A stretch of DNA of 56,208 nt from Halorubrum coriense DSM 10284 (GTDB lineage Archaea > Halobacteriota > Halobacteria > Halobacteriales > Haloferacaceae). Location of the stretch: the NCBI RefSeq assembly GCF_000337035.1, contig NZ_AOJL01000062.1, forward strand, positions 1-56,208, read 5' to 3'. Position numbers and translations under genes: made by a program. A model generated the notes under the pieces. That model did not search any database and was not told the DNA's origin. It was given only the letters and a program-made list of their open reading frames with translations. Of the stretch, positions 1 through 56,208 are shown one piece after another; the stretch's first letter is position 1; each line of letters begins with the position of its first letter.

Positions 1-349
1 GAGAGCCGGTCATATACGGAGAGAATTCCGTGATGAGAATAAATCCACACGATCTGGACAACCGGACTTTGTACTTGGAGGCTGCTGTATCGAATTATCG
101 GCTTAGGACTGAATCAGCCCAGTACAACACTTGTACACTCTATTCAGCGGTACCTCGGTGAACTCCCGATTGTCTGCCAGTACCGGTGTGGCCGATACAG
201 AGGATACAGTTAGCACAGGAACTGCGTTATTGACTCCATCTGAATCCTGAATCAGTCGGTAGAATGCGCTTACGTATCCGTTAGGAGGTTTCTCTATACC
301 AATCGAGTGCTTTCAGCGGAATGATGCCGGGGATGCGACCTGTCGCTCC
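1..349. other. Left edge, no supported gene
   Basis: Two short frames are open at the left edge (to about base 108 and about base 162), but neither resembles a family I recognise. A CTCTATTCAGC motif near base 138 resembles the subterminal part of the IS-like right ends described elsewhere in this window, so this may be old mobile-element debris. Confidence 0.3.
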
Positions 350-1597
350 TCATTCTAGGTGGTCGAGCGGGGACGTCTCCCGGACAAAAAAGAACCAGTC
401 AAACTCGCTAAGATCGGACTGAAGGTACTGTACGGGGTTATCGCCGTCGGGATGGCCACCCCAGATTTCGTGTCGCCGTGGCTGGGTCCGGAGCCACTCC
501 TGGATCGAAGAATCGTTGTGGAGATTGTCGACCCGCAGATAGAAGGGCGACTCGTCGACCTGCCGGAGCACGTCTGGAATGGACTCCGACGGAGGATCGG
601 GGATCGGGTATTCGAGGATTTCCTCTGTTTCGCCGTCAAGAGCGGCTACCTCACCGCTACCGAGTCCGAAGCCGATTGGACAGTATCCCTCCCCGTGTGA
701 GCGGGCGAGCCACTCTCCCATCGACTGAACGTCTACGTCCCATTCCTCGAGGATGTGTCTCCCCCGATTGAGATGACCGTTGGCCGCCCACAGCACGATT
801 GGGCCAGTCGAACGACCACGAATCCACTCGACGTTCTCGGCCATTGTCTCGTCTCTGAGTGCCATCCGTCCTTCGTGGCTACGCTCGTGGGCCTCAAGTT
901 GCCGGTCGATGAGGTGGAGTCGGTATCGGATGTTTTCGTACGCCCGACGCGAATCTGCCTCGACCCACGCCGACTCGTTTGCGTCAAGCATCGGCCGGAG
1001 CGTCGAGTGTACCCGCCGTGCGCTTTCGAGCAGCGTCTGTCTCTCGTCGCCGGAACTATAGCCGGCCATTATGGTGTCGAGGTCTTCGCGAAGCGACGCA
1101 TCGATGTCGGCGTCCACTCGTTCGAGATACGACGCAAGCCCCGCGGCTGCCTGCTCGATAATCGTCATGTCGAACCCGTAGACGTGGACACGGTCCTCGG
1201 GTGGGCGTGAGGCATTGAACGACTGTAGCCACTCGAAGAGATTGACCATCGGCTCGGTCTTCCAGGGACGGTAGATGTCACTCTCGGCGAGAAGCGGTCG
1301 GATGTCGCCCTCGCCGGCGTCGACGAGTTCGGCGACCCGACACAGTGGATCGAACCCGGCCTCGATGCCGACCGCGCGAACTCCGAACTCCTCTACGAGG
1401 AGACGGGTGAGCCGGAATCGCAGTTCGAAGAATTCCTGTGTCCCGTGTGAGGCTTCGCCCAGTCCGATAATTGTCGCGTCGTCAAGCTGGGAGCGAAACC
1501 TATCAGAAAAGTCCATAGCCGTCAGTTTTCCCGCGGTCGGGAACGGGACAGCGAGTTCCGAGAGTGACGACACGGGGTCGTCTTTCGACCCAGACAT
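350..1597 (-). CDS. Erythromycin esterase-like hydrolase
   Basis: This 415-residue protein belongs to the erythromycin esterase (EreA/EreB, succinoglycan biosynthesis) family. The signature GEASHGT spans residues 47-53, with Glu48 and His51 matching the catalytic Glu/His region of EreB, Arg60 following, and IEAGF holding Glu79. A second His in the motif NGHLNRG fits the family's later active-site histidine. The start is placed at the ATG at 1597 (MSGSKDD). The frame stays open upstream to 1849, but that extension resembles IS-end sequence rather than the family. Most members outside macrolide-resistant bacteria have unknown substrates, so the true substrate is open. The gene stands alone and points away from an IS-like right end at 1822-1966. 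Confidence 0.85.
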   Translation of the reverse strand: MSGSKDDPVSSLSELAVPFPTAGKLTAMDFSDRFRSQLDDATIIGLGEASHGTQEFFELRFRLTRLLVEEFGVRAVGIEAGFDPLCRVAELVDAGEGDIRPLLAESDIYRPWKTEPMVNLFEWLQSFNASRPPEDRVHVYGFDMTIIEQAAAGLASYLERVDADIDASLREDLDTIMAGYSSGDERQTLLESARRVHSTLRPMLDANESAWVEADSRRAYENIRYRLHLIDRQLEAHERSHEGRMALRDETMAENVEWIRGRSTGPIVLWAANGHLNRGRHILEEWDVDVQSMGEWLARSHGEGYCPIGFGLGSGEVAALDGETEEILEYPIPDPPSESIPDVLRQVDESPFYLRVDNLHNDSSIQEWLRTQPRRHEIWGGHPDGDNPVQYLQSDLSEFDWFFFVRETSPLDHLE

Positions 1598-1821
1598 GGC
1601 ATCGACTATGTTTAGTACACTGATAAAAATCTGATGGAAGAAAGACAACAAACAGCCGACCGCGCTCATCCGGCGTGAATCGAACAATACCTCTGTCTGA
1701 CCCCCTCCTCTGAGTGTTAAACCTACTTTCTGATGAGGTTTCAACAGATAGCAATTCAGGGCAGTAGATCCATCCTCTGTACTGACCGATCCGCAATCCT
1801 GTTTCTCACCGGGCAGACCAC

Positions 1822-1966
1822 TGACCGATACGCGCCCTGTATTCAGCACGAGGCTATGGATATCACCGGAAATTGGCAGGAATCTTTCCAGTCAATAGGC
1901 ACTCTTCAGCGGCCGGCTGTTTCAGACGAAGAAGTATCCGAAGAATAGGATTTCAGCAGAGCAAAT
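1822..1966 (+). repeat. IS-like right end, long type
   Basis: The segment contains GCGCCCTGTATTCAGCACG near its start and ends in GAATAGGATTTCAGCAGAGC. It is a copy of the ends seen on the opposite strand at 17344-17490, 33747-33880 and, truncated, 38498-38570. These ends share an outer sequence related to GGCTCTGTTGAAATCC with the transposase-bearing elements at 34005 and 53795. A short inverted pair (TTTCAGAC / GTCTGAA-like) lies just inside the tip. No intact partner end was found for this copy. Confidence 0.6.
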
Positions 1967-2402
1967 AACATCTTTCCACCCAACGGTGAATGCCGAAACA
2001 ACACTGATAAACCGCAAAACTACCAAATATCAATATTATATATGATAGTGATAATATTGTCAAATACAGTCGGATTCCAAACTTCGTCGCTATCGCTGTC
2101 TTCACACGGTCAACTAGTTGACCACGACGGCGATTGATTCGCACATGTCCTAAGTAGATAACCAGCCAATAGGTATGAAAATAAGGCACGCATCAAACAC
2201 AACCTCCGAGACTGTGGATGTTGCGAAGATGGGTCTATGATGTACAGGTTTCGAGGCTAAGCCATCTGAAAGAAGTGGCCGAGCGGGTCTGGAAATGCGT
2301 TTCTGAGAGACCTATCGCGTAGCGTTCATAAATGCGATAGAAAATCGCCGGTTAGGCCAGCGCCGCCGCTCACAATCGAGCAAGCTCAGAGGAGACGAGA
2401 AA
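1967..2402. other. Intergenic, decayed
   Basis: No supported gene. The region is AT-rich near 2030-2060. A stretch at about 2272-2300 (GTGGCCGAGCGGGTCTGG) resembles the D-arm of a Leu/Ser tRNA, but no anticodon arm, variable arm or T-arm follows, so at most it is a tRNA 5' remnant. Confidence 0.3.
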
Positions 2403-4382
2403 TTAGTCGGGTGGATCGAGACCGTAGTTTTTCTTGGCAAATGTCAGGAACGAGTTCGAAGAGACCGCCGGCTGGTTGCCGACCTCACCGTGGAGTTCCA
2501 ACTGTACGAGGATATCCACGAGTCGCCAGCAGTTGTACAACACACAGGCGAACGCGAAGTTGAAGTACCGGAACTGGTGGTCGGGGGACTGTGTCTCCGC
2601 GAGGAACGTCTTCAGCTTCTTAAACCCGTTTTCGATGCCCCACCGGCGCTTGTATCGGACCATCAGCCGCCCAATCTGATGTTTCATCTCCCGGTCGTCC
2701 GAAGGATTGACATCTACCCACGGAAGGTTCGTCTCAAACGGCACCGTCAGTGCTTCAACCCGCGCTGGCTCCACGATCTCCTCTTCCTCGTGGACCTCAT
2801 CGAGGATATTTCCCAGCGGTGAGTTGCCGTCGCGGTCCTCTGAGAGCGGCGTTGTCTCACCGATGTCTTCGAACTCCTCAATAAGTTCCTGTCGAACCGT
2901 CAAGTCATTCCCATCGTCATCTTCGTCTTCACGTTCCCACTCACACTTCGGGAGGTAGACTGACTTTCGTGCAGGCCCGTCGTCCAGACGCTTTTGCTTG
3001 ACCACGTCGAAGTCCCTATTCTCGCTGGCGATCTTGGCAATCTGGTGTTCGTGGTCGCTACTGGAGCGCACAACAGCCGGATTCAGGTAGTGAACGTTGT
3101 GCTTCTCGCAGGCGTCTTTCACGCCATCGTCGGCGAACTCGCGGTCCATCATCACGAGCTCCAGATCGGGGACAATATCTGTCGCACCATCAAGCAGATC
3201 GTCTACGAGATCTGCTCGCTTCCGGCCGCGTTCGACTGGGACGGCATCGAGTATGAGCGGGACATCGTGACCGACGAGTTTGATGACTGCCCACTGGAAG
3301 AACGGGCCGTCGTCACCTTTGTACCCAAGAATCCACGGTTCCTGACTCTGTCCACTCCGATCTCGGGTGATCTCGCCATCCCACGGGTTGCCTTTTGTGA
3401 GGTCGATGGCTGCCATCTGCTTGCGGCCCATCTTGTCCTTCGATTTCGCCTGCTTAACGAGTGTCTGGTTAGTCTCTCGGAGCATTGTCCGGATACGTTC
3501 GACGCCGAGATCTTTCGTCTGAAGTCTGTGGGAGTCGCCAGACGGTGTCTTTGTCCGGGTGGAGTCAGCGGCAAAGGACTGTGCGCCGTCGTTCGGATGC
3601 ATATCAGTCCGCATCCCGAGGTATGACTGCTGTTCCCAGAATGCACCTTCGGGAATACTCGCGTTCTCGCTGCGATCAAGGTGGAAGCAGTCCTCGACAA
3701 TGGGCTTCGCACCCTTCCAAACCTCGCGGGCCTTCTCACGAGCGAGCGTATCCTTGCTTTTTGAACGTGTGACTGTATCCGTCGGCTGGTTGGGAAGAAA
3801 CGTTGGTTCGGGCGCAGGAATATCGTGATAGCGAGCGATATCCACGACGACCTCAGCGGCATCCCGAACGGCATCGCGGACACTTTTGAGACGGCCGTTC
3901 CATGCCCGCCAAAGTGTTGACTGATCAGGGATACCATCGAAGCCGAGCTGCGTGCTGAGAAGCGGCTTCTGTTTGAGATATTTCCAGAGAGTCGTTTCAC
4001 TCTTCCAGCCCTTCACGCAGCGGAGCACGTGCGCTCGGAAGACAGCCTCCCAAGGTTTCGGGTCGCCCTGTTCGTGGTCAAGAGTGTCGTAAAATCGGAG
4101 GTAGCAGGCTGGGACTTCGGTGACAAGATCCTCTAGCGTGGCTGAGCGATTGTGTCGGACTTGTTGCTCGCGCGGGAAGGTTGACAGAACGCCGTCAACC
4201 ATTTCACGGAACGTCATATCGAAGGATTGTGCTTCGACAAGCGCGCCAGAATTCGTGGCGAAAAGCCCGTCTACCTCGTAATCTTTCGGTGTAGATTCAT
4301 AGCCCGCACTGTCAAGATTCCTCCGTGGACCGAGGCGCTCCCACCGTGACCCCATTGGGGCTTCCCCTGCGCACGCTATCAC
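2403..4382 (-). CDS. IS4-type DDE transposase
   Basis: This 659-residue transposase has an IS4-like DDE core in its second half. VIKLVGHDVPLILDAVPVE and LVMMDREFADDGV supply the insert and second-Asp regions, and a C-terminal WGIENGFKKLK supplies the catalytic Glu. The N-terminal third resembles the substrate-selection region of large haloarchaeal IS4-family proteins. It is a paralogue of the truncated transposase at 38935-40221 (shared DREF and NYLxP motifs), but is much longer and keeps its C-terminal Glu. Element boundaries were not resolved. The upstream sequence runs directly into an IS5-like end at 4436, so two elements may abut here. Confidence 0.85.
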   Translation of the reverse strand: MIACAGEAPMGSRWERLGPRRNLDSAGYESTPKDYEVDGLFATNSGALVEAQSFDMTFREMVDGVLSTFPREQQVRHNRSATLEDLVTEVPACYLRFYDTLDHEQGDPKPWEAVFRAHVLRCVKGWKSETTLWKYLKQKPLLSTQLGFDGIPDQSTLWRAWNGRLKSVRDAVRDAAEVVVDIARYHDIPAPEPTFLPNQPTDTVTRSKSKDTLAREKAREVWKGAKPIVEDCFHLDRSENASIPEGAFWEQQSYLGMRTDMHPNDGAQSFAADSTRTKTPSGDSHRLQTKDLGVERIRTMLRETNQTLVKQAKSKDKMGRKQMAAIDLTKGNPWDGEITRDRSGQSQEPWILGYKGDDGPFFQWAVIKLVGHDVPLILDAVPVERGRKRADLVDDLLDGATDIVPDLELVMMDREFADDGVKDACEKHNVHYLNPAVVRSSSDHEHQIAKIASENRDFDVVKQKRLDDGPARKSVYLPKCEWEREDEDDDGNDLTVRQELIEEFEDIGETTPLSEDRDGNSPLGNILDEVHEEEEIVEPARVEALTVPFETNLPWVDVNPSDDREMKHQIGRLMVRYKRRWGIENGFKKLKTFLAETQSPDHQFRYFNFAFACVLYNCWRLVDILVQLELHGEVGNQPAVSSNSFLTFAKKNYGLDPPD

Positions 4383-4435
4383 TGCTCAATAATTTACACG
4401 TCTTCACATATAAAAGCGCAGTTACAGTAGAAAAC

Positions 4436-5336
4436 GGTCCTGTTGAAATCCTCAGGAACTGATACATTCTGACTTGGGTGTGGTCAGTACAGGTGAACGA
4501 GTAAGCACAGGAGATCATGACTTATCCGCTAACTGGTAACTGATACGTACAAATATATAGGGAGAGTTCAGCAGATTCATAATAAGTGACTGGATAATAT
4601 GGAGGGCCATGGCCGATCAGTCCGAAACGGAAGACGAAGCGGATTGGTGGAATGAGGTGTATGAGAGTGAAACAGTTCCACCGTGGGACATTGCTCATCC
4701 ACAACCAGCACTCGTGGATGCCATCGAGAGCTATGGGTTGTCCGATCCGGTCCTCGACGTTGGATGTGGCACCGGGACACACGCACTTTGGGCTACGGAA
4801 CGAGGACACACGGCTCTCGGAATCGATTTCTCCGAGGTGGGCATCGAAGTGGCACAAAAGAAGGCCAGAAAGCGTAGTTTGAACGCCGACTTTCGTGTTG
4901 CAGATGCGCTGAATCTCCCAAGCAATCTTGGACCGTTCAAAGCGGTGTTGGATAGCGGGCTTTTACACGCCTTCGAGGCAGACGAACGGAAAACCTACGC
5001 TCGTGAACTCGCCGCAGTCGTCTCGTCGGGTGGACACCTCTTTCTCGTCGGCTTCGCTGAGGGCGCCACCGAGAATGCGGGGCCGAATCCGCTCACTCAC
5101 GAAGATATTCACTCTACATTTGGGTCCGAGTGGACGGTCCACGAGATACAGGAGAGAGTGTTCGAAACAAGAGTACGTTCTGAACCGGGACTCCTCGCCG
5201 TCGTTGAACGGATTTGAGTGATCAGTGTCAGCGTCCAACCATTTGAGCAGCACTATCTTGTCAGTCGTGACCGACTTGCGCCCTGTATCTTACACGGTGC
5301 TCTAAACATTATCTGAAACTGGTGGGATTTGGAGCC
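4436..5336 (+). mobile_element. IS-like cassette enclosing a methyltransferase gene
   Basis: The left end reads GGTCCTGTTGAAATCCTCAG and continues with a subterminal CATTCTG...GTGGTCAGTACAGG, also found at 53704 and, inverted, at 55430-55481. The right end at about 5263-5336 starts GTGACCGACTTGCGCCCTG, matching the right end at 35530-35598, but has a decayed tip (GGATTTGGAGCC). Between them lie only the methyltransferase gene and no transposase. I see no target duplication, so mobility as a unit is inferred from the ends. Confidence 0.5.
4609..5217 (+). CDS. Class I SAM-dependent methyltransferase
   Basis: This 202-residue soluble methyltransferase carries the SAM-binding motif I, LDVGCGTGTHALW (about residues 45-57), followed by GIDFSEVGIEVAQKKA (motif II) and FRVADALNLP (motif III). 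The N-terminal WWNEVYES...PWDIAHPQPALV resembles the thiopurine methyltransferase/TehB-like group, which methylates small molecules including chalcogen or sulfur compounds. The actual substrate cannot be read from sequence. The start at ATG 4609 is supported by a GGAGG motif at 4601-4605, though the spacing is short. The gene is the only cargo between two IS-like ends. Confidence 0.85.
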   Translation: MADQSETEDEADWWNEVYESETVPPWDIAHPQPALVDAIESYGLSDPVLDVGCGTGTHALWATERGHTALGIDFSEVGIEVAQKKARKRSLNADFRVADALNLPSNLGPFKAVLDSGLLHAFEADERKTYARELAAVVSSGGHLFLVGFAEGATENAGPNPLTHEDIHSTFGSEWTVHEIQERVFETRVRSEPGLLAVVERI

Positions 5337-5429
5337 GTCAACTCGCAGTTTTCAGCGAACATCTGTTTCACGCTAGAATATATATGAAAAATATGGATTC
5401 AGGAGAATAGTAGGTTTGTTTACTGGTGA

Positions 5430-5846
5430 GCAGGGGCACACAAGAGAACTCAGTTTGGTGAGTGGTCGACGTCGAACCTGTACATTATTCCCTATCTTCG
5501 CAACACGTCAGGCTCGTGGAATTGCCCAGTTTCGGAGAATAGGCCAGTTTCAGGTCGAATTAGCATCAATTACAACCCGAAGAACATCGAGTACAGGGTC
5601 GGAAACCGAATCGAAGAACACAGTGAAGACGTTCAGCTGAAACAATCTATATTGGACGAGATGTACAACAACCGGACAGGAGTTGAGCGAACCAACGACG
5701 CAGTCAAGGGCTGCGGCCTCAGGCACATCCGCGCCCGAGGCCGCGTCCACGCACGAATAGACGTGTCCATTACGCTCTGTCTCCGGCTCGTTGTTGCCAT
5801 CACCAACTACGAGCGAGGAAAAGATCCGGGCTGTAAGAAGCTATGA
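5430..5846 (+). pseudogene. Transposase C-terminal fragment
   Basis: An uninterrupted frame of about 138 codons lacks a start codon. Its C-terminus reads GVERTNDAVKGCGLRHIRA and ends in LCLRLVVAITNYERG, typical of the end of a haloarchaeal DDE transposase in which VERTNDAVK holds the catalytic Glu. A TGA at 5427-5429 closes the frame upstream, and nothing upstream resembles the missing N-terminal two thirds. It is a dead IS fragment. Confidence 0.6.
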
Positions 5847-5881
5847 GATGGATTCTATGACAGGCTCTATTCAAATAGTCT

Positions 5882-5907
5882 TGTATTAATGGCACAAGAT
5901 TAATACA
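5882..5907. promoter_or_regulatory. Palindrome upstream of membrane protein gene
   Basis: A perfect inverted repeat of TGTATTAAT (5882-5890) and ATTAATACA (5899-5907) with an 8-base spacer. It lies 21 bases before the start at 5929, where a repressor would block a haloarchaeal promoter. The cognate regulator is unknown. Confidence 0.4.
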
Positions 5908-5928
5908 CGTCGAGCTACACTAATATAT

Positions 5929-6297
5929 GTGTCCACACCGACTCAACAGGCGCCGACGGGAACTTCTGGGATGAACTCGCTGTCAACAGTTGAGCAAGTC
6001 GTACTCATCCTGTTAGGAATCACAGCCGCAACACACCTATATGCTGGTGTTGTAGAGGGAGCACCGCCGGTACTTCTTGCTGGTATTGGCTTCATCGGGG
6101 GAATGCTTCTGTACATACGGGGTGTCCGTCGCCATGGTCTCGCTATCGCCGCGATCCCGTATACAGCCGTCCAGATCCCACTGTGGTACGTTGCCAAGGC
6201 GGGGAACTTCACCCTCGTTGGATATGTCGATAAAATCGTTCAGATTGTGCTTGTTGTGGCTCTCGTCGCTCTTGTCTTCCGGCAACGCAACGCGTGA
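5929..6297 (+). CDS. Small four-helix membrane protein
   Basis: A 122-residue protein with four predicted hydrophobic helices at roughly residues 24-41, 44-61, 67-85 and 98-116, separated by short charged loops (RGVRRHG, VDK). It resembles widespread haloarchaeal small integral membrane proteins of unknown function. The GTG at 5929 gives a leaderless start. An ATG 14 codons later (MNSLSTVEQ) is a credible alternative that would remove a low-complexity polar head. It stands alone between a transposase fragment and an IS6 remnant. Confidence 0.7.
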   Translation: MSTPTQQAPTGTSGMNSLSTVEQVVLILLGITAATHLYAGVVEGAPPVLLAGIGFIGGMLLYIRGVRRHGLAIAAIPYTAVQIPLWYVAKAGNFTLVGYVDKIVQIVLVVALVALVFRQRNA

Positions 6298-6370
6298 GTT
6301 ACCAAAGCAGTTGATGAGACACTCAAGATGGCGTTAGATTAGAGAATGAGGCGGACGATTGTAAGTGCCT

Positions 6371-6433
6371 ATGCCAGAGTTCGACCGCCTCAGTGAACGT
6401 ATCATGCGTATTGACTTGTTGTTTGTGGAATAA
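6371..6433 (+). pseudogene. IS6-family transposase 5' remnant
   Basis: The frame reads MPEFDRLSERIMRID... and stops after 20 codons. It matches the first residues of the IS6-family transposases at 17794 and 22528 (MPENDRLS). A GAGGCGG motif about 20 bases upstream also matches the sequence preceding those genes. Only the 5' tip survives. Confidence 0.5.
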
Positions 6434-6783
6434 TGAGGCAATCTTCTTCCAGCAGACGCCGGTCGCCGGTGAGGTGCTCTGAGATAGGCTCGTTGAGACC
6501 GAGGGTGTAGTGGTGATTAATGACCTACCCACCTAGCGGGTCTGTATCTAACTCACCGTCACAACGGCCCACGTCCGAACAGAGGGTAAAAAAAGCCGTC
6601 GACACCAATGCGGTAGTATTTCCCACCCAGACACATTGAGCGGAATTATTCACGTCGGACACCGCTGACGCGGTGTCATTGTCCTCTTCGACTCCACAGC
6701 GGCAGCTCAGCGTATCAAAAACCTCCTACAGAAGAGCGCAAATCAAAATTCGTCCTCAGCACGAACTCTCTTGATTGTCCGAG
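6434..6783. other. Intergenic debris
   Basis: No supported gene. The stretch joins the IS6 remnant to the decayed DoxX copy and has no recognisable repeat ends. Confidence 0.3.
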
Positions 6784-7236
6784 TCACGCGGACATAGAGT
6801 CGTTTCTGACGGTACCTCCCAGAACGAGCGCGCCAGCGATGATCACGAGATTCTTTACGACATACTGCCCCTCGACCGTTAATCGTACGAAAACGTGGTA
6901 TAGACAACTTCTGAGAGCAGTGCCATTGAGAGGAACGTCCCCGAGAGCTGGAGTGCCAACAGTAGCAACCCAACACGAGTAAGCGGCGGGTAGAGCAGAC
7001 AGATTCCAATGATCACCTCCCACAATCCGAGTACCGGAACAAAAAACTCAGGCTGAAGAATGAATGTACACCGTTGAAGCAACAAGATCGCCGGCCGGTA
7101 AGATACTAATTATTTTCAGTTTTTCGAACCAGATAAATACCGCTCCGACAGCAGCTCGTAAGGCTGGAACGCTCCAACGGTCCATTTTTGATACCAGTGT
7201 CGCACCAAGTGCGTCCAACCGTTCTTGATACGCGCT
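6784..7236 (-). pseudogene. Decayed second copy of DoxX-family gene
   Basis: Across its length this segment matches the intact gene at 16586-17071. PEFFVPVLG.WEVIIGICLL, LLLALQL and VVKNLVIIAGALVLG are all present, as is the N-terminal QERLDAL...SKMDRW region. The copy is split into different frames, and no single start-to-stop frame remains. It is a diverged duplicate that lost function through frameshifts. Confidence 0.8.
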
Positions 7237-7319
7237 TATTTTAAGACACGGAACGAATTTGCTAATCTCGCTGACCAGTGTTCAGCAATCGTGATGGCTA
7301 CCACTCGTAGCCACATCCC

Positions 7320-8069
7320 TCACAGTGTTCGCTCGACAAATTCCGACACGATACGATCCTCTGCGGTTCGTAGTCGATATTGAACTGTAGAACGGGGTTC
7401 ATCAAGTATCGACGCAAGGTCGGAGACAGAAACTTGTCTCGGTCGTTCGTAGTAACCGTGCTTGACTGCCGCCTTCAGCACTTCCCAGTGTTCTGGCGAG
7501 AAGTCCGTTGCGAGGCGCTCGGTCGCCTTCCAGTCGCTGCCAGCAGTGATATGCGACACCGAAAGCGACACGCCTTCCCGAAGCTGTGCTTCCATTGTAT
7601 CGTAAATGTCTCCAATAGGAGAATCACCAGGGAAGAGAATGCGCCACCGGTACTCATCGCCGACCCGACGGGATTCGAATATGGTTCCTGTCTGAATATG
7701 ACCAAGTACGATATGCGGAAGTGAATGACAACTGTTAATCTCACGGCGAAGTGTATAGATAGTCCGACTATTCTCTTGACGATCTAGGACGCAATATGAC
7801 CGGTCCGTATCACAATCTACGACATCGAAACACTCGTTACAGCGGGTTTCGCTAAGAAACACCTCATCGAACGCGTCTAGCGCTTCGCTTGTCCCCTTCG
7901 CGTAATCGAGCCGCCACATATAGTCGTCGTTCACAAATATCGCCGACGACCATAATGAGAGGCTCTGGTATTGTCGGAACATATCCATCAGCTCATCGGC
8001 TCCTGACTCGAACTGGAGGACAAATTCAAACTCACGTGTCTCCTGTGAGGGTTCAGGCTTTCCACTCAT
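7320..8069 (-). CDS. HTH-10 (Bat-type) transcriptional activator
   Basis: This 249-residue protein has the haloarchaeal two-part layout: an N-terminal sensory-like domain (about 1-185), then the HTH_10 domain at the C-terminus. The latter includes EHWEVLKAAVKHGYYERPR, the recognition region VSVSDLASILDEPRSTVQYRLR and a terminal helix. The family is typified by the bacterio-opsin activator Bat and by DmsR, which control opsin, carotenoid and anaerobic respiration genes. The N-terminal part holds Cys residues (ETRCNECFDVVDC) that could sense redox or metal. It is divergent from the Dps-like gene, and a 16-base direct repeat lies in the shared region. Confidence 0.85.
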   Translation of the reverse strand: MSGKPEPSQETREFEFVLQFESGADELMDMFRQYQSLSLWSSAIFVNDDYMWRLDYAKGTSEALDAFDEVFLSETRCNECFDVVDCDTDRSYCVLDRQENSRTIYTLRREINSCHSLPHIVLGHIQTGTIFESRRVGDEYRWRILFPGDSPIGDIYDTMEAQLREGVSLSVSHITAGSDWKATERLATDFSPEHWEVLKAAVKHGYYERPRQVSVSDLASILDEPRSTVQYRLRTAEDRIVSEFVERTL

Positions 8070-8157
8070 TCATCTATTGCTAAAAAGCAGATCTACAAAA
8101 GAATTGTTCTTGTTGCCATTAAATTTATCTAACAGATAATCTCATCTATTGCTAAAA
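8070..8157. promoter_or_regulatory. 16-base direct repeat between regulator and Dps gene
   Basis: TCATCTATTGCTAAAA occurs at 8070-8085, touching the regulator's start codon, and again at 8142-8157, about 40 bases before the Dps start. Two exact copies in a 126-base divergent region suggest a shared operator, possibly for the HTH-10 protein itself. The second copy is placed to affect the ferritin operon promoter. Confidence 0.5.
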
Positions 8158-8195
8158 CAATTCTGATTACTGTTACCGGGGTATGTAGGGATGCG

Positions 8196-8855
8196 ATGGC
8201 AAACGAAAAAGAACACGGCAGCGGTTCCGTAGAACCTGGCGACACGAGCAAACGAGTCGGAGCCGAGGTGATCCGTGAACGCGGTGTCGATCCTGAGGAA
8301 CTCCGAGAGAAACTGATTGACGCTATCGGTGCGGAGTTCACGACGTACTACTACTATACGAATCTCCGGATGCATCTCGCTGGCGAGGAGGACTACAAAG
8401 AGATTACCGAAGACGCTCGGCTCGAAGACCGGGCACACTTCGAACTTGTCGTCCCGCGAGTCTACGAGCTGGAGGGATCGCTCCCGAATGACATTCGTGA
8501 TTTCGCGGATCGCGCGTCCTGTCCTGACGCTGAAGTGCCAACGCCAATGGATGGCAGCGGTGAGTTTGACACATCCGAGCTAGAAGTCGAAGACATTCTG
8601 GAAGTACTGCTTGAAGCGGAACGGTGTGCGATCCGCACTTGGAGCGAAATCTGTGACATGACTCGTGGGGCCGACCCGCGAACCTACGACATGGCCCAGC
8701 GGATTCTCAACGAAGAGATGGACCACGAAGCTTGGTTCATTGAGCTGCTGAGCAAGGAGCGGGACGGCGAGATCAATCCGGCTGGGCACTTCGCACGGGG
8801 GGAGCCAGGCGACGCACCATACACGAAAAACAACCCGTTCAACGACTCCGCCTGA
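8196..8855 (+). CDS. dpsA: Dps-like ferritin (archaeal DPSL type)
   Basis: This 219-residue four-helix ferritin-like protein has iron-ligand patterns in order: [14 protein letters not shown] in helix A, EDRAHFE in helix [15 protein letters not shown] in helix C and EEMDHEAW in helix D. The extra cysteines (CPDAEVP, ERC, SEIC) fit the archaeal Dps-like subgroup, which has a bacterioferritin-type di-iron site plus a Cys pair. Such proteins form cages that use peroxide to oxidise and store iron, protecting DNA. The start is ATG 8196. Ferredoxin and RidA genes follow on the same strand, 34 and 1 bases apart, so it probably heads an oxidative-stress operon. Confidence 0.85.
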
Positions 8856-8889
8856 GCGAGTAACAACGGCCTTCGCTCTCCCCTCATTT

Positions 8890-9273
8890 ATGACACAGTC
8901 GTCGGACGATACGTGGACCGTCACGATTGTCGTTCCCGAAGAGTCGGCGCTGGACGAAGCGGGTGAAACACACAAAGTTGAGATCAGTGAGGACGAGACG
9001 ATCCTTGCGGCCGCGCGTTCGGCGGGTGTGTGGCTCACAGCTGACTGTCAACAAGGTTGGTGTATCACCTGTGCTGCTCGTTTGGTTGACGGCGACGTTG
9101 TCCATCCAAACGCGCGTCGGTACGACACTGAAGACCGAGAGGCAGGCTACATACTCACCTGTACTGCGAAGCCGCGGGCGGACTCAACAGTTGTTGTTGA
9201 GCAGTACGATGAGTTCCTCGAATATAGAGCAGCTAATAACAAACCTCCAGGAAGCTCGAAGCTAAGCGACTAA
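8890..9273 (+). CDS. Plant-type 2Fe-2S ferredoxin
   Basis: A 127-residue ferredoxin. The cluster ligands are DCQQGWCITC (Cys-x4-Cys-x2-Cys) and a fourth Cys in YILTCTA, the plant/halobacterial 2Fe-2S pattern. The beta-grasp core begins with a WTVTIVVPEE strand and an EDETILAAARSAG helix. It is shorter than the main haloarchaeal ferredoxin and lacks its acidic insert, so it may be a dedicated electron carrier. Between the Dps-like gene and RidA, it could supply electrons for iron release from the ferritin cage. That role is inferred from position only. Confidence 0.88.
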   Translation: MTQSSDDTWTVTIVVPEESALDEAGETHKVEISEDETILAAARSAGVWLTADCQQGWCITCAARLVDGDVVHPNARRYDTEDREAGYILTCTAKPRADSTVVVEQYDEFLEYRAANNKPPGSSKLSD

Positions 9274-9274
9274 C

Positions 9275-9649
9275 ATGTCCGAAAACATAACCAGAAAAGA
9301 ACGAGATAGTTCGTTGACAAGTCCGTACAGTGTTCGCAATCGCAGTTTACAATTGGTATGTTTCGATGGCCAAGTACCTAGCAAAGAGACAGTAGCAGAT
9401 CAGGATGTCCGAACACAGACTGTTAAAGCTCTTGAACGTGTTCACACTGTCGCTGCTGAAGCTGGCGTCAGTCGTCAGGATCTAATGCGAACTACAGTAT
9501 ATCTGACTGACATGAACCAATTAGAGGCAGTTACGCAGGCTTATGACGAATTCTTTGAGGGTCAACGGCCGTCACGGACCTTCGTTGGCGTCGAGCAGTT
9601 GCCGAACGATGCTACAGTTCAAATTGAGGCTACTGGTGTGTGTAAGTGA
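9275..9649 (+). CDS. RidA/YjgF-family protein
   Basis: This 124-residue protein has the RidA pattern: LVCFDGQVP near residue 28, the middle helix DVRTQTVKALERVHTVAAEAG, DLMRTTVYLTDM, and the C-terminal PSRTFVGVEQLPNDATVQIEATG. In canonical RidA an Arg in the R(T/S)xV motif binds the carboxylate of imine intermediates. Here PSRTFV keeps that Arg. The family deaminates reactive 2-aminoacrylate-type imines or acts as a redox chaperone after N-chlorination. The ATG lies one base after the ferredoxin stop, so the two are co-transcribed. Confidence 0.85.
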   Translation: MSENITRKERDSSLTSPYSVRNRSLQLVCFDGQVPSKETVADQDVRTQTVKALERVHTVAAEAGVSRQDLMRTTVYLTDMNQLEAVTQAYDEFFEGQRPSRTFVGVEQLPNDATVQIEATGVCK

Positions 9650-9720
9650 GGTCCTATTACAACTAAAGCCGTAGGTCACTCAGTAATAGCGTTTAAATAA
9701 TCAAGGGTCATTGAGCGGAC

Positions 9721-9789
9721 GTGCCCACAGGGGCGCAAACCGACATCGACCGGCTCGTTGACGACCTCAAACGAGTGGCCACCACGTGA
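9721..9789 (+). pseudogene. N-terminal gene fragment
   Basis: A 22-codon frame, GTG start, reading MPTGAQTDIDRLVDDLKRV, then a stop. The composition looks like a truncated haloarchaeal reading frame, but I cannot assign a family and nothing downstream continues it. Confidence 0.3.
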
Positions 9790-9894
9790 CAGGTCGTGGA
9801 GTTCCGGGACGCCAGCTACCGTCGTGTTTCCCCTCGTAGTTGTTGCTTGGAGCCGTCACCTGTATCGAGCCAGCGAAAAGGATCCATTGCTGGG

Positions 9895-10695
9895 TCAGTG
9901 CCCCATCGCGCCCCCGAGGGGCTGGTAATGCGGGAACATCGGGTGTGGAAGGTGGACACCGAGCGCCATCAGCCCGTGCGCGAATAGCACATACCCCAGT
10001 ACGACGAACACCACGCCGAGCAGCCGATGGACGCGTCGTCGGTGGGCGACATCGATCGACTGGATAATCGTTCCATAGAGGAAGACAGCTGGAATCGTCC
10101 CAATGCCAAGGGCACCGAGTGCGATTCCTCCAGTGGTGGGGGACCCGCTGGCGAAGGCGAACAGATACGCGGGATACAGCATTGGGCAGGGGAGAAGCGC
10201 GTGGACGGCGCCGAGGCCAACGATACTCGGGCTGTTCACGTGTCGGTGAACTCTCGTCGCAAGCCACGACGTGACGCGCTGTACGCCGGGTATTCGAATA
10301 TCACCTCCACTCCCCCGGATAACATACCGAACGCCCGTCGCCACGATGAATCCCCCTACCGCGAGACCGACGGCACCCCGCAGGAGATCAGCGATCGGTG
10401 TCAGCTGGTCAGCGGTTACGAACACGACGCTGCCGAGCGCCCCGAAGAGGGCCCCGAAAATTGCGTACGTCGTCGCTCGGCCAACGTTGAACAGGAAGTG
10501 CTGGCGAACCTCGTAGGTTGTGAGATGACCGGCACGCCCGTCGTTGGCTGTTACCGTCCCGCCGTCAGGCTGCGGCGTCATCTGCTTCGAGTACATCGTC
10601 ACAAGTGGACCGCACATCCCGATACAGTGGGCGCCGCCCAGTACGCCGATGAGAACGAAGAGCGCGATGTCAATCCGGAGGAGCGGCTCGATCAT
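9895..10695 (-). CDS. UreH/TauE-SafE-like membrane protein
   Basis: A 266-residue polytopic protein with about six to seven helices, of the sulfite exporter TauE/SafE and UreH-like group (DsbD_2 type). The N-terminal helix carries GGAHCIGMCGPL, a Cys-x3-Cys motif typical of this group and often linked to copper supply for heme-copper oxidases. NVGRATTYAIFGALFGALG follows as the second conserved block. Helices recur at VLIGVLGG, LLGVVFVVLGYVLFAHGLM and similar. The loop near residue 43 is polar. A fragment of a second copy lies at 35675-35825. No oxidase genes are adjacent, so its partner is unclear. Confidence 0.8.
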   Translation of the reverse strand: MIEPLLRIDIALFVLIGVLGGAHCIGMCGPLVTMYSKQMTPQPDGGTVTANDGRAGHLTTYEVRQHFLFNVGRATTYAIFGALFGALGSVVFVTADQLTPIADLLRGAVGLAVGGFIVATGVRYVIRGSGGDIRIPGVQRVTSWLATRVHRHVNSPSIVGLGAVHALLPCPMLYPAYLFAFASGSPTTGGIALGALGIGTIPAVFLYGTIIQSIDVAHRRRVHRLLGVVFVVLGYVLFAHGLMALGVHLPHPMFPHYQPLGGAMGH

Positions 10696-10790
10696 AGTCG
10701 CTTTCGGTTGTGTATGGGCTTGTGTTGTCTGGTGTGTCTCTCGAACAACCCCAGACAGATACCGCGGGTGTGTTACATTCGCCTATGGAC

Positions 10791-10916
10791 TGCTTTGCTG
10801 AATAGTGGTGTCTTCGTAGAAGGCCGCACTTTGATCCACTTGTGAGTTGCTGACGAGGGAGGTCACAGAATCAGCGTGATCTCACTTCCGCTCAGAGAAC
10901 GCTATTCAACACGGCA
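10791..10916. mobile_element. 126-bp MITE of IS5 type
   Basis: The element starts TGCTTTGCTGAATAG and ends CTATTCAACACGGCA, imperfect inverted repeats that match the ends of the IS5-family element at 51263-52191 (TGCTGTGTTGAATAG). The flanking octamers CTATGGAC (10783-10790) and CTGTGGAC (10917-10924) match at 7 of 8 positions, as expected of an 8-bp target duplication with one later change. It has no coding content and would depend on a transposase in trans. Confidence 0.7.
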
Positions 10917-10924
10917 CTGTGGAC

Positions 10925-11404
10925 GGCAACTTAATTCCGATTGACACCCGAATTCGAAATAGTCGACATAGTGTCAAAATTTGTGTATTATATAATTGAA
11001 CCGGACACCAAGTTCCACTGCCGGACAGGACTTTACACCCCCGAATTAGGAATTCTAACTCGATTCTATCGCTATCATCACGAAGTCGATCAAGCTTAAA
11101 ATGAATTATTCGACCTTTTGATCGCCCCACGTTTCAATCGTGTGAGGGCTACACGAACACTCATCGCGGCTATTCACCTTAGTGGGATGTTTATGAACGA
11201 AAATTGTATTTCCTGTTCGTTCTAGTAATTTACAAACAAATATTACAAAAATATACTTCAGGTTCTAGCTGTATATGTAAACATGAGTGATCTCTTAATA
11301 CTCCAAACGACAATTAAGGTAACCAGTAGTGGGTTCATTTTTCGGCTCGGTCTCCCCACCAGTTATCGATTATTTAGTTGGTTGACACAGGGTGGTGGTC
11401 AACG
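10925..11404. other. Long upstream region of lactate permease
   Basis: No supported gene in about 480 bases. The stretch is AT-rich around 11200-11300 and presumably carries the promoter and control sites of the permease, but I could not pick out a clear palindrome. Confidence 0.3.
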
Positions 11405-13105
11405 ATGAGCGAAGTGCTCCTAGCTGCTGCCGCAGCACTGCCTCTCGTGGCTGCTACAGTGTTACTCGTCGGTGCTCTCTGGCCGGCGACGAAGGCCATG
11501 CCAGTCGCATGGGGCACCGCCGTACTCGTGGCTGCGACTGTCTGGCAGCTCCCAGTTCGGTGGATCGCTGCGGCAACTACATGGGGAGTGATACTTGCTG
11601 TCGAAATTCTCTGGATCGTCTTCGGTGCGCTCGTACTATTGTATACACTCAGACAGGCAGGAGCAATTTCCCGAATCGCTGGGGGGTTCGCCTCACTCAG
11701 TAGTGATCACCGTGTCCAAACTATCCTCATCGGGTTTTTCCTCACAACGTTTCTCACTGGTGTTGCCGGCTTTGGTACTCCTGCGGCAATCGTTGCCCCG
11801 CTATTGGTCAGCCTCGGATTTCCAGCACTCGGAGCCGTTGTCGTGGCGCTTATTGGGCACGCGATGGCGACGACATTCGGGGCAGTCGGTGTCCCAATCA
11901 ACCCAGGCGTGATGGAAGCGGTCGGCTCTCTTGCCAGCGTTTCTACTGGTAAGGCTGTAGCATTTATGAGTGAAGTGAGCGGACTTGCGGCCGCCTACCA
12001 CCTTCTCCCTGGGCTATTTATGCCAGTTATTACCGTATCAATGCTCGTCTACTTTTTCGGCGATGTAACGCACCGGTCTCTTGCGGCGGTACGTCCTATC
12101 GTTCCACTCGCGTTGTTCGCTGGGGTTGTGTTCGTCATCCCATTCACCCTTACCGCTGTGTTCATCGGTCCAGAAATGCCATCAATCATCGCGCCCATCG
12201 TTGGTGGGGGACTCACCGTCACGGTACTCAATCGTGGATGGTTGGTTCCAGACGAACAGTGGCGGCTGCCAGATAATCAGACATGGCCAAAGGCTTGGAC
12301 TGGAACAGTAACTGAAGCGGACTCCCCTCGGTCCGTGGGCCAGCACAGCAGTTTAACAGATGGCGGACAGTCAATGTCACTTGCTCGAGCTTGGACGCCA
12401 TACCTTCTCGTTGTTATCCTTCTCATAGCAACTCGTGATTTCACACCCATAGGAAGCCTGTTGACGGAAGTCGATCTGCTCGCACCAGCCTGGACAGGAA
12501 TTTTTGGCACAACTATCACGAATAGTATCGAATGGGCATACGCACCGGGTACGTGGCTTGTCGCTGTCGCTCTCATCTCAATTCCATTATACGGGCTCTC
12601 ACGGACTGATATCAAAAACGCATGGAAAGAAGCGGGTGAGACAGCAGCAACGCCTGCTGTAGCACTCACATTCATCATTGGTACCGTTGGGATCCTCCTT
12701 CATTCAGGACAGTATGTAGGCGCCCCGGGCGGACAGAGCATGATGCTCGCTCTCGCCGACGGGGTCGGCGGGACACTTGATGGAGTGTATACGATTGTTG
12801 CTGCCCCTCTCGGTGTCTTTGGGACGTTTGTAACCGGTTCTGTGATGGTCTCAAACGTCACGTTCAGTCCCATACAGTATGAGCTAGCCAGAGAGCTAGG
12901 CTTCTCTCCAGCACATATCGTCGCAGCGCAAGCCGCAGCAGGCGGGGTCGGGAACGCGATATCAATTCATAATGTGATCGCTGCGCTGGCGACTGTTGGT
13001 CTCGTCGGGAAAGAAGGAGTCGTAATCCGAATGAATCTCGTCCCTGTAGCGGCCTATACGCTCGCCGTCAGTATACTACTGTCCGTTATAATGCTGGCTG
13101 TCTAA
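11405..13105 (+). CDS. lctP: L-lactate permease family transporter
   Basis: This 566-residue transporter of the LctP family has about 12-14 hydrophobic helices. Family blocks include GFFLTTFLTGVAGFGTPAAIVAPLLVS split over helices near residue 105, ALIGHAMATTFGAVGVPI, and a C-terminal FGTFVTGSVMVSNVTFSP with AAQAAAGGVGNAISIHNVIA. The family imports L-lactate (also D-lactate or glycolate) by proton symport. The start is placed at ATG 11405 (MSEVLLAAAA) because the upstream codons are polar and unlike the family. No lactate dehydrogenase genes are adjacent, so regulation and pathway partners lie elsewhere. Confidence 0.9.
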   Translation: MSEVLLAAAAALPLVAATVLLVGALWPATKAMPVAWGTAVLVAATVWQLPVRWIAAATTWGVILAVEILWIVFGALVLLYTLRQAGAISRIAGGFASLSSDHRVQTILIGFFLTTFLTGVAGFGTPAAIVAPLLVSLGFPALGAVVVALIGHAMATTFGAVGVPINPGVMEAVGSLASVSTGKAVAFMSEVSGLAAAYHLLPGLFMPVITVSMLVYFFGDVTHRSLAAVRPIVPLALFAGVVFVIPFTLTAVFIGPEMPSIIAPIVGGGLTVTVLNRGWLVPDEQWRLPDNQTWPKAWTGTVTEADSPRSVGQHSSLTDGGQSMSLARAWTPYLLVVILLIATRDFTPIGSLLTEVDLLAPAWTGIFGTTITNSIEWAYAPGTWLVAVALISIPLYGLSRTDIKNAWKEAGETAATPAVALTFIIGTVGILLHSGQYVGAPGGQSMMLALADGVGGTLDGVYTIVAAPLGVFGTFVTGSVMVSNVTFSPIQYELARELGFSPAHIVAAQAAAGGVGNAISIHNVIAALATVGLVGKEGVVIRMNLVPVAAYTLAVSILLSVIMLAV

Positions 13106-13146
13106 GCGCAACTCTGCGACGCTTGAAATCTTCTCCAAAATAAAAT

Positions 13147-13358
13147 GCGAGGCTTTCTCCTCGATTCTCCGTAATTCGCTCCATGAGCGTTCTAGAGGTC
13201 TATATTGGTGTCTGGAAGGTAGCGGACTCGCGTGAGGAGCAGCAGACAGCGGCTGCCGTGCTTGCGCCGTATCCAGTGGTAGCGATGGCTTCCAGCGTTT
13301 CCCGACGGGCTGGGAGTTACGGAAAATCGAGGAGAAAGCCTCGCGCTTTAGCGCGGGA
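13147..13358. repeat. Inverted pair of IS200/IS605-type ends
   Basis: A 28-base arm at 13147-13174 (begins GCGAGGCTTTCTCC) is repeated inverted at 13317-13344 with one mismatch. The right arm runs on into a small hairpin, GCGCTTTAGCGCGGG. The same end occurs at 26924-26971 (inverted) and 31388-31439. It matches what I know of the right-end hairpins of haloarchaeal IS200/IS605 (IS1341, TnpB-type) elements. The 142 bases between the arms hold no recognisable TnpA or TnpB. Confidence 0.6.
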
Positions 13359-13718
13359 TGAATCTACTGAATCGTTTGTATGTCGTTTCGAGTGACTTAG
13401 GATAATCTCCTCGACAACGTGGTGGAAGTTCTAGCAGACAATACACTTCTCACTCCGATCTCTCAGAAGCCGCGCCATTGGCGTGGTGAGACGGGTATTG
13501 TCGGATCGTGGTGGAGCAACCGACCCCTCTCGGACGTGACCTACTCCTCGACGTAAACAGCGAGGCTTCCCACGGCATCACATCGCTGGATAGTAGCACA
13601 CGTGGGCGGCGATACTCACCGGGTCGTTCGGACGCGAACGTGTCCGGGGCAGTCGTTCGATCAAGAACGTTGAGGTGACCCCTCTTCGAACTCCTCCTTG
13701 TTCACGCGAAGGCAGGTG
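13359..13718. other. Intergenic with another IS605-like hairpin
   Basis: No gene. On the minus strand, a hairpin-like CCTCG / CGAGG pair around 13553-13572, next to a GCCTCGCTGTTTAC motif, again resembles the tip of an IS200/IS605-type right end. The rest is featureless sequence downstream of katG. Confidence 0.35.
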
Positions 13719-15917
<2,199 letters not shown>

Positions 15918-15984
15918 TCAATCAACTATTGTTTATCACATGCCAACTCAGGGCCCCACGAACGTTAGCGGCCTACCTCGCTGC

Positions 15985-16122
15985 TGTATGGCGATTCAAC
16001 ACAACCCCGTGTGTCAAGTCCTGCTGTGTCAGTCAACGCAGCTACACCATCTCTCTGAACACGCCGCGATTGATGCCATGTTCTACGACCGCTCACCAGT
16101 GAGCCGCCACTACTGCCAGTGA
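15985..16122 (+). pseudogene. IS5-family transposase remnant
   Basis: The frame ending at 16122 reads SEHAAIDAMFYDRSPVSRHY. It matches the catalytic-Asp region GHAALDSTFFDRRRASSYF of the IS5-type transposase at 51364. An ATTCAACACA motif at about 15991 matches the IS end. No further transposase sequence follows, so it is a short relic. Confidence 0.55.
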
Positions 16123-16195
16123 CGAGTTTCGACTTCCCGACGCTCTCCTTGCCAACGACTACGACGGTTTCCTTCTCGCCGTCCTGGTTGATGAG
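16121..16195 (-). pseudogene. FeoB-type GTPase N-terminal fragment
   Basis: The minus-strand frame reads LINQDGEKETVVVVGKESVG followed by KSKLV. GKESVGKS is a Walker A/G1 motif, in the form I associate with the start of some haloarchaeal FeoB-like GTPases. The frame is lost immediately afterwards, at the junction with the IS5 relic. It looks like an iron-transport gene destroyed by insertion and deletion. Confidence 0.45.
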
Positions 16196-16585
16196 ACGTT
16201 GTCAGTGAGGTACCGTGCGTCAGTCATATTTTTTGAACCCCATCTTCGGAGCCAGTTCGCGGAACGATTGCCGGCAGAGCCAGATGTCATACTTACCGAC
16301 GAGACCCTGCTCACGTCCGGTCATCGGGCGACGTATCGGCTGTCGTCTCTCGGATTGTCCGGTTGCTCGGTTTTCTTATCTTTGTGGGGAGCATCTCGAG
16401 TCTAGCGGTCACACATGTCGGGTTCGAATCAGGACAAGTCCTCGAGGAACAGACTCCTTTTATCATACTCATCGAGATAAGTTTGGTCGTCGATCGAGGC
16501 TCCTCTCAGAGCGAATGATGACATCTCAGACTCATCGGCTCCGGCTCAAAATTCGTCTTTCAGCGCGAGCACTTAACTGTCTGAT
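16196..16585. other. Intergenic, possible coding debris
   Basis: A plus-strand frame around 16199-16405 contains [17 protein letters not shown] and looks more protein-like than random sequence. It has no plausible start and no family I recognise. Confidence 0.25.
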
Positions 16586-17071
16586 TCACACCGACGCAGG
16601 TTCATCTCTCACAGTACTTCCCAGAACGAGTGCGCCGGCAATGATTACGAGGTTCTTTACGATATACTGACCCTCGACTGTCAACCCGTACGGGAACGTA
16701 GTATAGACGACTTCAGGGAGCAGTACCATCGGAAGGAACGTCCCCGGAAGCTGGAGTGCCAGCAATAGCAATCCGACGCGTGTAAGCGGGGGATAGAGCA
16801 GACAGATACCGATAATCACTTCCCACACGCCAAGTACCGGGACGAAAAACTCAGGTGGAAGAATGTACACCGTTGAGGCGACGAGGTCGCCGGCCGGCGA
16901 GACGCCGAGTACTTTGAGTGCGCCGAACCAGATGAACACCGCTCCGACAGCGGCTCGCAACGCTGGGACGCTCCAACGGTCCATTTTTGATGCCAGTGTC
17001 GCATCGAGTGCGTCCAACCGCTCTTGATACACGGTTATCGTGTCTTTCGATTCGTTTTCTGAGGTTGCCAT
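16586..17071 (-). CDS. DoxX-family membrane protein
   Basis: This 161-residue protein begins with a charged cytoplasmic head (1-32), then four helices: FIWFGALKVLGV, FFVPVLGVWEVIIGICLLY, RVGLLLLALQLPGTFLPMV and VKNLVIIAGALVLG. The order and the WEVIIG motif fit the DoxX/SURF4 fold, seen in thiosulfate:quinone oxidoreductase subunits and in quinone-linked redox proteins. Its substrate is unknown. It is the intact partner of the broken copy at 6784-7236. Confidence 0.8.
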   Translation of the reverse strand: MATSENESKDTITVYQERLDALDATLASKMDRWSVPALRAAVGAVFIWFGALKVLGVSPAGDLVASTVYILPPEFFVPVLGVWEVIIGICLLYPPLTRVGLLLLALQLPGTFLPMVLLPEVVYTTFPYGLTVEGQYIVKNLVIIAGALVLGSTVRDEPASV

Positions 17072-17343
17072 CGCGTCCGTAATAGTTATTATTTTGCCGG
17101 ATAAAAGGCTTCTAGCTCCTGATCGACCGTGTCAGTTTCTTTGATCTGAACCTGTGTGCTTCTCACGTTCTCCACTGTGAGGAGGATTTTTACTCCATTA
17201 AGTTATTTATATTGATGTTTTGGGATTAGGGATACGGAGACTGAATCCAACAGTGGTAGTGCTCATCCTAACAACCAGTCATAGCGCAGACACTTGTGAA
17301 GAACATTCATACTAGTGGATATTGTTCGGAATTAGTATTTGAT

Positions 17344-17490
17344 AGCTCTGTTGAAATCCTATTCTTCAGACACATTATTGTCTGAAACACCCGGGCGCTG
17401 AAGTGTGCGGACGCACCGCTACAGCTCCTGCCAGATTTTGTCGATTTCCAGAGAGGCGTGCTGAATACAGGGCGCGAGTCGGTTACTGCG
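17344..17490 (-). repeat. IS-like right end, long type (inverted)
   Basis: It begins AGCTCTGTTGAAATCCTATT and runs to GTGCTGAATACAGGGCGCGA. It is the reverse complement of the end at 1822-1966 and a homologue of 33747-33880. Its inner side faces the interrupted membrane-protein gene at 17510-18662, which may be its cargo. Confidence 0.55.
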
Positions 17491-17785
17491 GATAAAACGA
17501 CTTGTGTGGTTATCTGAGCCCGATTTCCCTGTGACGCTTGTAAAGATAGGCCACACCGGCGGGAATCGTGATTAGTTGTACGGCAGAAAACACAAACGAA
17601 CCCAAGTGTAGTATAGCAACGCCGCCCCACAGCACTCGGTTTGGTATCCAGTCGCTGTCTTTCTGACGGAGTGTTCTGGCATCGAGATAGATACAGAGCG
17701 AGTACAGTGGGGCTAGAAGGCCTCCGATTAGAACGGTCGCTACCACCGAGAGCAAGGAGAATAAGAATATCAAGCCAGTTTCTGG

Positions 17786-18483
17786 GGTAGTGTTCAGATA
17801 AGCTGATTCCATGCGAACGCGAACGATCTGAGCCACTTATCAGCAGTTTCTGCTTTGGCGTTGCTAAAACAGTTTGAGAAACTGGTAGTTCTGCGTTTTA
17901 CTTCACGAAATACACGTTCGATGCTGTTCCGATTTCCATGTCGTTCGTATCTAAAATCGAGGTCGTGTTTGTCACAGGCTCGGTGAAGTGGAACCGCGCC
18001 ATCAACGAGAAAGATTGCGTCATCCACGTCGTGTTTTTCGCGGAGTTCCGCGAAAAACTGATCTGCGATCACGTTTGTTCTTGTTGGCTCAAGCTTTGTA
18101 TGTAGCAGATCGTTCGAGTCGGGATCGACAGCGGCGTACAGCCAATATTGTTCATCGTCAAGTTGAATCACTGTTTCATCGACCGCAACGTGATTCGGGC
18201 ACCGGCCAGATTCCGGCTGTAAGTCGGCCTTGTGTACCCAGTTATGAACGGTGGATCGAGCCCGATCAACACCGAATACCTCAAGAAATGAAACAGTATT
18301 CGAAAGCGACAATCCTGCGAGATGAAGCTGAATACTGAGCTTCATCAACAGTTTCGGTGTTGCTTCTCGCTCCACAAACCCTAAGTTTATTTCGTCTAAA
18401 CAGCCGCTGAGGCGGTCGTTTTCGGGCACAGATCACTTTGAAAACGCACCGCCTCACCTTTCAATCCTTATCTGAACACCGCC
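17786..18483 (-). mobile_element. IS6-family element, copy 1
   Basis: A 698-bp element. Its ends are GGTAGTGTTCAGATAAG at 17786 and, inverted at 18483, GGCGGTGTTCAGATAAG. It is flanked by perfect 8-bp direct repeats GTTTCTGG at 17778-17785 and 18484-18491, the size expected for IS6. It encodes one transposase. Copy 2 at 22474-23171 has the same length and is inverted relative to it. Confidence 0.93.
17794..18429 (-). CDS. IS6-family transposase
   Basis: This 211-residue DDE transposase has an N-terminal helical DNA-binding region, then the core: VAVDETVIQLD (first Asp), DAIFLVDGAVPL (second Asp) and RNSIERVFREVKRRT (Glu). The DDE spacing and short length fit the haloarchaeal IS6/ISH-type group. 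It nearly fills the IS, reading toward the 17786 end. It is about 95% identical by eye to the copy at 22528-23163. Differences such as SIER/NVER and SGCL/SVCL show slight divergence. Confidence 0.95.
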   Translation of the reverse strand: MPENDRLSGCLDEINLGFVEREATPKLLMKLSIQLHLAGLSLSNTVSFLEVFGVDRARSTVHNWVHKADLQPESGRCPNHVAVDETVIQLDDEQYWLYAAVDPDSNDLLHTKLEPTRTNVIADQFFAELREKHDVDDAIFLVDGAVPLHRACDKHDLDFRYERHGNRNSIERVFREVKRRTTSFSNCFSNAKAETADKWLRSFAFAWNQLI

Positions 18484-18662
18484 GTTTCTGGACCGGAGGG
18501 CACGAGGCTTGGTGGAGAACCGGCCTGTGGTTCGCTCACTAACTGAAGAATACCGTACGAGGCTTGTACTACGACAAAAACCGCAATGAAGAACGCGACG
18601 CCATACCACCATCGTGAATTGGAGGGCTTATTGGAGGACCTGCCGGGGGACTCTTCGGACAT

Positions 18663-19605
18663 TGGCTATGTTAGAGAGTGTGATTGTGGCGGGTCATGTA
18701 AACTGTGGAATGAGATCTCCGACTCAATACTAACGCTGACTACATCCTCTATATCTCGCACGCCTATCGGAACACTCCTCTGAGTTAGTAGAATCCTCGG
18801 CGGTCAATACGCAGAATCTTTCCAACTACTAATTCAGATATGTTTTAACTGTAAACAACAGCTTGTGAATCGTTCTATGACATCCTTGACTATGGTAAAA
18901 TTCATCTTGGTTATGGGTTGAGGCGGATTTCGAAGACAAACGGATGGGTAGACGGATACGGACCCCTTCTTTGGCTCCGTGAGCACCGACCGGTAACTGA
19001 TCGGTACATATCTGGTTCCACACGTTCGGGTAACACGTATAAAATATGTTTGTAGAACGCTTTCTGGCGTTTATGATGCCGTCTGAAGAATAAAATATTC
19101 GCATCTCTTAGTCCATATATAAATCCGAGACAGAGCGGACACTGGCCATGCCGTTGAAGTACGAATCCGGGACAAACCACACTGATTGCCGCGTGATCGC
19201 TATCGAAATTTCACCGAACTGAGGCCGACCGGCGAGGCGTCCTCCATTCCGGATATGAGGCTAGACGATAGGGGTGAAGGTGCCTTCTGACGCCAACGCG
19301 TCGCGACAAGCGCTGCTGGTAGCTCTGTTGCGCCGGCCGTGAGTACCGGTCCTGTGGGGCGTCAGTCCCAGACGGCCAGCCAAAATGCCGGTTCTGTCTC
19401 TCTAACCATCTCGGAGGTGACGCCACTAGCATGAACGAGGCAGCGTCGACGACGTTCCTCGGCATCATCCACCTAGTCGTCGAGTCGACCACGTTCCACA
19501 GCGCCGTCGCAAAGGGCGGCGCCGCAGCGTTCGTTACCACCCTTGATCTGTGCGTTACCCGCTTTTACAGTGGCGTATACTCGTATGGCGCGGCAAGTCG
19601 ACCAC
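18663..19605. other. Gene-poor stretch before feo cluster
   Basis: About 940 bases without a convincing gene. A minus-strand frame at 18911-19180 (89 codons, CPLCLGFIYG near its start) and frames at 19211-19540 are open, but match nothing I recognise. The whole stretch reads as decayed sequence downstream of the feo operon. An open frame at 19431-19616 on the plus strand is equally unsupported. Confidence 0.3.
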
Positions 19606-19890
19606 TTAGGACTTGACAGCGACGCAGTCGTGCTCCGCAAGCAGTTCCCGACCACGCTGGGTCAGCAGATAGCTCATTGGATTCCCGTCGGTATCCATTC
19701 CACAGGCATCGGACATCGGACAGCCGCTACAGGCCGCCGATTCACAGTCGATCGCGCGGAGGTACCCCTCACGGACCATCGAGTCAAGCATTCCACGGAT
19801 GGCATCTTCCCGCGTGTCCAACTGGGTGGCGATCGTCGAGACGGGTACGTTTCGTGCGACCATCGCGAGGACACAACGGTAGGTACTCAC
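19606..19890 (-). CDS. feoC: FeoC-like winged-helix Cys protein
   Basis: A 94-residue protein with a winged helix in residues 1-45 (VPVSTIATQLDTREDAIRGM), then Cys49, Cys54, Cys57 and Cys63 in the pattern Cys-x4-Cys-x2-Cys-x5-Cys, and a second short helical part. This matches the FeoC/[Fe-S]-dependent transcriptional repressor family, whose Cys cluster binds Fe-S and which modulates FeoB stability or expression. It is the last gene of the feo operon. Its ATG overlaps the stop of the membrane-protein gene (ATGA). Confidence 0.75.
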   Translation of the reverse strand: MSTYRCVLAMVARNVPVSTIATQLDTREDAIRGMLDSMVREGYLRAIDCESAACSGCPMSDACGMDTDGNPMSYLLTQRGRELLAEHDCVAVKS

Positions 19891-20345
19891 GACGCAACCA
19901 CCTCACGAAGTCGGTCGATGACAGCGATTCCGTCAACGTGACGGATAGCGGGGAGCGTGAGCAGAACGGCGATGAGTGCTGGCGCGTACGGTGGCGCTAA
20001 TGCGCCGAAAATTGCCCCTGGTGGAGCAATCCACGTCTCAGCGCCGCCCGGGATCGCTTCCAGTACCGCAGTGAAAAGCTGAGTGCCGGCCGTGATCCAG
20101 AGCATACCACTGGCGAGAACAACGATCGCCCGCTCGCGTATACTGGGGACGTCGGCGAGGACAGCATGGGTGTACAGTCCGCCGGCGGTGGCGAGGATGA
20201 TGCCACGCCAGAGGACGTAGGTGCCACCGATCGAGACTGGTCCGACTGCCCGACTGACGCCAAGGATCCCGACGGCGAGTTCGATTCCGCCAACGACGAG
20301 CAGGCTGGCTCCGAAAAACGCCCAGTAGAGACGCGTAATCCGCAT
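19887..20345 (-). CDS. Four-helix membrane protein in feo operon
   Basis: A 152-residue protein with hydrophobic helices near residues 7-28, 38-60, 73-95 and 110-130, and a short polar C-terminus. I do not recognise a named family. It sits directly after the FeoB permease (its ATG follows the permease stop) and overlaps the FeoC-like gene by four bases, so it is translated as part of the iron-uptake operon. It might be an accessory subunit of the split FeoB channel, but that is inference from position. Confidence 0.7.
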   Translation of the reverse strand: MRITRLYWAFFGASLLVVGGIELAVGILGVSRAVGPVSIGGTYVLWRGIILATAGGLYTHAVLADVPSIRERAIVVLASGMLWITAGTQLFTAVLEAIPGGAETWIAPPGAIFGALAPPYAPALIAVLLTLPAIRHVDGIAVIDRLREVVAS

Positions 20346-21581
20346 TTATGCCACCCCCATAACGATCCCAAGTAGATGGAACAGTCCGCCCCAGATGAAC
20401 AGCGCTGCGATCAGCGTGGCGAGACTTCCGAGGAGGACGCGCGTGAGTCCGCCGCTGTTGCGGCCCTCCTTGATCAGCATAACGAAAGTGGCTACACAGG
20501 GAAAGTAGAGACTGATCATGATTACAGACATTACTGTCTCGTAGGGGGTGAGTGCGATGGCGCTCAGCTGGGCGACGGCGAGGTCCTTCCGCATGAAGCC
20601 GGCGACAAGGGCGGGAACCGTGTCTGCCGGTACGCCGAGCCAGCCGGTTAGCACAGGCTGGACTGCCATCCCAATTACACTCATGAGGTCAGTCACATAG
20701 AGTACGTTCATCACTCCGACGCCCACGAGGACGAACGGCAAACCAGTCGTGAGAAAGCCGCGGGTGCGCATCGCGAGTTTCTGGCCGAGTGGTCGCGGCC
20801 GCGGCCAGCGAAGCGGTGGGATGTCGACAATGAACTCCGGTATCGAGCCACTGACAACCCGGTTGAGGACGGCACCGAACACAAAGAAGCCAGCAATCAG
20901 ATACAGGAGGATGAATCCCGTATACTGGGGGATCAACGAGAGCATCACCCCCAACTGGGCGCCACAGGGAATAAACACCGACAGCAAGGTCATCATTATA
21001 AACCGCTGTTTTTCCCCCTCTAGTGACCGGGTCGCCTCGACGCCCGGCACGTTACATCCAAAGGAGAGAACCATCGGCACGACCGCGAAGCCGTGTAGGC
21101 CGATCCGGTGGAAGAACGTATCGAGCAACACGGCCAGCCGTGGGATATACCCTGAATCCTCAAGGACGGATAGGATAAAATATAACGCAAGCAGCGCCGG
21201 AACAACAACGCCCACGGCGATGAAGAGACCACTCGTGAGCATCCCGAACGCCTCGAAGCTATTGGTTGCCGCCGGGTCACCGACTAAGACGAAGTACACC
21301 CAAGTGCCCTCAAGCGGGAACGTTTCCTGAAGCCAGGGTAGCCAGTACCGATCGAACAGGGGCACGAAGTACCCATCGGTGAAGAAGCCGGCGACGGCGC
21401 CGAAGAAGCCCCACATCCCGTAGAGCACGGCGATTGCGAAGGGAAAGCCGGTCCACGGTGAGACCATTAACTGACCGATTTCGTCGGCGACCGAGGCCTC
21501 AGCGGTTTCGTACTCAACGGTCTGATCTGCGATTTCGTCAACGAGATTCCACCGCGCCGCAGGATCAAGCTGTGAGTCCAT
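20346..21581 (-). CDS. feoB: FeoB permease domain (split FeoB)
   Basis: This 411-residue protein covers only the membrane part of FeoB. Family motifs are GCNVPGVEATR (the first gate motif, with its conserved Cys) and the later PCGAQLGVMLSL (second Cys region), plus SGYIPRLAVLLD and the C-terminal FMRKDLAVAQL. The G domain is encoded separately by the preceding gene. I chose ATG 21581 because it lies one base after the GTPase stop. An upstream ATG at 21641 would overlap the GTPase gene. The product moves ferrous iron across the cytoplasmic membrane. The full-length single-chain FeoB is about 600-800 residues, so this is a clean domain split. Confidence 0.9.
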   Translation of the reverse strand: MDSQLDPAARWNLVDEIADQTVEYETAEASVADEIGQLMVSPWTGFPFAIAVLYGMWGFFGAVAGFFTDGYFVPLFDRYWLPWLQETFPLEGTWVYFVLVGDPAATNSFEAFGMLTSGLFIAVGVVVPALLALYFILSVLEDSGYIPRLAVLLDTFFHRIGLHGFAVVPMVLSFGCNVPGVEATRSLEGEKQRFIMMTLLSVFIPCGAQLGVMLSLIPQYTGFILLYLIAGFFVFGAVLNRVVSGSIPEFIVDIPPLRWPRPRPLGQKLAMRTRGFLTTGLPFVLVGVGVMNVLYVTDLMSVIGMAVQPVLTGWLGVPADTVPALVAGFMRKDLAVAQLSAIALTPYETVMSVIMISLYFPCVATFVMLIKEGRNSGGLTRVLLGSLATLIAALFIWGGLFHLLGIVMGVA

Positions 21582-21582
21582 A

Positions 21583-22122
21583 TCAGGAGCCGTTTCGAAT
21601 GCGTGTCTGTACCTGTTCAATTGACGGGGCGTGCGCCTCATCTATCCGACGCTGGAGGGTTTTAATTCCCCGTCCCTCCGTAGCAACGGCCGGAACAACC
21701 GGTACGCCAAGCAACCATTCAAGCCGATCGACATCGATGTCGATCCCCTTGCGACGGGCCTGATCCCACATATTGAGCGCCACGAGGAGTTCGTGTCCGC
21801 GTTCGATTAGCTCGAGCATGAGGTTGAGCCCCCGCTCAAAGCGTGTGGCATCAATCACGCCGACAACGAGCACATCGGCAGCGTCTTCGAGGAGTTCGAC
21901 CGTTACCTCTTCTGCGCGGTCTCGCGGATCAAGCGAGAAGGTGCCTGGCGTGTCGATAATGGGAACCGTATCACCGTCGATGACGAGGTCACCTTCGGCG
22001 TAGTCGACGGTTGTCCCGGAATAGTTCGACTCGGTCGCACTCGCGCCGGCGAGCCGGTTGAACAGCACGCTTTTGCCGACGTTTGGATGTCCGACGAGGA
22101 GTATCTGCGAGGGATCGGACAT
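21583..22122 (-). CDS. feoB: FeoB GTPase domain (split FeoB)
   Basis: A 179-residue stand-alone G domain. G1 is GHPNVGKS at residues 11-18, G2 the Thr in YSGTTVD, G3 DTPG, G4 NMWD (the NMxD form usual in FeoB) and G5 in PAVATEGRG. A guanine-dissociation-inhibitor-like helical tail is short or missing. The start is ATG 22122, overlapping the feoA stop by one base (TGATG). A GTG one codon earlier is possible. It gates iron import with the permease encoded next. Confidence 0.92.
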   Translation of the reverse strand: MSDPSQILLVGHPNVGKSVLFNRLAGASATESNYSGTTVDYAEGDLVIDGDTVPIIDTPGTFSLDPRDRAEEVTVELLEDAADVLVVGVIDATRFERGLNLMLELIERGHELLVALNMWDQARRKGIDIDVDRLEWLLGVPVVPAVATEGRGIKTLQRRIDEAHAPSIEQVQTRIRNGS

Positions 22123-22418
22123 CACTCAACCGAGAGTTCGATCCCTTGAGCGCACTGTCGACTGATCGACGTCACCGACTGATCAACCGCAACAACCAGT
22201 GGACCATGGAACGGGTGTTTGGACCGCACCTCAAGCTCGCGTCCGGGTCGGATGCCCATCGCGAGGGCGCGATCAGATACGTCTTCGTCGACCCGCTCAA
22301 TCGTTCCGGTCTGCCCGCTTTCGAGGGCCGCCACGTGGGTGCTACCGACGGACGACCCGTTATTCGTCTGTTCAGGTATGACCGAGGCGATGCGTCCAGA
22401 GAGCATTATTGTACTCAC
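22122..22418 (-). CDS. feoA: FeoA-like SH3 protein
   Basis: A 98-residue protein with an SH3-like core: SGQTGTIERV, ALAMGIRPGRELEVR, PLVVAVDQSVTSISRQCAQGI. This is the FeoA order of strands. FeoA is a small cytoplasmic partner of FeoB. The first codon is GTG 22418, and ATG 22406 (MLSGRIASV) is an alternative. It leads a five-gene minus-strand operon feoA-feoB(G)-feoB(permease)-membrane protein-feoC. A metal-repressor-like palindrome lies 17 bases upstream. Confidence 0.85.
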   Translation of the reverse strand: MSTIMLSGRIASVIPEQTNNGSSVGSTHVAALESGQTGTIERVDEDVSDRALAMGIRPGRELEVRSKHPFHGPLVVAVDQSVTSISRQCAQGIELSVE

Positions 22419-22434
22419 TCTCTCTGAATCAGTA

Positions 22435-22454
22435 TTTTTTGGCCCGCCTAAAAA
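22435..22454. promoter_or_regulatory. Palindromic operator upstream of feoA
   Basis: Arms TTTTTTGGC (22435-22443) and GCCTAAAAA (22446-22454) are separated by CC. Eight of nine positions pair. AGTA and TACT extend the symmetry outward. The form resembles TTAGGC-type sites bound by haloarchaeal DtxR/SirR/Idr iron repressors, and the site overlaps the expected feoA promoter. IS6 copy 2 begins only 20 bases further upstream. Confidence 0.6.
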
Positions 22455-22473
22455 GTACTGCGGTCGTGACGCC

Positions 22474-23171
22474 GGCGGTGTTCAGATAAGAATTGAAAGG
22501 TGAGGCGGTGCGTTTTCAAAGTGATCTATGCCCGAAAACGACCGCCTCAGCGTCTGTTTAGATGAGATCAACTTAGAGTTTGTGGAGCGAGAAGCAACAC
22601 CGAAACTGTTGATGAAGCTCAGTATTCAGCTCCAGCTCGCTGGCTTATCGCTTTCGAATACTGTTTCGTTTCTTGAGGTATTCGGTATTGATCGGGTTCG
22701 GTCTACCGTTCATAACTGGGTTCACAAGGCCGATTTACAGCCGGAATCTGGTCGGTGCCCGAATCACATTGCGGTCGATGAAACAGTGATTCAACTTGAC
22801 GGTGAACAATATTGGCTGTACGCCGCTGTCGATCCCAATTCAAACGATCTGCTACATACAACGCTTGAGACAACAAGAACGAACGTGATCGCAGATCAGT
22901 TTTTCGCGGAACTCCGCGAAAAACACGACGTAGATGACGCGATCGTTCTCGTTGATGGCGCGGTTCCACTTCACCGAGCCTGTGAAAAACATGGCCTCGA
23001 TTTCAGATACGAACGACATGGAAATCGGAACAACGTCGAACGTGTTTTCCGTGAGGTAAAACGTAGAACTACCTGTTTCTCAAACTGTTTCAGCAACGCC
23101 GAAGCAGAAACTGCTGACGAGTGGTTGAGGTCGTTCGCTTTCGCATGGAATCAGCTTATCTGAACACTACC
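22474..23171 (+). mobile_element. IS6-family element, copy 2
   Basis: A 698-bp element starting GGCGGTGTTCAG and ending CTGAACACTACC, with perfect 8-bp target duplications GTGACGCC at 22466-22473 and 23172-23179. It lies inverted relative to copy 1, and the two bracket 3,990 bases holding the feo operon. Because each copy has its own target duplication, each inserted independently rather than as two halves of one composite transposon. Confidence 0.94.
22528..23163 (+). CDS. IS6-family transposase
   Basis: This 211-residue transposase is near-identical to that at 17794-18429, with DDE residues in VAVDETVIQLD, DAIVLVDGAVPL and NNVERVFREVK. The reading frame is intact and likely active. It starts at ATG 22528, 54 bases inside the element. 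Confidence 0.95.
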   Translation: MPENDRLSVCLDEINLEFVEREATPKLLMKLSIQLQLAGLSLSNTVSFLEVFGIDRVRSTVHNWVHKADLQPESGRCPNHIAVDETVIQLDGEQYWLYAAVDPNSNDLLHTTLETTRTNVIADQFFAELREKHDVDDAIVLVDGAVPLHRACEKHGLDFRYERHGNRNNVERVFREVKRRTTCFSNCFSNAEAETADEWLRSFAFAWNQLI

Positions 23172-23282
23172 GTGACGCCACCACTGCGACGAACCCAACC
23201 GCGGGTACCATTACGGCACTAGCAAAAGGGCTTTTTTCCAGCGATCGAACGGACGCGTGTTCCGAAGAGAAAGCGCAGACGG

Positions 23283-23570
23283 ATGTGTGCGGGTGGCCAG
23301 CACCGCCGTCAGGGACGCTCGCGCGATACCGATGGACGGTTCACCGAGACCGTTGTACTCGAGGAGGTTCAAGACGTCTTCACGGCGATTGCGGGGCCGG
23401 TTGTCACCACCACGGATGTGGCCGACGTGCTCGGTATTTTGACCGAAGCTGCCCGTCTGGAACTCAACGATCTCGTCGCGAGGGGGTCCTCCAGCGGCGA
23501 ATGGCCGGACGGACGGTCATTTACCCTAACTGCCGCGTTGCTACGGTGGTTGTACAATACCGCGATACCG
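23283..23570 (+). pseudogene. Broken copy of winged-helix gene
   Basis: The frame reads DGRFTETVVLEEVQDVFTAI and GPVVTTTDVADVLG, nearly matching DNGRFAETVPPEAVQDVFSA and the same following motif in the intact gene at 24700-25011. After LNDLVARG the match continues in another frame (RRMAGRTVIYPN against RRRETGRTVVYW), so a frameshift near 23490 disables it. A CACTAGCAAAA motif about 60 bases upstream resembles half of the intact gene's palindrome. It faces the intact copy, with the rhodopsin operon between. Confidence 0.8.
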
Positions 23571-23603
23571 GGTGTCTATACAGTGCCGCTGTCTGCCGGG
23601 CGG

Positions 23604-24257
23604 TCAGTCACCCCAGACGGGGACAATAATGTCGACGGGCCGGGCCCGGCAGAGGAAGATCAAGAACCCGCCTTTCACCACTGCGTCGAGTAACAGGAAC
23701 CCGAGGTTCGTTACGCCGAACCCAAACAAGCCAAGCCCCTCGCTGCCGAGCAGCCACACAACTGGATAGCCCGGGCCGACAGCTAGAAACAACCGCCGTA
23801 GGTCTGCGTACAGCGCCGAGCGCAAGCTGCCGGCGCCCTGGCGATCGATGAGCAGGGCAAACAGTCCGACCAACGACAGCGTCGCGAGCGCGAACAGTGC
23901 GTAGCGCGCCGGCTCCGATGTCAGCGCGGCGCCGATGCCGGCGCCGACCATCAGCAGATCCAGGCCGACTGCGAGACGGACCGTGTTGGGCTCCTCGGTA
24001 AGCAAGAACAACCCGGCGACGTACGCCGGCGTCCCGACGAGCCACTCCGCGTAGTGGAGCCATGCGACCGAGCCTGTGGCGAGGTCAACCCGTCCGTAGC
24101 CGAGGCCAATACCGGCGTAGCTGACCGCCGACGCCCCGAAGATGACGGCGACGATCCGCCGGTAGCGCCGGGTCTCGTCGCTAGTGGGCCGTACGGCCAC
24201 GGCGCCAGCGGTAACAAGCGCGAACCCAGCGGCCGCGAAGAGACTGACGGACCGCAC
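23604..24257 (-). CDS. Divergent type-1 (microbial) rhodopsin
   Basis: A 217-residue seven-helix protein that aligns end to end with bacteriorhodopsin. Conserved features are Tyr69-Ala-Glu71-Trp in helix C, Asp100 (BR Asp115), YPVVWLLGSEG at 164-174 in helix F, Asp191 (BR Asp212) and Lys195 (BR Lys216, the retinal Schiff-base lysine). Altered positions are BR Arg82 to His68, Asp85 to Glu71, Asp96 to Gly82, Trp138 to Phe122, Trp182 to Gly161 and Glu204 to Thr. Loss of the Asp96 donor and Glu204 release group argues against an efficient proton pump. The open pocket at Gly161 suggests a shifted chromophore or another ligand. GTG 24257 starts 6 bases after the DtxR-like stop. No Htr transducer or brp gene is adjacent. 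Confidence 0.85.
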   Translation of the reverse strand: MRSVSLFAAAGFALVTAGAVAVRPTSDETRRYRRIVAVIFGASAVSYAGIGLGYGRVDLATGSVAWLHYAEWLVGTPAYVAGLFLLTEEPNTVRLAVGLDLLMVGAGIGAALTSEPARYALFALATLSLVGLFALLIDRQGAGSLRSALYADLRRLFLAVGPGYPVVWLLGSEGLGLFGFGVTNLGFLLLDAVVKGGFLIFLCRARPVDIIVPVWGD

Positions 24258-24263
24258 CGTCGG

Positions 24264-24707
24264 TCACCGGCTGACCAGCCGCTCGCAGTCGAGCGCGTTG
24301 GTCGCCTCACAGGGGCGGTCACAGGGCCGGGAGAGCTGGTCGTCTAGACGGGAGAGCCCTCCGGAGGGAACTATCCGGCCGATCCGGTAGGCCTGTTCGG
24401 TGTCCAAGGAGATATCCACCGTCTCGAAAAACTGCTGGACGAGACACCGCCGCCACAACAGGTCCCGTGCGATGCGCTCGCCGCGGGGGGCCAACTCTAC
24501 CCCGACGTAGGGCTCGTAGGTCACCAGCCCCGCCTCGTCGAGTGTTTTAATCGTCTCGGTGACCGTCGGCCCGCTCACGCCGAGGGAGCCGGCCAAAACA
24601 CCGGTGCCGACCGGGGAGTCGTCGGCGAGCGTCAATACCAGCAGCGCGCAGAGATGACGCCCCTCCGCCGGGCTCACGGGAAGGCTTGCGGGAGGCGCGT
24701 CACTCAT
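24264..24707 (-). CDS. DtxR-like regulator lacking usual metal ligands
   Basis: A 147-residue protein with the DtxR plan: winged helix (VLAGSLGVSGPTVTETIKTL, then DEAGLVTYEPYVGVELAPRG) and a dimerisation region from residue 80. The usual ligand His79 of DtxR is Cys88 here (WRRC). The Cys-x2-Glu-His motif is replaced by AYRIGR (106-111). A C-terminal group Cys129, Cys133, Cys141 replaces the usual PxxCPHGxxIP turn. It may sense redox state, a thiophilic metal or an Fe-S cluster rather than Fe/Mn. ATG 24707 overlaps the preceding gene by 8 bases, and the rhodopsin gene follows, so it probably regulates this operon or itself. Confidence 0.75.
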   Translation of the reverse strand: MSDAPPASLPVSPAEGRHLCALLVLTLADDSPVGTGVLAGSLGVSGPTVTETIKTLDEAGLVTYEPYVGVELAPRGERIARDLLWRRCLVQQFFETVDISLDTEQAYRIGRIVPSGGLSRLDDQLSRPCDRPCEATNALDCERLVSR

Positions 24708-25011
24708 CGTGTCCACCCCCGTGCCGCTCCCTCGTCGGTCGGCCACCGGTGTCGCCGGCCACCCAGTACACGACCGTCCGGCCGGTCTCACGCCGGCGGA
24801 GTTCCCCCCGCTCGACCAGCCCGTTGAGCTTCGTCCGCGCTGCTTCCGTCGATACCCCGAGTACGTCTGCGACGTCTGTGGTCGTCACGACCGGGCCGTC
24901 AACGGCGCTAAACACGTCTTGGACCGCCTCGGGCGGGACTGTCTCCGCGAACCGGCCGTTGTCGCGACGACGCCGGCGCCGCTGGCGGCGGTGTGGCGTC
25001 TTGTCGCTCAT
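24700..25011 (-). CDS. Small winged-helix DNA-binding protein
   Basis: A 103-residue protein with a very basic head (RRQRRRRRRDNGRF, residues 7-20), then a winged helix: PPEAVQDVFSA, VVTTTDVADVLGVSTEAARTKL as the helix-turn-helix, GELRRRETGRTVVYW as the wing. The fold resembles small haloarchaeal HTH proteins of the MarR/ArsR type. I cannot name a family. It leads the operon with the DtxR-like and rhodopsin genes. The gene is leaderless, with a TATA box at 25036-25043 and a 19-base palindrome just upstream of it. A broken paralogue lies at 23283. Confidence 0.75.
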   Translation of the reverse strand: MSDKTPHRRQRRRRRRDNGRFAETVPPEAVQDVFSAVDGPVVTTTDVADVLGVSTEAARTKLNGLVERGELRRRETGRTVVYWVAGDTGGRPTRERHGGGHDE

Positions 25012-25035
25012 CTCGTTAATACTACCCGCTCGTGT

Positions 25036-25063
25036 GATATAAACGGTTTGCTAGTAGCAAACC
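25036..25063 (-). promoter_or_regulatory. Promoter and operator of rhodopsin operon
   Basis: On the minus strand, a TATA-like TTTATATC (25036-25043) lies about 27 bases before ATG 25011. Directly upstream is a perfect palindrome with arms GGTTTGCTA and TAGCAAACC around one base (25045-25063). The palindrome covers the BRE position, so a bound protein would control transcription factor B access. Autoregulation by the winged-helix or DtxR-like protein is the simplest idea. Confidence 0.65.
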
Positions 25064-25186
25064 CGCCGGTCGGGTGCGCCCGTCTCAGACCGTCAGCGTG
25101 ATCTGACCGGTGAAATACAGCGAGCAGGCGGTGCGAGCGAGATCTCGAGACGACCCGTTAGCGCACTCGGGCATAACCCACAATAT

Positions 25187-25220
25187 TTCCCACTATTGGG
25201 AATACGGCTCAACATATATT
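25187..25220 (+). promoter_or_regulatory. Operator and promoter of CoA-disulfide reductase gene
   Basis: A perfect palindrome TTCCCA-CTAT-TGGGAA at 25187-25202 precedes a TATA-like CATATATT at 25213-25220, which is about 27 bases before GTG 25244. The gene therefore looks leaderless and controlled by an upstream-bound regulator. Confidence 0.55.
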
Positions 25221-25243
25221 TGCCACGAACGCAACGTCCACGC

Positions 25244-26923
25244 GTGTCACAGCAGTACGTCATTATCGGTGGAAACGCTGCCGGGATGAGCACCGCGACG
25301 CGACTCCGACGACTCGACGAGACCGCCGAGATCGTCGTCCTCGAGCGGGGAGAGAACATCTCGTACGCGAGTTGCGGACTGCCGTATCACCTCAGCGGCA
25401 CTGTCTCTGAAGACGATCTCACGGTGATGGGGAGCGAGCAGCTCGCGGCCGCCTTCGATCTCGATATCCGAACGGGCGTCGCTGCGACGAATGTCGATCC
25501 GGATACGCAGACGGTCTCGGTCACTGCGGCCGACGGGGAACCAGCGGCGATCGCCTACGACGACCTCGTTATCGCCACGGGAGCGAAGCCGCTCGTCCCG
25601 CCCATGTTCGACCTGTCCGAACTGGAACACTGTCACACGCTCCGAACCGTTTCGGACGCGACGACTATTCGCGAGAGGATGACCGGTGACGAGCGAGCGC
25701 TCGTTATCGGCGGCGGCTACATCGGCCTCGAAGTCGCCGAAAACCTCTCTGAAGCCGGGAACGACGTCGTCGTCGCCGAGTTGCTCGAACAGGTAATGCC
25801 GAACACACTCGGTCCGGAAATGGCGGCGAGAGTCGAGTCACGGCTCCGCGACCGGGGCGTCGATCTCCGGCTGGGAACCGGCGTCGACTCGCTGACGGAA
25901 CCCGGTGACGGGACGGTTGTCGCCACGACGGACGACTCGCGAGAGACGTTCGATCTCGTCGTCGTCGCAACCGGCGTCACGCCGCGAACAGAGCTGGCGG
26001 AGTCGGCAAGCGTAGAGCTACACGACAGTGGTGCGGTCGCGGTCGATGATAGAATGCGAACGTCGACGCCGTCGATCCACGCCGTCGGCGACGTCGCCGC
26101 TCCGCCGGCCGCTCGGACCGGCGGGAACGCGTGGGTACCGCTTGGTGGGCCGGCCAATCGGATGGGCCGGGTCGCCGCGAACGACATCGCCGGCCTTGAT
26201 GACCGCCTCGATCCAGTTTTGGACACCTCGATCGCGAAGGTGTTCGATCTCGATGTCGGCACCGTCGGTGACACGGTAGCGGCGCTCGACGAGGAGGGAC
26301 AGGCGTACGAAGCGGTCTACACGAGTCAGCCGGACCACGCGGAGTACTACCCCGGGGCGTCGGAGATCGACTTCAAACTCCTGTTCGATCCCGATGACGG
26401 AACGATCCTCGGTGCACAAGCCATTGGCGAGAGCGGCGTCGATAAGCGAATCGACGTCCTCGCGACGGCCATCGCACACCGGGACACCGTGTTCGATATC
26501 CGCGATTACGATCTCGCGTACGCGCCGCCATACTCGGCCGCAAAAGACCCGGTTAACGTGTTAGGAATGATTGGTGCGAACGTCGTCGAAGATATCGCCA
26601 ACGTCGTCCATCTCGACGAGTTTCTCGAACGGAAAGACGAGGCAACGGTCATCGACACCCGCCCTCCGGAGATGCGGGAGGCCCAAGGACGGATCGACGG
26701 CGACGAGAACGTCCCGCTCGGCGAGATCCGAGAGTGGGCCGCTGACGTCAACCCGGACGGAGAGGTGTTTACGTACTGTAAGATCGGGAAGAGCTCCTAC
26801 ATGGCAACGCGGGTACTGGCAGAGTACGGGATAACCGCTCGCAGCCTGACCGGCGGCTACTATCGCTACGAGTACGCGTCGACGGACGACGACAAACGAG
26901 TCGAATCCGTGCCAGCAGAGTGA
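25244..26923 (+). CDS. CoA-disulfide reductase-like flavoprotein with rhodanese domain
   Basis: A 559-residue fusion. Residues 1-440 are an FAD/NAD(P)H disulfide oxidoreductase. YVIIGGNAAGMSTATR binds FAD, SYASCGLPYH contains the single redox Cys44 typical of CoA-disulfide reductase/NADH oxidase enzymes, ALVIGGGYIGLEVAENL binds NAD(P)H, and HAVGDVA is the second FAD motif. Residues about 460-550 form a rhodanese domain with the active-site loop TYCKIGKSS, Cys about 512. Such fusions reduce CoA disulfides, persulfides or polysulfide. GTG 25244 is chosen because it starts MSQQYVIIGG and has a TATA box at the right distance. It is transcribed alone, divergent from the rhodopsin operon. Confidence 0.9.
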   Translation: MSQQYVIIGGNAAGMSTATRLRRLDETAEIVVLERGENISYASCGLPYHLSGTVSEDDLTVMGSEQLAAAFDLDIRTGVAATNVDPDTQTVSVTAADGEPAAIAYDDLVIATGAKPLVPPMFDLSELEHCHTLRTVSDATTIRERMTGDERALVIGGGYIGLEVAENLSEAGNDVVVAELLEQVMPNTLGPEMAARVESRLRDRGVDLRLGTGVDSLTEPGDGTVVATTDDSRETFDLVVVATGVTPRTELAESASVELHDSGAVAVDDRMRTSTPSIHAVGDVAAPPAARTGGNAWVPLGGPANRMGRVAANDIAGLDDRLDPVLDTSIAKVFDLDVGTVGDTVAALDEEGQAYEAVYTSQPDHAEYYPGASEIDFKLLFDPDDGTILGAQAIGESGVDKRIDVLATAIAHRDTVFDIRDYDLAYAPPYSAAKDPVNVLGMIGANVVEDIANVVHLDEFLERKDEATVIDTRPPEMREAQGRIDGDENVPLGEIREWAADVNPDGEVFTYCKIGKSSYMATRVLAEYGITARSLTGGYYRYEYASTDDDKRVESVPAE

Positions 26924-26971
26924 CATTCTCCCTGCGCTGAAGCGCGAGGCTTTCTTCTCAATTCTCCGTAA
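26924..26971 (-). repeat. IS200/IS605-type end relic
   Basis: On the minus strand it reads CTTACGGAGAATTGAGAAGA followed by a hairpin around GCGCTTCAGCGC. It matches the ends at 13147-13358 and 31388-31439 and begins immediately after the stop of the flavoprotein gene. It is inverted relative to the copy at 31388, so the two bracket 4.4 kb with the UspA, DUF302 and Acr3-like genes. Confidence 0.55.
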
Positions 26972-27121
26972 GGGTAGCTTGACGGTGCCGACTTGTGACT
27001 GACACGGCAGATTCAGTCACATCAGTATTGTGCTATTAGAACAATTAAATCCTTCGACAAAAATATATTTTTACGAATAGAACTAATCTTTACTTTTACC
27101 AAACCCGTATTTGGTAGTACG

Positions 27122-27352
27122 ATGGTAGTTGAAACAGCGGAACTCCAATCGGAACTGGAAGAAAAAGGCGAACTAATGCTCGCAGTTTCAGAGTTCGATG
27201 AACCGCTTGAGATGCACCTCCACGATTCAGAAATCGAGGACGGGGTCATCAAGATTCAGTTGACAGACGGCGTCCTCACATTCGATGTTGACGAAGTGGT
27301 CGCTATGTGGCATCATACGCACTCACTTGCTGACTTCGGACTTGAGGACTGA
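27122..27352 (+). CDS. Small acidic protein of unknown function
   Basis: A 76-residue soluble protein, strongly acidic, with alternating strands (LMLAVSEFDEPLEMHLHDSEI, VIKIQLTDGVLTFDVDEVVA) and a C-terminal helix containing MWHHTHSLADFG. The two His residues could bind metal. It resembles small conserved haloarchaeal proteins of unknown role, but I cannot name a family. ATG 27122 has upstream AT-rich sequence compatible with a promoter. Confidence 0.65.
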   Translation: MVVETAELQSELEEKGELMLAVSEFDEPLEMHLHDSEIEDGVIKIQLTDGVLTFDVDEVVAMWHHTHSLADFGLED

Positions 27353-27362
27353 TTTCAGCGAA

Positions 27363-27892
27363 TTAATCTCTTGAGTTCAATCGGCGAAACCTCTCGGCTG
27401 CGTGCTGATAGGCCCGCGAACCGGCCCCAGTGACGCGAGCGGGCTCAACGACGTGTGCCGTTTCAGTATCTTCGACGGCGATGATCCCGATATTGAGGTT
27501 CCTGGCCTGTGCGCGTGCCGCGTCGGTGACACTGGGAGCCGGTGCGGCGACGTAGCCGAGATTGACTTCGGGAGGTGCGCGTGGGCTTGAGTGAGACCAC
27601 GGACGACGTCCGTATCGCTCGGATCCGTATTATGATCCTTTGCCTCGATGACGGTGACTGGCGTCTCGGCTGCGTCGCCGTTCAACACATTTGTGGCTGG
27701 CATGCCGACGCCGAGTAGGTCGTGTTCACCAGCGTTGAGCCGAATCGTGTTGTACGGCGCGAGCCGGTCACGTAACGGATCAAGGATGCTCCATCCGCCC
27801 CACATGGACTGTGTGAATTGTGTTTCTGTGACGGCGTACTGATCCGGGCTTGAGTTGATATCTGGGTAGAGTGTGTCTTTTGTCCTGTTCAC
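27363..27892 (-). pseudogene. Frameshifted haloarchaeal gene, nuclease-like
   Basis: The first frame reads MNRTKDTLYPDINSSPDQYA... and PVTVIEAKDHNTDPSDTDVVRGLTQAHAHLP, where V-I-E-A-K resembles a restriction-endonuclease-like E-x-K motif. A single missing base near 27568 moves the continuation (EVNLGYVAAPAPSV..., ending RFRRLNSRD) into another frame, stop at 27363. Restored, the product would be about 175 residues. The break could be real or a sequencing error. Confidence 0.6.
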
Positions 27893-28900
27893 GGCTTGAT
27901 CGAGGATATGACTGGAGATTCAGTTTTTCTCAACAGCACTCAGTCCATTTTAGAATCGATACATGTACAGCATCTGAAATTCAAATCACCGGCAGAACGT
28001 CGATTGTTTCCGAAAGAACACGATAGAATATCAGTGAGGGTAGGGAGGGGGGGTCTATAAATAATGAAACGGCCTCGGAAGGTATCCCCCCTCGCCCCGG
28101 TTGGACACGGTCTCAGAAGCAAAACTCACGGTAGGGACGCCACAGCCAGCAAGCACGGAGGAACACCACGCCCAACCACCCGGCAACCCAAACGTGTCAA
28201 ACACTAATCTCGTTGTCTTCTTTACAACCCGATTACGACCCATCGAGGGTACTCTTCGCGTGAATCTCATATAAAACCCTCAGTTTTATAGAGCGAACTT
28301 AGGATTCGAGTGTTTGAGAGGCTGTAGCGAGTGATATCGGGGTTTGGCGCGTTTTTGCGGGAGAATTCGGCAACCCCCCCACCCCACCTTCTGAGCCGAT
28401 ATCATTATTCATAGACCCCCCCTCCCCCCTCCTATACCAACATCCGATTCCGGAAACGAGTACTCTTGGGAAGGGTGCGGGAACAGTCGGTTCTTTGAAA
28501 CGAGCCCGTACTATCTGCGTCGAAACGACATCAAGACGGTAACTGAGTGTATGCTAATCCACCCCTTGCCGGGGTAGTGACACCCAGCTCCCGATCGACC
28601 TCGACAACAATCACGTCTCCGTGTTTACCGAGGTCTCCGTGTCCGCCTGAGCAGTTCGTCGACGATTGTCCCGCAACTCTCGGTAGTCAACACGGGGACC
28701 CCTAGTTTGGAATGAGCTCCGACAAAGGCGAGATGAAGCACAGGCACCCACCACGGTCTACACCAAGCAAGCCTATCGGATCATGTATAAACCGCAGCCA
28801 GAGCTAACCTAATGTGAACTGTAGAAGACGGTAAGACAGCCTGCTGTCTGCGTTTTCTGTTTGAGTTTTGCCTACACCATTAACTATATATTTAGAATAC
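27893..28900. other. Gene-free kilobase with G-rich repeats
   Basis: No supported gene in about 1 kb. The region contains the G-rich inverted repeat at 28041-28434 and the left arm of the inverted repeat at 28699. Short frames such as one near 28580-28650 (QLPIDLDNNHVSVF) look like coding debris but have no context. Confidence 0.35.
28041..28434. repeat. G-rich inverted repeat pair around AT-rich core
   Basis: The left arm at 28041-28067 reads TAGGGAGGGGGG then GTCTATAAATAATGA. The right arm at 28402-28434 is its reverse complement, with TCATTATTCATAGAC followed by a C-tract. Over the shared 20-odd bases only one position differs. Each arm can form a G-quadruplex (three or more G-runs, starting with GAGGGTAGGG on the left). 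Between the arms lies an AT-rich stretch with CATATAAAAC near 28270. A replication or partition origin, or the ends of an unknown mobile element, would fit. Confidence 0.5.
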
Positions 28901-29105
28901 AGTAGTAGTACTAGTAAGCGGCTTCGAGTTGAAGCATAGCTCACACTGGGGGGTGTCTGACCAGTGCTGCCGGTCTCTACGGTGAGTGAGACAAGGATCG
29001 TCCAGTAGTCGCAGGTGGTCCGTGAAGTGCGACGAGGCTTTCGCGTGGAATCGCTTTGCGTAACGTGGCGGTGATCTCCTCAACAAGCTCATTCCAAACT
29101 AGGGG
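28699..29105. repeat. 20-bp perfect inverted repeat bracketing 367 bases
   Basis: CCCCTAGTTTGGAATGAGCT at 28699-28718 recurs inverted at 29086-29105. The enclosed DNA has no intact gene. Near the right arm the minus strand reads ELVEEITATLRKAIPRESLV then stops, possible coding debris. No target duplication is seen. It may be a MITE or a collapsed IS. Confidence 0.55.
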
Positions 29106-29165
29106 GGAGTCTCCCCGGCCACCATCTCGGTCGCTGTCGTCCAACGTGTGTCCCGATCCGGTCCG

Positions 29166-29585
29166 TCACCGGACTACTGTCACCGGGACTGGTGACCGCC
29201 GGACGACTTTCTCGGCGACGCTCCCAAGCAGTAGTCGTGAGACGCCCGCACGGCCGTGGCTTCCGATGACGACGTGGTCGACTGCCTCATCATCGGCGTA
29301 GTTGACGACCGTCCTGGCTGGGTGGCCGATTTGATGAGTCGTTCTTACCGTTGTCTCCGAGTCAGTCGGCACGTCGAGATCCGCGAGTACTGTTTCGGAT
29401 TGGTCGGTTGCCAGCTGCTCTAGTTCTGTGTCCGTCCCGAACGGGTCGGGGGCGTCGTATCCTGCCTCGGCTGGATCGAAAACGAATAGCACTGTCACCA
29501 TATCGGGGTCGAAGCGGTCGAACACTACCGATAGTGCGTGCTCGGCCGGTTCGGATCCGTCATACGGAAGCAGAATTTTGAACAT
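29166..29585 (-). CDS. UspA-family universal stress protein
   Basis: A 139-residue Usp fold: ILLPYDGSEPAEHAL at the N-terminus and the ATP-binding C-terminal motif VIGSHGRAGVSRLLLGSVAEKVVRRSPVPVTVV (G-x2-G-x9-G-S type). Such proteins bind ATP and act in stress responses, often beside transporters. Start at ATG 29585 (MFKILLPYDG); an upstream ATG would add ten non-conserved residues. It is divergent from the DUF302/transporter pair. Confidence 0.9.
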   Translation of the reverse strand: MFKILLPYDGSEPAEHALSVVFDRFDPDMVTVLFVFDPAEAGYDAPDPFGTDTELEQLATDQSETVLADLDVPTDSETTVRTTHQIGHPARTVVNYADDEAVDHVVIGSHGRAGVSRLLLGSVAEKVVRRSPVPVTVVR

Positions 29586-29754
29586 AACGCAAGAGTAAAT
29601 TGTGATTTGAATCACTATAGTCTTGTGCTAAATTCATAATTCCCTTTTTCATGCCGTACTAAGAGCATTTCGCAGGCAGTTATGTGACCTTGGAGTCAGA
29701 ACCGAATATCATCGACATAATATTTTTGTGTATAACGCACAATACAACTAACGC

Positions 29755-30258
29755 ATGCCAGCAGACAGCGATTCGACGTTCGAAGAACCGTTCGCAGACA
29801 TCGGCGCTCGCGAGACCTACCTCGAGACCGGCCACGAAGACGCCGTCGAACGGGTGCGAGCGGCGTTTACTGACGCCGGCTTCGGCATCCCGACCGAGTT
29901 CGCCCCCTCGGAGAACATCCGCGAACACACCGGGGAGGAGCTCCCGCCGACCCGCGTCGTCGGCATCGGCAACCCCCACGCCGGCAAGATCGTCGCCGAG
30001 CAGACCAGCGGTGACGCCGCCACGCTGTTCCCGTGTAACGTCGTCGTCCAACAAGTCGGCGAGGAGACCCAGCGCGTCTACCACGTCAGCCTGCCGAAGG
30101 TGCTCGAACGGGTCGACCTCGCGCCCAGCGATCCCGAGTCGTCTGAGGCATGGCAGGAGGCACTTGACATCGCTGGGAGTGGCGTCGCTGAGGCCTTCGA
30201 GACGCTGAACGCAAGTGAGGTGGCCGCGGCCGACGCGCCCGCCCCGGCTGACGACTGA
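29755..30258 (+). CDS. DUF302 domain protein
   Basis: A 167-residue protein with the DUF302 core: VERVRAAFTDAGFGIPTEF, then RVVGIGNPHAGKIVAEQ and LFPCNVVVQQVGEETQRVYHVSLPKVLERV. The fold is a small alpha/beta domain of unknown biochemistry, often beside metal or thiol-stress genes. The Cys in FPCNVVV is conserved in the family. The C-terminus is Ala-rich and probably unstructured. It is followed after 24 bases by the transporter gene, so the two form an operon. Confidence 0.85.
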   Translation: MPADSDSTFEEPFADIGARETYLETGHEDAVERVRAAFTDAGFGIPTEFAPSENIREHTGEELPPTRVVGIGNPHAGKIVAEQTSGDAATLFPCNVVVQQVGEETQRVYHVSLPKVLERVDLAPSDPESSEAWQEALDIAGSGVAEAFETLNASEVAAADAPAPADD

Positions 30259-30282
30259 TCACTATACACATCCTTTTCATTC

Positions 30283-31287
30283 ATGCTCCGGAACGCTCTC
30301 ACCGCCGTCAAGGAAAATCTCATCTACGTGGTCCTCGGGTCGCTCGTCGCCGGCCTCGCGTTCGGGCAGGTTGCGGGCACCGGGACGAAGAGCCTCGTGA
30401 AGGCCGCCGTGCTCCCGGTGTTGTTCCTGATGATCTACCCGATGATGATCAACATCGACCTGCGAGAGGTGCTCAACCTGCGCGGCCACGCGAAGCCGGT
30501 CGGGCTGAGCCTCGTCGTGAACTTCGTCGTCGCACCGTTGATCGCGGTCGGCCTCGCGCGTACCTTCTTCGCGGGGAACCCCGCCTACGCGGTCGGGCTG
30601 TACTTCATCGCGCTCATCCCGACCTCCGGGATGACCGCCGCGTGGACCGGACTGGCCGACGGGGACTTGGAGTCCGCGCTCGTGGCGATGGCCGTGAACC
30701 TGCTCGCGGCCGTCGCCATCCTGCCGGCGTACCTCTCGATGCTCGTGCCCGCCTCGGTCGCGTTCGACCCGACCGCGCTGTACCAGCAGCTCGCACAAGT
30801 CGTCGCGATCCCGATGATCGCCGGGAACCTCACGCGACGCGTGCTGCTCCGGCGGTACGGCTCGGACGGATTCAAGCGGCTGAAGCCGACGTTCGGCGGC
30901 CTGAGCTCCGTCGGCGTGATGTTCATCGTCTTCATCGCCATGACGATGCGCTCACAGAGCATCCTCGCCGACCCGGTCGCCTCCGCCAGCACCATCGTCC
31001 CGCTGGTTATCTTCTATGCTGTCATCCTCGCAGTCGGTGCGGGACTCGGGCGGGCACTGCTCGACACCGAACGCGGCGTCGCTTTGGTGTACGCGACGAG
31101 TATGCGTAACCTCTCTATCGCGGTCGCGGTCGTCGTCGCCGCCGACTCGGTGCCCGCAGAGGCGGTTCTGCCCATTGCGCTGGCGTACATCCTTCAACCA
31201 CCGCTCGGCGCGGTCTACATGCACTATCGCCGCGACGTGGTTGGCGAGGGACTGAGTCTGCGCGAAGCGGTGGCCAAGGTGGTCTGA
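30283..31287 (+). CDS. Acr3/BASS-family transporter without cysteine
   Basis: A 334-residue transporter with ten helices that aligns with Acr3 arsenite exporters: VLPVLFLMIYPMMINIDL in the second helix, WTGLADGDLESALVAMAVN, GGLSSVGVMFIVFIAMTMRS and TSMRNLSIAVAVVVAAD. In Acr3 a conserved Cys in helix 4 is needed for arsenite transport. Here that stretch is LIPTSGMTAAW, and the protein has no Cys at all. The substrate may therefore differ, for example another oxyanion or an organic anion as in other BASS members. It pairs with a DUF302 gene, not with arsR, which lies 10 kb away. Confidence 0.85.
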   Translation: MLRNALTAVKENLIYVVLGSLVAGLAFGQVAGTGTKSLVKAAVLPVLFLMIYPMMINIDLREVLNLRGHAKPVGLSLVVNFVVAPLIAVGLARTFFAGNPAYAVGLYFIALIPTSGMTAAWTGLADGDLESALVAMAVNLLAAVAILPAYLSMLVPASVAFDPTALYQQLAQVVAIPMIAGNLTRRVLLRRYGSDGFKRLKPTFGGLSSVGVMFIVFIAMTMRSQSILADPVASASTIVPLVIFYAVILAVGAGLGRALLDTERGVALVYATSMRNLSIAVAVVVAADSVPAEAVLPIALAYILQPPLGAVYMHYRRDVVGEGLSLREAVAKVV

Positions 31288-31387
31288 GGCCCCCGGTCGA
31301 GGATCTCGACCGCTGCTCACAGCAACTAGCCCGTTCAAAACGTCAGTGAGGACTGTGAACTTGCTCAGGGGGCGGCCCACAGGCACG

Positions 31388-31439
31388 TTACGGAAAATCG
31401 AGGAGAAAGCCCCGTGTTTAGCGCGGGGATGAATCTGAC
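31388..31439 (+). repeat. IS200/IS605-type end relic
   Basis: TTACGGAAAATCGAGGAGAA then a hairpin CCCCG-TGTTTAG-CGCGGGG and a GATGAATCTGACA tail. It is nearly identical to 13317-13358. No TnpA or TnpB sequence adjoins it. Confidence 0.55.
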
Positions 31440-31834
31440 AGTTCCTACACGAACCACAGTTGACGTTCTGAGCGGATGTTTTAATTAATTTCACATCGTA
31501 CTAACTGTTAACAGAGGCGGCCTGCCCGCCCACTTAATCGGATAATATCTGGATTCCCCTGATAAAGATACGAGCGCATACCCCCGTCTTTAGGCCGGGG
31601 TCAAGCGGACAATAGCCTACACACCCACCGACGACGCCGACGACAATCGCGTCAACGCCGCGCTCGACGAGCTCCGGCCAGTCGAGGACCTTCGGGCCGA
31701 CGGCACCGAGCTCAGCCGGCTCTGGAGCGGGTCGAGCGCCTAGAGGAGGCCGTCAAGGACGTATAACGCAGAATATTCTCAAAGACGAGAATTCGGGGTG
31801 AGGAGTTAAATACGGTATCGAACAGCAAAAGTAC
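31440..31834. other. Debris with IS605-like hairpin
   Basis: A hairpin of CCCCGTC and GGCCGGGG-type arms at 31581-31600 resembles another TnpB-element tip. It is followed by a frame reading YTPTDDADDNRVNAALDELR and ending near 31743, a fragment of an unidentified acidic protein. Confidence 0.35.
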
Positions 31835-33733
31835 ATGGAATTTGGAAATACAGAATCGTCAGTTAAAAAGTACATAGAGAACACGCCAAATGGAAAAGAG
31901 ATTCCTGATGATACGTTCAGGCGGAGACACATCGGTGTGTTGGCGTTCACGCTCTCTTTGCTTCCGTTTGTCTTCGGAGTTAGTCGGATGGTGGGAGCGG
32001 AGTCGGTCACTGGTGCGGAATTGCCGGTTATCCCGATGCTACACTCCGTTGTTGGCACTGGTATCGTGTTGGGATTGGTGGTGATAGCTGCGATTCCAGC
32101 ACTTCCGCGTCGAATTCGAGCGGCTACAGGCGCAATCGCGTTTATGGCACAGGGGTCAGTGTTAGCTTACTTTACTGGGGGATTCATCGAGGCACATTTT
32201 CTTTATTTTGTGGGAGTCGGGGTTGTCGCACTGTATGAAGATTGGGTACCGTTCGCGATCACGATTGGCTATGTTGCCCTCCAACACAGTGTCTTCGGGC
32301 TCATAGAGTGGTTCACAGTGTATAATCATCAGGCGGCGATGGCGAACCCAGTCGTCTGGGGTGGGATACACGCTGTTGGAGTGCTAATGCTTGCGGGGAC
32401 AATCACGTTTCTTTGGCAGTCGCTCGCGATTCAGCGACAACAAGCTCGTGAGAAGGTCCAAGAGAAACTCGAAGAAGCAGAGGATGCGAGAGATCGTGCC
32501 AAAGAAAAGGAAATAGAGGCAGCCGAACAGCGTGAGGGAATGCAAGAACTCAACGCGGAACTTGAGCAGGCCGCTGCTGACTACCAGTCAGTCATGCTTG
32601 AGTGTGCCGCTGGTGATTTCACTCGCCGACTTGATACCCACGTAAACAACGAGGCGATGGCTGAAATAGCCACCACGTTCAACGATATGGTGGAGGATCT
32701 TGAGCTGACATTCGCGCAGATTCAAGCTTTCGCTGATGAGGTCGCTTCCGCAAGTGAAGATGTGAGTACATCGACGGCAGAGACGCAGCGTGCGAGCGAG
32801 CAAGTCGCGGACTCCATCCAAGCGATTGCAGCAGACGCGGATACACAGCACGGGCAGAGCCGAGAGGCATCGAACGAGATGCAGAATCTCTCTGGGACAG
32901 TCGAAGAAGTTGCGTCCTCAGCAGACGAAGTTGCCACAGCCTCTCAGAGTGGGGTTGAACTCAGTAATGACGGCCAAGAAGCCGCGTCAGAGGCAATTGA
33001 TGAGATGGGAGAGATTGAGTCTCAGTCTGAGCAGACAGTCGACCAAGTCAACACGCTCGTGAGTGAGCTTGATGAAATCGGACAGGTTGTGGAGTTGATC
33101 GATGATATTGCTGATCAGACGAATTTGCTTGCGCTGAATGCCTCGATAGAAGCGGCTCGCGCCGGTGAGGCCGGGTCCGGGTTCGCGGTGGTAGCGGACG
33201 AAGTGAAGGGGCTTGCAGAGGAGACTGCAGAGGCTGCTGATGATGTTACCAAGCGGATTGAGCGCGTTCAGTCCAACTCCGATGAGACCGTTGAAGATAT
33301 TGAGTCTATGCAGGACCGGGTTCGTTCGGGCGCTGACACGGTTGAGTCGGCCCTCGCTGCTCTCGATAAGATCACGACCACCGTCGAAGGGGTGAATGAT
33401 GGTATCCAAGAGATCAGCGACGCAACAGACAGTCAAGCTGCCTCTACAGAGGAAGTCGTAAGCATCGTCGAGGAGGTCGCAAATGCGGCCAATGAAGTGG
33501 ACAGTGAGTCCGATAACGTCTCAGCAGCAGCCGAAGAACAAACCTCATCGCTTGTGGAGGTCTCTCAGAACGCAGACAATCTCAAAGAGCGGGCAGGGAA
33601 GCTACAAGACCGCCTCAGCAGGTTCATCATTAATATCGAGCCTGATCGGCTTGGAGATGTAAGGGGTGACAATGCCGGCCCTCAAGCTAGTAGCTCGGTC
33701 AGGGCAGTGGGTGACGGCGGCAATACAGAGTGA
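31835..33733 (+). CDS. Methyl-accepting chemotaxis transducer, HtrVIII-like
   Basis: A 632-residue receptor. Residues about 30-205 hold six helices with the motif [21 protein letters not shown] and [11 protein letters not shown]. This is an N-terminal membrane module also seen before kinases and cyclases and in the haloarchaeal oxygen transducer HtrVIII. A coiled coil (residues 205-255) and HAMP-like region ([22 protein letters not shown]) follow, then the MCP signalling domain with the hairpin tip [21 protein letters not shown] and Glu/Gln-rich methylation helices. It signals to CheA/CheW encoded elsewhere. Conserved His residues in the membrane module could bind heme. Aerotaxis is a guess based on HtrVIII. 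Confidence 0.87.
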
Positions 33734-33746
33734 GATTCTCCTCACT

Positions 33747-33880
33747 GGCTCTGTTGGAATCCAATTCTTTAGACGTATTCTCACCTGAAACAGCCGGCTG
33801 ATGAAACCTGCGAATGTACCGTTGTAGATCCTACCAGATGTTATTGACTTTCAGAGAGTCGTGCTGAATACAGAGTATAG
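33747..33880 (-). repeat. IS-like right end, long type (inverted)
   Basis: It begins GGCTCTGTTGGAATCCAATT and ends near GTGCTGAATACAGAG. It is a homologue of 17344-17490 and of 1822-1966. The element body that belonged to it is lost. A transposase-bearing element starts 125 bases on, at 34005. Confidence 0.55.
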
Positions 33881-34056
33881 CTCTTGTACTGAGTTATCCT
33901 TGGACTCAATGATACCAGATTACTCAGCACAGAGTAACTAGGAAGTCATCAGGACGAACGTAATTGATTGTAGCTGTGGCAGCACCGATAGTTTAAATTA
34001 GGTTGGCTCTGTTGAAACCCTCAGAGAGTTACACGTCCGCCCGATAGTTTGATCGG

Positions 34057-34878
34057 ATGCAAGCCCTCCCGAAGTCACGATTGCTCCGGTTTGTTGAGCA
34101 GGCGTATCACTTGGCCCGACGAGCTGTCACTCGCTACTCCTCGAAATTCTCGAAACGACGGTACACACTTCACCAGCACATCGTCTTGCTCTGCCTCAAG
34201 ATTCGGAAGAATACGACGTATCGGACACTCCTCGACGAACTTATCGAGATGCCTCGGATTCGGAGCGCCATCGGACTTGAGGAAATTCCGTCCCCCTCGA
34301 CATTGTGTAAGGCGTTTAACCGCCTGGACATGGCTGTTTGGCGGGTTCTTTTCAACCTCTCGGTTACGCTTCTCCCAACTAACGGTGTCGTCGGAATCAA
34401 CGCCTCCGGCTTCGACCGTAGCCACGCCTCAAAACACTACACGAAGCGAACGAAGCTGACGATTCAACAGTTGAAAGTCACACTGCTCGTGGACACGAAA
34501 GCGAATGCTATCCTCGATCTCCACGTGACGACGACCAGAAAACACGACTCACAGATCGCACCGTCCCTCATCAAGCGGAATACAGATGAAGTAACGATTC
34601 TCCTCGGTGACAAGGGATACGACGACCAGAAGGTTCGCGCGTTAGCCCGTGAAGATGGTGTTCGTCCGGTCATCAAGTACCGAGAATTTTCGTCGCTCCA
34701 CAAGGCGTGGAATGCTCGGCTAGATGCCGGCCTCTACGGCCAACGAAGTCAGAACGAGACAGTGAACTCCAGTCTTAAACGGAAATATGGGGCATTCGTC
34801 CGCTCACGACACTGGTGGAAGCAGTTCCGTGAACTCGTTGTCGGCTGTCTCACTCACAACATCGACACATCACTCTGA
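34057..34878 (+). CDS. IS5-family transposase, probably inactive
   Basis: A 273-residue transposase whose DDE layout is GIN115ASGFDRSHASKHY, LLGDKGYDD and QNETVNSSLKRKYG. The first catalytic Asp is Asn115 here (codon AAC at 34399-34401). The paralogue at 53847 has GVDASGFDR. The frame is otherwise intact, so this copy looks catalytically dead through one substitution. It starts 52 bases inside the left end. Confidence 0.9.
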   Translation: MQALPKSRLLRFVEQAYHLARRAVTRYSSKFSKRRYTLHQHIVLLCLKIRKNTTYRTLLDELIEMPRIRSAIGLEEIPSPSTLCKAFNRLDMAVWRVLFNLSVTLLPTNGVVGINASGFDRSHASKHYTKRTKLTIQQLKVTLLVDTKANAILDLHVTTTRKHDSQIAPSLIKRNTDEVTILLGDKGYDDQKVRALAREDGVRPVIKYREFSSLHKAWNARLDAGLYGQRSQNETVNSSLKRKYGAFVRSRHWWKQFRELVVGCLTHNIDTSL

Positions 34879-34999
34879 ACAGCGGATATCGATGAACGAG
34901 ACAGCGAAATAGGTCAGTGGGTATGGCAGCCCTCAGAACTCCCAGAGCCGAGAGCCCGGACGCTGCGAGTATCAGACCAGTCCCCATAGGACGAACCTA

Positions 35000-35491
35000 T
35001 CAAAGAAACCGTTCATCGGCCTGCTTTGATTGGATTGTTGATTTCGATGCGTTGATCCAGCCTGTGTCTGCATCATTCGGAACATCAAAGTCAGGAACGA
35101 ACGGTTTGATATCCAGCAACGGCGTCTGATCAACGACATCGATTCCCCTCACAGTCACCTCGTGATCTCTGACGGACTCAATTTCGACAACAGAGAGTCC
35201 AATCTGATTCGGACGCTGTGGTGCCCGCGTGGCAAAGACTCCTCTTTTTTCGTCATCAAGAAACGGTTCAACCTGTAAGGAAGCGGTGTCACCAGATGCG
35301 TGAAAGTGATACAGCAAGATACAGTGAGTAAACCCGTCCAGGTCTTGCAAACCATCCGCGTATGACTCGTCAACCTCGACAGTCCCAACTGCGTCATCTG
35401 CTCCAGTCGGTTGAATCGGCATTCCATCTGGCGATTCGAAGGGCGTCCGGATCACACCAATTGACTCGTACTGGAACTGCTCATCAGGCAT
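35000..35491 (-). CDS. TrmO (TsaA)-family tRNA methyltransferase
   Basis: A 163-residue single-domain beta-barrel protein of the UPF0066/TsaA family: ESIGVIRTPFESPDGMPIQP at the start, DLDGFTHCILLYHFH, GVFATRAPQRPNQIGLSVVEIESV and a C-terminal PLLDIKPFVPDFD. E. coli TrmO methylates N6 of t6A37 in tRNA-Thr with SAM. Archaeal homologues may act on tRNA or other substrates. The length and all motifs look intact. It lies inside IS5-type ends and reads against the transposase, suggesting transfer as a passenger. Confidence 0.88.
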   Translation of the reverse strand: MPDEQFQYESIGVIRTPFESPDGMPIQPTGADDAVGTVEVDESYADGLQDLDGFTHCILLYHFHASGDTASLQVEPFLDDEKRGVFATRAPQRPNQIGLSVVEIESVRDHEVTVRGIDVVDQTPLLDIKPFVPDFDVPNDADTGWINASKSTIQSKQADERFL

Positions 35492-35674
35492 GTCTATACT
35501 TCGGTCTTCGATTGAGAAATCAGTGTCGTGACCGACTTGCGCGCTCTATTCAGCATCGCCTCTCAAAACTATCAGCAGTTGAGGGTTTCAACAGAGCCGT
35601 CGAACTGTATTTCTCTCAACGCACTCAGATAGGAGGTCTACCCTCTATCTTGTATGAGAGTATTCAGCTCTGTT

Positions 35675-35825
35675 AGTGCCCCATTTCGCCCCCGAGCGGC
35701 TGATAATGTGGGGCATCGGATGAGGGATCTGAACGCCGAGCGCCATCAGTCCGTGCGCGACGAGCACGTACCCTAACACGACGAAGACGACGCCGAGTAA
35801 GCGGTGGACGCGACGTCGGTGCGTC
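35675..35825 (-). pseudogene. 3' fragment of UreH/TauE-like gene
   Basis: It encodes HRRRVHRLLGVVFVVLGYVL then AHGLMALGV..PHPM, matching the last 50 residues of the protein at 9895-10695. A frameshift near the end replaces the normal GGAMGH terminus. The upstream part is missing, replaced by the start region of the iron-protein gene. Confidence 0.8.
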
Positions 35826-35926
35826 GCCCGTCGCGTCACACGGCCCGCGACCAGCTCACGCCGACCAACTGTCATCGACACGGTCGCATGAAAACCTCCT
35901 TCTCGACGCGTCTCCTACGTTCCAAT

Positions 35927-37003
35927 ATGAATCGCCGTGCGTTTCTCAAGTCGGGTGTGGGGGTGGCCAGCCTTGCGAGCCTTGCTGGCTGTGCCACCCA
36001 GTTTATCCCGGAGTCGTCGCGTGCCCCGGCGCTTGTTGAGAACCGCCCTGATGGGGTCTATTTGCCGAGCCACGTCGAGGGGATGCAGATGATCGGCACC
36101 GCGAACCAAGGCGAGTACGGCTTCGGACTCATGTACAGCTACGCCCATCGATTTTGGAACGTCAACGGTAAGACCACGTCGATGACCGAGATCGGCCCCG
36201 ATGACGACATACACCTCATGGCCAGCGTCTGGGACACTGACACGCAAATGATTCTGCCAGAGACCGGGTTGAGCGTCGAAATATATCGAGGCGAGACGCT
36301 CGTCTCGCAGGAAGCAATCTACCCGATGCTTTCACAGCCGATGGGGTTTCACTACGGGGCGAACTTCGGACTTGAGGGGGGCGGTGCGTACGATGTCCGG
36401 CTCAGTGTCGGCGGCCTGTCGATCCGACGCACCGGTGCGTTCCGAGGCCGATTCGAGGAACCCGGGACTGCGACGATCCCATTCGAATACAGTGCCTCGG
36501 ACAAGGAAACGATCAGTTTCCGGCGGTTGGAGGATGCCGGAGCACGCGGTGCGGTTTCTCCAATGGCGATGGAGATGCTCCCGGCTTCGACCGCACCGCG
36601 GCCGGACGCGCTACCCGGCCCCGTGGTCGGGACCGGCCGTACTGACGGCGCCGTCTTCGTGACGACGGTCCTCGACACGCCCCCGGCAGGCGTCGACGGT
36701 CAAGGCCAGTACCTCGCCGTCTCGGCCCGGTCGCAGTACAACCAAATGGTCTTACCGGCGATGAGTCTCTCAGCAGCACTGACCCGCGGCGATGAATCAC
36801 TGTTTGCGGGACCGCTCACCCGGACGCTGGACCCCGACCTCGGGTATCACTACGGAGGCGTGGTCGACGAAGTACGATCTGGTGATCAGCTGACGATCTC
36901 GCCGACCCTTCAGCCGCAAACCGCGCGTCATGAAGGGTACGAAACGGCGTTCGGCGGCGTAACCGGCGAGATGGACGACATCGAATTCACCGTCGACGAA
37001 TAA
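35927..37003 (+). CDS. Tat-exported P19/Tp34-like iron-binding lipoprotein
   Basis: A 358-residue protein starting MNRRAFLKSGVGVASLASLA then GC: a twin-arginine signal with a lipobox Cys at about residue 22. The mature part has two similar beta-sandwich units. The motifs QPMGFHYGANFGLEGGGAYDV and PDLGYHYGGVVDEVRSGDQL resemble the copper/iron site loop of P19/Tp34 (FetP) periplasmic proteins, with Met and His ligands. Haloarchaeal homologues lie near DyP-like exported proteins. I infer that it binds iron at the cell surface and works with the convergent gene downstream. ATG 35927 is chosen for the Tat signal. Confidence 0.8.
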   Translation: MNRRAFLKSGVGVASLASLAGCATQFIPESSRAPALVENRPDGVYLPSHVEGMQMIGTANQGEYGFGLMYSYAHRFWNVNGKTTSMTEIGPDDDIHLMASVWDTDTQMILPETGLSVEIYRGETLVSQEAIYPMLSQPMGFHYGANFGLEGGGAYDVRLSVGGLSIRRTGAFRGRFEEPGTATIPFEYSASDKETISFRRLEDAGARGAVSPMAMEMLPASTAPRPDALPGPVVGTGRTDGAVFVTTVLDTPPAGVDGQGQYLAVSARSQYNQMVLPAMSLSAALTRGDESLFAGPLTRTLDPDLGYHYGGVVDEVRSGDQLTISPTLQPQTARHEGYETAFGGVTGEMDDIEFTVDE

Positions 37004-37117
37004 CTACTTTCTCGGAAAGACAGGGCCCATGGCCCGACACGTCCGTGAAACCGGAGTGAACGGTGCGCCCGTCAGCATCCCAATCGAGTTTAGAGAACCT
37101 GACGCGGTCGAGACGCC

Positions 37118-38437
37118 TCACGTCGGGCGAGGGGACGGAAGGACACGATGGCGGCGAGGCGGCACGAGGAAGTTCCCTCGCCGACGGGTGAAAATGTACT
37201 CCAGAATTCCGTTGTTGACTCGCTGGCGGACGGCCGGCGTCGCCGCCGTGACATCCGTGCCGTTCATCGCGCGACGAACCTCCTCGAACGCGGAAATGCC
37301 CCGCTGTAACGAAGGGAAGTGGAGGCTCGCAACCTTCTGATCGGAGCCGATGTCGTCGGTCGATTCGAAGTGCCGCCGGAGGAGCCGGACGTTCCCGTCA
37401 TCGTCCCTGTTCGCGCGAGCGGCTTTCTGCGCGTGGCCCACCCGCGCGTGCTCGCGGGCTTGGTCGAGGATATCGTCGAGCATCTCGTCGATACCGCTGT
37501 TGTCGCCGAGGTTCGCGCCAACCCCCTCAACGAGTCCTTCCTCTGCGTGTACCGGACTAAACATCTCCATCACCCGTTCATCATAGTCCTGCTCGCCGTA
37601 CCAGTCGTCGAGGCGCTGTCGGATGTTTGCGATCGCCTTCGTCGTCCCACCGGCGAATGGCCCCTCATCGAGCGTAACGTACTCCTCGGTGGCCTGATTC
37701 CCGACGAATCCCGCGATGAATCCCATGAAAAGCGGAGACTCCTCTGGCACCGGTTTTGAATCCGGGATGCCCGCGGCATTCTGGTTCTGTGCCGGAAGCC
37801 CGGCTCCGACGAACCCGGTACGGCGCGAGTCTACGGTGAACGCATCCGTGAGGCGTGCCTCGACGTCGATACCGTTCACACGCTCCTGTTGACCGGTCAG
37901 CGCTTCTTCGGCCTCCAACACTGCGTCGGCACGGTCGCTCGCGAGGTGTACGACCGCGTCTTGCGTATCGAATGTCGGCGTCTCAAAATCCGACAGCGAC
38001 GTGGGTGCGGGCAGGTCTACAGTTGCCGGCAAGGACGCCTCGAATCGCTCGAAGTACGCCGGCGAATAAGCGATCGAGTACAGTAACCCTTCATGACTCC
38101 ACTCATACGCCCGATCGAGAGTCGTGAGCGAAGCGGCGACAGCCTCGCGCTGCTCGGACGTCGGCGGTCCCTCCCCATCAAGATTCAGATACAGTAACAC
38201 TTGATGAGTGGGAAGCTGTGAATTTCCGGCCGCATCGTGTCGAATGTACTCCCGCCAAGCGTGTTGCTGGGCGGGTTTTGCTCCGGGGTCGCCGGTGGGG
38301 ATCGGATCCGATTCCGCCCGGTCGAGACAGGCAGACAGCGCGCCAGCCCCACCCACCGCGACCGCCCCTTTTAGATACTCTCTGCGAGGGAGGTCTCGGT
38401 CAAGGAGATCTATACGAACTAGTTGTGCGCTCAGCAC
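37118..38437 (-). CDS. Tat-exported DyP-like (EfeB-like) protein
   Basis: A 439-residue protein with a twin-arginine signal (LPRREYLKGAVAVGGAGALS, a Cys following at about 37). The body resembles haloarchaeal DyP-type peroxidase-like proteins: LNLDGEGPPTSEQREAV, an early EWSHEGLLYSIAYSPAYFERF, GFIAGFVGNQATEE, and a C-terminal NGILEYIFTRRRGNFLVPP, with His ligand candidates around ARVGHAQKAARA. In the EfeUOB system EfeB is a heme peroxidase and EfeO a periplasmic iron binder. With the P19-like gene this pair looks like a haloarchaeal counterpart. The two genes are convergent, 114 bases apart. Confidence 0.75.
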   Translation of the reverse strand: MLSAQLVRIDLLDRDLPRREYLKGAVAVGGAGALSACLDRAESDPIPTGDPGAKPAQQHAWREYIRHDAAGNSQLPTHQVLLYLNLDGEGPPTSEQREAVAASLTTLDRAYEWSHEGLLYSIAYSPAYFERFEASLPATVDLPAPTSLSDFETPTFDTQDAVVHLASDRADAVLEAEEALTGQQERVNGIDVEARLTDAFTVDSRRTGFVGAGLPAQNQNAAGIPDSKPVPEESPLFMGFIAGFVGNQATEEYVTLDEGPFAGGTTKAIANIRQRLDDWYGEQDYDERVMEMFSPVHAEEGLVEGVGANLGDNSGIDEMLDDILDQAREHARVGHAQKAARANRDDDGNVRLLRRHFESTDDIGSDQKVASLHFPSLQRGISAFEEVRRAMNGTDVTAATPAVRQRVNNGILEYIFTRRRGNFLVPPRRHRVLPSPRPT

Positions 38438-38497
38438 GATGAATGTAAGCCCTCTCAGCCAGCCAGGTACGTCCGTTCAACATCGAATTATTCGAAA

Positions 38498-38971
38498 GAC
38501 TCTGTTAGAATATTATTCTTCAGACACATTTCTGCCTGAAATAGCCGGTCGATGAGAGCTGCGTATCTTATGATTTTTCCTCACTCCCGAGGTAGAGGCA
38601 AATATGAACGAGCAGGACAAGGTTGCCTCGTTTGTTCAGGAGCACGAAATGGAATCGCCACCCACCTACAGACTTCTTGACGTTGTTTCAGAGCTAGGTG
38701 AGGTAGCAAAAGATGCCGCTGAATCGACTGACTACGGTAGTTCGCCGGAAGAGGTCAACATTGCGTCCGATGAAATCGGAGATGTACTATTCTCACTTCT
38801 TGCGCTAGCCGAAGCTACAGAAATTGACGCTGGCGAGGCGCTTGAGGAAGCGATGGCAAAATACGACGAACGTATTGCTGATTCTGGTACCCCATCGTCT
38901 GGTAACTAAATCAGTTACATTGACCGAAACAGGGTCAGAATATATCACTTGCTGAGGATTTCAACAGAGCC
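38498..38971. mobile_element. IS-like cassette enclosing a MazG-like gene
   Basis: The left boundary GACTCTGTTAGAATATTATT with a following TTCAGACACAT is a decayed long-type right end. The right boundary GAGGATTTCAACAGAGCC at 38954-38971 is the short-type left end, inverted. The only gene inside is MazG-like. The right end also truncates the transposase gene to its right. No target duplication is seen. Confidence 0.5.
38604..38909 (+). CDS. MazG-like nucleotide pyrophosphohydrolase
   Basis: A 101-residue all-helical protein with the MazG metal-binding pattern: Glu30-x2-Glu33 in VSELGEVAKD and Glu57-x2-Asp60 in SDEIGDVLFSLLALAE. Small single-domain MazG proteins hydrolyse non-canonical or excess NTPs to NMP and pyrophosphate, as house-cleaning enzymes or in stress responses. 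ATG 38604 is preceded by AT-rich sequence. It is a solitary cargo between IS-like ends. Confidence 0.85.
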   Translation: MNEQDKVASFVQEHEMESPPTYRLLDVVSELGEVAKDAAESTDYGSSPEEVNIASDEIGDVLFSLLALAEATEIDAGEALEEAMAKYDERIADSGTPSSGN

Positions 38972-40221
38972 ACAGAAGCCGACTCAACAGCCACTTCTTG
39001 GTCGTCTGTCTCCATTTGTTCAAGTACATCCCGTTGGGAGCTGGAGACCCGCTTGGGTATGAGATAGTTCACATCGAGGTTTGAGAGTGTCTGGAACACT
39101 TGTATCGAGTCAAACTCTCGATCACACAGCACTGTCTCGATTGGAACGTGTTCTTTCGCTCGTCGAACGAGCCGTCGCACAGTACGATGGATCTGATTTG
39201 ACGGGTTCTCATCCCACTCAGAGCTCTCATGAACCGGCTCGACAGCTAAGATCAGCGGGATGTTCTGCCCGATGATCGAAAGCGTCGCAAATTTGAACGC
39301 TCGACTGTCTCTGTCTTTCGTCCCGCTAACCATCGACATCCCTGCGACCTCTCCGTAGTAGGGAATAGTCGTGATGTCGATTGCGGCTGTGACTGGACGT
39401 CGGAACGTTGCTTCAGAGGCAATTACGGAGAGCAAGCGGTCCGTCGTTTCATTGAAGCCGTTCACGAGCCCTTCGGGATCGAACTGCTTGACTGCGCGGA
39501 GGTGGGTGTCACCGTGGGGTCCATACTCTTCATCACGCCGGTACTGGAAGCGAGTCGCTCCCTGCGCGGTTCCACACCGAACCATCCCCATGAATGTCTG
39601 TAACTCGAAGAATTGCGTGTCCTCATACGAGGCGTTCGACGCTCGACCAGAGTCGAAGTGGTCGAAGGCGTGATCACGCGCGAGACGCGTCGTCTGGATA
39701 ATCTCCTCCTGTGAGAAGGATTCGTCTTCTATTGGGCCTGTATCTTCTTGCTCATCGTCGACGACCTCTGCCTTAGGCCGCACCTCCGGCGCTGAGATGT
39801 CGCGATCGTGGACTTCTTTAACAACGAAGTGGGCGGCAGCGTGGGCGTATTCGTGGGCTATGTCGTCGAACCGGTTTCGCCACGCCCGCGAGAAGGCTGA
39901 TTCGTCGGGCACCCGGCTGAAGCCGAGAATAGTGGCGACTTCCGGTTGTCGGGTGAGTCGTCGAGAAAACTCGGCGTACGAGTCACCCGTGATCTCCATA
40001 AACACGAACGAAAGGACCATCGCGCGAAAGGATAGCGGTGCAGGATGCCATGCCGGATACCCGTCTTCGATGGCATCTATTGAATGACCGAGCTTCTCGA
40101 ACGTTGTGACGAGATCGGCTTTTTTGAGTTCGTTTCGGATAGAGATCCCCAGCTGGTACGCTTCGCACAGAGACTGTATACGAGGATCATCTTTGGAAGG
40201 AGGACTGCCGGAACCACTCAT
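38935..40221 (-). pseudogene. IS4-type transposase truncated at C-terminus
   Basis: A 428-residue frame with an N-terminal domain (about 1-150, FRAMVLSFVFMEITG), then AAIDITTIPYYGEV (first Asp) and VLCDREFDSIQV (second Asp). The end ALLKSSASDIF is encoded by the IS-like end at 38954-38971 and is not transposase sequence. The final Glu block is missing. The gene was cut by the neighbouring cassette end and should be inactive. Confidence 0.85.
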
Positions 40222-40228
40222 TCAAGAA

Positions 40229-40264
40229 ATGTTGGTGTCGATAGCAAAGTTATCACACCAACAT
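40229..40264. repeat. Hairpin upstream of truncated transposase
   Basis: ATGTTGGTGT (40229-40238) and ACACCAACAT (40255-40264) pair over 10 bases with a 16-base loop. It lies just upstream of the transposase start on the minus strand and may be an IS end or a control site. Confidence 0.5.
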
Positions 40265-40266
40265 GA

Positions 40267-40524
40267 CTACAAACATACTCTGTTCATCCTCAAAGGAATT
40301 GCCGCCGCCGCGTCCGCGTCTCCGAGTTGACTCTCAATCTTCATGACGTGTTCGAGCCGATCCAGACACATCTCGATCTTTTTATCGACCGGCTCAGTTC
40401 CTCGTACCGTCCGATTGACCTCCCGGGAGGACACGTTGGAAGAACACCAAGTCCGACGCATCGGCCTACATGCCGAATGCGCCAGTGTCAATAATTTTGT
40501 CGAACTATTATTTACTCTCTTCAC
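40267..40524 (-). pseudogene. Fragment of unidentified gene
   Basis: The minus-strand frame contains EPVDKKIEMCLDRLEHVMKI then ESQLGDADAAAA, clearly protein-like helical sequence, but it has a poor upstream part and no intact start. I cannot name the family. It is probably what remains of a gene interrupted by the neighbouring IS. Confidence 0.4.
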
Positions 40525-40783
40525 TCAGCGACTCATCAGCCGATATTCCGTTTTCTCGGTCCGTCTGGTCTCCTAGAGCCGCCACCTAATTCAAAGTATA
40601 ATTTAGTTTGTATTCAAATATAAACGGGCCTGCTTGTCCCACGGTATCGCGAATAACGCGAACCGCTCGGACAGGGGTTGTAAGCAGTGCTATATTCCCG
40701 TCAAAGGCGCTTCAACGCTTCAATTCTTGTTTACTGTGTATCGACTCGTTCAGGCGGCTCAATAAGGTGATACGCCGATGCCG
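40525..40783. other. Intergenic before arsenic island
   Basis: No supported gene. AT-rich at 40590-40625. Low coding likelihood on either strand. Confidence 0.3.
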
Positions 40784-40800
40784 TTCATTTGAATCTTATA
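40784..40800 (+). promoter_or_regulatory. Candidate ArsR operator and TATA box
   Basis: TTCATTTGAA (40784-40793) shares the pattern TTCA-N2-TGAA with the site upstream of arsD at 43517-43526. A TATA-like CTTATATC follows directly, about 80 bases before the first gene of the island. A second TATA-like ATTATATC lies closer, near 40862. Confidence 0.45.
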
Positions 40801-40876
40801 TCGGCCTGATCGCGTTCGCAAGACATCTGAATATCTGACCAAATGAATTAAGTCAAATCGGATTATATCGATATGT

Positions 40877-41014
40877 ATGTCGATACTCGACCGACTGCTC
40901 GGTGGCGAGTCGAACGACGACGAGAGCTGCTGTGACATGCAGATAGAGGAAGTAGACTCGAACGAAGGCGAGGCGGACGCGCCGGAAGAGCGCGCCGACC
41001 GCGCGGAGGACTGA
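40877..41014 (+). CDS. Small Cys-Cys protein leading arsR-permease operon
   Basis: A 45-residue acidic protein starting MSILDRLLGG, with a vicinal pair in DESCCDMQIEEV (Cys18-Cys19) and an unstructured Glu-rich tail. Vicinal cysteines in this setting suggest binding of arsenite or another thiophilic metal. Its stop is 6 bases before the arsR start, so the two are co-transcribed. I do not recognise a named family. Confidence 0.6.
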   Translation: MSILDRLLGGESNDDESCCDMQIEEVDSNEGEADAPEERADRAED

Positions 41015-41020
41015 TCGATA

Positions 41021-41419
41021 ATGTCGCAGGAACCGAACACGGCGGCTCAAGCGGGCTCTGAATCCGCGAGCGGGACGCTCCGGCGGATGGACGAGGGCGT
41101 CTGCTGTGACGGACCCTTCCCGGCGGCTCGACGAGCAGATGACGCAGTCATCGACGCTGAGCTGTCGGCGTTCAAAGCGTTAGCCAATGAGAAGCGGCTC
41201 GCGGTCGTCCATGCACTCCGAGAGGGCGAGCTCTGCGCCTGCGAGTTGGAGACCGTACTCGACGCGCCCCAGTCGACAGTCGCGTCGCACCTCAGGAAGC
41301 TCCGCGACGCCGGTATTGTCGCCACGCGCAAGGAGGGGAAGTGGACGTACTACCGGATCGCAGACACGGCGAGCCTCCAACTGCTGGACCTGGCCGCGGC
41401 GCTAGGTGAAGACCGATGA
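41021..41419 (+). CDS. arsR: ArsR-family repressor
   Basis: A 132-residue protein with an N-terminal Cys pair (DEGVCCDGPF, about residues 28-29) and the ArsR/SmtB winged helix: FKALANEKRLAVVHAL, ELCACELETVLDAPQSTVASHLRKL, wing RKEGKWTYYRI. ELCACEL is the alpha-3 metal site (ELCVCDL in E. coli ArsR), which senses arsenite or antimonite. The added N-terminal Cys pair could be a third or further ligand. It overlaps the permease start by four bases. Confidence 0.92.
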   Translation: MSQEPNTAAQAGSESASGTLRRMDEGVCCDGPFPAARRADDAVIDAELSAFKALANEKRLAVVHALREGELCACELETVLDAPQSTVASHLRKLRDAGIVATRKEGKWTYYRIADTASLQLLDLAAALGEDR

Positions 41420-42414
41420 TCCCGCCGGGGACCGAAGCGGCGCTGCTCGACTCGTGGGACTACTTCCTCCACCTCGCGATGGTTCTCACGCCGCTGTTCA
41501 TCGGTGCGTCGTTCCTCGTCGGGCTCGCGCAGGAATATCTCCCGCCCGAGCGCGTTGAGGAGATGCTTCGCGCACGCGACCACGGCAGCGGGAACGTCCT
41601 CGCTGCGGGCCTCGGCGCGGTGACACCGTTCTGCTCGTGTTCGACCGTTCCGGTCTTGGCGGGCCTGTTGGGAGCCGGCGCCCCCACGGGAATGGCGTTC
41701 TCGTTCCTGCTCGCCTCCCCGATCGTCAACTGGATCGCCGTGTTCCTGCTGTTCGGGCTGTTCGGGACCGGTGTGACCGTCGCGTACGTGACGACGGCAC
41801 TGTTCGCGGCGATCGTCGCGGGCCTCATCATCGGGACGTTCGAACTCGACGGGTACATCAAGGACGTTCGGATCACCGCGGGCGGTCGCGAGATTGCGAC
41901 CGACGGCGGAGCGACTCCCTCGGACACCTCGAAGGCGGCCGACGCCGCCGGGTGTAGCGAGTGCGGGACGACGGCCACGAACAGAACCCACAAGGAACGC
42001 GTGACTGCCGCGGGGGAGGGCGCGCTCTCTTTCTTCCGCGACACACTCCCGTACATCGCGGTCGGGATCGCGATCGGCGCGCTGATCCACGGCGCCGTGC
42101 CGGCGGAGTTCCTCCAGCGGATCGCCGGGCCGGGGAATCCACTCGCGACACCGATCGCTGCGCTCGCCGGCGCGCCGATCTACGTGAGTATTAGCGGAAT
42201 GCTGCCGATCGCACACTCACTCACCGAGGCGGGGATCCCCATCGGAACGGTGATCGCGTTCGTCATCGGCGGCGCGGGGATCAGCATCCCGAACCTGATC
42301 CTCCTGAACAAGCTGTTCGAGCGTCGACTGCTCGCGATCTACGCAACGACGGTCGTAACGATCGGGATCACGGTCGGCGTGCTGTTCAACACCATCTTCG
42401 CCGGCCTCCTCTGA
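41416..42414 (+). CDS. arsP: ArsP/DUF318-family permease
   Basis: A 332-residue membrane protein with two groups of helices around a central Cys-containing loop. The family hallmark TPFCSCSTVPVLAGLLGAGAP is in the first half, and its counterpart APIYVSISGMLPIAHSLTEAG in the second. The loop at about residues 155-195 holds CSECGTT. ArsP exports trivalent organoarsenicals. Relatives (SO_0444 type) export Cu/Zn. The coupling to ArsR favours arsenic. It overlaps arsR (ATGA) and is in one operon with the small Cys-Cys protein. Confidence 0.88.
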   Translation: MIPPGTEAALLDSWDYFLHLAMVLTPLFIGASFLVGLAQEYLPPERVEEMLRARDHGSGNVLAAGLGAVTPFCSCSTVPVLAGLLGAGAPTGMAFSFLLASPIVNWIAVFLLFGLFGTGVTVAYVTTALFAAIVAGLIIGTFELDGYIKDVRITAGGREIATDGGATPSDTSKAADAAGCSECGTTATNRTHKERVTAAGEGALSFFRDTLPYIAVGIAIGALIHGAVPAEFLQRIAGPGNPLATPIAALAGAPIYVSISGMLPIAHSLTEAGIPIGTVIAFVIGGAGISIPNLILLNKLFERRLLAIYATTVVTIGITVGVLFNTIFAGLL

Positions 42415-42433
42415 GCCGAGGCCGATTCTTTTT

Positions 42434-42829
42434 TTACAACGACCGCGACCCGTCGAGCGCTACAAGAACCGCGTTTGCGCGCGGCGTGGCACGATACATC
42501 CGCCACTTCCCTTCTTTCCGGCGGGTGACGAGGCCAGCATCAGTGAGCTGCGAGAGGGCATGGCTGATCGCGCTGTCGCTCACGTCCAACAGCGGCGAGA
42601 GTTCGCAGACGCACAGCTCGTCGTCGTCAGTCGCGTGGAGCATCCGGACGATCTTGTATCGTGTCTCGTTGCCGAGCGCCGACAGCAGCTCAATATCGGT
42701 CTCTAGGTCGGATCCACCGACGCTCTCGTTCAGTTCTTCTAGCTCCGCTAACCGGCCGGCGAGGTCTTCGTCTGTACAGGAGCCGCACTCATCGGCGACA
42801 TATCGCTGTAAACGCTCGGTCGATGACAT
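42434..42829 (-). CDS. arsR: ArsR-family repressor, second
   Basis: A 131-residue repressor with an N-terminal ECGSCTDEDLAGRL (Cys-x2-Cys), then the winged helix: LLSALGNETRYKIVRML, DDELCVCELSPLLDVSDSAISHAL with the classic ELCVCEL metal site, and wing RRKEGKWRMYRA. It is convergent with the ArsP gene (19 bases between stops) and divergent from the cupin-arsD-arsA genes. Imperfect repeats containing ATTGAACTGAACC lie upstream at about 42838. Confidence 0.92.
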   Translation of the reverse strand: MSSTERLQRYVADECGSCTDEDLAGRLAELEELNESVGGSDLETDIELLSALGNETRYKIVRMLHATDDDELCVCELSPLLDVSDSAISHALSQLTDAGLVTRRKEGKWRMYRATPRANAVLVALDGSRSL

Positions 42830-42931
42830 ACAGACAATTGAACTGAACCGAGATTAAATATTGCGGAGCGCTGTCTCAACTGGTAGCTTGACAGCGAGAA
42901 CAATATAGCAATCTCTCAAATATTGTCTCGT

Positions 42932-43039
42932 ATGAAAGGTACGAGACTTGTGGCGGGTGTCCGTCGATCGACAACAACCATCCTGGTAGGTTTGAGAAAC
43001 GATGCGGCCGAATGCGCCGCTGCGGGGTGTTCGGTATGA
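42932..43039 (+). CDS. Short leader-like reading frame before cupin
   Basis: A 35-codon frame, MKGTRLVAGVRRS..., ending AAECAAAGCSV, with two Cys. Its stop overlaps the cupin ATG (ATGA), a common translational-coupling arrangement. An inverted pair ACAATAT/ATATTGT at about 42899-42927 precedes it. It may be a real small protein, a leader, or chance. Confidence 0.35.
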   Translation: MKGTRLVAGVRRSTTTILVGLRNDAAECAAAGCSV

Positions 43040-43431
43040 CGGGTTCCTACAAACGGGTCAACTATACCGACATTGAGACCGTTTCAGGCGCGATGCGGCC
43101 GCTTACCGACTCGCTCGACAGCGAACAGGTCGGCGTGTCGATCGCACGCTGTGAGCCCGGGTGGCGGAACAAGCCGCACGACCACGCCGCGGAGGATCAT
43201 GAGGAGATATACGTCCTCTTAGAGGGGAAAGCCACCGTCGTTATCAACGACGAGCCCGTCGAACTCGAAGCTGGTGACGCAGTTTGGATTCCACCGACTG
43301 CGACACGACAGATCCAGAATGGTGATGTCGACAGCGCGCTCGTCCTCGTGAGCGCCCCGGCGTCGAAGTGTCGAACCACGACGTGTGTCGACGAATCAGG
43401 ATCATGGGCCACCAACGGATTCATCGGGTGA
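43036..43431 (+). CDS. Cupin-domain protein
   Basis: A 131-residue single cupin. Motif 1 is PHDHAAEDHEEIYVLLEG (His-x-His, then Glu), motif 2 includes DAVWIPPTATRQIQNGD. The second motif lacks the usual His, so the metal site may be altered. A late pair SKCRTTTCV could add thiol ligands. The start is taken at ATG 43036 (MTGSYKR), overlapping the short upstream frame. GTG/ATG codons a little upstream in frame are possible. Its place between arsR and arsD suggests a role in arsenic handling, not identified. Confidence 0.8.
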   Translation: MTGSYKRVNYTDIETVSGAMRPLTDSLDSEQVGVSIARCEPGWRNKPHDHAAEDHEEIYVLLEGKATVVINDEPVELEAGDAVWIPPTATRQIQNGDVDSALVLVSAPASKCRTTTCVDESGSWATNGFIG

Positions 43432-43516
43432 TCGGGGTTCTCAGTCGTTCAAGATAGTGATATGGTACCGGCGCGGAGAGATCTGACCGAAGGGCTTATA
43501 ATTGTATGAGAGTTTG

Positions 43517-43526
43517 TTCAAATGAA
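43517..43526 (+). promoter_or_regulatory. Candidate ArsR operator upstream of arsD
   Basis: TTCAAATGAA, extended to GTTCA-AA-TGAAC, lies just downstream of a TATA-like CTTATAATTG (43495-43504), overlapping the likely transcription start. It has the same TTCA-N2-TGAA form as 40784-40793. Confidence 0.5.
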
Positions 43527-43603
43527 CCGACTACAGCGAGGACAAGCCGACGTGTCCTGCTGTGAACGATATATCAGATGTCCGACCGCGATCCGACTCA
43601 ATC

Positions 43604-43933
43604 ATGACCGAACTCACCCTGTACGAAGAAGCGATGTGTTGCTCCACCGGCGTCTGCGGTCCCGACCCCGACGACGAACTCGTCGAGGTCAGCGCGGCGC
43701 TCGACCAGCTCGAAGACGCGTTCGACGATCTTGAAGTCAACCGGGCAAACATGCAGCACAACATCGACCAGTTCCTCGAAACGCAGCGGATCTACGACCG
43801 CGTCCAGGAGGACGGCCCGTCGATCCTCCCGATCACGGTCGTCGACGACGAGATCGTCGCCGAGGGCGAGTACCTCTCGTACGACGAACTGACCGCGGCT
43901 ATTGACGAGAACCCAACACCACAGGAGGCCTAA
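43604..43933 (+). CDS. arsD: ArsD arsenic metallochaperone
   Basis: A 109-residue ArsD. The N-terminal LTLYEEAMCCSTGVCGPD puts Cys12, Cys13 and Cys18 at the same positions as in E. coli ArsD, the As(III) site that passes arsenite to ArsA. The thioredoxin-like remainder includes PSILPITVVDDEIVAEGEYLSYDEL. Start at ATG 43604. It is 3 bases before arsA, forming the core of the arsDA operon. Confidence 0.95.
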   Translation: MTELTLYEEAMCCSTGVCGPDPDDELVEVSAALDQLEDAFDDLEVNRANMQHNIDQFLETQRIYDRVQEDGPSILPITVVDDEIVAEGEYLSYDELTAAIDENPTPQEA

Positions 43934-43936
43934 CGA

Positions 43937-45877
43937 ATGGCACAATCACAGTCGACAGCGACGAGCGCGCGTGAGGTAGTCGAACCGAGTAGCGACGACA
44001 CCGAGTTCGTTTTCTTCAGCGGGAAGGGCGGCGTCGGCAAGAGCACGGTGAGCTGTGCGACCGCGACGTGGCTCGCCGACAACGACTACGAGACGCTCCT
44101 GGTAACCACCGACCCTGCTCCGAACCTCTCGGACATCTTCGGGCAGTCGATCGGCCACGAGGTCACCGCGATCGACGGGATCGAGAACCTCTCGGCGATC
44201 GAGATCGACCCGGACACCGCCGCCGAGGAGTACCGCCAGGAGACGATCGAGCCGATGCGCGAACTACTCGGTGAAGAGGAGATCCAGACGGTCGAAGAGC
44301 AGCTCAACAGTCCCTGCGTCGAGGAGATCGCTGCCTTCGATAATTTCGTCGACTTCATGGACAGCCCGGAGTACGACGTCGTGGTCTTCGACACGGCACC
44401 GACGGGCCACACCATCCGCCTGATGGAACTCCCCTCCGACTGGAACGCCGAACTCGAGAAGGGCGGCTCGACCTGTATCGGGCCGGCCGCCTCGATGGAA
44501 GACAAAAAACAGGACTACGAGCGCGCGATCGACACGCTCCAGGACGACGAGCGCACCTCGTTCGCGTTCGTCGGTAAGCCCGAGGACTCCTCGATCGACG
44601 AAATCGAACGCAGCGCGAGCGACCTCGGTGAGCTCGGGATCGAGTCGCAGCTGCTGATCCTCAACGGCTACCTCCCCGAGTCGGTTTGCGAGGACCCCTT
44701 CTTCGAGGGGAAGCGCGCGGACGAACAAGCCGTCATCAAGCGCGCCCAGGAGGAGTTCGACGCCGACGCGACGGCGACGTACCCGCTTCAGCCCGGCGAG
44801 ATCGCCGGCCTCGACCTGCTCGCTGACGTGGGCGGCGTTCTCTACGACGGCACGGAGGCGACCGTCGACGTCGGGACCGCCACCGACGTGGACGCTGACG
44901 GTGCGGTCGACTTCGATTCGATGGCTGACGCCGAGGCGGTCGTCGATCAACTCACACCGGGTGACGAGACGCAGTACCTCTTCTTCACCGGGAAGGGCGG
45001 CGTCGGCAAGAGTACGGTCGCCTCGACGGCGGCGACGAAACTGGCCGAGGCGGGCCACGAGACGCTTGTCGTCACGACCGACCCGGCCGCGCACTTAGAG
45101 GACATCTTCGGCGAGCCCGTGGGTCACGAGCCCACCTCGGTCGGCCAAGAGAATCTCGACGCGGCGCGGATCGACCAAGAGAAAGCGCTCGCCGAGTACC
45201 GCGAGCAGGTCCTCGACCACGTCACCGAGATGTACGAAGACAAAGAGGACACCCAGATCGACGTCGACGCCGCGATCGCGAACGTCGAGGAGGAGCTGGA
45301 GTCGCCGTGCGCCGAGGAGATGGCCGCCTTAGAGAAGTTCGTGAGCTACTTCGACGAGGACGGCTACGACGTGGTCGTCTTCGACACGGCGCCGACAGGC
45401 CACACGCTGCGGTTGCTCGAACTCCCCTCCGACTGGAAGGGGTTCATGGACCTCGGCTCGCTGACGAAGGGCGCCGCGCCCGCCAAAGGCGACCAGTACG
45501 ACGAGGTTATCGAGACGATGAAAGATCCCGAACGGAGCACGTTCGCGTTCGTGATGTACCCCGAGTACACGCCCATGATGGAGGCGTATCGGGCCGCCGC
45601 GGACCTCGAAGATCAGGTCGGCATCGAGACGTCGCTGGTCGTCGCCAACTACCTCCTCCCCGAGGAGTACGGCGACAACGCCTTCTTCGCGAACCGCCGC
45701 GCCCAGCAGGCCCAGTACCTCGACGAGATCCGTGACCGGTTCGACGCGCCACTAATGTTGGCGCCGCTCCGGCAGGACGAACCGATCGGGCTCGACGAAC
45801 TCAGCGCCTTCGGTGAGGAGATTACCGGACTCGCAGACGTTGTCGAATCGGACGCACCGGAGGTGACGCCGTCGTGA
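43937..45877 (+). CDS. arsA: ArsA arsenite-stimulated ATPase
   Basis: A 646-residue pseudodimer, slightly longer than E. coli ArsA (583). Two nucleotide sites, GKGGVGKST near residue 29 and near residue 353, and two DTAPTGHT signature motifs, with VTTDPA switch motifs in both. Candidate metalloid Cys are in NSPCVEE (about 126), STCIGP (about 179) and ESPCAEE (about 458), which I match to Cys113, Cys172 and Cys422 of the E. coli protein. ArsA drives an ArsB-type pump. No arsB is adjacent, so it may use a pump elsewhere or Acr3-like proteins. It overlaps the next gene (GTGA). Confidence 0.95.
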   Translation: MAQSQSTATSAREVVEPSSDDTEFVFFSGKGGVGKSTVSCATATWLADNDYETLLVTTDPAPNLSDIFGQSIGHEVTAIDGIENLSAIEIDPDTAAEEYRQETIEPMRELLGEEEIQTVEEQLNSPCVEEIAAFDNFVDFMDSPEYDVVVFDTAPTGHTIRLMELPSDWNAELEKGGSTCIGPAASMEDKKQDYERAIDTLQDDERTSFAFVGKPEDSSIDEIERSASDLGELGIESQLLILNGYLPESVCEDPFFEGKRADEQAVIKRAQEEFDADATATYPLQPGEIAGLDLLADVGGVLYDGTEATVDVGTATDVDADGAVDFDSMADAEAVVDQLTPGDETQYLFFTGKGGVGKSTVASTAATKLAEAGHETLVVTTDPAAHLEDIFGEPVGHEPTSVGQENLDAARIDQEKALAEYREQVLDHVTEMYEDKEDTQIDVDAAIANVEEELESPCAEEMAALEKFVSYFDEDGYDVVVFDTAPTGHTLRLLELPSDWKGFMDLGSLTKGAAPAKGDQYDEVIETMKDPERSTFAFVMYPEYTPMMEAYRAAADLEDQVGIETSLVVANYLLPEEYGDNAFFANRRAQQAQYLDEIRDRFDAPLMLAPLRQDEPIGLDELSAFGEEITGLADVVESDAPEVTPS

Positions 45878-46290
45878 GCGACGCACAGGACGTTGAAGAT
45901 GCGGCCGGGGACGGCGTGAGTGTACCCGATGAGGGAGACGTAGAAGCCAGCGTCGAGGCGGCGCTCCGTGAGTTCCTCGACACGCTCGGCGAGTCTGAGA
46001 CGTATCAGCAGTTCGTCGCGGCCGACGAGGCGTTACAGGACGATGACGACGCGATGGCGCTGCTCCGCGAGTACCAGCGGAAGCAACAGCAGATGCAACG
46101 CGGCGGCTTCGACGAGTCGGTGATGGCCGAGCTGAAGCAGCTCCAGACCGAGATGTCGAACAACGAGACGATCCAGCGTCAGCAGGCCGCACAGGCCGAC
46201 CTGATAGAACTGCTCCAGCGAACGAACGACGCCATTAGCGACGAGATCGGCGAGGAGTTCGCGCGGTCCACCGGAGGTGGGTGCTGTTGA
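45874..46290 (+). CDS. YlbF-like helical protein with Cys-Cys tail
   Basis: A 138-residue, mostly helical acidic protein: VEASVEAALREFLDTLGESETYQQF, ALLREYQRKQQQMQRGG and QLQTEMSNNETIQRQQAAQADLIE fit the YlbF/YmcA (DUF964) fold of B. subtilis complexes. It ends GGGCC, a vicinal Cys pair on a flexible Gly tail. GTG 45874 overlaps the arsA stop. A role as a thiol carrier or clamp for arsenite with ArsA is inferred only from the tail and the operon. Confidence 0.7.
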   Translation: MSDAQDVEDAAGDGVSVPDEGDVEASVEAALREFLDTLGESETYQQFVAADEALQDDDDAMALLREYQRKQQQMQRGGFDESVMAELKQLQTEMSNNETIQRQQAAQADLIELLQRTNDAISDEIGEEFARSTGGGCC

Positions 46291-46505
46291 GCGCTTCCGG
46301 TCAGGATGCCAGCGAGTCAGAAGTGACGGACGAAGAGGTCGTCGCGGCCGCCGAGGCGCTCGGCGAGGAGCTCGCGGCGGCGAAAGAGTCCTCCTCGGAG
46401 TTCGCGTTCACCACCATGGTGATGCAGTGTAACGAGGCGATCGGCGACGAGACCGGTGTCGACTACGGGAGCGTCTGCGGCGACGCCGACGACGGCTGCT
46501 GTTAG
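46287..46505 (+). CDS. Small acidic YlbF-related protein with Cys-Cys tail
   Basis: A 72-residue protein of helical acidic sequence (DEEVVAAAEALGEELAAAKE, FAFTTMVMQCNEAIGDETG) ending SVCGDADDGCC. Like its upstream neighbour it ends in a vicinal Cys pair. It starts at TTG 46287 overlapping the previous stop, or GTG 46281. It is the last gene of the arsD-arsA run, then a terminator region before convergent arsC. The family is unknown to me. Thiol ligands suggest metalloid binding. Confidence 0.6.
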   Translation: MSASGQDASESEVTDEEVVAAAEALGEELAAAKESSSEFAFTTMVMQCNEAIGDETGVDYGSVCGDADDGCC

Positions 46506-46548
46506 CGGAGGTCATAGGGGCCGTTCCGGCTGACGACCCTGCCAATCG

Positions 46549-47004
46549 TCACTCCGCGGCCGGCGTCTGCGACGGGAGTTCGTCGAACAGCGAGACGACA
46601 CGTTCTTCGATCTCGTCACGGATCTCACGAACCTGCTCGATCGGACGCTCGTGGGGATCGTCGAGCCCCCAATCGCGATTCTCGCCGTTCCACGTCGCCG
46701 GGCACACGTCCGATGCCGAACACCCCATCGTGACGACGAGATCGACCGCCTGTAGCTCGTCCGGCGTCACCTCTCGCGGCGTTCGGTCGCTGAGATCGAT
46801 GTCTCGCTCTCTCATTGCTTCGACGACAATCTCGTGGACGTGGTCCGCGGGCTGTGTGCCACCGGTAACGATCGTAATCTGATCGCCCACACCGCGACGG
46901 TCGCGCTCGCGCTCAGCGAACGCCGCCGCCATTTGGCTTCGCCCTGCGTTTTGGACACACACGAACGCGACCTGGTGGTCCGTTCGCTCATCGGATTCAG
47001 TCAC
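46549..47004 (-). CDS. arsC: Arsenate reductase, LMW-phosphatase type
   Basis: A 151-residue protein of the thioredoxin-coupled arsenate reductase family. The catalytic P-loop CVQNAGRSQ (Cys-x5-Arg-Ser) is near the N-terminus, VVTMGCSASDVCPAT carries two resolving Cys candidates, and the general acid Asp is in NRDWGLDDP. It reduces arsenate to arsenite for export. The start is uncertain. I use GTG 47004 (MTESDERTDHQ). An in-frame GTG at 47049 would extend it by 15 residues. It is convergent with the arsDA operon. Confidence 0.9.
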   Translation of the reverse strand: MTESDERTDHQVAFVCVQNAGRSQMAAAFAERERDRRGVGDQITIVTGGTQPADHVHEIVVEAMRERDIDLSDRTPREVTPDELQAVDLVVTMGCSASDVCPATWNGENRDWGLDDPHERPIEQVREIRDEIEERVVSLFDELPSQTPAAE

Positions 47005-47160
47005 ACCTCCACAAGCGAGTGGGATCGGTATAGCTGTTACTTCAGGCACAACGGCTCTTGGTAGGCTATCTGAGAAGTACTCTCAGACCCGTGTTGAGCT
47101 ATTGAGACGTATATACATCACATATAAGTTCTCAAGTCGACGGCATCGATTCTGCTGATT

Positions 47161-47595
47161 ATGAGTGATAATTTGCCGGTTACTCTAGGATTCGTTTGTG
47201 TACAGAATGCTGGTCGCAGCCAGATGGCAACAGCGTTCGCCGAACGCGAGCGTGACCGTCGTGGACTCGAAGACAGTGTTGAGATCATTACCGGTGGTAC
47301 TCACCCCGCCGACAGCGTCCACGACGAAGTCGTGACAGTCATGCAAGACCACGAGATCGATCTCTCGGATCGAGTCCCTCGAGAAGTCTCAACGACTGAG
47401 CTCGAATCATGTGACGTCGTCGCCACAATGGGCTGTTCGACGCTCGAACTCGATGCTGAAGAAATAGATGTTCGCGACTGGGCGCTAACGGACCCTGATG
47501 GCCAAGATCTCGAGCAGGTCCGTGTGATCCGAAACGATATCGAACAGCGGGTTACAGACTTGTTCGACGAAGTTCACCCGAACAGTTCACGGTGA
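47161..47595 (+). CDS. arsC: Arsenate reductase-like, second copy
   Basis: A 144-residue LMW-phosphatase-type protein with the same P-loop CVQNAGRSQMATAF, VVATMGCSTLELDAEEI and DWALTDPDGQD. It lacks the second Cys of the first copy's CSASDVC motif (here CSTLELD), so its resolving cysteine, and perhaps its reductant, differs. It is divergent from the first copy and starts at ATG 47161. Identity to the neighbour is high but not complete, so they may have split function. Confidence 0.88.
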   Translation: MSDNLPVTLGFVCVQNAGRSQMATAFAERERDRRGLEDSVEIITGGTHPADSVHDEVVTVMQDHEIDLSDRVPREVSTTELESCDVVATMGCSTLELDAEEIDVRDWALTDPDGQDLEQVRVIRNDIEQRVTDLFDEVHPNSSR

Positions 47596-47742
47596 ATCAA
47601 GGGTCTGCTGGAGCAGTACTCGAATGACGGGCCGTTATTGATTTGCTAGAAATATCATTAGAGTTCTGCGGTGAAATAAAGACACGCATGAGACCTATCC
47701 TCCGAGATTATGACTTAGGATAGGTTGACATTCATTTGAAAT

Positions 47743-48045
47743 ATGGGTGTTGAAATTGGCGGCCTCGATGAACTGCGAGATCAACTAGACGATGTCGCTG
47801 GAGGAGACCAGGTCAGCTTCGGAGAACTATTCGATGGGGCATTCATGCGCAGATATACCGACTTCAACGACCTCGACTCGTTTTTCGAGGCAGGTGGCTG
47901 GGAGATCGAGGGTGAAGAGGACTTCGAGGCGATACCAGATGACGAGTTCGACGACCACGTAGACGAAAACACGAGGTTCAACTCGTGGGATGCGATGCTG
48001 GAAAAGGCAGCGTCGGAGTGGATGGCCGACCAGCTTGGCCTCTAG
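47743..48045 (+). CDS. Acidic protein of unknown function
   Basis: A 100-residue acidic protein. Two parts: a N-terminal ELRDQLDDVAGGDQVSFGELF and a C-terminal FNSWDAMLEKAASEWMADQLG helix with aromatic residues. No family recognised. ATG 47743 has AT-rich sequence upstream. It is convergent with the ParA partner gene, the stops one base apart. Confidence 0.6.
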   Translation: MGVEIGGLDELRDQLDDVAGGDQVSFGELFDGAFMRRYTDFNDLDSFFEAGGWEIEGEEDFEAIPDDEFDDHVDENTRFNSWDAMLEKAASEWMADQLGL

Positions 48046-48046
48046 C

Positions 48047-48517
48047 TCACTCGATCGCGTAGCCCCACTCCCGGAGGACTTCCGCAATCTCGTCGACGTG
48101 GTCCATCCCGACGAGGTACGCCGCCTCCCGGGCGTCGGTGAGCTCGATGTCCTCGCCGAGCTCGTCTTCGACAGCGCCGAGCAGCTCGCGGCGCTCGCGC
48201 TTGAGGGTGTGCTCCGTGTAGTGGATCGTCTTGTGGCTTCGACCGTCCTTGACGCCGTCGCGGCGGTGGATCCACGGGAGCGCGGACTCCTCGTCAGCCG
48301 GGTGATCCGGGACGGCCGGGAGCGCGTCGGGCGTCGACGTCTCCGACGGTGAGCTGGTCGGGGTCTCCTCCGCGGTCGCGCTCGGCGGCGTCGCGAACGG
48401 ATCGTCGCCGGCGGCGCCGTGCTGCTCCGCGTCGAGATCGTCGTCGACGTCGCCCTGGTCGTCGCTCTCGTCATCGGCGAACGGGTCGTCGCCCGAGCCA
48501 GACTTCATACCCCCCAT
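48047..48517 (-). CDS. Acidic ParA-partner protein
   Basis: A 156-residue protein with a low-complexity Asp/Ser/Thr N-terminal half (DDPFADDESDDQG...) and a folded C-terminal half: HRRDGVKDGRSHKTIHYTEH, then KRERRELLGAVEDEL and AYLVGMDHVDEIAEVLREWG. The KTIHYT stretch could contact DNA as a small ribbon or HTH. The ATG overlaps the ParA stop. Haloarchaeal plasmids often pair ParA with a small unrelated protein in place of ParB. That partition role is inferred. Confidence 0.65.
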   Translation of the reverse strand: MGGMKSGSGDDPFADDESDDQGDVDDDLDAEQHGAAGDDPFATPPSATAEETPTSSPSETSTPDALPAVPDHPADEESALPWIHRRDGVKDGRSHKTIHYTEHTLKRERRELLGAVEDELGEDIELTDAREAAYLVGMDHVDEIAEVLREWGYAIE

Positions 48518-49347
48518 CAGGCCACCTCCTCGACGTGCGCGGCGAGCTCACGCAACTGGTCGAGCGTGTCCATCTCGTGGTCGCGTTTCCGGGAGCGGTG
48601 CTCGTCGACGTACGCGAACGCCGTCGTCTGCTTGTCCCAGCAGCCCTCGAACAGTGAGGAGCGCTCGCCGATCGCGACCGGCGCGTGGTAGCCGAGTTCG
48701 CGGATGCGCTCAAGGTACTCCTGCTGGTCGGCGGTCCGCCCAACGCCGTTCGGGACCACGGCGAGGACGCCGACGTCGACTCCGACCGTCGCCTCGAAGT
48801 TGTCGACGACATCCTGGAGGCCCTTGATAGACTGCATCCCCTTGCCCGTGGGTTCGAGGGGGACGACCAGCGACCGCGTCGCGCCGATCGCGTTGTAGAG
48901 GTGCGGGCCCGCAGTCGCCGGCGGGTCGACGATCACCGTGTCGTACTTGTCGGGGACGCCCGCGTTGAGGAGCACCTGCCGGAGTCGGTCGAACCGGTCG
49001 AACTCCTCGCCGAGGTCCTCCGCCATCGACTCCGCCCGCCCGAGCAGATCGGCGAGGTCCTCGAGCATATTGTGGCTCGGAACGAGGTCGAAGCCGAACG
49101 GCGTCTCATGGATGAGGTCCTCGAACGCGCCTTTCGGCCGGTCGATCAGGTGCCGGGCGATGTTGTCCTGGTCGCCGTCATCGCGAGCGGCGTCGATGCC
49201 GAGCAGGTAGGTTATCGAGCCGTTCTGCGGGTCGAGATCGAGGAGGAGGACATCCCGGCCGCGTTGGGCGTGCGCGTCGGCGAGGTTCGACGCGAGGGTG
49301 GTCTTCCCGACGCCTCCCGCCTCGGAATAGGTCGTGTATGTCAGCAT
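48517..49347 (-). CDS. parA: ParA-family partition ATPase
   Basis: A 276-residue Walker-type ParA/Soj. The deviant Walker A is EAGGVGKTTLASN near residue 9-19 (the family usually has K-G-G-x2-K-T, and the first Lys is Glu here, a variation that should alter dimer signalling). Walker A' LLLDLDPQ, Walker B VIVDPPA. Such ATPases move plasmids along the nucleoid. The gene is leaderless, TATA-like TTTATTA at 49371-49378. Upstream repeats may be the centromere or operator. Confidence 0.92.
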   Translation of the reverse strand: MLTYTTYSEAGGVGKTTLASNLADAHAQRGRDVLLLDLDPQNGSITYLLGIDAARDDGDQDNIARHLIDRPKGAFEDLIHETPFGFDLVPSHNMLEDLADLLGRAESMAEDLGEEFDRFDRLRQVLLNAGVPDKYDTVIVDPPATAGPHLYNAIGATRSLVVPLEPTGKGMQSIKGLQDVVDNFEATVGVDVGVLAVVPNGVGRTADQQEYLERIRELGYHAPVAIGERSSLFEGCWDKQTTAFAYVDEHRSRKRDHEMDTLDQLRELAAHVEEVA

Positions 49348-49361
49348 GTTATGTGTGTTAG

Positions 49362-49490
49362 GCTCACTAGTAATAAAGATAGATAAGACAAACGAGTAGG
49401 TCTAATTAATTGTACTGACTAGTACAACTACAAGACAGTGAAAGTCTAACTAGAAAGTACAATTGAATAGACTAACTAGTGAGTATAATT
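49362..49490. promoter_or_regulatory. Repeats upstream of parA, candidate centromere/operator
   Basis: A palindrome with arms TTGTACT and AGTACAA around GACT (49410-49427), and direct repeats GTCTAACTAG (49444) and GACTAACTAG (49470), each followed by AGTAYAATT at a 26-base interval. CTCACTAGT at 49362 and its inverse ACTAGTGAG near 49475 add further symmetry. The repeats lie in AT-rich DNA just upstream of the parA promoter, where ParA/ParB-type operators and parS sites are found. Confidence 0.6.
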
Positions 49491-49716
49491 ACTTTCAATT
49501 CTGCTGTATAACACGCAACGACAATACACAAGAGATGCTCGCTACCGCTCCACAACTGGGGTGTAGATTTTAGCTAAAGACGACAGGAACCAATCCTAAA
49601 GAATGGGATTGTCGGTAGACACCCTATCTTCTGATGCTCTTGACGAGTTGTGGATACAACAGCGCTACATCCCGTGGCAAACGTTTATAGTTTCTAGTTT
49701 CGTAACTCTATACAAG

Positions 49717-50340
49717 ATGAGCTACGATACAGAACACGTGCGAAACGCGGGGGACACACCGGGAATGATCACCGGAATCCCCACATTCACAGAATTACTT
49801 GAGAACCCGTCTCTCGCGAGTCTCTATACTTCGATTAGACGGTCAGGGACTGCTACGGGTCCTGAACTCGTTGAAACAGCGACTGTCTCGAAGAAGACCG
49901 TATACGGCTATCTCCATAAACTGGAGCAGGCGGGCCTGATCAGCACAGTTAATGACGGTGTCGGGACTGCCCGATACACTGCTGAAGAGTTCGAACTGAC
50001 GCTGATGGTCCGCGAGACGGAAGTCTCGATCACTCCCGAACTTATCGAGGTGATCGCACAGAAGAACGAGTACCCAGCGATCGAGCGGGTTCTCAACGAC
50101 CACGGAATCGTCACGTTCGCACTTGCATACGATCTCATAACGGCACACAGTGAGGGAGACGTCACAATTCGGCAGATTGCGAGCCTCACAGATCTGTCGT
50201 CAGGAACTGCGTATGATCTCGTCGAAGCGCTCTACTCGATTCTTGATCTCGGGGACGATGAGTCAAGTCCGGCGACGTACACACCAGCTGATTTCGATGA
50301 TGATGAGGGCGATCTCCTCGAAGGACTCACCGACAACTAA
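49717..50340 (+). CDS. Winged-helix protein paired with PIN-like toxin
   Basis: A 207-residue protein with an N-terminal winged helix (SIRRSGTATGPELVETATVS, KKTVYGYLHKLEQAGLI), then a wing, and a second helical part with HSEGDVTIRQIASLTDLSSG that resembles another winged helix. Start at ATG 49717 (MSYDTEH), with TTTATA at about 49684 and hence leaderless. The frame is open upstream, but the extra residues are not conserved-looking. Nine bases later comes a PIN-like gene, so it is likely the regulator/antitoxin of the pair. Confidence 0.75.
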   Translation: MSYDTEHVRNAGDTPGMITGIPTFTELLENPSLASLYTSIRRSGTATGPELVETATVSKKTVYGYLHKLEQAGLISTVNDGVGTARYTAEEFELTLMVRETEVSITPELIEVIAQKNEYPAIERVLNDHGIVTFALAYDLITAHSEGDVTIRQIASLTDLSSGTAYDLVEALYSILDLGDDESSPATYTPADFDDDEGDLLEGLTDN

Positions 50341-50349
50341 GTTGCGAGG

Positions 50350-50907
50350 ATGTACACTGCGAATATTGCAGACACGGTGATGTTTCGAAATTTGGGGAAG
50401 TATCCCAATCCACGCATACAGTCGCTCAAGGGTGCCGTTGAGGAAGCCGGAACTGAAATTTGGGTGCCAGCAGCGGTTTATCACGAACTGACGGATACTG
50501 GGAGTGCCGATTCACCGACAAATCCATACCTCGATACGGCTATCGAAGAGGGCTGGCTTCGGGTAGCCACACCGCTGCCGGGTGATCGCACTAAGGGGTT
50601 CGATAGTAGCGCTGGACCGGTTGAGAAAGCGCGGTTCGTTACAGATGAATTTCTCAACCAGCAGAGCAAGTATCCAGAGACGAACAACTGGCAGGATGCA
50701 GCGGTAGTCGCGTTGGCAGTTCGATTGTTCGATACAAATGCCCGAATTCGTGTGATCACCCACACAGCGGACAAAAATCTGGCAGCGGCGTGTGCACGTA
50801 TCCCTCCTGAATTCGGGTACTACGATATCATGTCCCGATACTACAACCCGCCCCAGACAGCGAAGGCTGAGTTTCCAACTGTTGACCGACTTACGTGGAG
50901 TGAGTGA
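50350..50907 (+). CDS. PIN-like domain protein
   Basis: A 185-residue protein with PIN-like order: VMFRNLG near the N-terminus, IWVPAAVYHEL, a middle helix with EKARFVTDEFLNQQS, NNWQDAAVVALAVRLFDT with acidic residues, and RVITHTADKNLAAAC (the usual TxDxxL region, Asp in ADKNL). PIN proteins are Mg-dependent RNases and toxins of VapBC systems. The pair in order HTH-PIN is a common haloarchaeal arrangement. Whether it is a plasmid-stabilising toxin-antitoxin unit is inferred. Confidence 0.75.
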   Translation: MYTANIADTVMFRNLGKYPNPRIQSLKGAVEEAGTEIWVPAAVYHELTDTGSADSPTNPYLDTAIEEGWLRVATPLPGDRTKGFDSSAGPVEKARFVTDEFLNQQSKYPETNNWQDAAVVALAVRLFDTNARIRVITHTADKNLAAACARIPPEFGYYDIMSRYYNPPQTAKAEFPTVDRLTWSE

Positions 50908-51254
50908 TTTTAACACCTCACCTATAGAATCATGCTCTTCTTGTGACCCCCGATTGAGAGGTATATCTATTTAATTCGAGAGTTAGTCAGTCGTCAGTGA
51001 GAATGGTGTCAGTCTCACAATAAGTGACTGAGCGCTGTCTCAACCTTAGAAACATGCTTGAACGACTAACAGTGGTACTAATCAAATAGGGACATGGCTT
51101 GAACTCGTTGTGGAGCGCTCGCCGTCATCACCGGTATTTGCGGCGTCTCCGGGTGTCTCGCCTCCCCTGACAGAGCGCTTCCAACAAGACCGACTGGAGC
51201 CTGGAATCGGTCGGGACGTGACATAAAAAGACGGCTTCTTTTGACTTCGTTGTC
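50908..51254. other. Intergenic, no gene seen
   Basis: About 350 bases between the PIN gene and the IS5-type element, AT-rich near 50950-50990. No convincing gene or repeat found. Confidence 0.35.
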
Positions 51255-51262
51255 CCTGAACG

Positions 51263-52191
51263 TGCTGTGTTGAATAGATGCTGAGTCACGGTTACAGCGG
51301 CTCACACAGTGGTTCTATATTGGTGATGGCGAACATCAAGACGATTTCACGGAACTGCCGATACTAGCCCAGCGCTCGCACGGCGTCGCCGAGCGAGCGC
51401 TTCGTTGTCGAGTACGATGTTTCGGCCATCCAGCGCTGAGAGTAGCCGTTTGCTCGGTTGAGTGCGTTATTCGCAGTTGCGCTCGCTGACGAGCCGCGGT
51501 AATGAACGAGGTACTCAACGTCATATGCGGCGATTTCGTACTCGGTGTGCCAGTCTTGGAAGCCGTTGTCGGCGGCGACGGACTGCAGGTCGTCCGCGTT
51601 TCGGCGGACGACCTGCGGTCCGGTCTTCGTGTCATGCTTCCATCGAGCTGCGATGTGAACATCAAGCACAGCAAGCGATTCCACATCCGTCAATGTCGTC
51701 ACTTTCAGCGTCTGTATCGTCTGTCCTGCCCGCTGGCGAAAGTACGACGACGCACGTCGCCGATCGAAGAACGTGCTGTCGAGAGCAGCGTGGCCAGACT
51801 GCGGGTGCTGCTGCGCGGAAACGCGCAGCAGCGCCCGCCATACCCACATTTTCAGCCGATCGAACGATTTGTAGATCGTGCTGTAGTCTGGGAGATCGTC
51901 TCGATCTAACCCGAGGACGTTACGAACCTCGGCCATGTACTTCAACCGATTCGGCGTTTCACGGTAGCTGTGGCCGTCTTCGAGCCGAAAACAGTGTAGC
52001 ACAACGTGTTTCCAGCGGGCAAACCCGCCGCTGGCGGGTTCGCCCGCGTGCTTTCCCAACGCTTGTTTGACTAGGCGACGACACTGCTCAACGAAGTCGA
52101 GGATATCGACTTCCATGGACAGAATCGATTTTCTCGGCTTCGTCCTTCTACTCCGCGATATTAGCCGATCAGATCGCTATTCAACACAGCA
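51263..52191 (-). mobile_element. IS5-family element with 8-bp target duplication
   Basis: A 929-bp element. The ends are TGCTGTGTTGAATAG at 51263 and its inverse CTATTCAACACAGCA at 52191. Perfect direct repeats CCTGAACG lie at 51255-51262 and 52192-52199, an 8-bp duplication as in the ISH1-like group. It carries a transposase with a premature stop. The MITE at 10791 has matching ends. Confidence 0.92.
51304..52116 (-). pseudogene. IS5-type transposase with nonsense codon
   Basis: The first 250 codons read MEVDILDFVEQCRRLVKQAL... with DDE blocks ALDSTFFDRRRASSYF and SVAADNGFQDW. A TAG at 51365 follows VRALG. The frame then continues YRQFREIVLMFAITNIEPLC to a natural stop near 51304. The continuing family-like sequence shows the TAG is a point mutation, probably of a Trp codon (TGG), not the natural end. 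The catalytic Glu lies before the stop (MAETSYSTTKRSLG), so partial activity cannot be excluded. Confidence 0.85.
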
Positions 52192-52231
52192 CCTGAACGG
52201 GGAATCTAGCGTGGAACGGTGGCAGTGATCG

Positions 52232-52320
52232 GATGTTTTCTGTGGCGGCAGACGAAACGGTCTACAATGCCGATAATGGTTTCACCGCTCTCAACGCACA
52301 GACAGGCTCTGTGGGATAAC
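52232..52320 (+). pseudogene. PQQ/beta-propeller gene fragment
   Basis: The frame reads FSVAADETVYNADNGFTALN then AQTGSVG and stops. This is the blade pattern of PQQ-like beta-propeller repeats (AxDGxxxALDAxTG). No more blades flank it. It is a short relic adjoining the IS at 51263-52191. Confidence 0.5.
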
Positions 52321-52515
52321 TAGCCGGCGACGTCGGATGTAGTTCGTTTATTACCACTTTCCCAACCGTCGAAATTGAGCGGTAGCCGTGTCTGTTAATT
52401 TACACATCTGGATAGTTAGACTGTTTCTGTCGATGGACTCTGTATAATCGGCCTCCGATTACAGGGGGGTTTAGCGCGGAATCATTAACAAGACGATGGA
52501 CCTCGGAAACTCAGC

Positions 52516-52794
52516 ATGCGGAACCGTTGCGAGCATCGACACGACGCCACCGACCGGCCGTGTTCAACTGTGGCGGACGGACTCCTAGAAATAAAGACGA
52601 TGTGCATAGTACGGACGCTTTACCCCGTCGTGTTGGCCGGCGCAAATCTGACTATGGGGAGGCTCCTCTATCGGCTCTCTGAGCCGATCCTCGGCAGCGC
52701 GCTCGTAGTGACCGGGATCCTCGTCGTGATCGCTTCAATCGGAACCGCTCTCAGTCGGCATCGACCCGCACTTAGCAGCATTACGAAATACTGA
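52516..52794 (+). CDS. Possible small membrane protein
   Basis: A 92-codon frame. Only the second part looks real: a single helix ILGSALVVTGILVVIASIGTAL near its C-terminus. A start at an internal ATG (MCIVRTLYPVV or MGRLLYRLSE) is likely. It overlaps the next, convergent gene by 14 bases. I rate it as weak. Confidence 0.35.
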   Translation: MRNRCEHRHDATDRPCSTVADGLLEIKTMCIVRTLYPVVLAGANLTMGRLLYRLSEPILGSALVVTGILVVIASIGTALSRHRPALSSITKY

Positions 52795-53509
52795 CTTCGA
52801 AATCGTCAGTTAGGGGGTCGAGGCTGCTGAACCAGATTCTAATCGCGCCGATCGGGACGAGATAGAACAGCAGCGCAGCACGTGAACCGTAATCGATTCC
52901 GAACGCGATGGCGGTGATCACCACAATAAACGTGACGGGGACAATCGCGTACACCAAAATGACGAACAGTTCACCGACGTGAATGAATCCGAACTGGATC
53001 GCTTCCAGTGGTGAACTTTCCCGGTACTTCCGGCCACGAATAAAGTGCTGCCAGACACGCCGCAACTCGAAGAGTATGATTCCGACTACGGCTAACCCGA
53101 CAGACGGGGTCAGTACTGATTCGAGCCCGTACTGCGCGACCAGCCGTTGTAACACAATCGGGACCAGGATTCCGACGAACAGCACATACCGAACGATGAA
53201 CCGAGCGTTCCGATAGTACACTGGAGGCACCCACCCGATCGGCTGTACCGGTGTCGGCTCTCTGTTCCACCGCTCTTCATCGAGATCCGAGATTGGCTGC
53301 GGTGCGAACAGCGAAACAAGCAGGTATAGGACGTTAATGACCGCGATCTCGAGGACATATAACACTGCGATCTGAAGGAGGTTCCACTGGAAGCCGACGA
53401 CTGCAGTAATGAGCACAGTATTCCAGACGAGCCCTGGGATGTAATCGCTCGATGCGTGGAGGGCTTCCCGCATCGTATCGATTCCTGGCCTCGACGCCGG
53501 CCTCCACAT
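52781..53509 (-). CDS. Polytopic membrane protein (DUF6498-like)
   Basis: A 242-residue protein with six or so helices, at VWNTVLITAVVGFQWNLLQI, VLEIAVINVLYLLVSLF, FIVRYVLFVGILVPIVLQR, VLTPSVGLAVVGIILFE, VGELFVILVYAIVPVTFIV and ALLFYLVPIGAIRIW. The pattern resembles the haloarchaeal DUF6498 family, whose role is unknown. Start at ATG 53509 (MWRPASRPG), because a TATA-like GTATATCAC lies about 25 bases upstream. The open frame extends upstream to 53653, but with poor codons. ATG 53473 (MREALHASS) is an alternative. Confidence 0.65.
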   Translation of the reverse strand: MWRPASRPGIDTMREALHASSDYIPGLVWNTVLITAVVGFQWNLLQIAVLYVLEIAVINVLYLLVSLFAPQPISDLDEERWNREPTPVQPIGWVPPVYYRNARFIVRYVLFVGILVPIVLQRLVAQYGLESVLTPSVGLAVVGIILFELRRVWQHFIRGRKYRESSPLEAIQFGFIHVGELFVILVYAIVPVTFIVVITAIAFGIDYGSRAALLFYLVPIGAIRIWFSSLDPLTDDFEVSIS

Positions 53510-53846
53510 ATCACTGTGTATCGGAGTGATATACAAAACTGAACTGATTTTTCTATTCCCACGACAGCTAGAGCCCACGTCGTTCTCTTTGCGGTCTGTG
53601 GTTCGATCCCAAGCAGTTGTCAGGGTTTGATCCTTGAGGGACGCCCCGTTCACGCCGCTTGTATGACTTTATGCGTTCACATCTCACGATGTTACAACAA
53701 TCTGGCTCTGTTGAAATCCTCAGAAGATGACATATTCTGGCCTAGATGTGGTCAGTACAAGGGATCTACACCACAGATCGTGTTACACTGGTGAGGCTCT
53801 GTTGAAATCCTCAGAGAGTTACATGTTCGTCCTGTAATTCTACAAA

Positions 53847-54668
53847 ATGAAGGCCCTCCCGAAGTCCCATATTCTCCGTTTTACTGAGAAGGCGATCCAT
53901 CTGGCGCGTCGAGCGGTCTCTCGATACTCCTCGAAGTTCTCCAAACACCGTTATACACTCCCGCAGCACGTTGTTCTGCTCTGTCTCAAAGTTCGGAAGA
54001 ACACGACCTACCGCGGCCTACTTGACGAACTGATCGAGATGCCACGGATCCGTCGTGTTCTTGGATTAGCTGAACTCCCTACGCCGTCAACGCTCTGTAA
54101 AGCGTTTAATCGACTTGATATGGCTGTGTGGCGTGTCATATTGACTCTCTCAGCGACACTACTTCCGACGAGCGGCGTTGTTGGCGTTGATGCGTCAGGG
54201 TTTGACCGCTGTCACGCTTCGAAACATTACACGAAACGCGCCGAACTCACGATTCAGCAGCTCAAAGTAACGCTCTTGGTTGATACGAAGGTGAACGCAA
54301 TCCTCGATCTCCACGTGACGACGACACGAAAACACGATAGCCAGATCGCCCCGTCGTTGATCAAGCGCAATCCCGAGAGTATTGACGTTCTGCTCGGTGA
54401 CAAGGGCTACGACGACCAGAAAATCAGGCGACTTGCCCGGCAACACGAGGCCCGCCCACTGATTAAGCACCGTGAGTTCACATCACTTCATAAGGCATGG
54501 AGCGCACGCTTAGACGCTGATCTCTACGGTCAACGAAGTCAATCCGAGGCTGTCAATTCGACGCTCAAGCGGAAGTATGGTGCGTTCGTCCGGTCACGAC
54601 ACTGGTGGAAACAGTTCCGTGAACTTACTATCGCCTGTCTTAGTCACAATATTGATCGATCATATTGA
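53847..54668 (+). CDS. IS5-family transposase, likely intact
   Basis: A 273-residue protein, near-identical in layout to that at 34057. The catalytic triad is complete: VGVDASGFDRCHASKHY, LLGDKGYDD and QSEAVNSTLKRKYG. It starts 52 bases after the left end, like its relative. It is the likely source of transposase for the other elements with GGCTCTGTTGAAAT-type ends in this window. Confidence 0.92.
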   Translation: MKALPKSHILRFTEKAIHLARRAVSRYSSKFSKHRYTLPQHVVLLCLKVRKNTTYRGLLDELIEMPRIRRVLGLAELPTPSTLCKAFNRLDMAVWRVILTLSATLLPTSGVVGVDASGFDRCHASKHYTKRAELTIQQLKVTLLVDTKVNAILDLHVTTTRKHDSQIAPSLIKRNPESIDVLLGDKGYDDQKIRRLARQHEARPLIKHREFTSLHKAWSARLDADLYGQRSQSEAVNSTLKRKYGAFVRSRHWWKQFRELTIACLSHNIDRSY

Positions 54669-54780
54669 TTGTTAGGTTCGAAAGTGATTTTATTGGTGTT
54701 ACAATAGATCAAATATGGCAGATTGGTCCCCGCCAAACACGTCCCGAGTACACCACCTCATAGCTGGTAGTATAATTATT

Positions 54781-55134
54781 GGCTCTGTTGAAATCCTCAG
54801 CAACTGATACAAACGGCATGCGAGATCCAGAGGATCTGTGTATCAAAACCATTTATACATTCTAAAAAAAAATATAGTGAGATGCTCTCCGATGAGACGT
54901 ACAACTTGATAGGTCACGCGATAGCTCTCGGTCTCACAGGTGTCTTCGTCATATTCGTTATCCTCTACGGGTTGATTATTGCTCAGCAATTACTATTTTC
55001 TCTCTTGGTGGCCCTGTCTGGAGTCGCCGTGTATATCCTATGGCTAACCCGCAGCTAGCCACCTCGCAAGATTCGCGCTCTGTATTCAGCACGCGGCCTG
55101 AAACATATCACCGTTTGAGGATTTCAACAGAGCC
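54781..55134 (+). mobile_element. 354-bp transposase-free cassette with target duplication
   Basis: It starts GGCTCTGTTGAAATCCTCAG at 54781 and ends GAGGATTTCAACAGAGCC at 55134. TAATTATT is duplicated exactly at 54773-54780 and 55135-55142. The only gene is a 58-residue membrane microprotein. Subterminal right-end sequence GCGCTCTGTATTCAGCACG matches the other right ends. The duplication shows it moved as a unit (a mobile insertion cassette), using a transposase in trans. Confidence 0.9.
54882..55058 (+). CDS. Two-helix membrane microprotein carried by cassette
   Basis: A 58-residue protein, MLSDETYNLIGHAIALG..., with two hydrophobic helices at about residues 13-33 and 35-54 and a short acidic N-terminus. 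ATG 54882 is 30 bases after a TATA-like TTTATACA (54852-54859), so the gene has its own leaderless promoter inside the cassette. I do not recognise a family. Possible roles include a small channel, a modulator or a toxin. Confidence 0.6.
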   Translation: MLSDETYNLIGHAIALGLTGVFVIFVILYGLIIAQQLLFSLLVALSGVAVYILWLTRS

Positions 55135-55160
55135 TAATTATTATAAGCGTATTATATTCG

Positions 55161-55244
55161 ATGGCAATTATAGGACAAACGATTGTAGCTATCGTGCCAA
55201 TCGCTGTATTAGTTTTAGTATATCTTGTGTGGGGGTTCTTGTAG
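55161..55244 (+). CDS. Single-helix membrane microprotein
   Basis: A 27-codon frame, MAIIGQTIVAIVPIAVLVLV then YLVWGFL, is one continuous hydrophobic helix. An AT-rich TATTATATTC lies just upstream, too close for a standard leaderless promoter. It is in the tail of the IS5-type element, after the nested cassette. The evidence is only length and composition, so it is tentative. Confidence 0.35.
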   Translation: MAIIGQTIVAIVPIAVLVLVYLVWGFL

Positions 55245-55512
55245 GTTCAGATGCGTTAGTAACGACTTGTACCAACTGTAGTGAGTGACCTGAGCTCAAA
55301 AATATCAGTTATTAAGGATTTCAACAGAGCCGGAAGACTCAAAGAGGTGTTTGAATCCGATTCAGGCACTACGGAGCCACCAACTGAGTATCTCGTTAGT
55401 AGCTATTCAGTGGTATTTGTATCACCTGTACTGACTACAGGCAGTCAGAATGTGTCACTTCTTGAGGATTTCAACAGAACCAATCAAACAGTCCTCGAAC
55501 GCAGCGGTTCGA

Positions 55513-55794
55513 TCACCCGTCGTGGTCAATATACCCGGCTTCCCATTCAGTCCGAGCTTCAATCTCTCTAATGCCCCGGCGAGTAGTGCTGTACTCGTTG
55601 GTCCGTCGGTCCCGTTGACTTTTTTCTATAAGTCCCTTCTCGACGAGCGTGTCGAGGTTGGGATAGAGCCTACCGTGATGGATTTCCTTTTCGTAGTAGT
55701 CCTCGAGCTCGTCTTTAATTGCGAGTCCGTGAGGGTCATTAAGTCCAGCAACTACGTACAGCAGATCGCGCTGAAAGCCAGTGAGATCGTACAT
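55513..55794 (-). CDS. PadR-family transcriptional regulator
   Basis: A 93-residue PadR-type winged helix: MYDLTGFQRDLLYVVAGLND, PHGLAIKDELEDYY, HHGRLYPNLDTLVEKGLIEK and the wing RTNEYSTTRRG. This is the common short haloarchaeal form lacking the C-terminal dimer helix. These repress metabolic or efflux genes. Its target is unknown. It reads away from a zinc-ribbon gene on the same strand. Confidence 0.9.
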   Translation of the reverse strand: MYDLTGFQRDLLYVVAGLNDPHGLAIKDELEDYYEKEIHHGRLYPNLDTLVEKGLIEKSQRDRRTNEYSTTRRGIREIEARTEWEAGYIDHDG

Positions 55795-55861
55795 GTCGCA
55801 ATTTACTCATTCGAGTTTTGAAATACTACTGATCTGGTTCTGTATGGCGCTAAGGTATTCA

Positions 55862-56208
55862 TCACTCTTCCCGTGGGTCACCAACCGGTATTTCACCATA
55901 TTCTGGACATGACACCCATCCCTGTCCGAATGCCCCACCCATCCCTTGGTCCGGACTCCATTCGTGTTCATCTCCACAATGTGGACAGTCTACTAGTGGA
56001 GGGTCAATCCCCAGTGCCTCTTGCTGGATGAAATGATTTCCTTGGTAAGAATCACAGTGCTGACAGACATTCCCCCAGACTTTCTTGCCGAGAGTATTGC
56101 TGTAGACTCGTTCAACAGCGGTTTCGTAATTCGCTAATATATCTCCGAGAGGCGTATCAAGATGGTCTTCTCGTGGCCAGACTACAGGCGTTTGCTCGCC
56201 ACACTGCC
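55862..56208 (-). CDS. Zinc-ribbon protein, partial at window edge
   Basis: At least 115 residues; the start lies beyond the right edge. The stop is at 55862. Visible: QCGEQTPVVWPREDHLDTPL, YETAVERVYSNTLGKKVWGN, VCQHCDSYQGNHFI and DCPHCGDEHEW. Three zinc-knuckle pairs are visible (CxxC). The pattern is like haloarchaeal and phage-type zinc-ribbon proteins of unknown role. No termination or frameshift is seen. Confidence 0.65.
   Translation of the reverse strand, partial: QCGEQTPVVWPREDHLDTPLGDILANYETAVERVYSNTLGKKVWGNVCQHCDSYQGNHFIQQEALGIDPPLVDCPHCGDEHEWSPDQGMGGAFGQGWVSCPEYGEIPVGDPREE

Follow-up and report, generated by a model that had tools for sequence, protein, structure and literature searches.

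Rhodopsins in which the arginine at position 82 of bacteriorhodopsin is replaced have been named Alt-rhodopsins, with histidine as one of the replacing types (Bulzu et al. 2022, PMC9601134). The accessible part of that paper places the cluster of H-type Alt-rhodopsins, with His at R82 and DxxxK in TM7, in giant viruses and mentions neither a change at W182 nor iron genes; it counts four newly described archaeal Alt-rhodopsins, three of them from Halobacteriota. In bacteriorhodopsin, L93 and W182 both adjoin the C20 methyl group of retinal (PMC8709120). A second group of related systems comprises ferrous-iron (Feo) loci with a DtxR-type regulator, in which a DtxR relative lies beside feoB. Here we describe a locus of Halorubrum coriense DSM 10284 in which a divergent rhodopsin is found in such a setting. 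The stretch of DNA analysed, which we call the window, is 56,208 nucleotides long (NZ_AOJL01000062.1).

The rhodopsin gene (23604–24257, minus strand) begins with a GTG codon and encodes a protein of 217 residues, which matches the Pfam family Bac_rhodopsin (PF01036) with 92.1 bits against a cut-off of 24.6. Solved archaerhodopsins are among its sequence matches. A structure model, suggested as a check in the original prediction, was calculated with AlphaFold2 using the window protein and 51 rhodopsins from the locus search; a widened scan of genome contigs gave 80 rhodopsins of other kinds, which served as a comparison set and for the AlphaFold2 alignment. The model has seven helices and a mean pLDDT of 85, and helix F is broken in it at Gly161-Pro162. 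It matches solved structures with Z scores of 27–28 over about 210 residues, with the sensory rhodopsin NpSRII, bacteriorhodopsin and xenorhodopsin tied within 1 Z; a viral structure library gave no significant match. The seven modelled helices, together with Lys195 of helix G aligned to K216, identify the protein as a type-1 rhodopsin. A bacteriorhodopsin-like protein of 217 residues had been predicted, and the Pfam score and structure matches agree. Only one orthologue was found; it lies on megaplasmid NZ_CP034941.1 of Halorubrum ezzemoulense Fb21, is annotated as bacteriorhodopsin and is about 93.5% identical.

Several positions that are invariant or nearly so in other rhodopsins are changed in the window protein. 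We surveyed 171 other collected rhodopsins comprising proton pumps, halorhodopsins and sensory types. All 171 have Arg at the R82 position and Trp at the W182 position, which are His68 and Gly161 in the window rhodopsin. At the D85 position only D or T is found among the others, and at T89 only T or S; the window protein has Glu71 and Gly75. The L93 position, otherwise L, I, M or H, is occupied by Tyr79, and the D96 position by Gly82. Because L93 and W182 adjoin the same methyl group in bacteriorhodopsin, the Leu-to-Tyr and Trp-to-Gly changes may be an exchange of bulk, with Tyr79 filling the space of the missing Trp182. The original prediction assigned its residues correctly and missed Gly75, Tyr79, Pro162 and Val194 (A215). 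Two of the replacements it listed are not unusual: Phe, as in Phe122 at the W138 position, occurs in 34 of the 171 rhodopsins, and Thr, as in Thr183 at the E204 position, in 15, mostly halorhodopsins. The protein keeps the Schiff-base lysine, acids of the counterion type and most residues of the pocket (Lys195, Asp191, Trp72, Thr76, Asp100, Met103, Tyr164, Pro165, Trp168 and Glu173). Since residues identical in all other collected rhodopsins have changed, the window rhodopsin probably does not work as an ordinary pump driven by light.

With the bacteriorhodopsin and archaerhodopsin pumps, the window rhodopsin shares the fold, the lysine, D212, Y185, P186, W86, W189, D115 and E194; it differs from them by H for R82, E for D85, G for T89, Y for L93, G for D96, G for W182 and T for E204. 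It does not fit an outward proton pump of the bacteriorhodopsin type: D85-T89-D96 and Arg82 are absent, with E-G-G and His instead, and of the release pair E194/E204 the first is kept as E173 and the second replaced by T183. Thr at E204 is shared with halorhodopsin, from which the protein differs by Glu rather than Thr at 85 and by E-G-G in place of the T-S-A motif. NpSRII, the top structural match within the tie, shares Phe at W138, a short BC loop and the lack of Asp at 96; unlike NpSRII, the window rhodopsin has lost R82 and W182 and has no adjacent transducer gene. As regards sensory rhodopsins I and II in general, neither the operon nor the annotated genes up to 15 kb from the Fb21 copy include a cognate transducer. 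A gene for a methyl-accepting-type transducer, with a membrane part of several helices, lies 7.6 kb from the rhodopsin at 31835–33733, and none is annotated near the Fb21 copy. The SxxxK motif expected in TM7 of heliorhodopsins is DxxxK here (D191 to K195), and the Trp or Phe expected at R82 of xenorhodopsins, as defined in PMC9601134, is His68; these residues exclude both classes.

The same paper defines H-type Alt-rhodopsins by His at the R82 position, and His68 places the window rhodopsin with them. By this definition replacement of R82 is known and the window rhodopsin is a variant of the H type, with which it shares the TM7 DxxxK motif; its E-G-G motif in TM3 is unlike the H-type proteins described there. 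It may itself be one of the three Halobacteriota Alt-rhodopsins counted in that paper, to which WP_094521193 may likewise belong. No description of the W182 change or of the iron-gene setting was found in the open-access literature searched. A tree was built from 55 sequences, in which the window rhodopsin forms a separate branch with about three changes per column; placements with bacteriorhodopsins (p 0.58), halorhodopsins (0.55) or sensory rhodopsins (0.44) are not rejected by the AU test. The bacteriorhodopsin and NpSRII sequences in the trees served solely as labels, and no sequence of the set was identified with certainty as HwMR, the middle rhodopsin of Haloquadratum. The protein is a long branch of its own that cannot be placed with any class. 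Together with the residue counts, the tree upholds the view that it is unlike the pump, halide and sensory types. Three ordinary rhodopsins are also encoded in the genome, of the bacteriorhodopsin (L001), halorhodopsin (L002) and sensory (L003) types as assigned by their TM3 motifs.

The rhodopsin is the third gene of an operon on the minus strand. The first encodes a winged-helix (wHTH) DNA-binding protein of 103 residues (24700–25011), which weakly matches several winged-helix families, and the second a DtxR-like regulator of 147 residues (24264–24707; Fe_dep_repress, PF01325, 40 bits, cut-off 26). The first two genes overlap by 8 bp and only 6 bp separate the second from the rhodopsin, which confirms the predicted operon with two DNA-binding proteins. 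The match of the DtxR-like protein to the metal-binding and dimerisation domain PF02742 is weak (17.5 bits, cut-off 27). In an alignment, a C-terminal C-x3-C-x7-C motif (window 24264–24330) is common to most of its close relatives (L056–L122) and is possibly a metal or Fe-S site. Elsewhere in the order, the wHTH-DtxR pair occurs in 14 loci, and tblastn found no rhodopsin in any of them. DtxR relatives adjoin feoB in L056, L057, L058 and L060, and genes for heavy-metal exporters (ArsP_2) in L059, L109 and L110; among Feo loci with such regulators, a rhodopsin is present only in the two from Halorubrum. A gene that by eye resembles the metallo-beta-lactamase fold often precedes the pair (L103–L105, L107, L108, L112).

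Upstream of the wHTH gene lies a perfect dyad, TTTGCTA-C-TAGCAAA (25047–25061, minus strand), the probable operator of the operon. With up to two mismatches allowed, 0.01 matches to the full dyad are expected by chance, and a related element is present in 10 other loci. Read from the sequence, a TATA-like box, TTTATA (25038–25043, minus strand), abuts the dyad about 27–30 bp before the wHTH start. In both Halorubrum copies and 10 further loci, the element TG(C/G)TACTNGCAA stands ahead of the wHTH gene and points the same way; the scanned loci hold just one more site, 2.8 kb away on the opposite strand in L058. The conserved element TTGGTACTAGCAA, often inside the dyad TACCAnnTTGGTA, lies just before the wHTH gene in the window (25038–25061), L061, L103, L105–L111 and L113, and spans several families of the order. 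The candidate target sequence of the wHTH and DtxR-like proteins is TTTGCTACTAGCAAA. Because the pair is found throughout the order in loci that lack a rhodopsin, and often behind the same operator, the rhodopsin looks like a later addition to an older regulatory unit of metal type and is probably under its control. From their family and neighbors, we infer that the pair senses iron. The original prediction considered a light- or retinoid-linked connection to gene control through the DNA-binding partners possible; as the pair occurs without rhodopsin and, in several loci, near metal-related genes, the regulators more probably set the level of the rhodopsin than take up a signal from it, and nothing observed points to a direct step from light to transcription.

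Downstream of the operon is a ferrous-iron gene set that had earlier gone unnoticed. The Fb21 locus runs from wHTH through DtxR-like to rhodopsin and continues, after about 170 bp, with feoA, the GTPase half of feoB, its membrane half, a small membrane protein and feoC. The window carries the same Feo set, 94–98% identical to Fb21 and separated from the rhodopsin by an insertion sequence. On the minus strand these are feoA (22122–22406, 98% to the annotated Fb21 FeoA), the GTPase half of feoB (21583–22122, 95%), the membrane half (20346–21581, 98%), the small membrane protein, which has no Pfam match (19887–20345, 95%), and a feoC-like regulator (19606–19890; Pfam FeoC 28.8 bits, cut-off 21). 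FeoB is thus encoded by two genes, one for the GTPase part and one for the membrane part (20346–22122). The insertion sequence, of about 0.7 kb (22474–23170, plus strand; transposase ORF 22528–23163), is flanked by CGTGACGCC at 22465–22473 and 23171–23179, and the joined flanks correspond to the uninterrupted Fb21 site. Its transposase gene and a very similar one at 17794–18429 bracket the Feo genes. Alignment breakpoints delimit a further segment absent in Fb21 (23222–23540, plus strand), which contains a decayed wHTH copy (match at 23301–23489, 69%) preceded by the operator-like start ACTAGCAAAAGG. A dyad read from the sequence before feoA, TTTTTTGGC-CC-GCCTAAAAA (22435–22454), has a near-identical counterpart before feoA in Fb21 and is a possible separate DtxR-type operator. 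As the Feo genes have this dyad of their own, they may be a separate transcription unit, which weakens the idea of a single transcript with the rhodopsin. On the other side, a gene for an FAD-dependent oxidoreductase with a rhodanese-like end (25244–26923, plus strand, 95% to Fb21) diverges from the operon; a relative also adjoins the wHTH-DtxR pair in L061. A dyad before it, TTCCCACTATTGGGAA (25187–25202), is possibly another operator.

Comparing the two Halorubrum copies shows where the rhodopsin is constrained. The reading frame is open in both strains, and all 16 amino-acid differences lie outside residues 35–136 and 152–195. Within this 146-residue core, whose borders were set after seeing the changes, there are 8 synonymous and no nonsynonymous differences, compared with 2 and 16 outside (Fisher p 2.9e-5). 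The absence of amino-acid changes beside 8 silent ones points to selection on the core, a pattern hard to explain otherwise. The whole-gene dN/dS of 0.68, against 0.09–0.34 for the two regulators, FeoA and FeoB, would by itself suggest decay, and the split between regions argues against it. No further members of this rhodopsin branch were found in the other sampled genomes of the family (170) and the order (392), nor in viral contigs, phages, genome contigs searched with the close pair or a genome sample of the phylum; these searches gave only other rhodopsins, at 39% identity or less. The linkage of the three genes, which the original prediction proposed to check, is thus not unique to one replicon, as it recurs in Fb21, and was not found in the other genomes sampled from the family and order.

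Based on these observations, we tentatively suggest, as the most likely role, a slow light sensor or modulator that pumps weakly or not at all and is tied to ferrous-iron supply. A type-1 rhodopsin gene would have been recruited into an existing metal-type locus of operator, wHTH, DtxR-like regulator and Feo on a Halorubrum megaplasmid, and would there have evolved into a separate lineage. The wHTH/DtxR pair would adjust production of the protein to the metal state, and the protein would bind retinal; two Brp/Blh-type genes for retinal formation are present in the genome, so the chromophore should be available. Missing the proton donor (Gly82), Arg82 and Glu204, it would have a slow cycle with little or no pumping, and its light-driven state may act on the uptake of ferrous iron, possibly by way of FeoB. 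Light yields Fe2+ by photoreduction, so such a coupling could be useful. Against this role, a protein without Trp182 may be unable to bind retinal in the normal way. The tails of the protein are short and no signalling partner is encoded adjacent to it, the insertion sequence parts Feo from the rhodopsin in the window, and dN/dS is looser than in the regulators and FeoB. A bolder reading makes it a photoreceptor whose retinal pocket was rebuilt without Trp182 and Arg82 and which couples light to Feo-type uptake of ferrous iron; it would then be the first rhodopsin with metal homeostasis as its dedicated task. We consider this improbable. In the open-access text searched, no paper on haloarchaea was found that connects a rhodopsin with FeoB, or an opsin with iron and DtxR.

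The Gly at W182, the broken helix F of the model (161–162), the further changes at R82, T89 and L93 and the position in a Feo locus would also suit an opsin that binds retinal weakly or not at all and acts as a membrane helper, for example by assisting FeoB or the small membrane protein or by carrying retinal, so that light would be irrelevant. Retention of Lys195, Asp191, Trp72, Thr76, Met103, Tyr164, Pro165 and Trp168, and a lysine-bearing core without amino-acid changes between strains, make this somewhat unlikely. We consider unlikely a light-driven proton transporter, weakly outward or inward, made at iron shortage to replace the energy of iron-rich respiration. The type-1 fold, a Glu71 able to accept a proton and the metal-type regulators would agree with it, and PMC10627834 offers a precedent in a diatom xanthorhodopsin reported to be important in iron-limited oceans. 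However, the protein lacks the D96 donor, Arg82 and Glu204, which outward pumps of the group nearly all have and whose loss argues against an efficient pump, and the genome already encodes a normal bacteriorhodopsin-type pump. A decaying or accidental passenger gene without present function, to which the restriction to two strains, the whole-gene dN/dS and the adjoining insertion sequence and gene relic would point, is very unlikely given the frame open in both strains and the 146 core residues unchanged beside 8 silent changes.

The wHTH-DtxR-operator module is a regulatory finding separate from the rhodopsin. All 171 comparison rhodopsins have Trp182 and Arg82, so a natural rhodopsin that lacks both and is under selection would test the true needs of the retinal pocket and the proton path. 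Should the window rhodopsin bind retinal, its color or its preferred isomer may be unusual. An action on Feo would link light and iron supply in these Halorubrum strains by a route absent from the literature searched.
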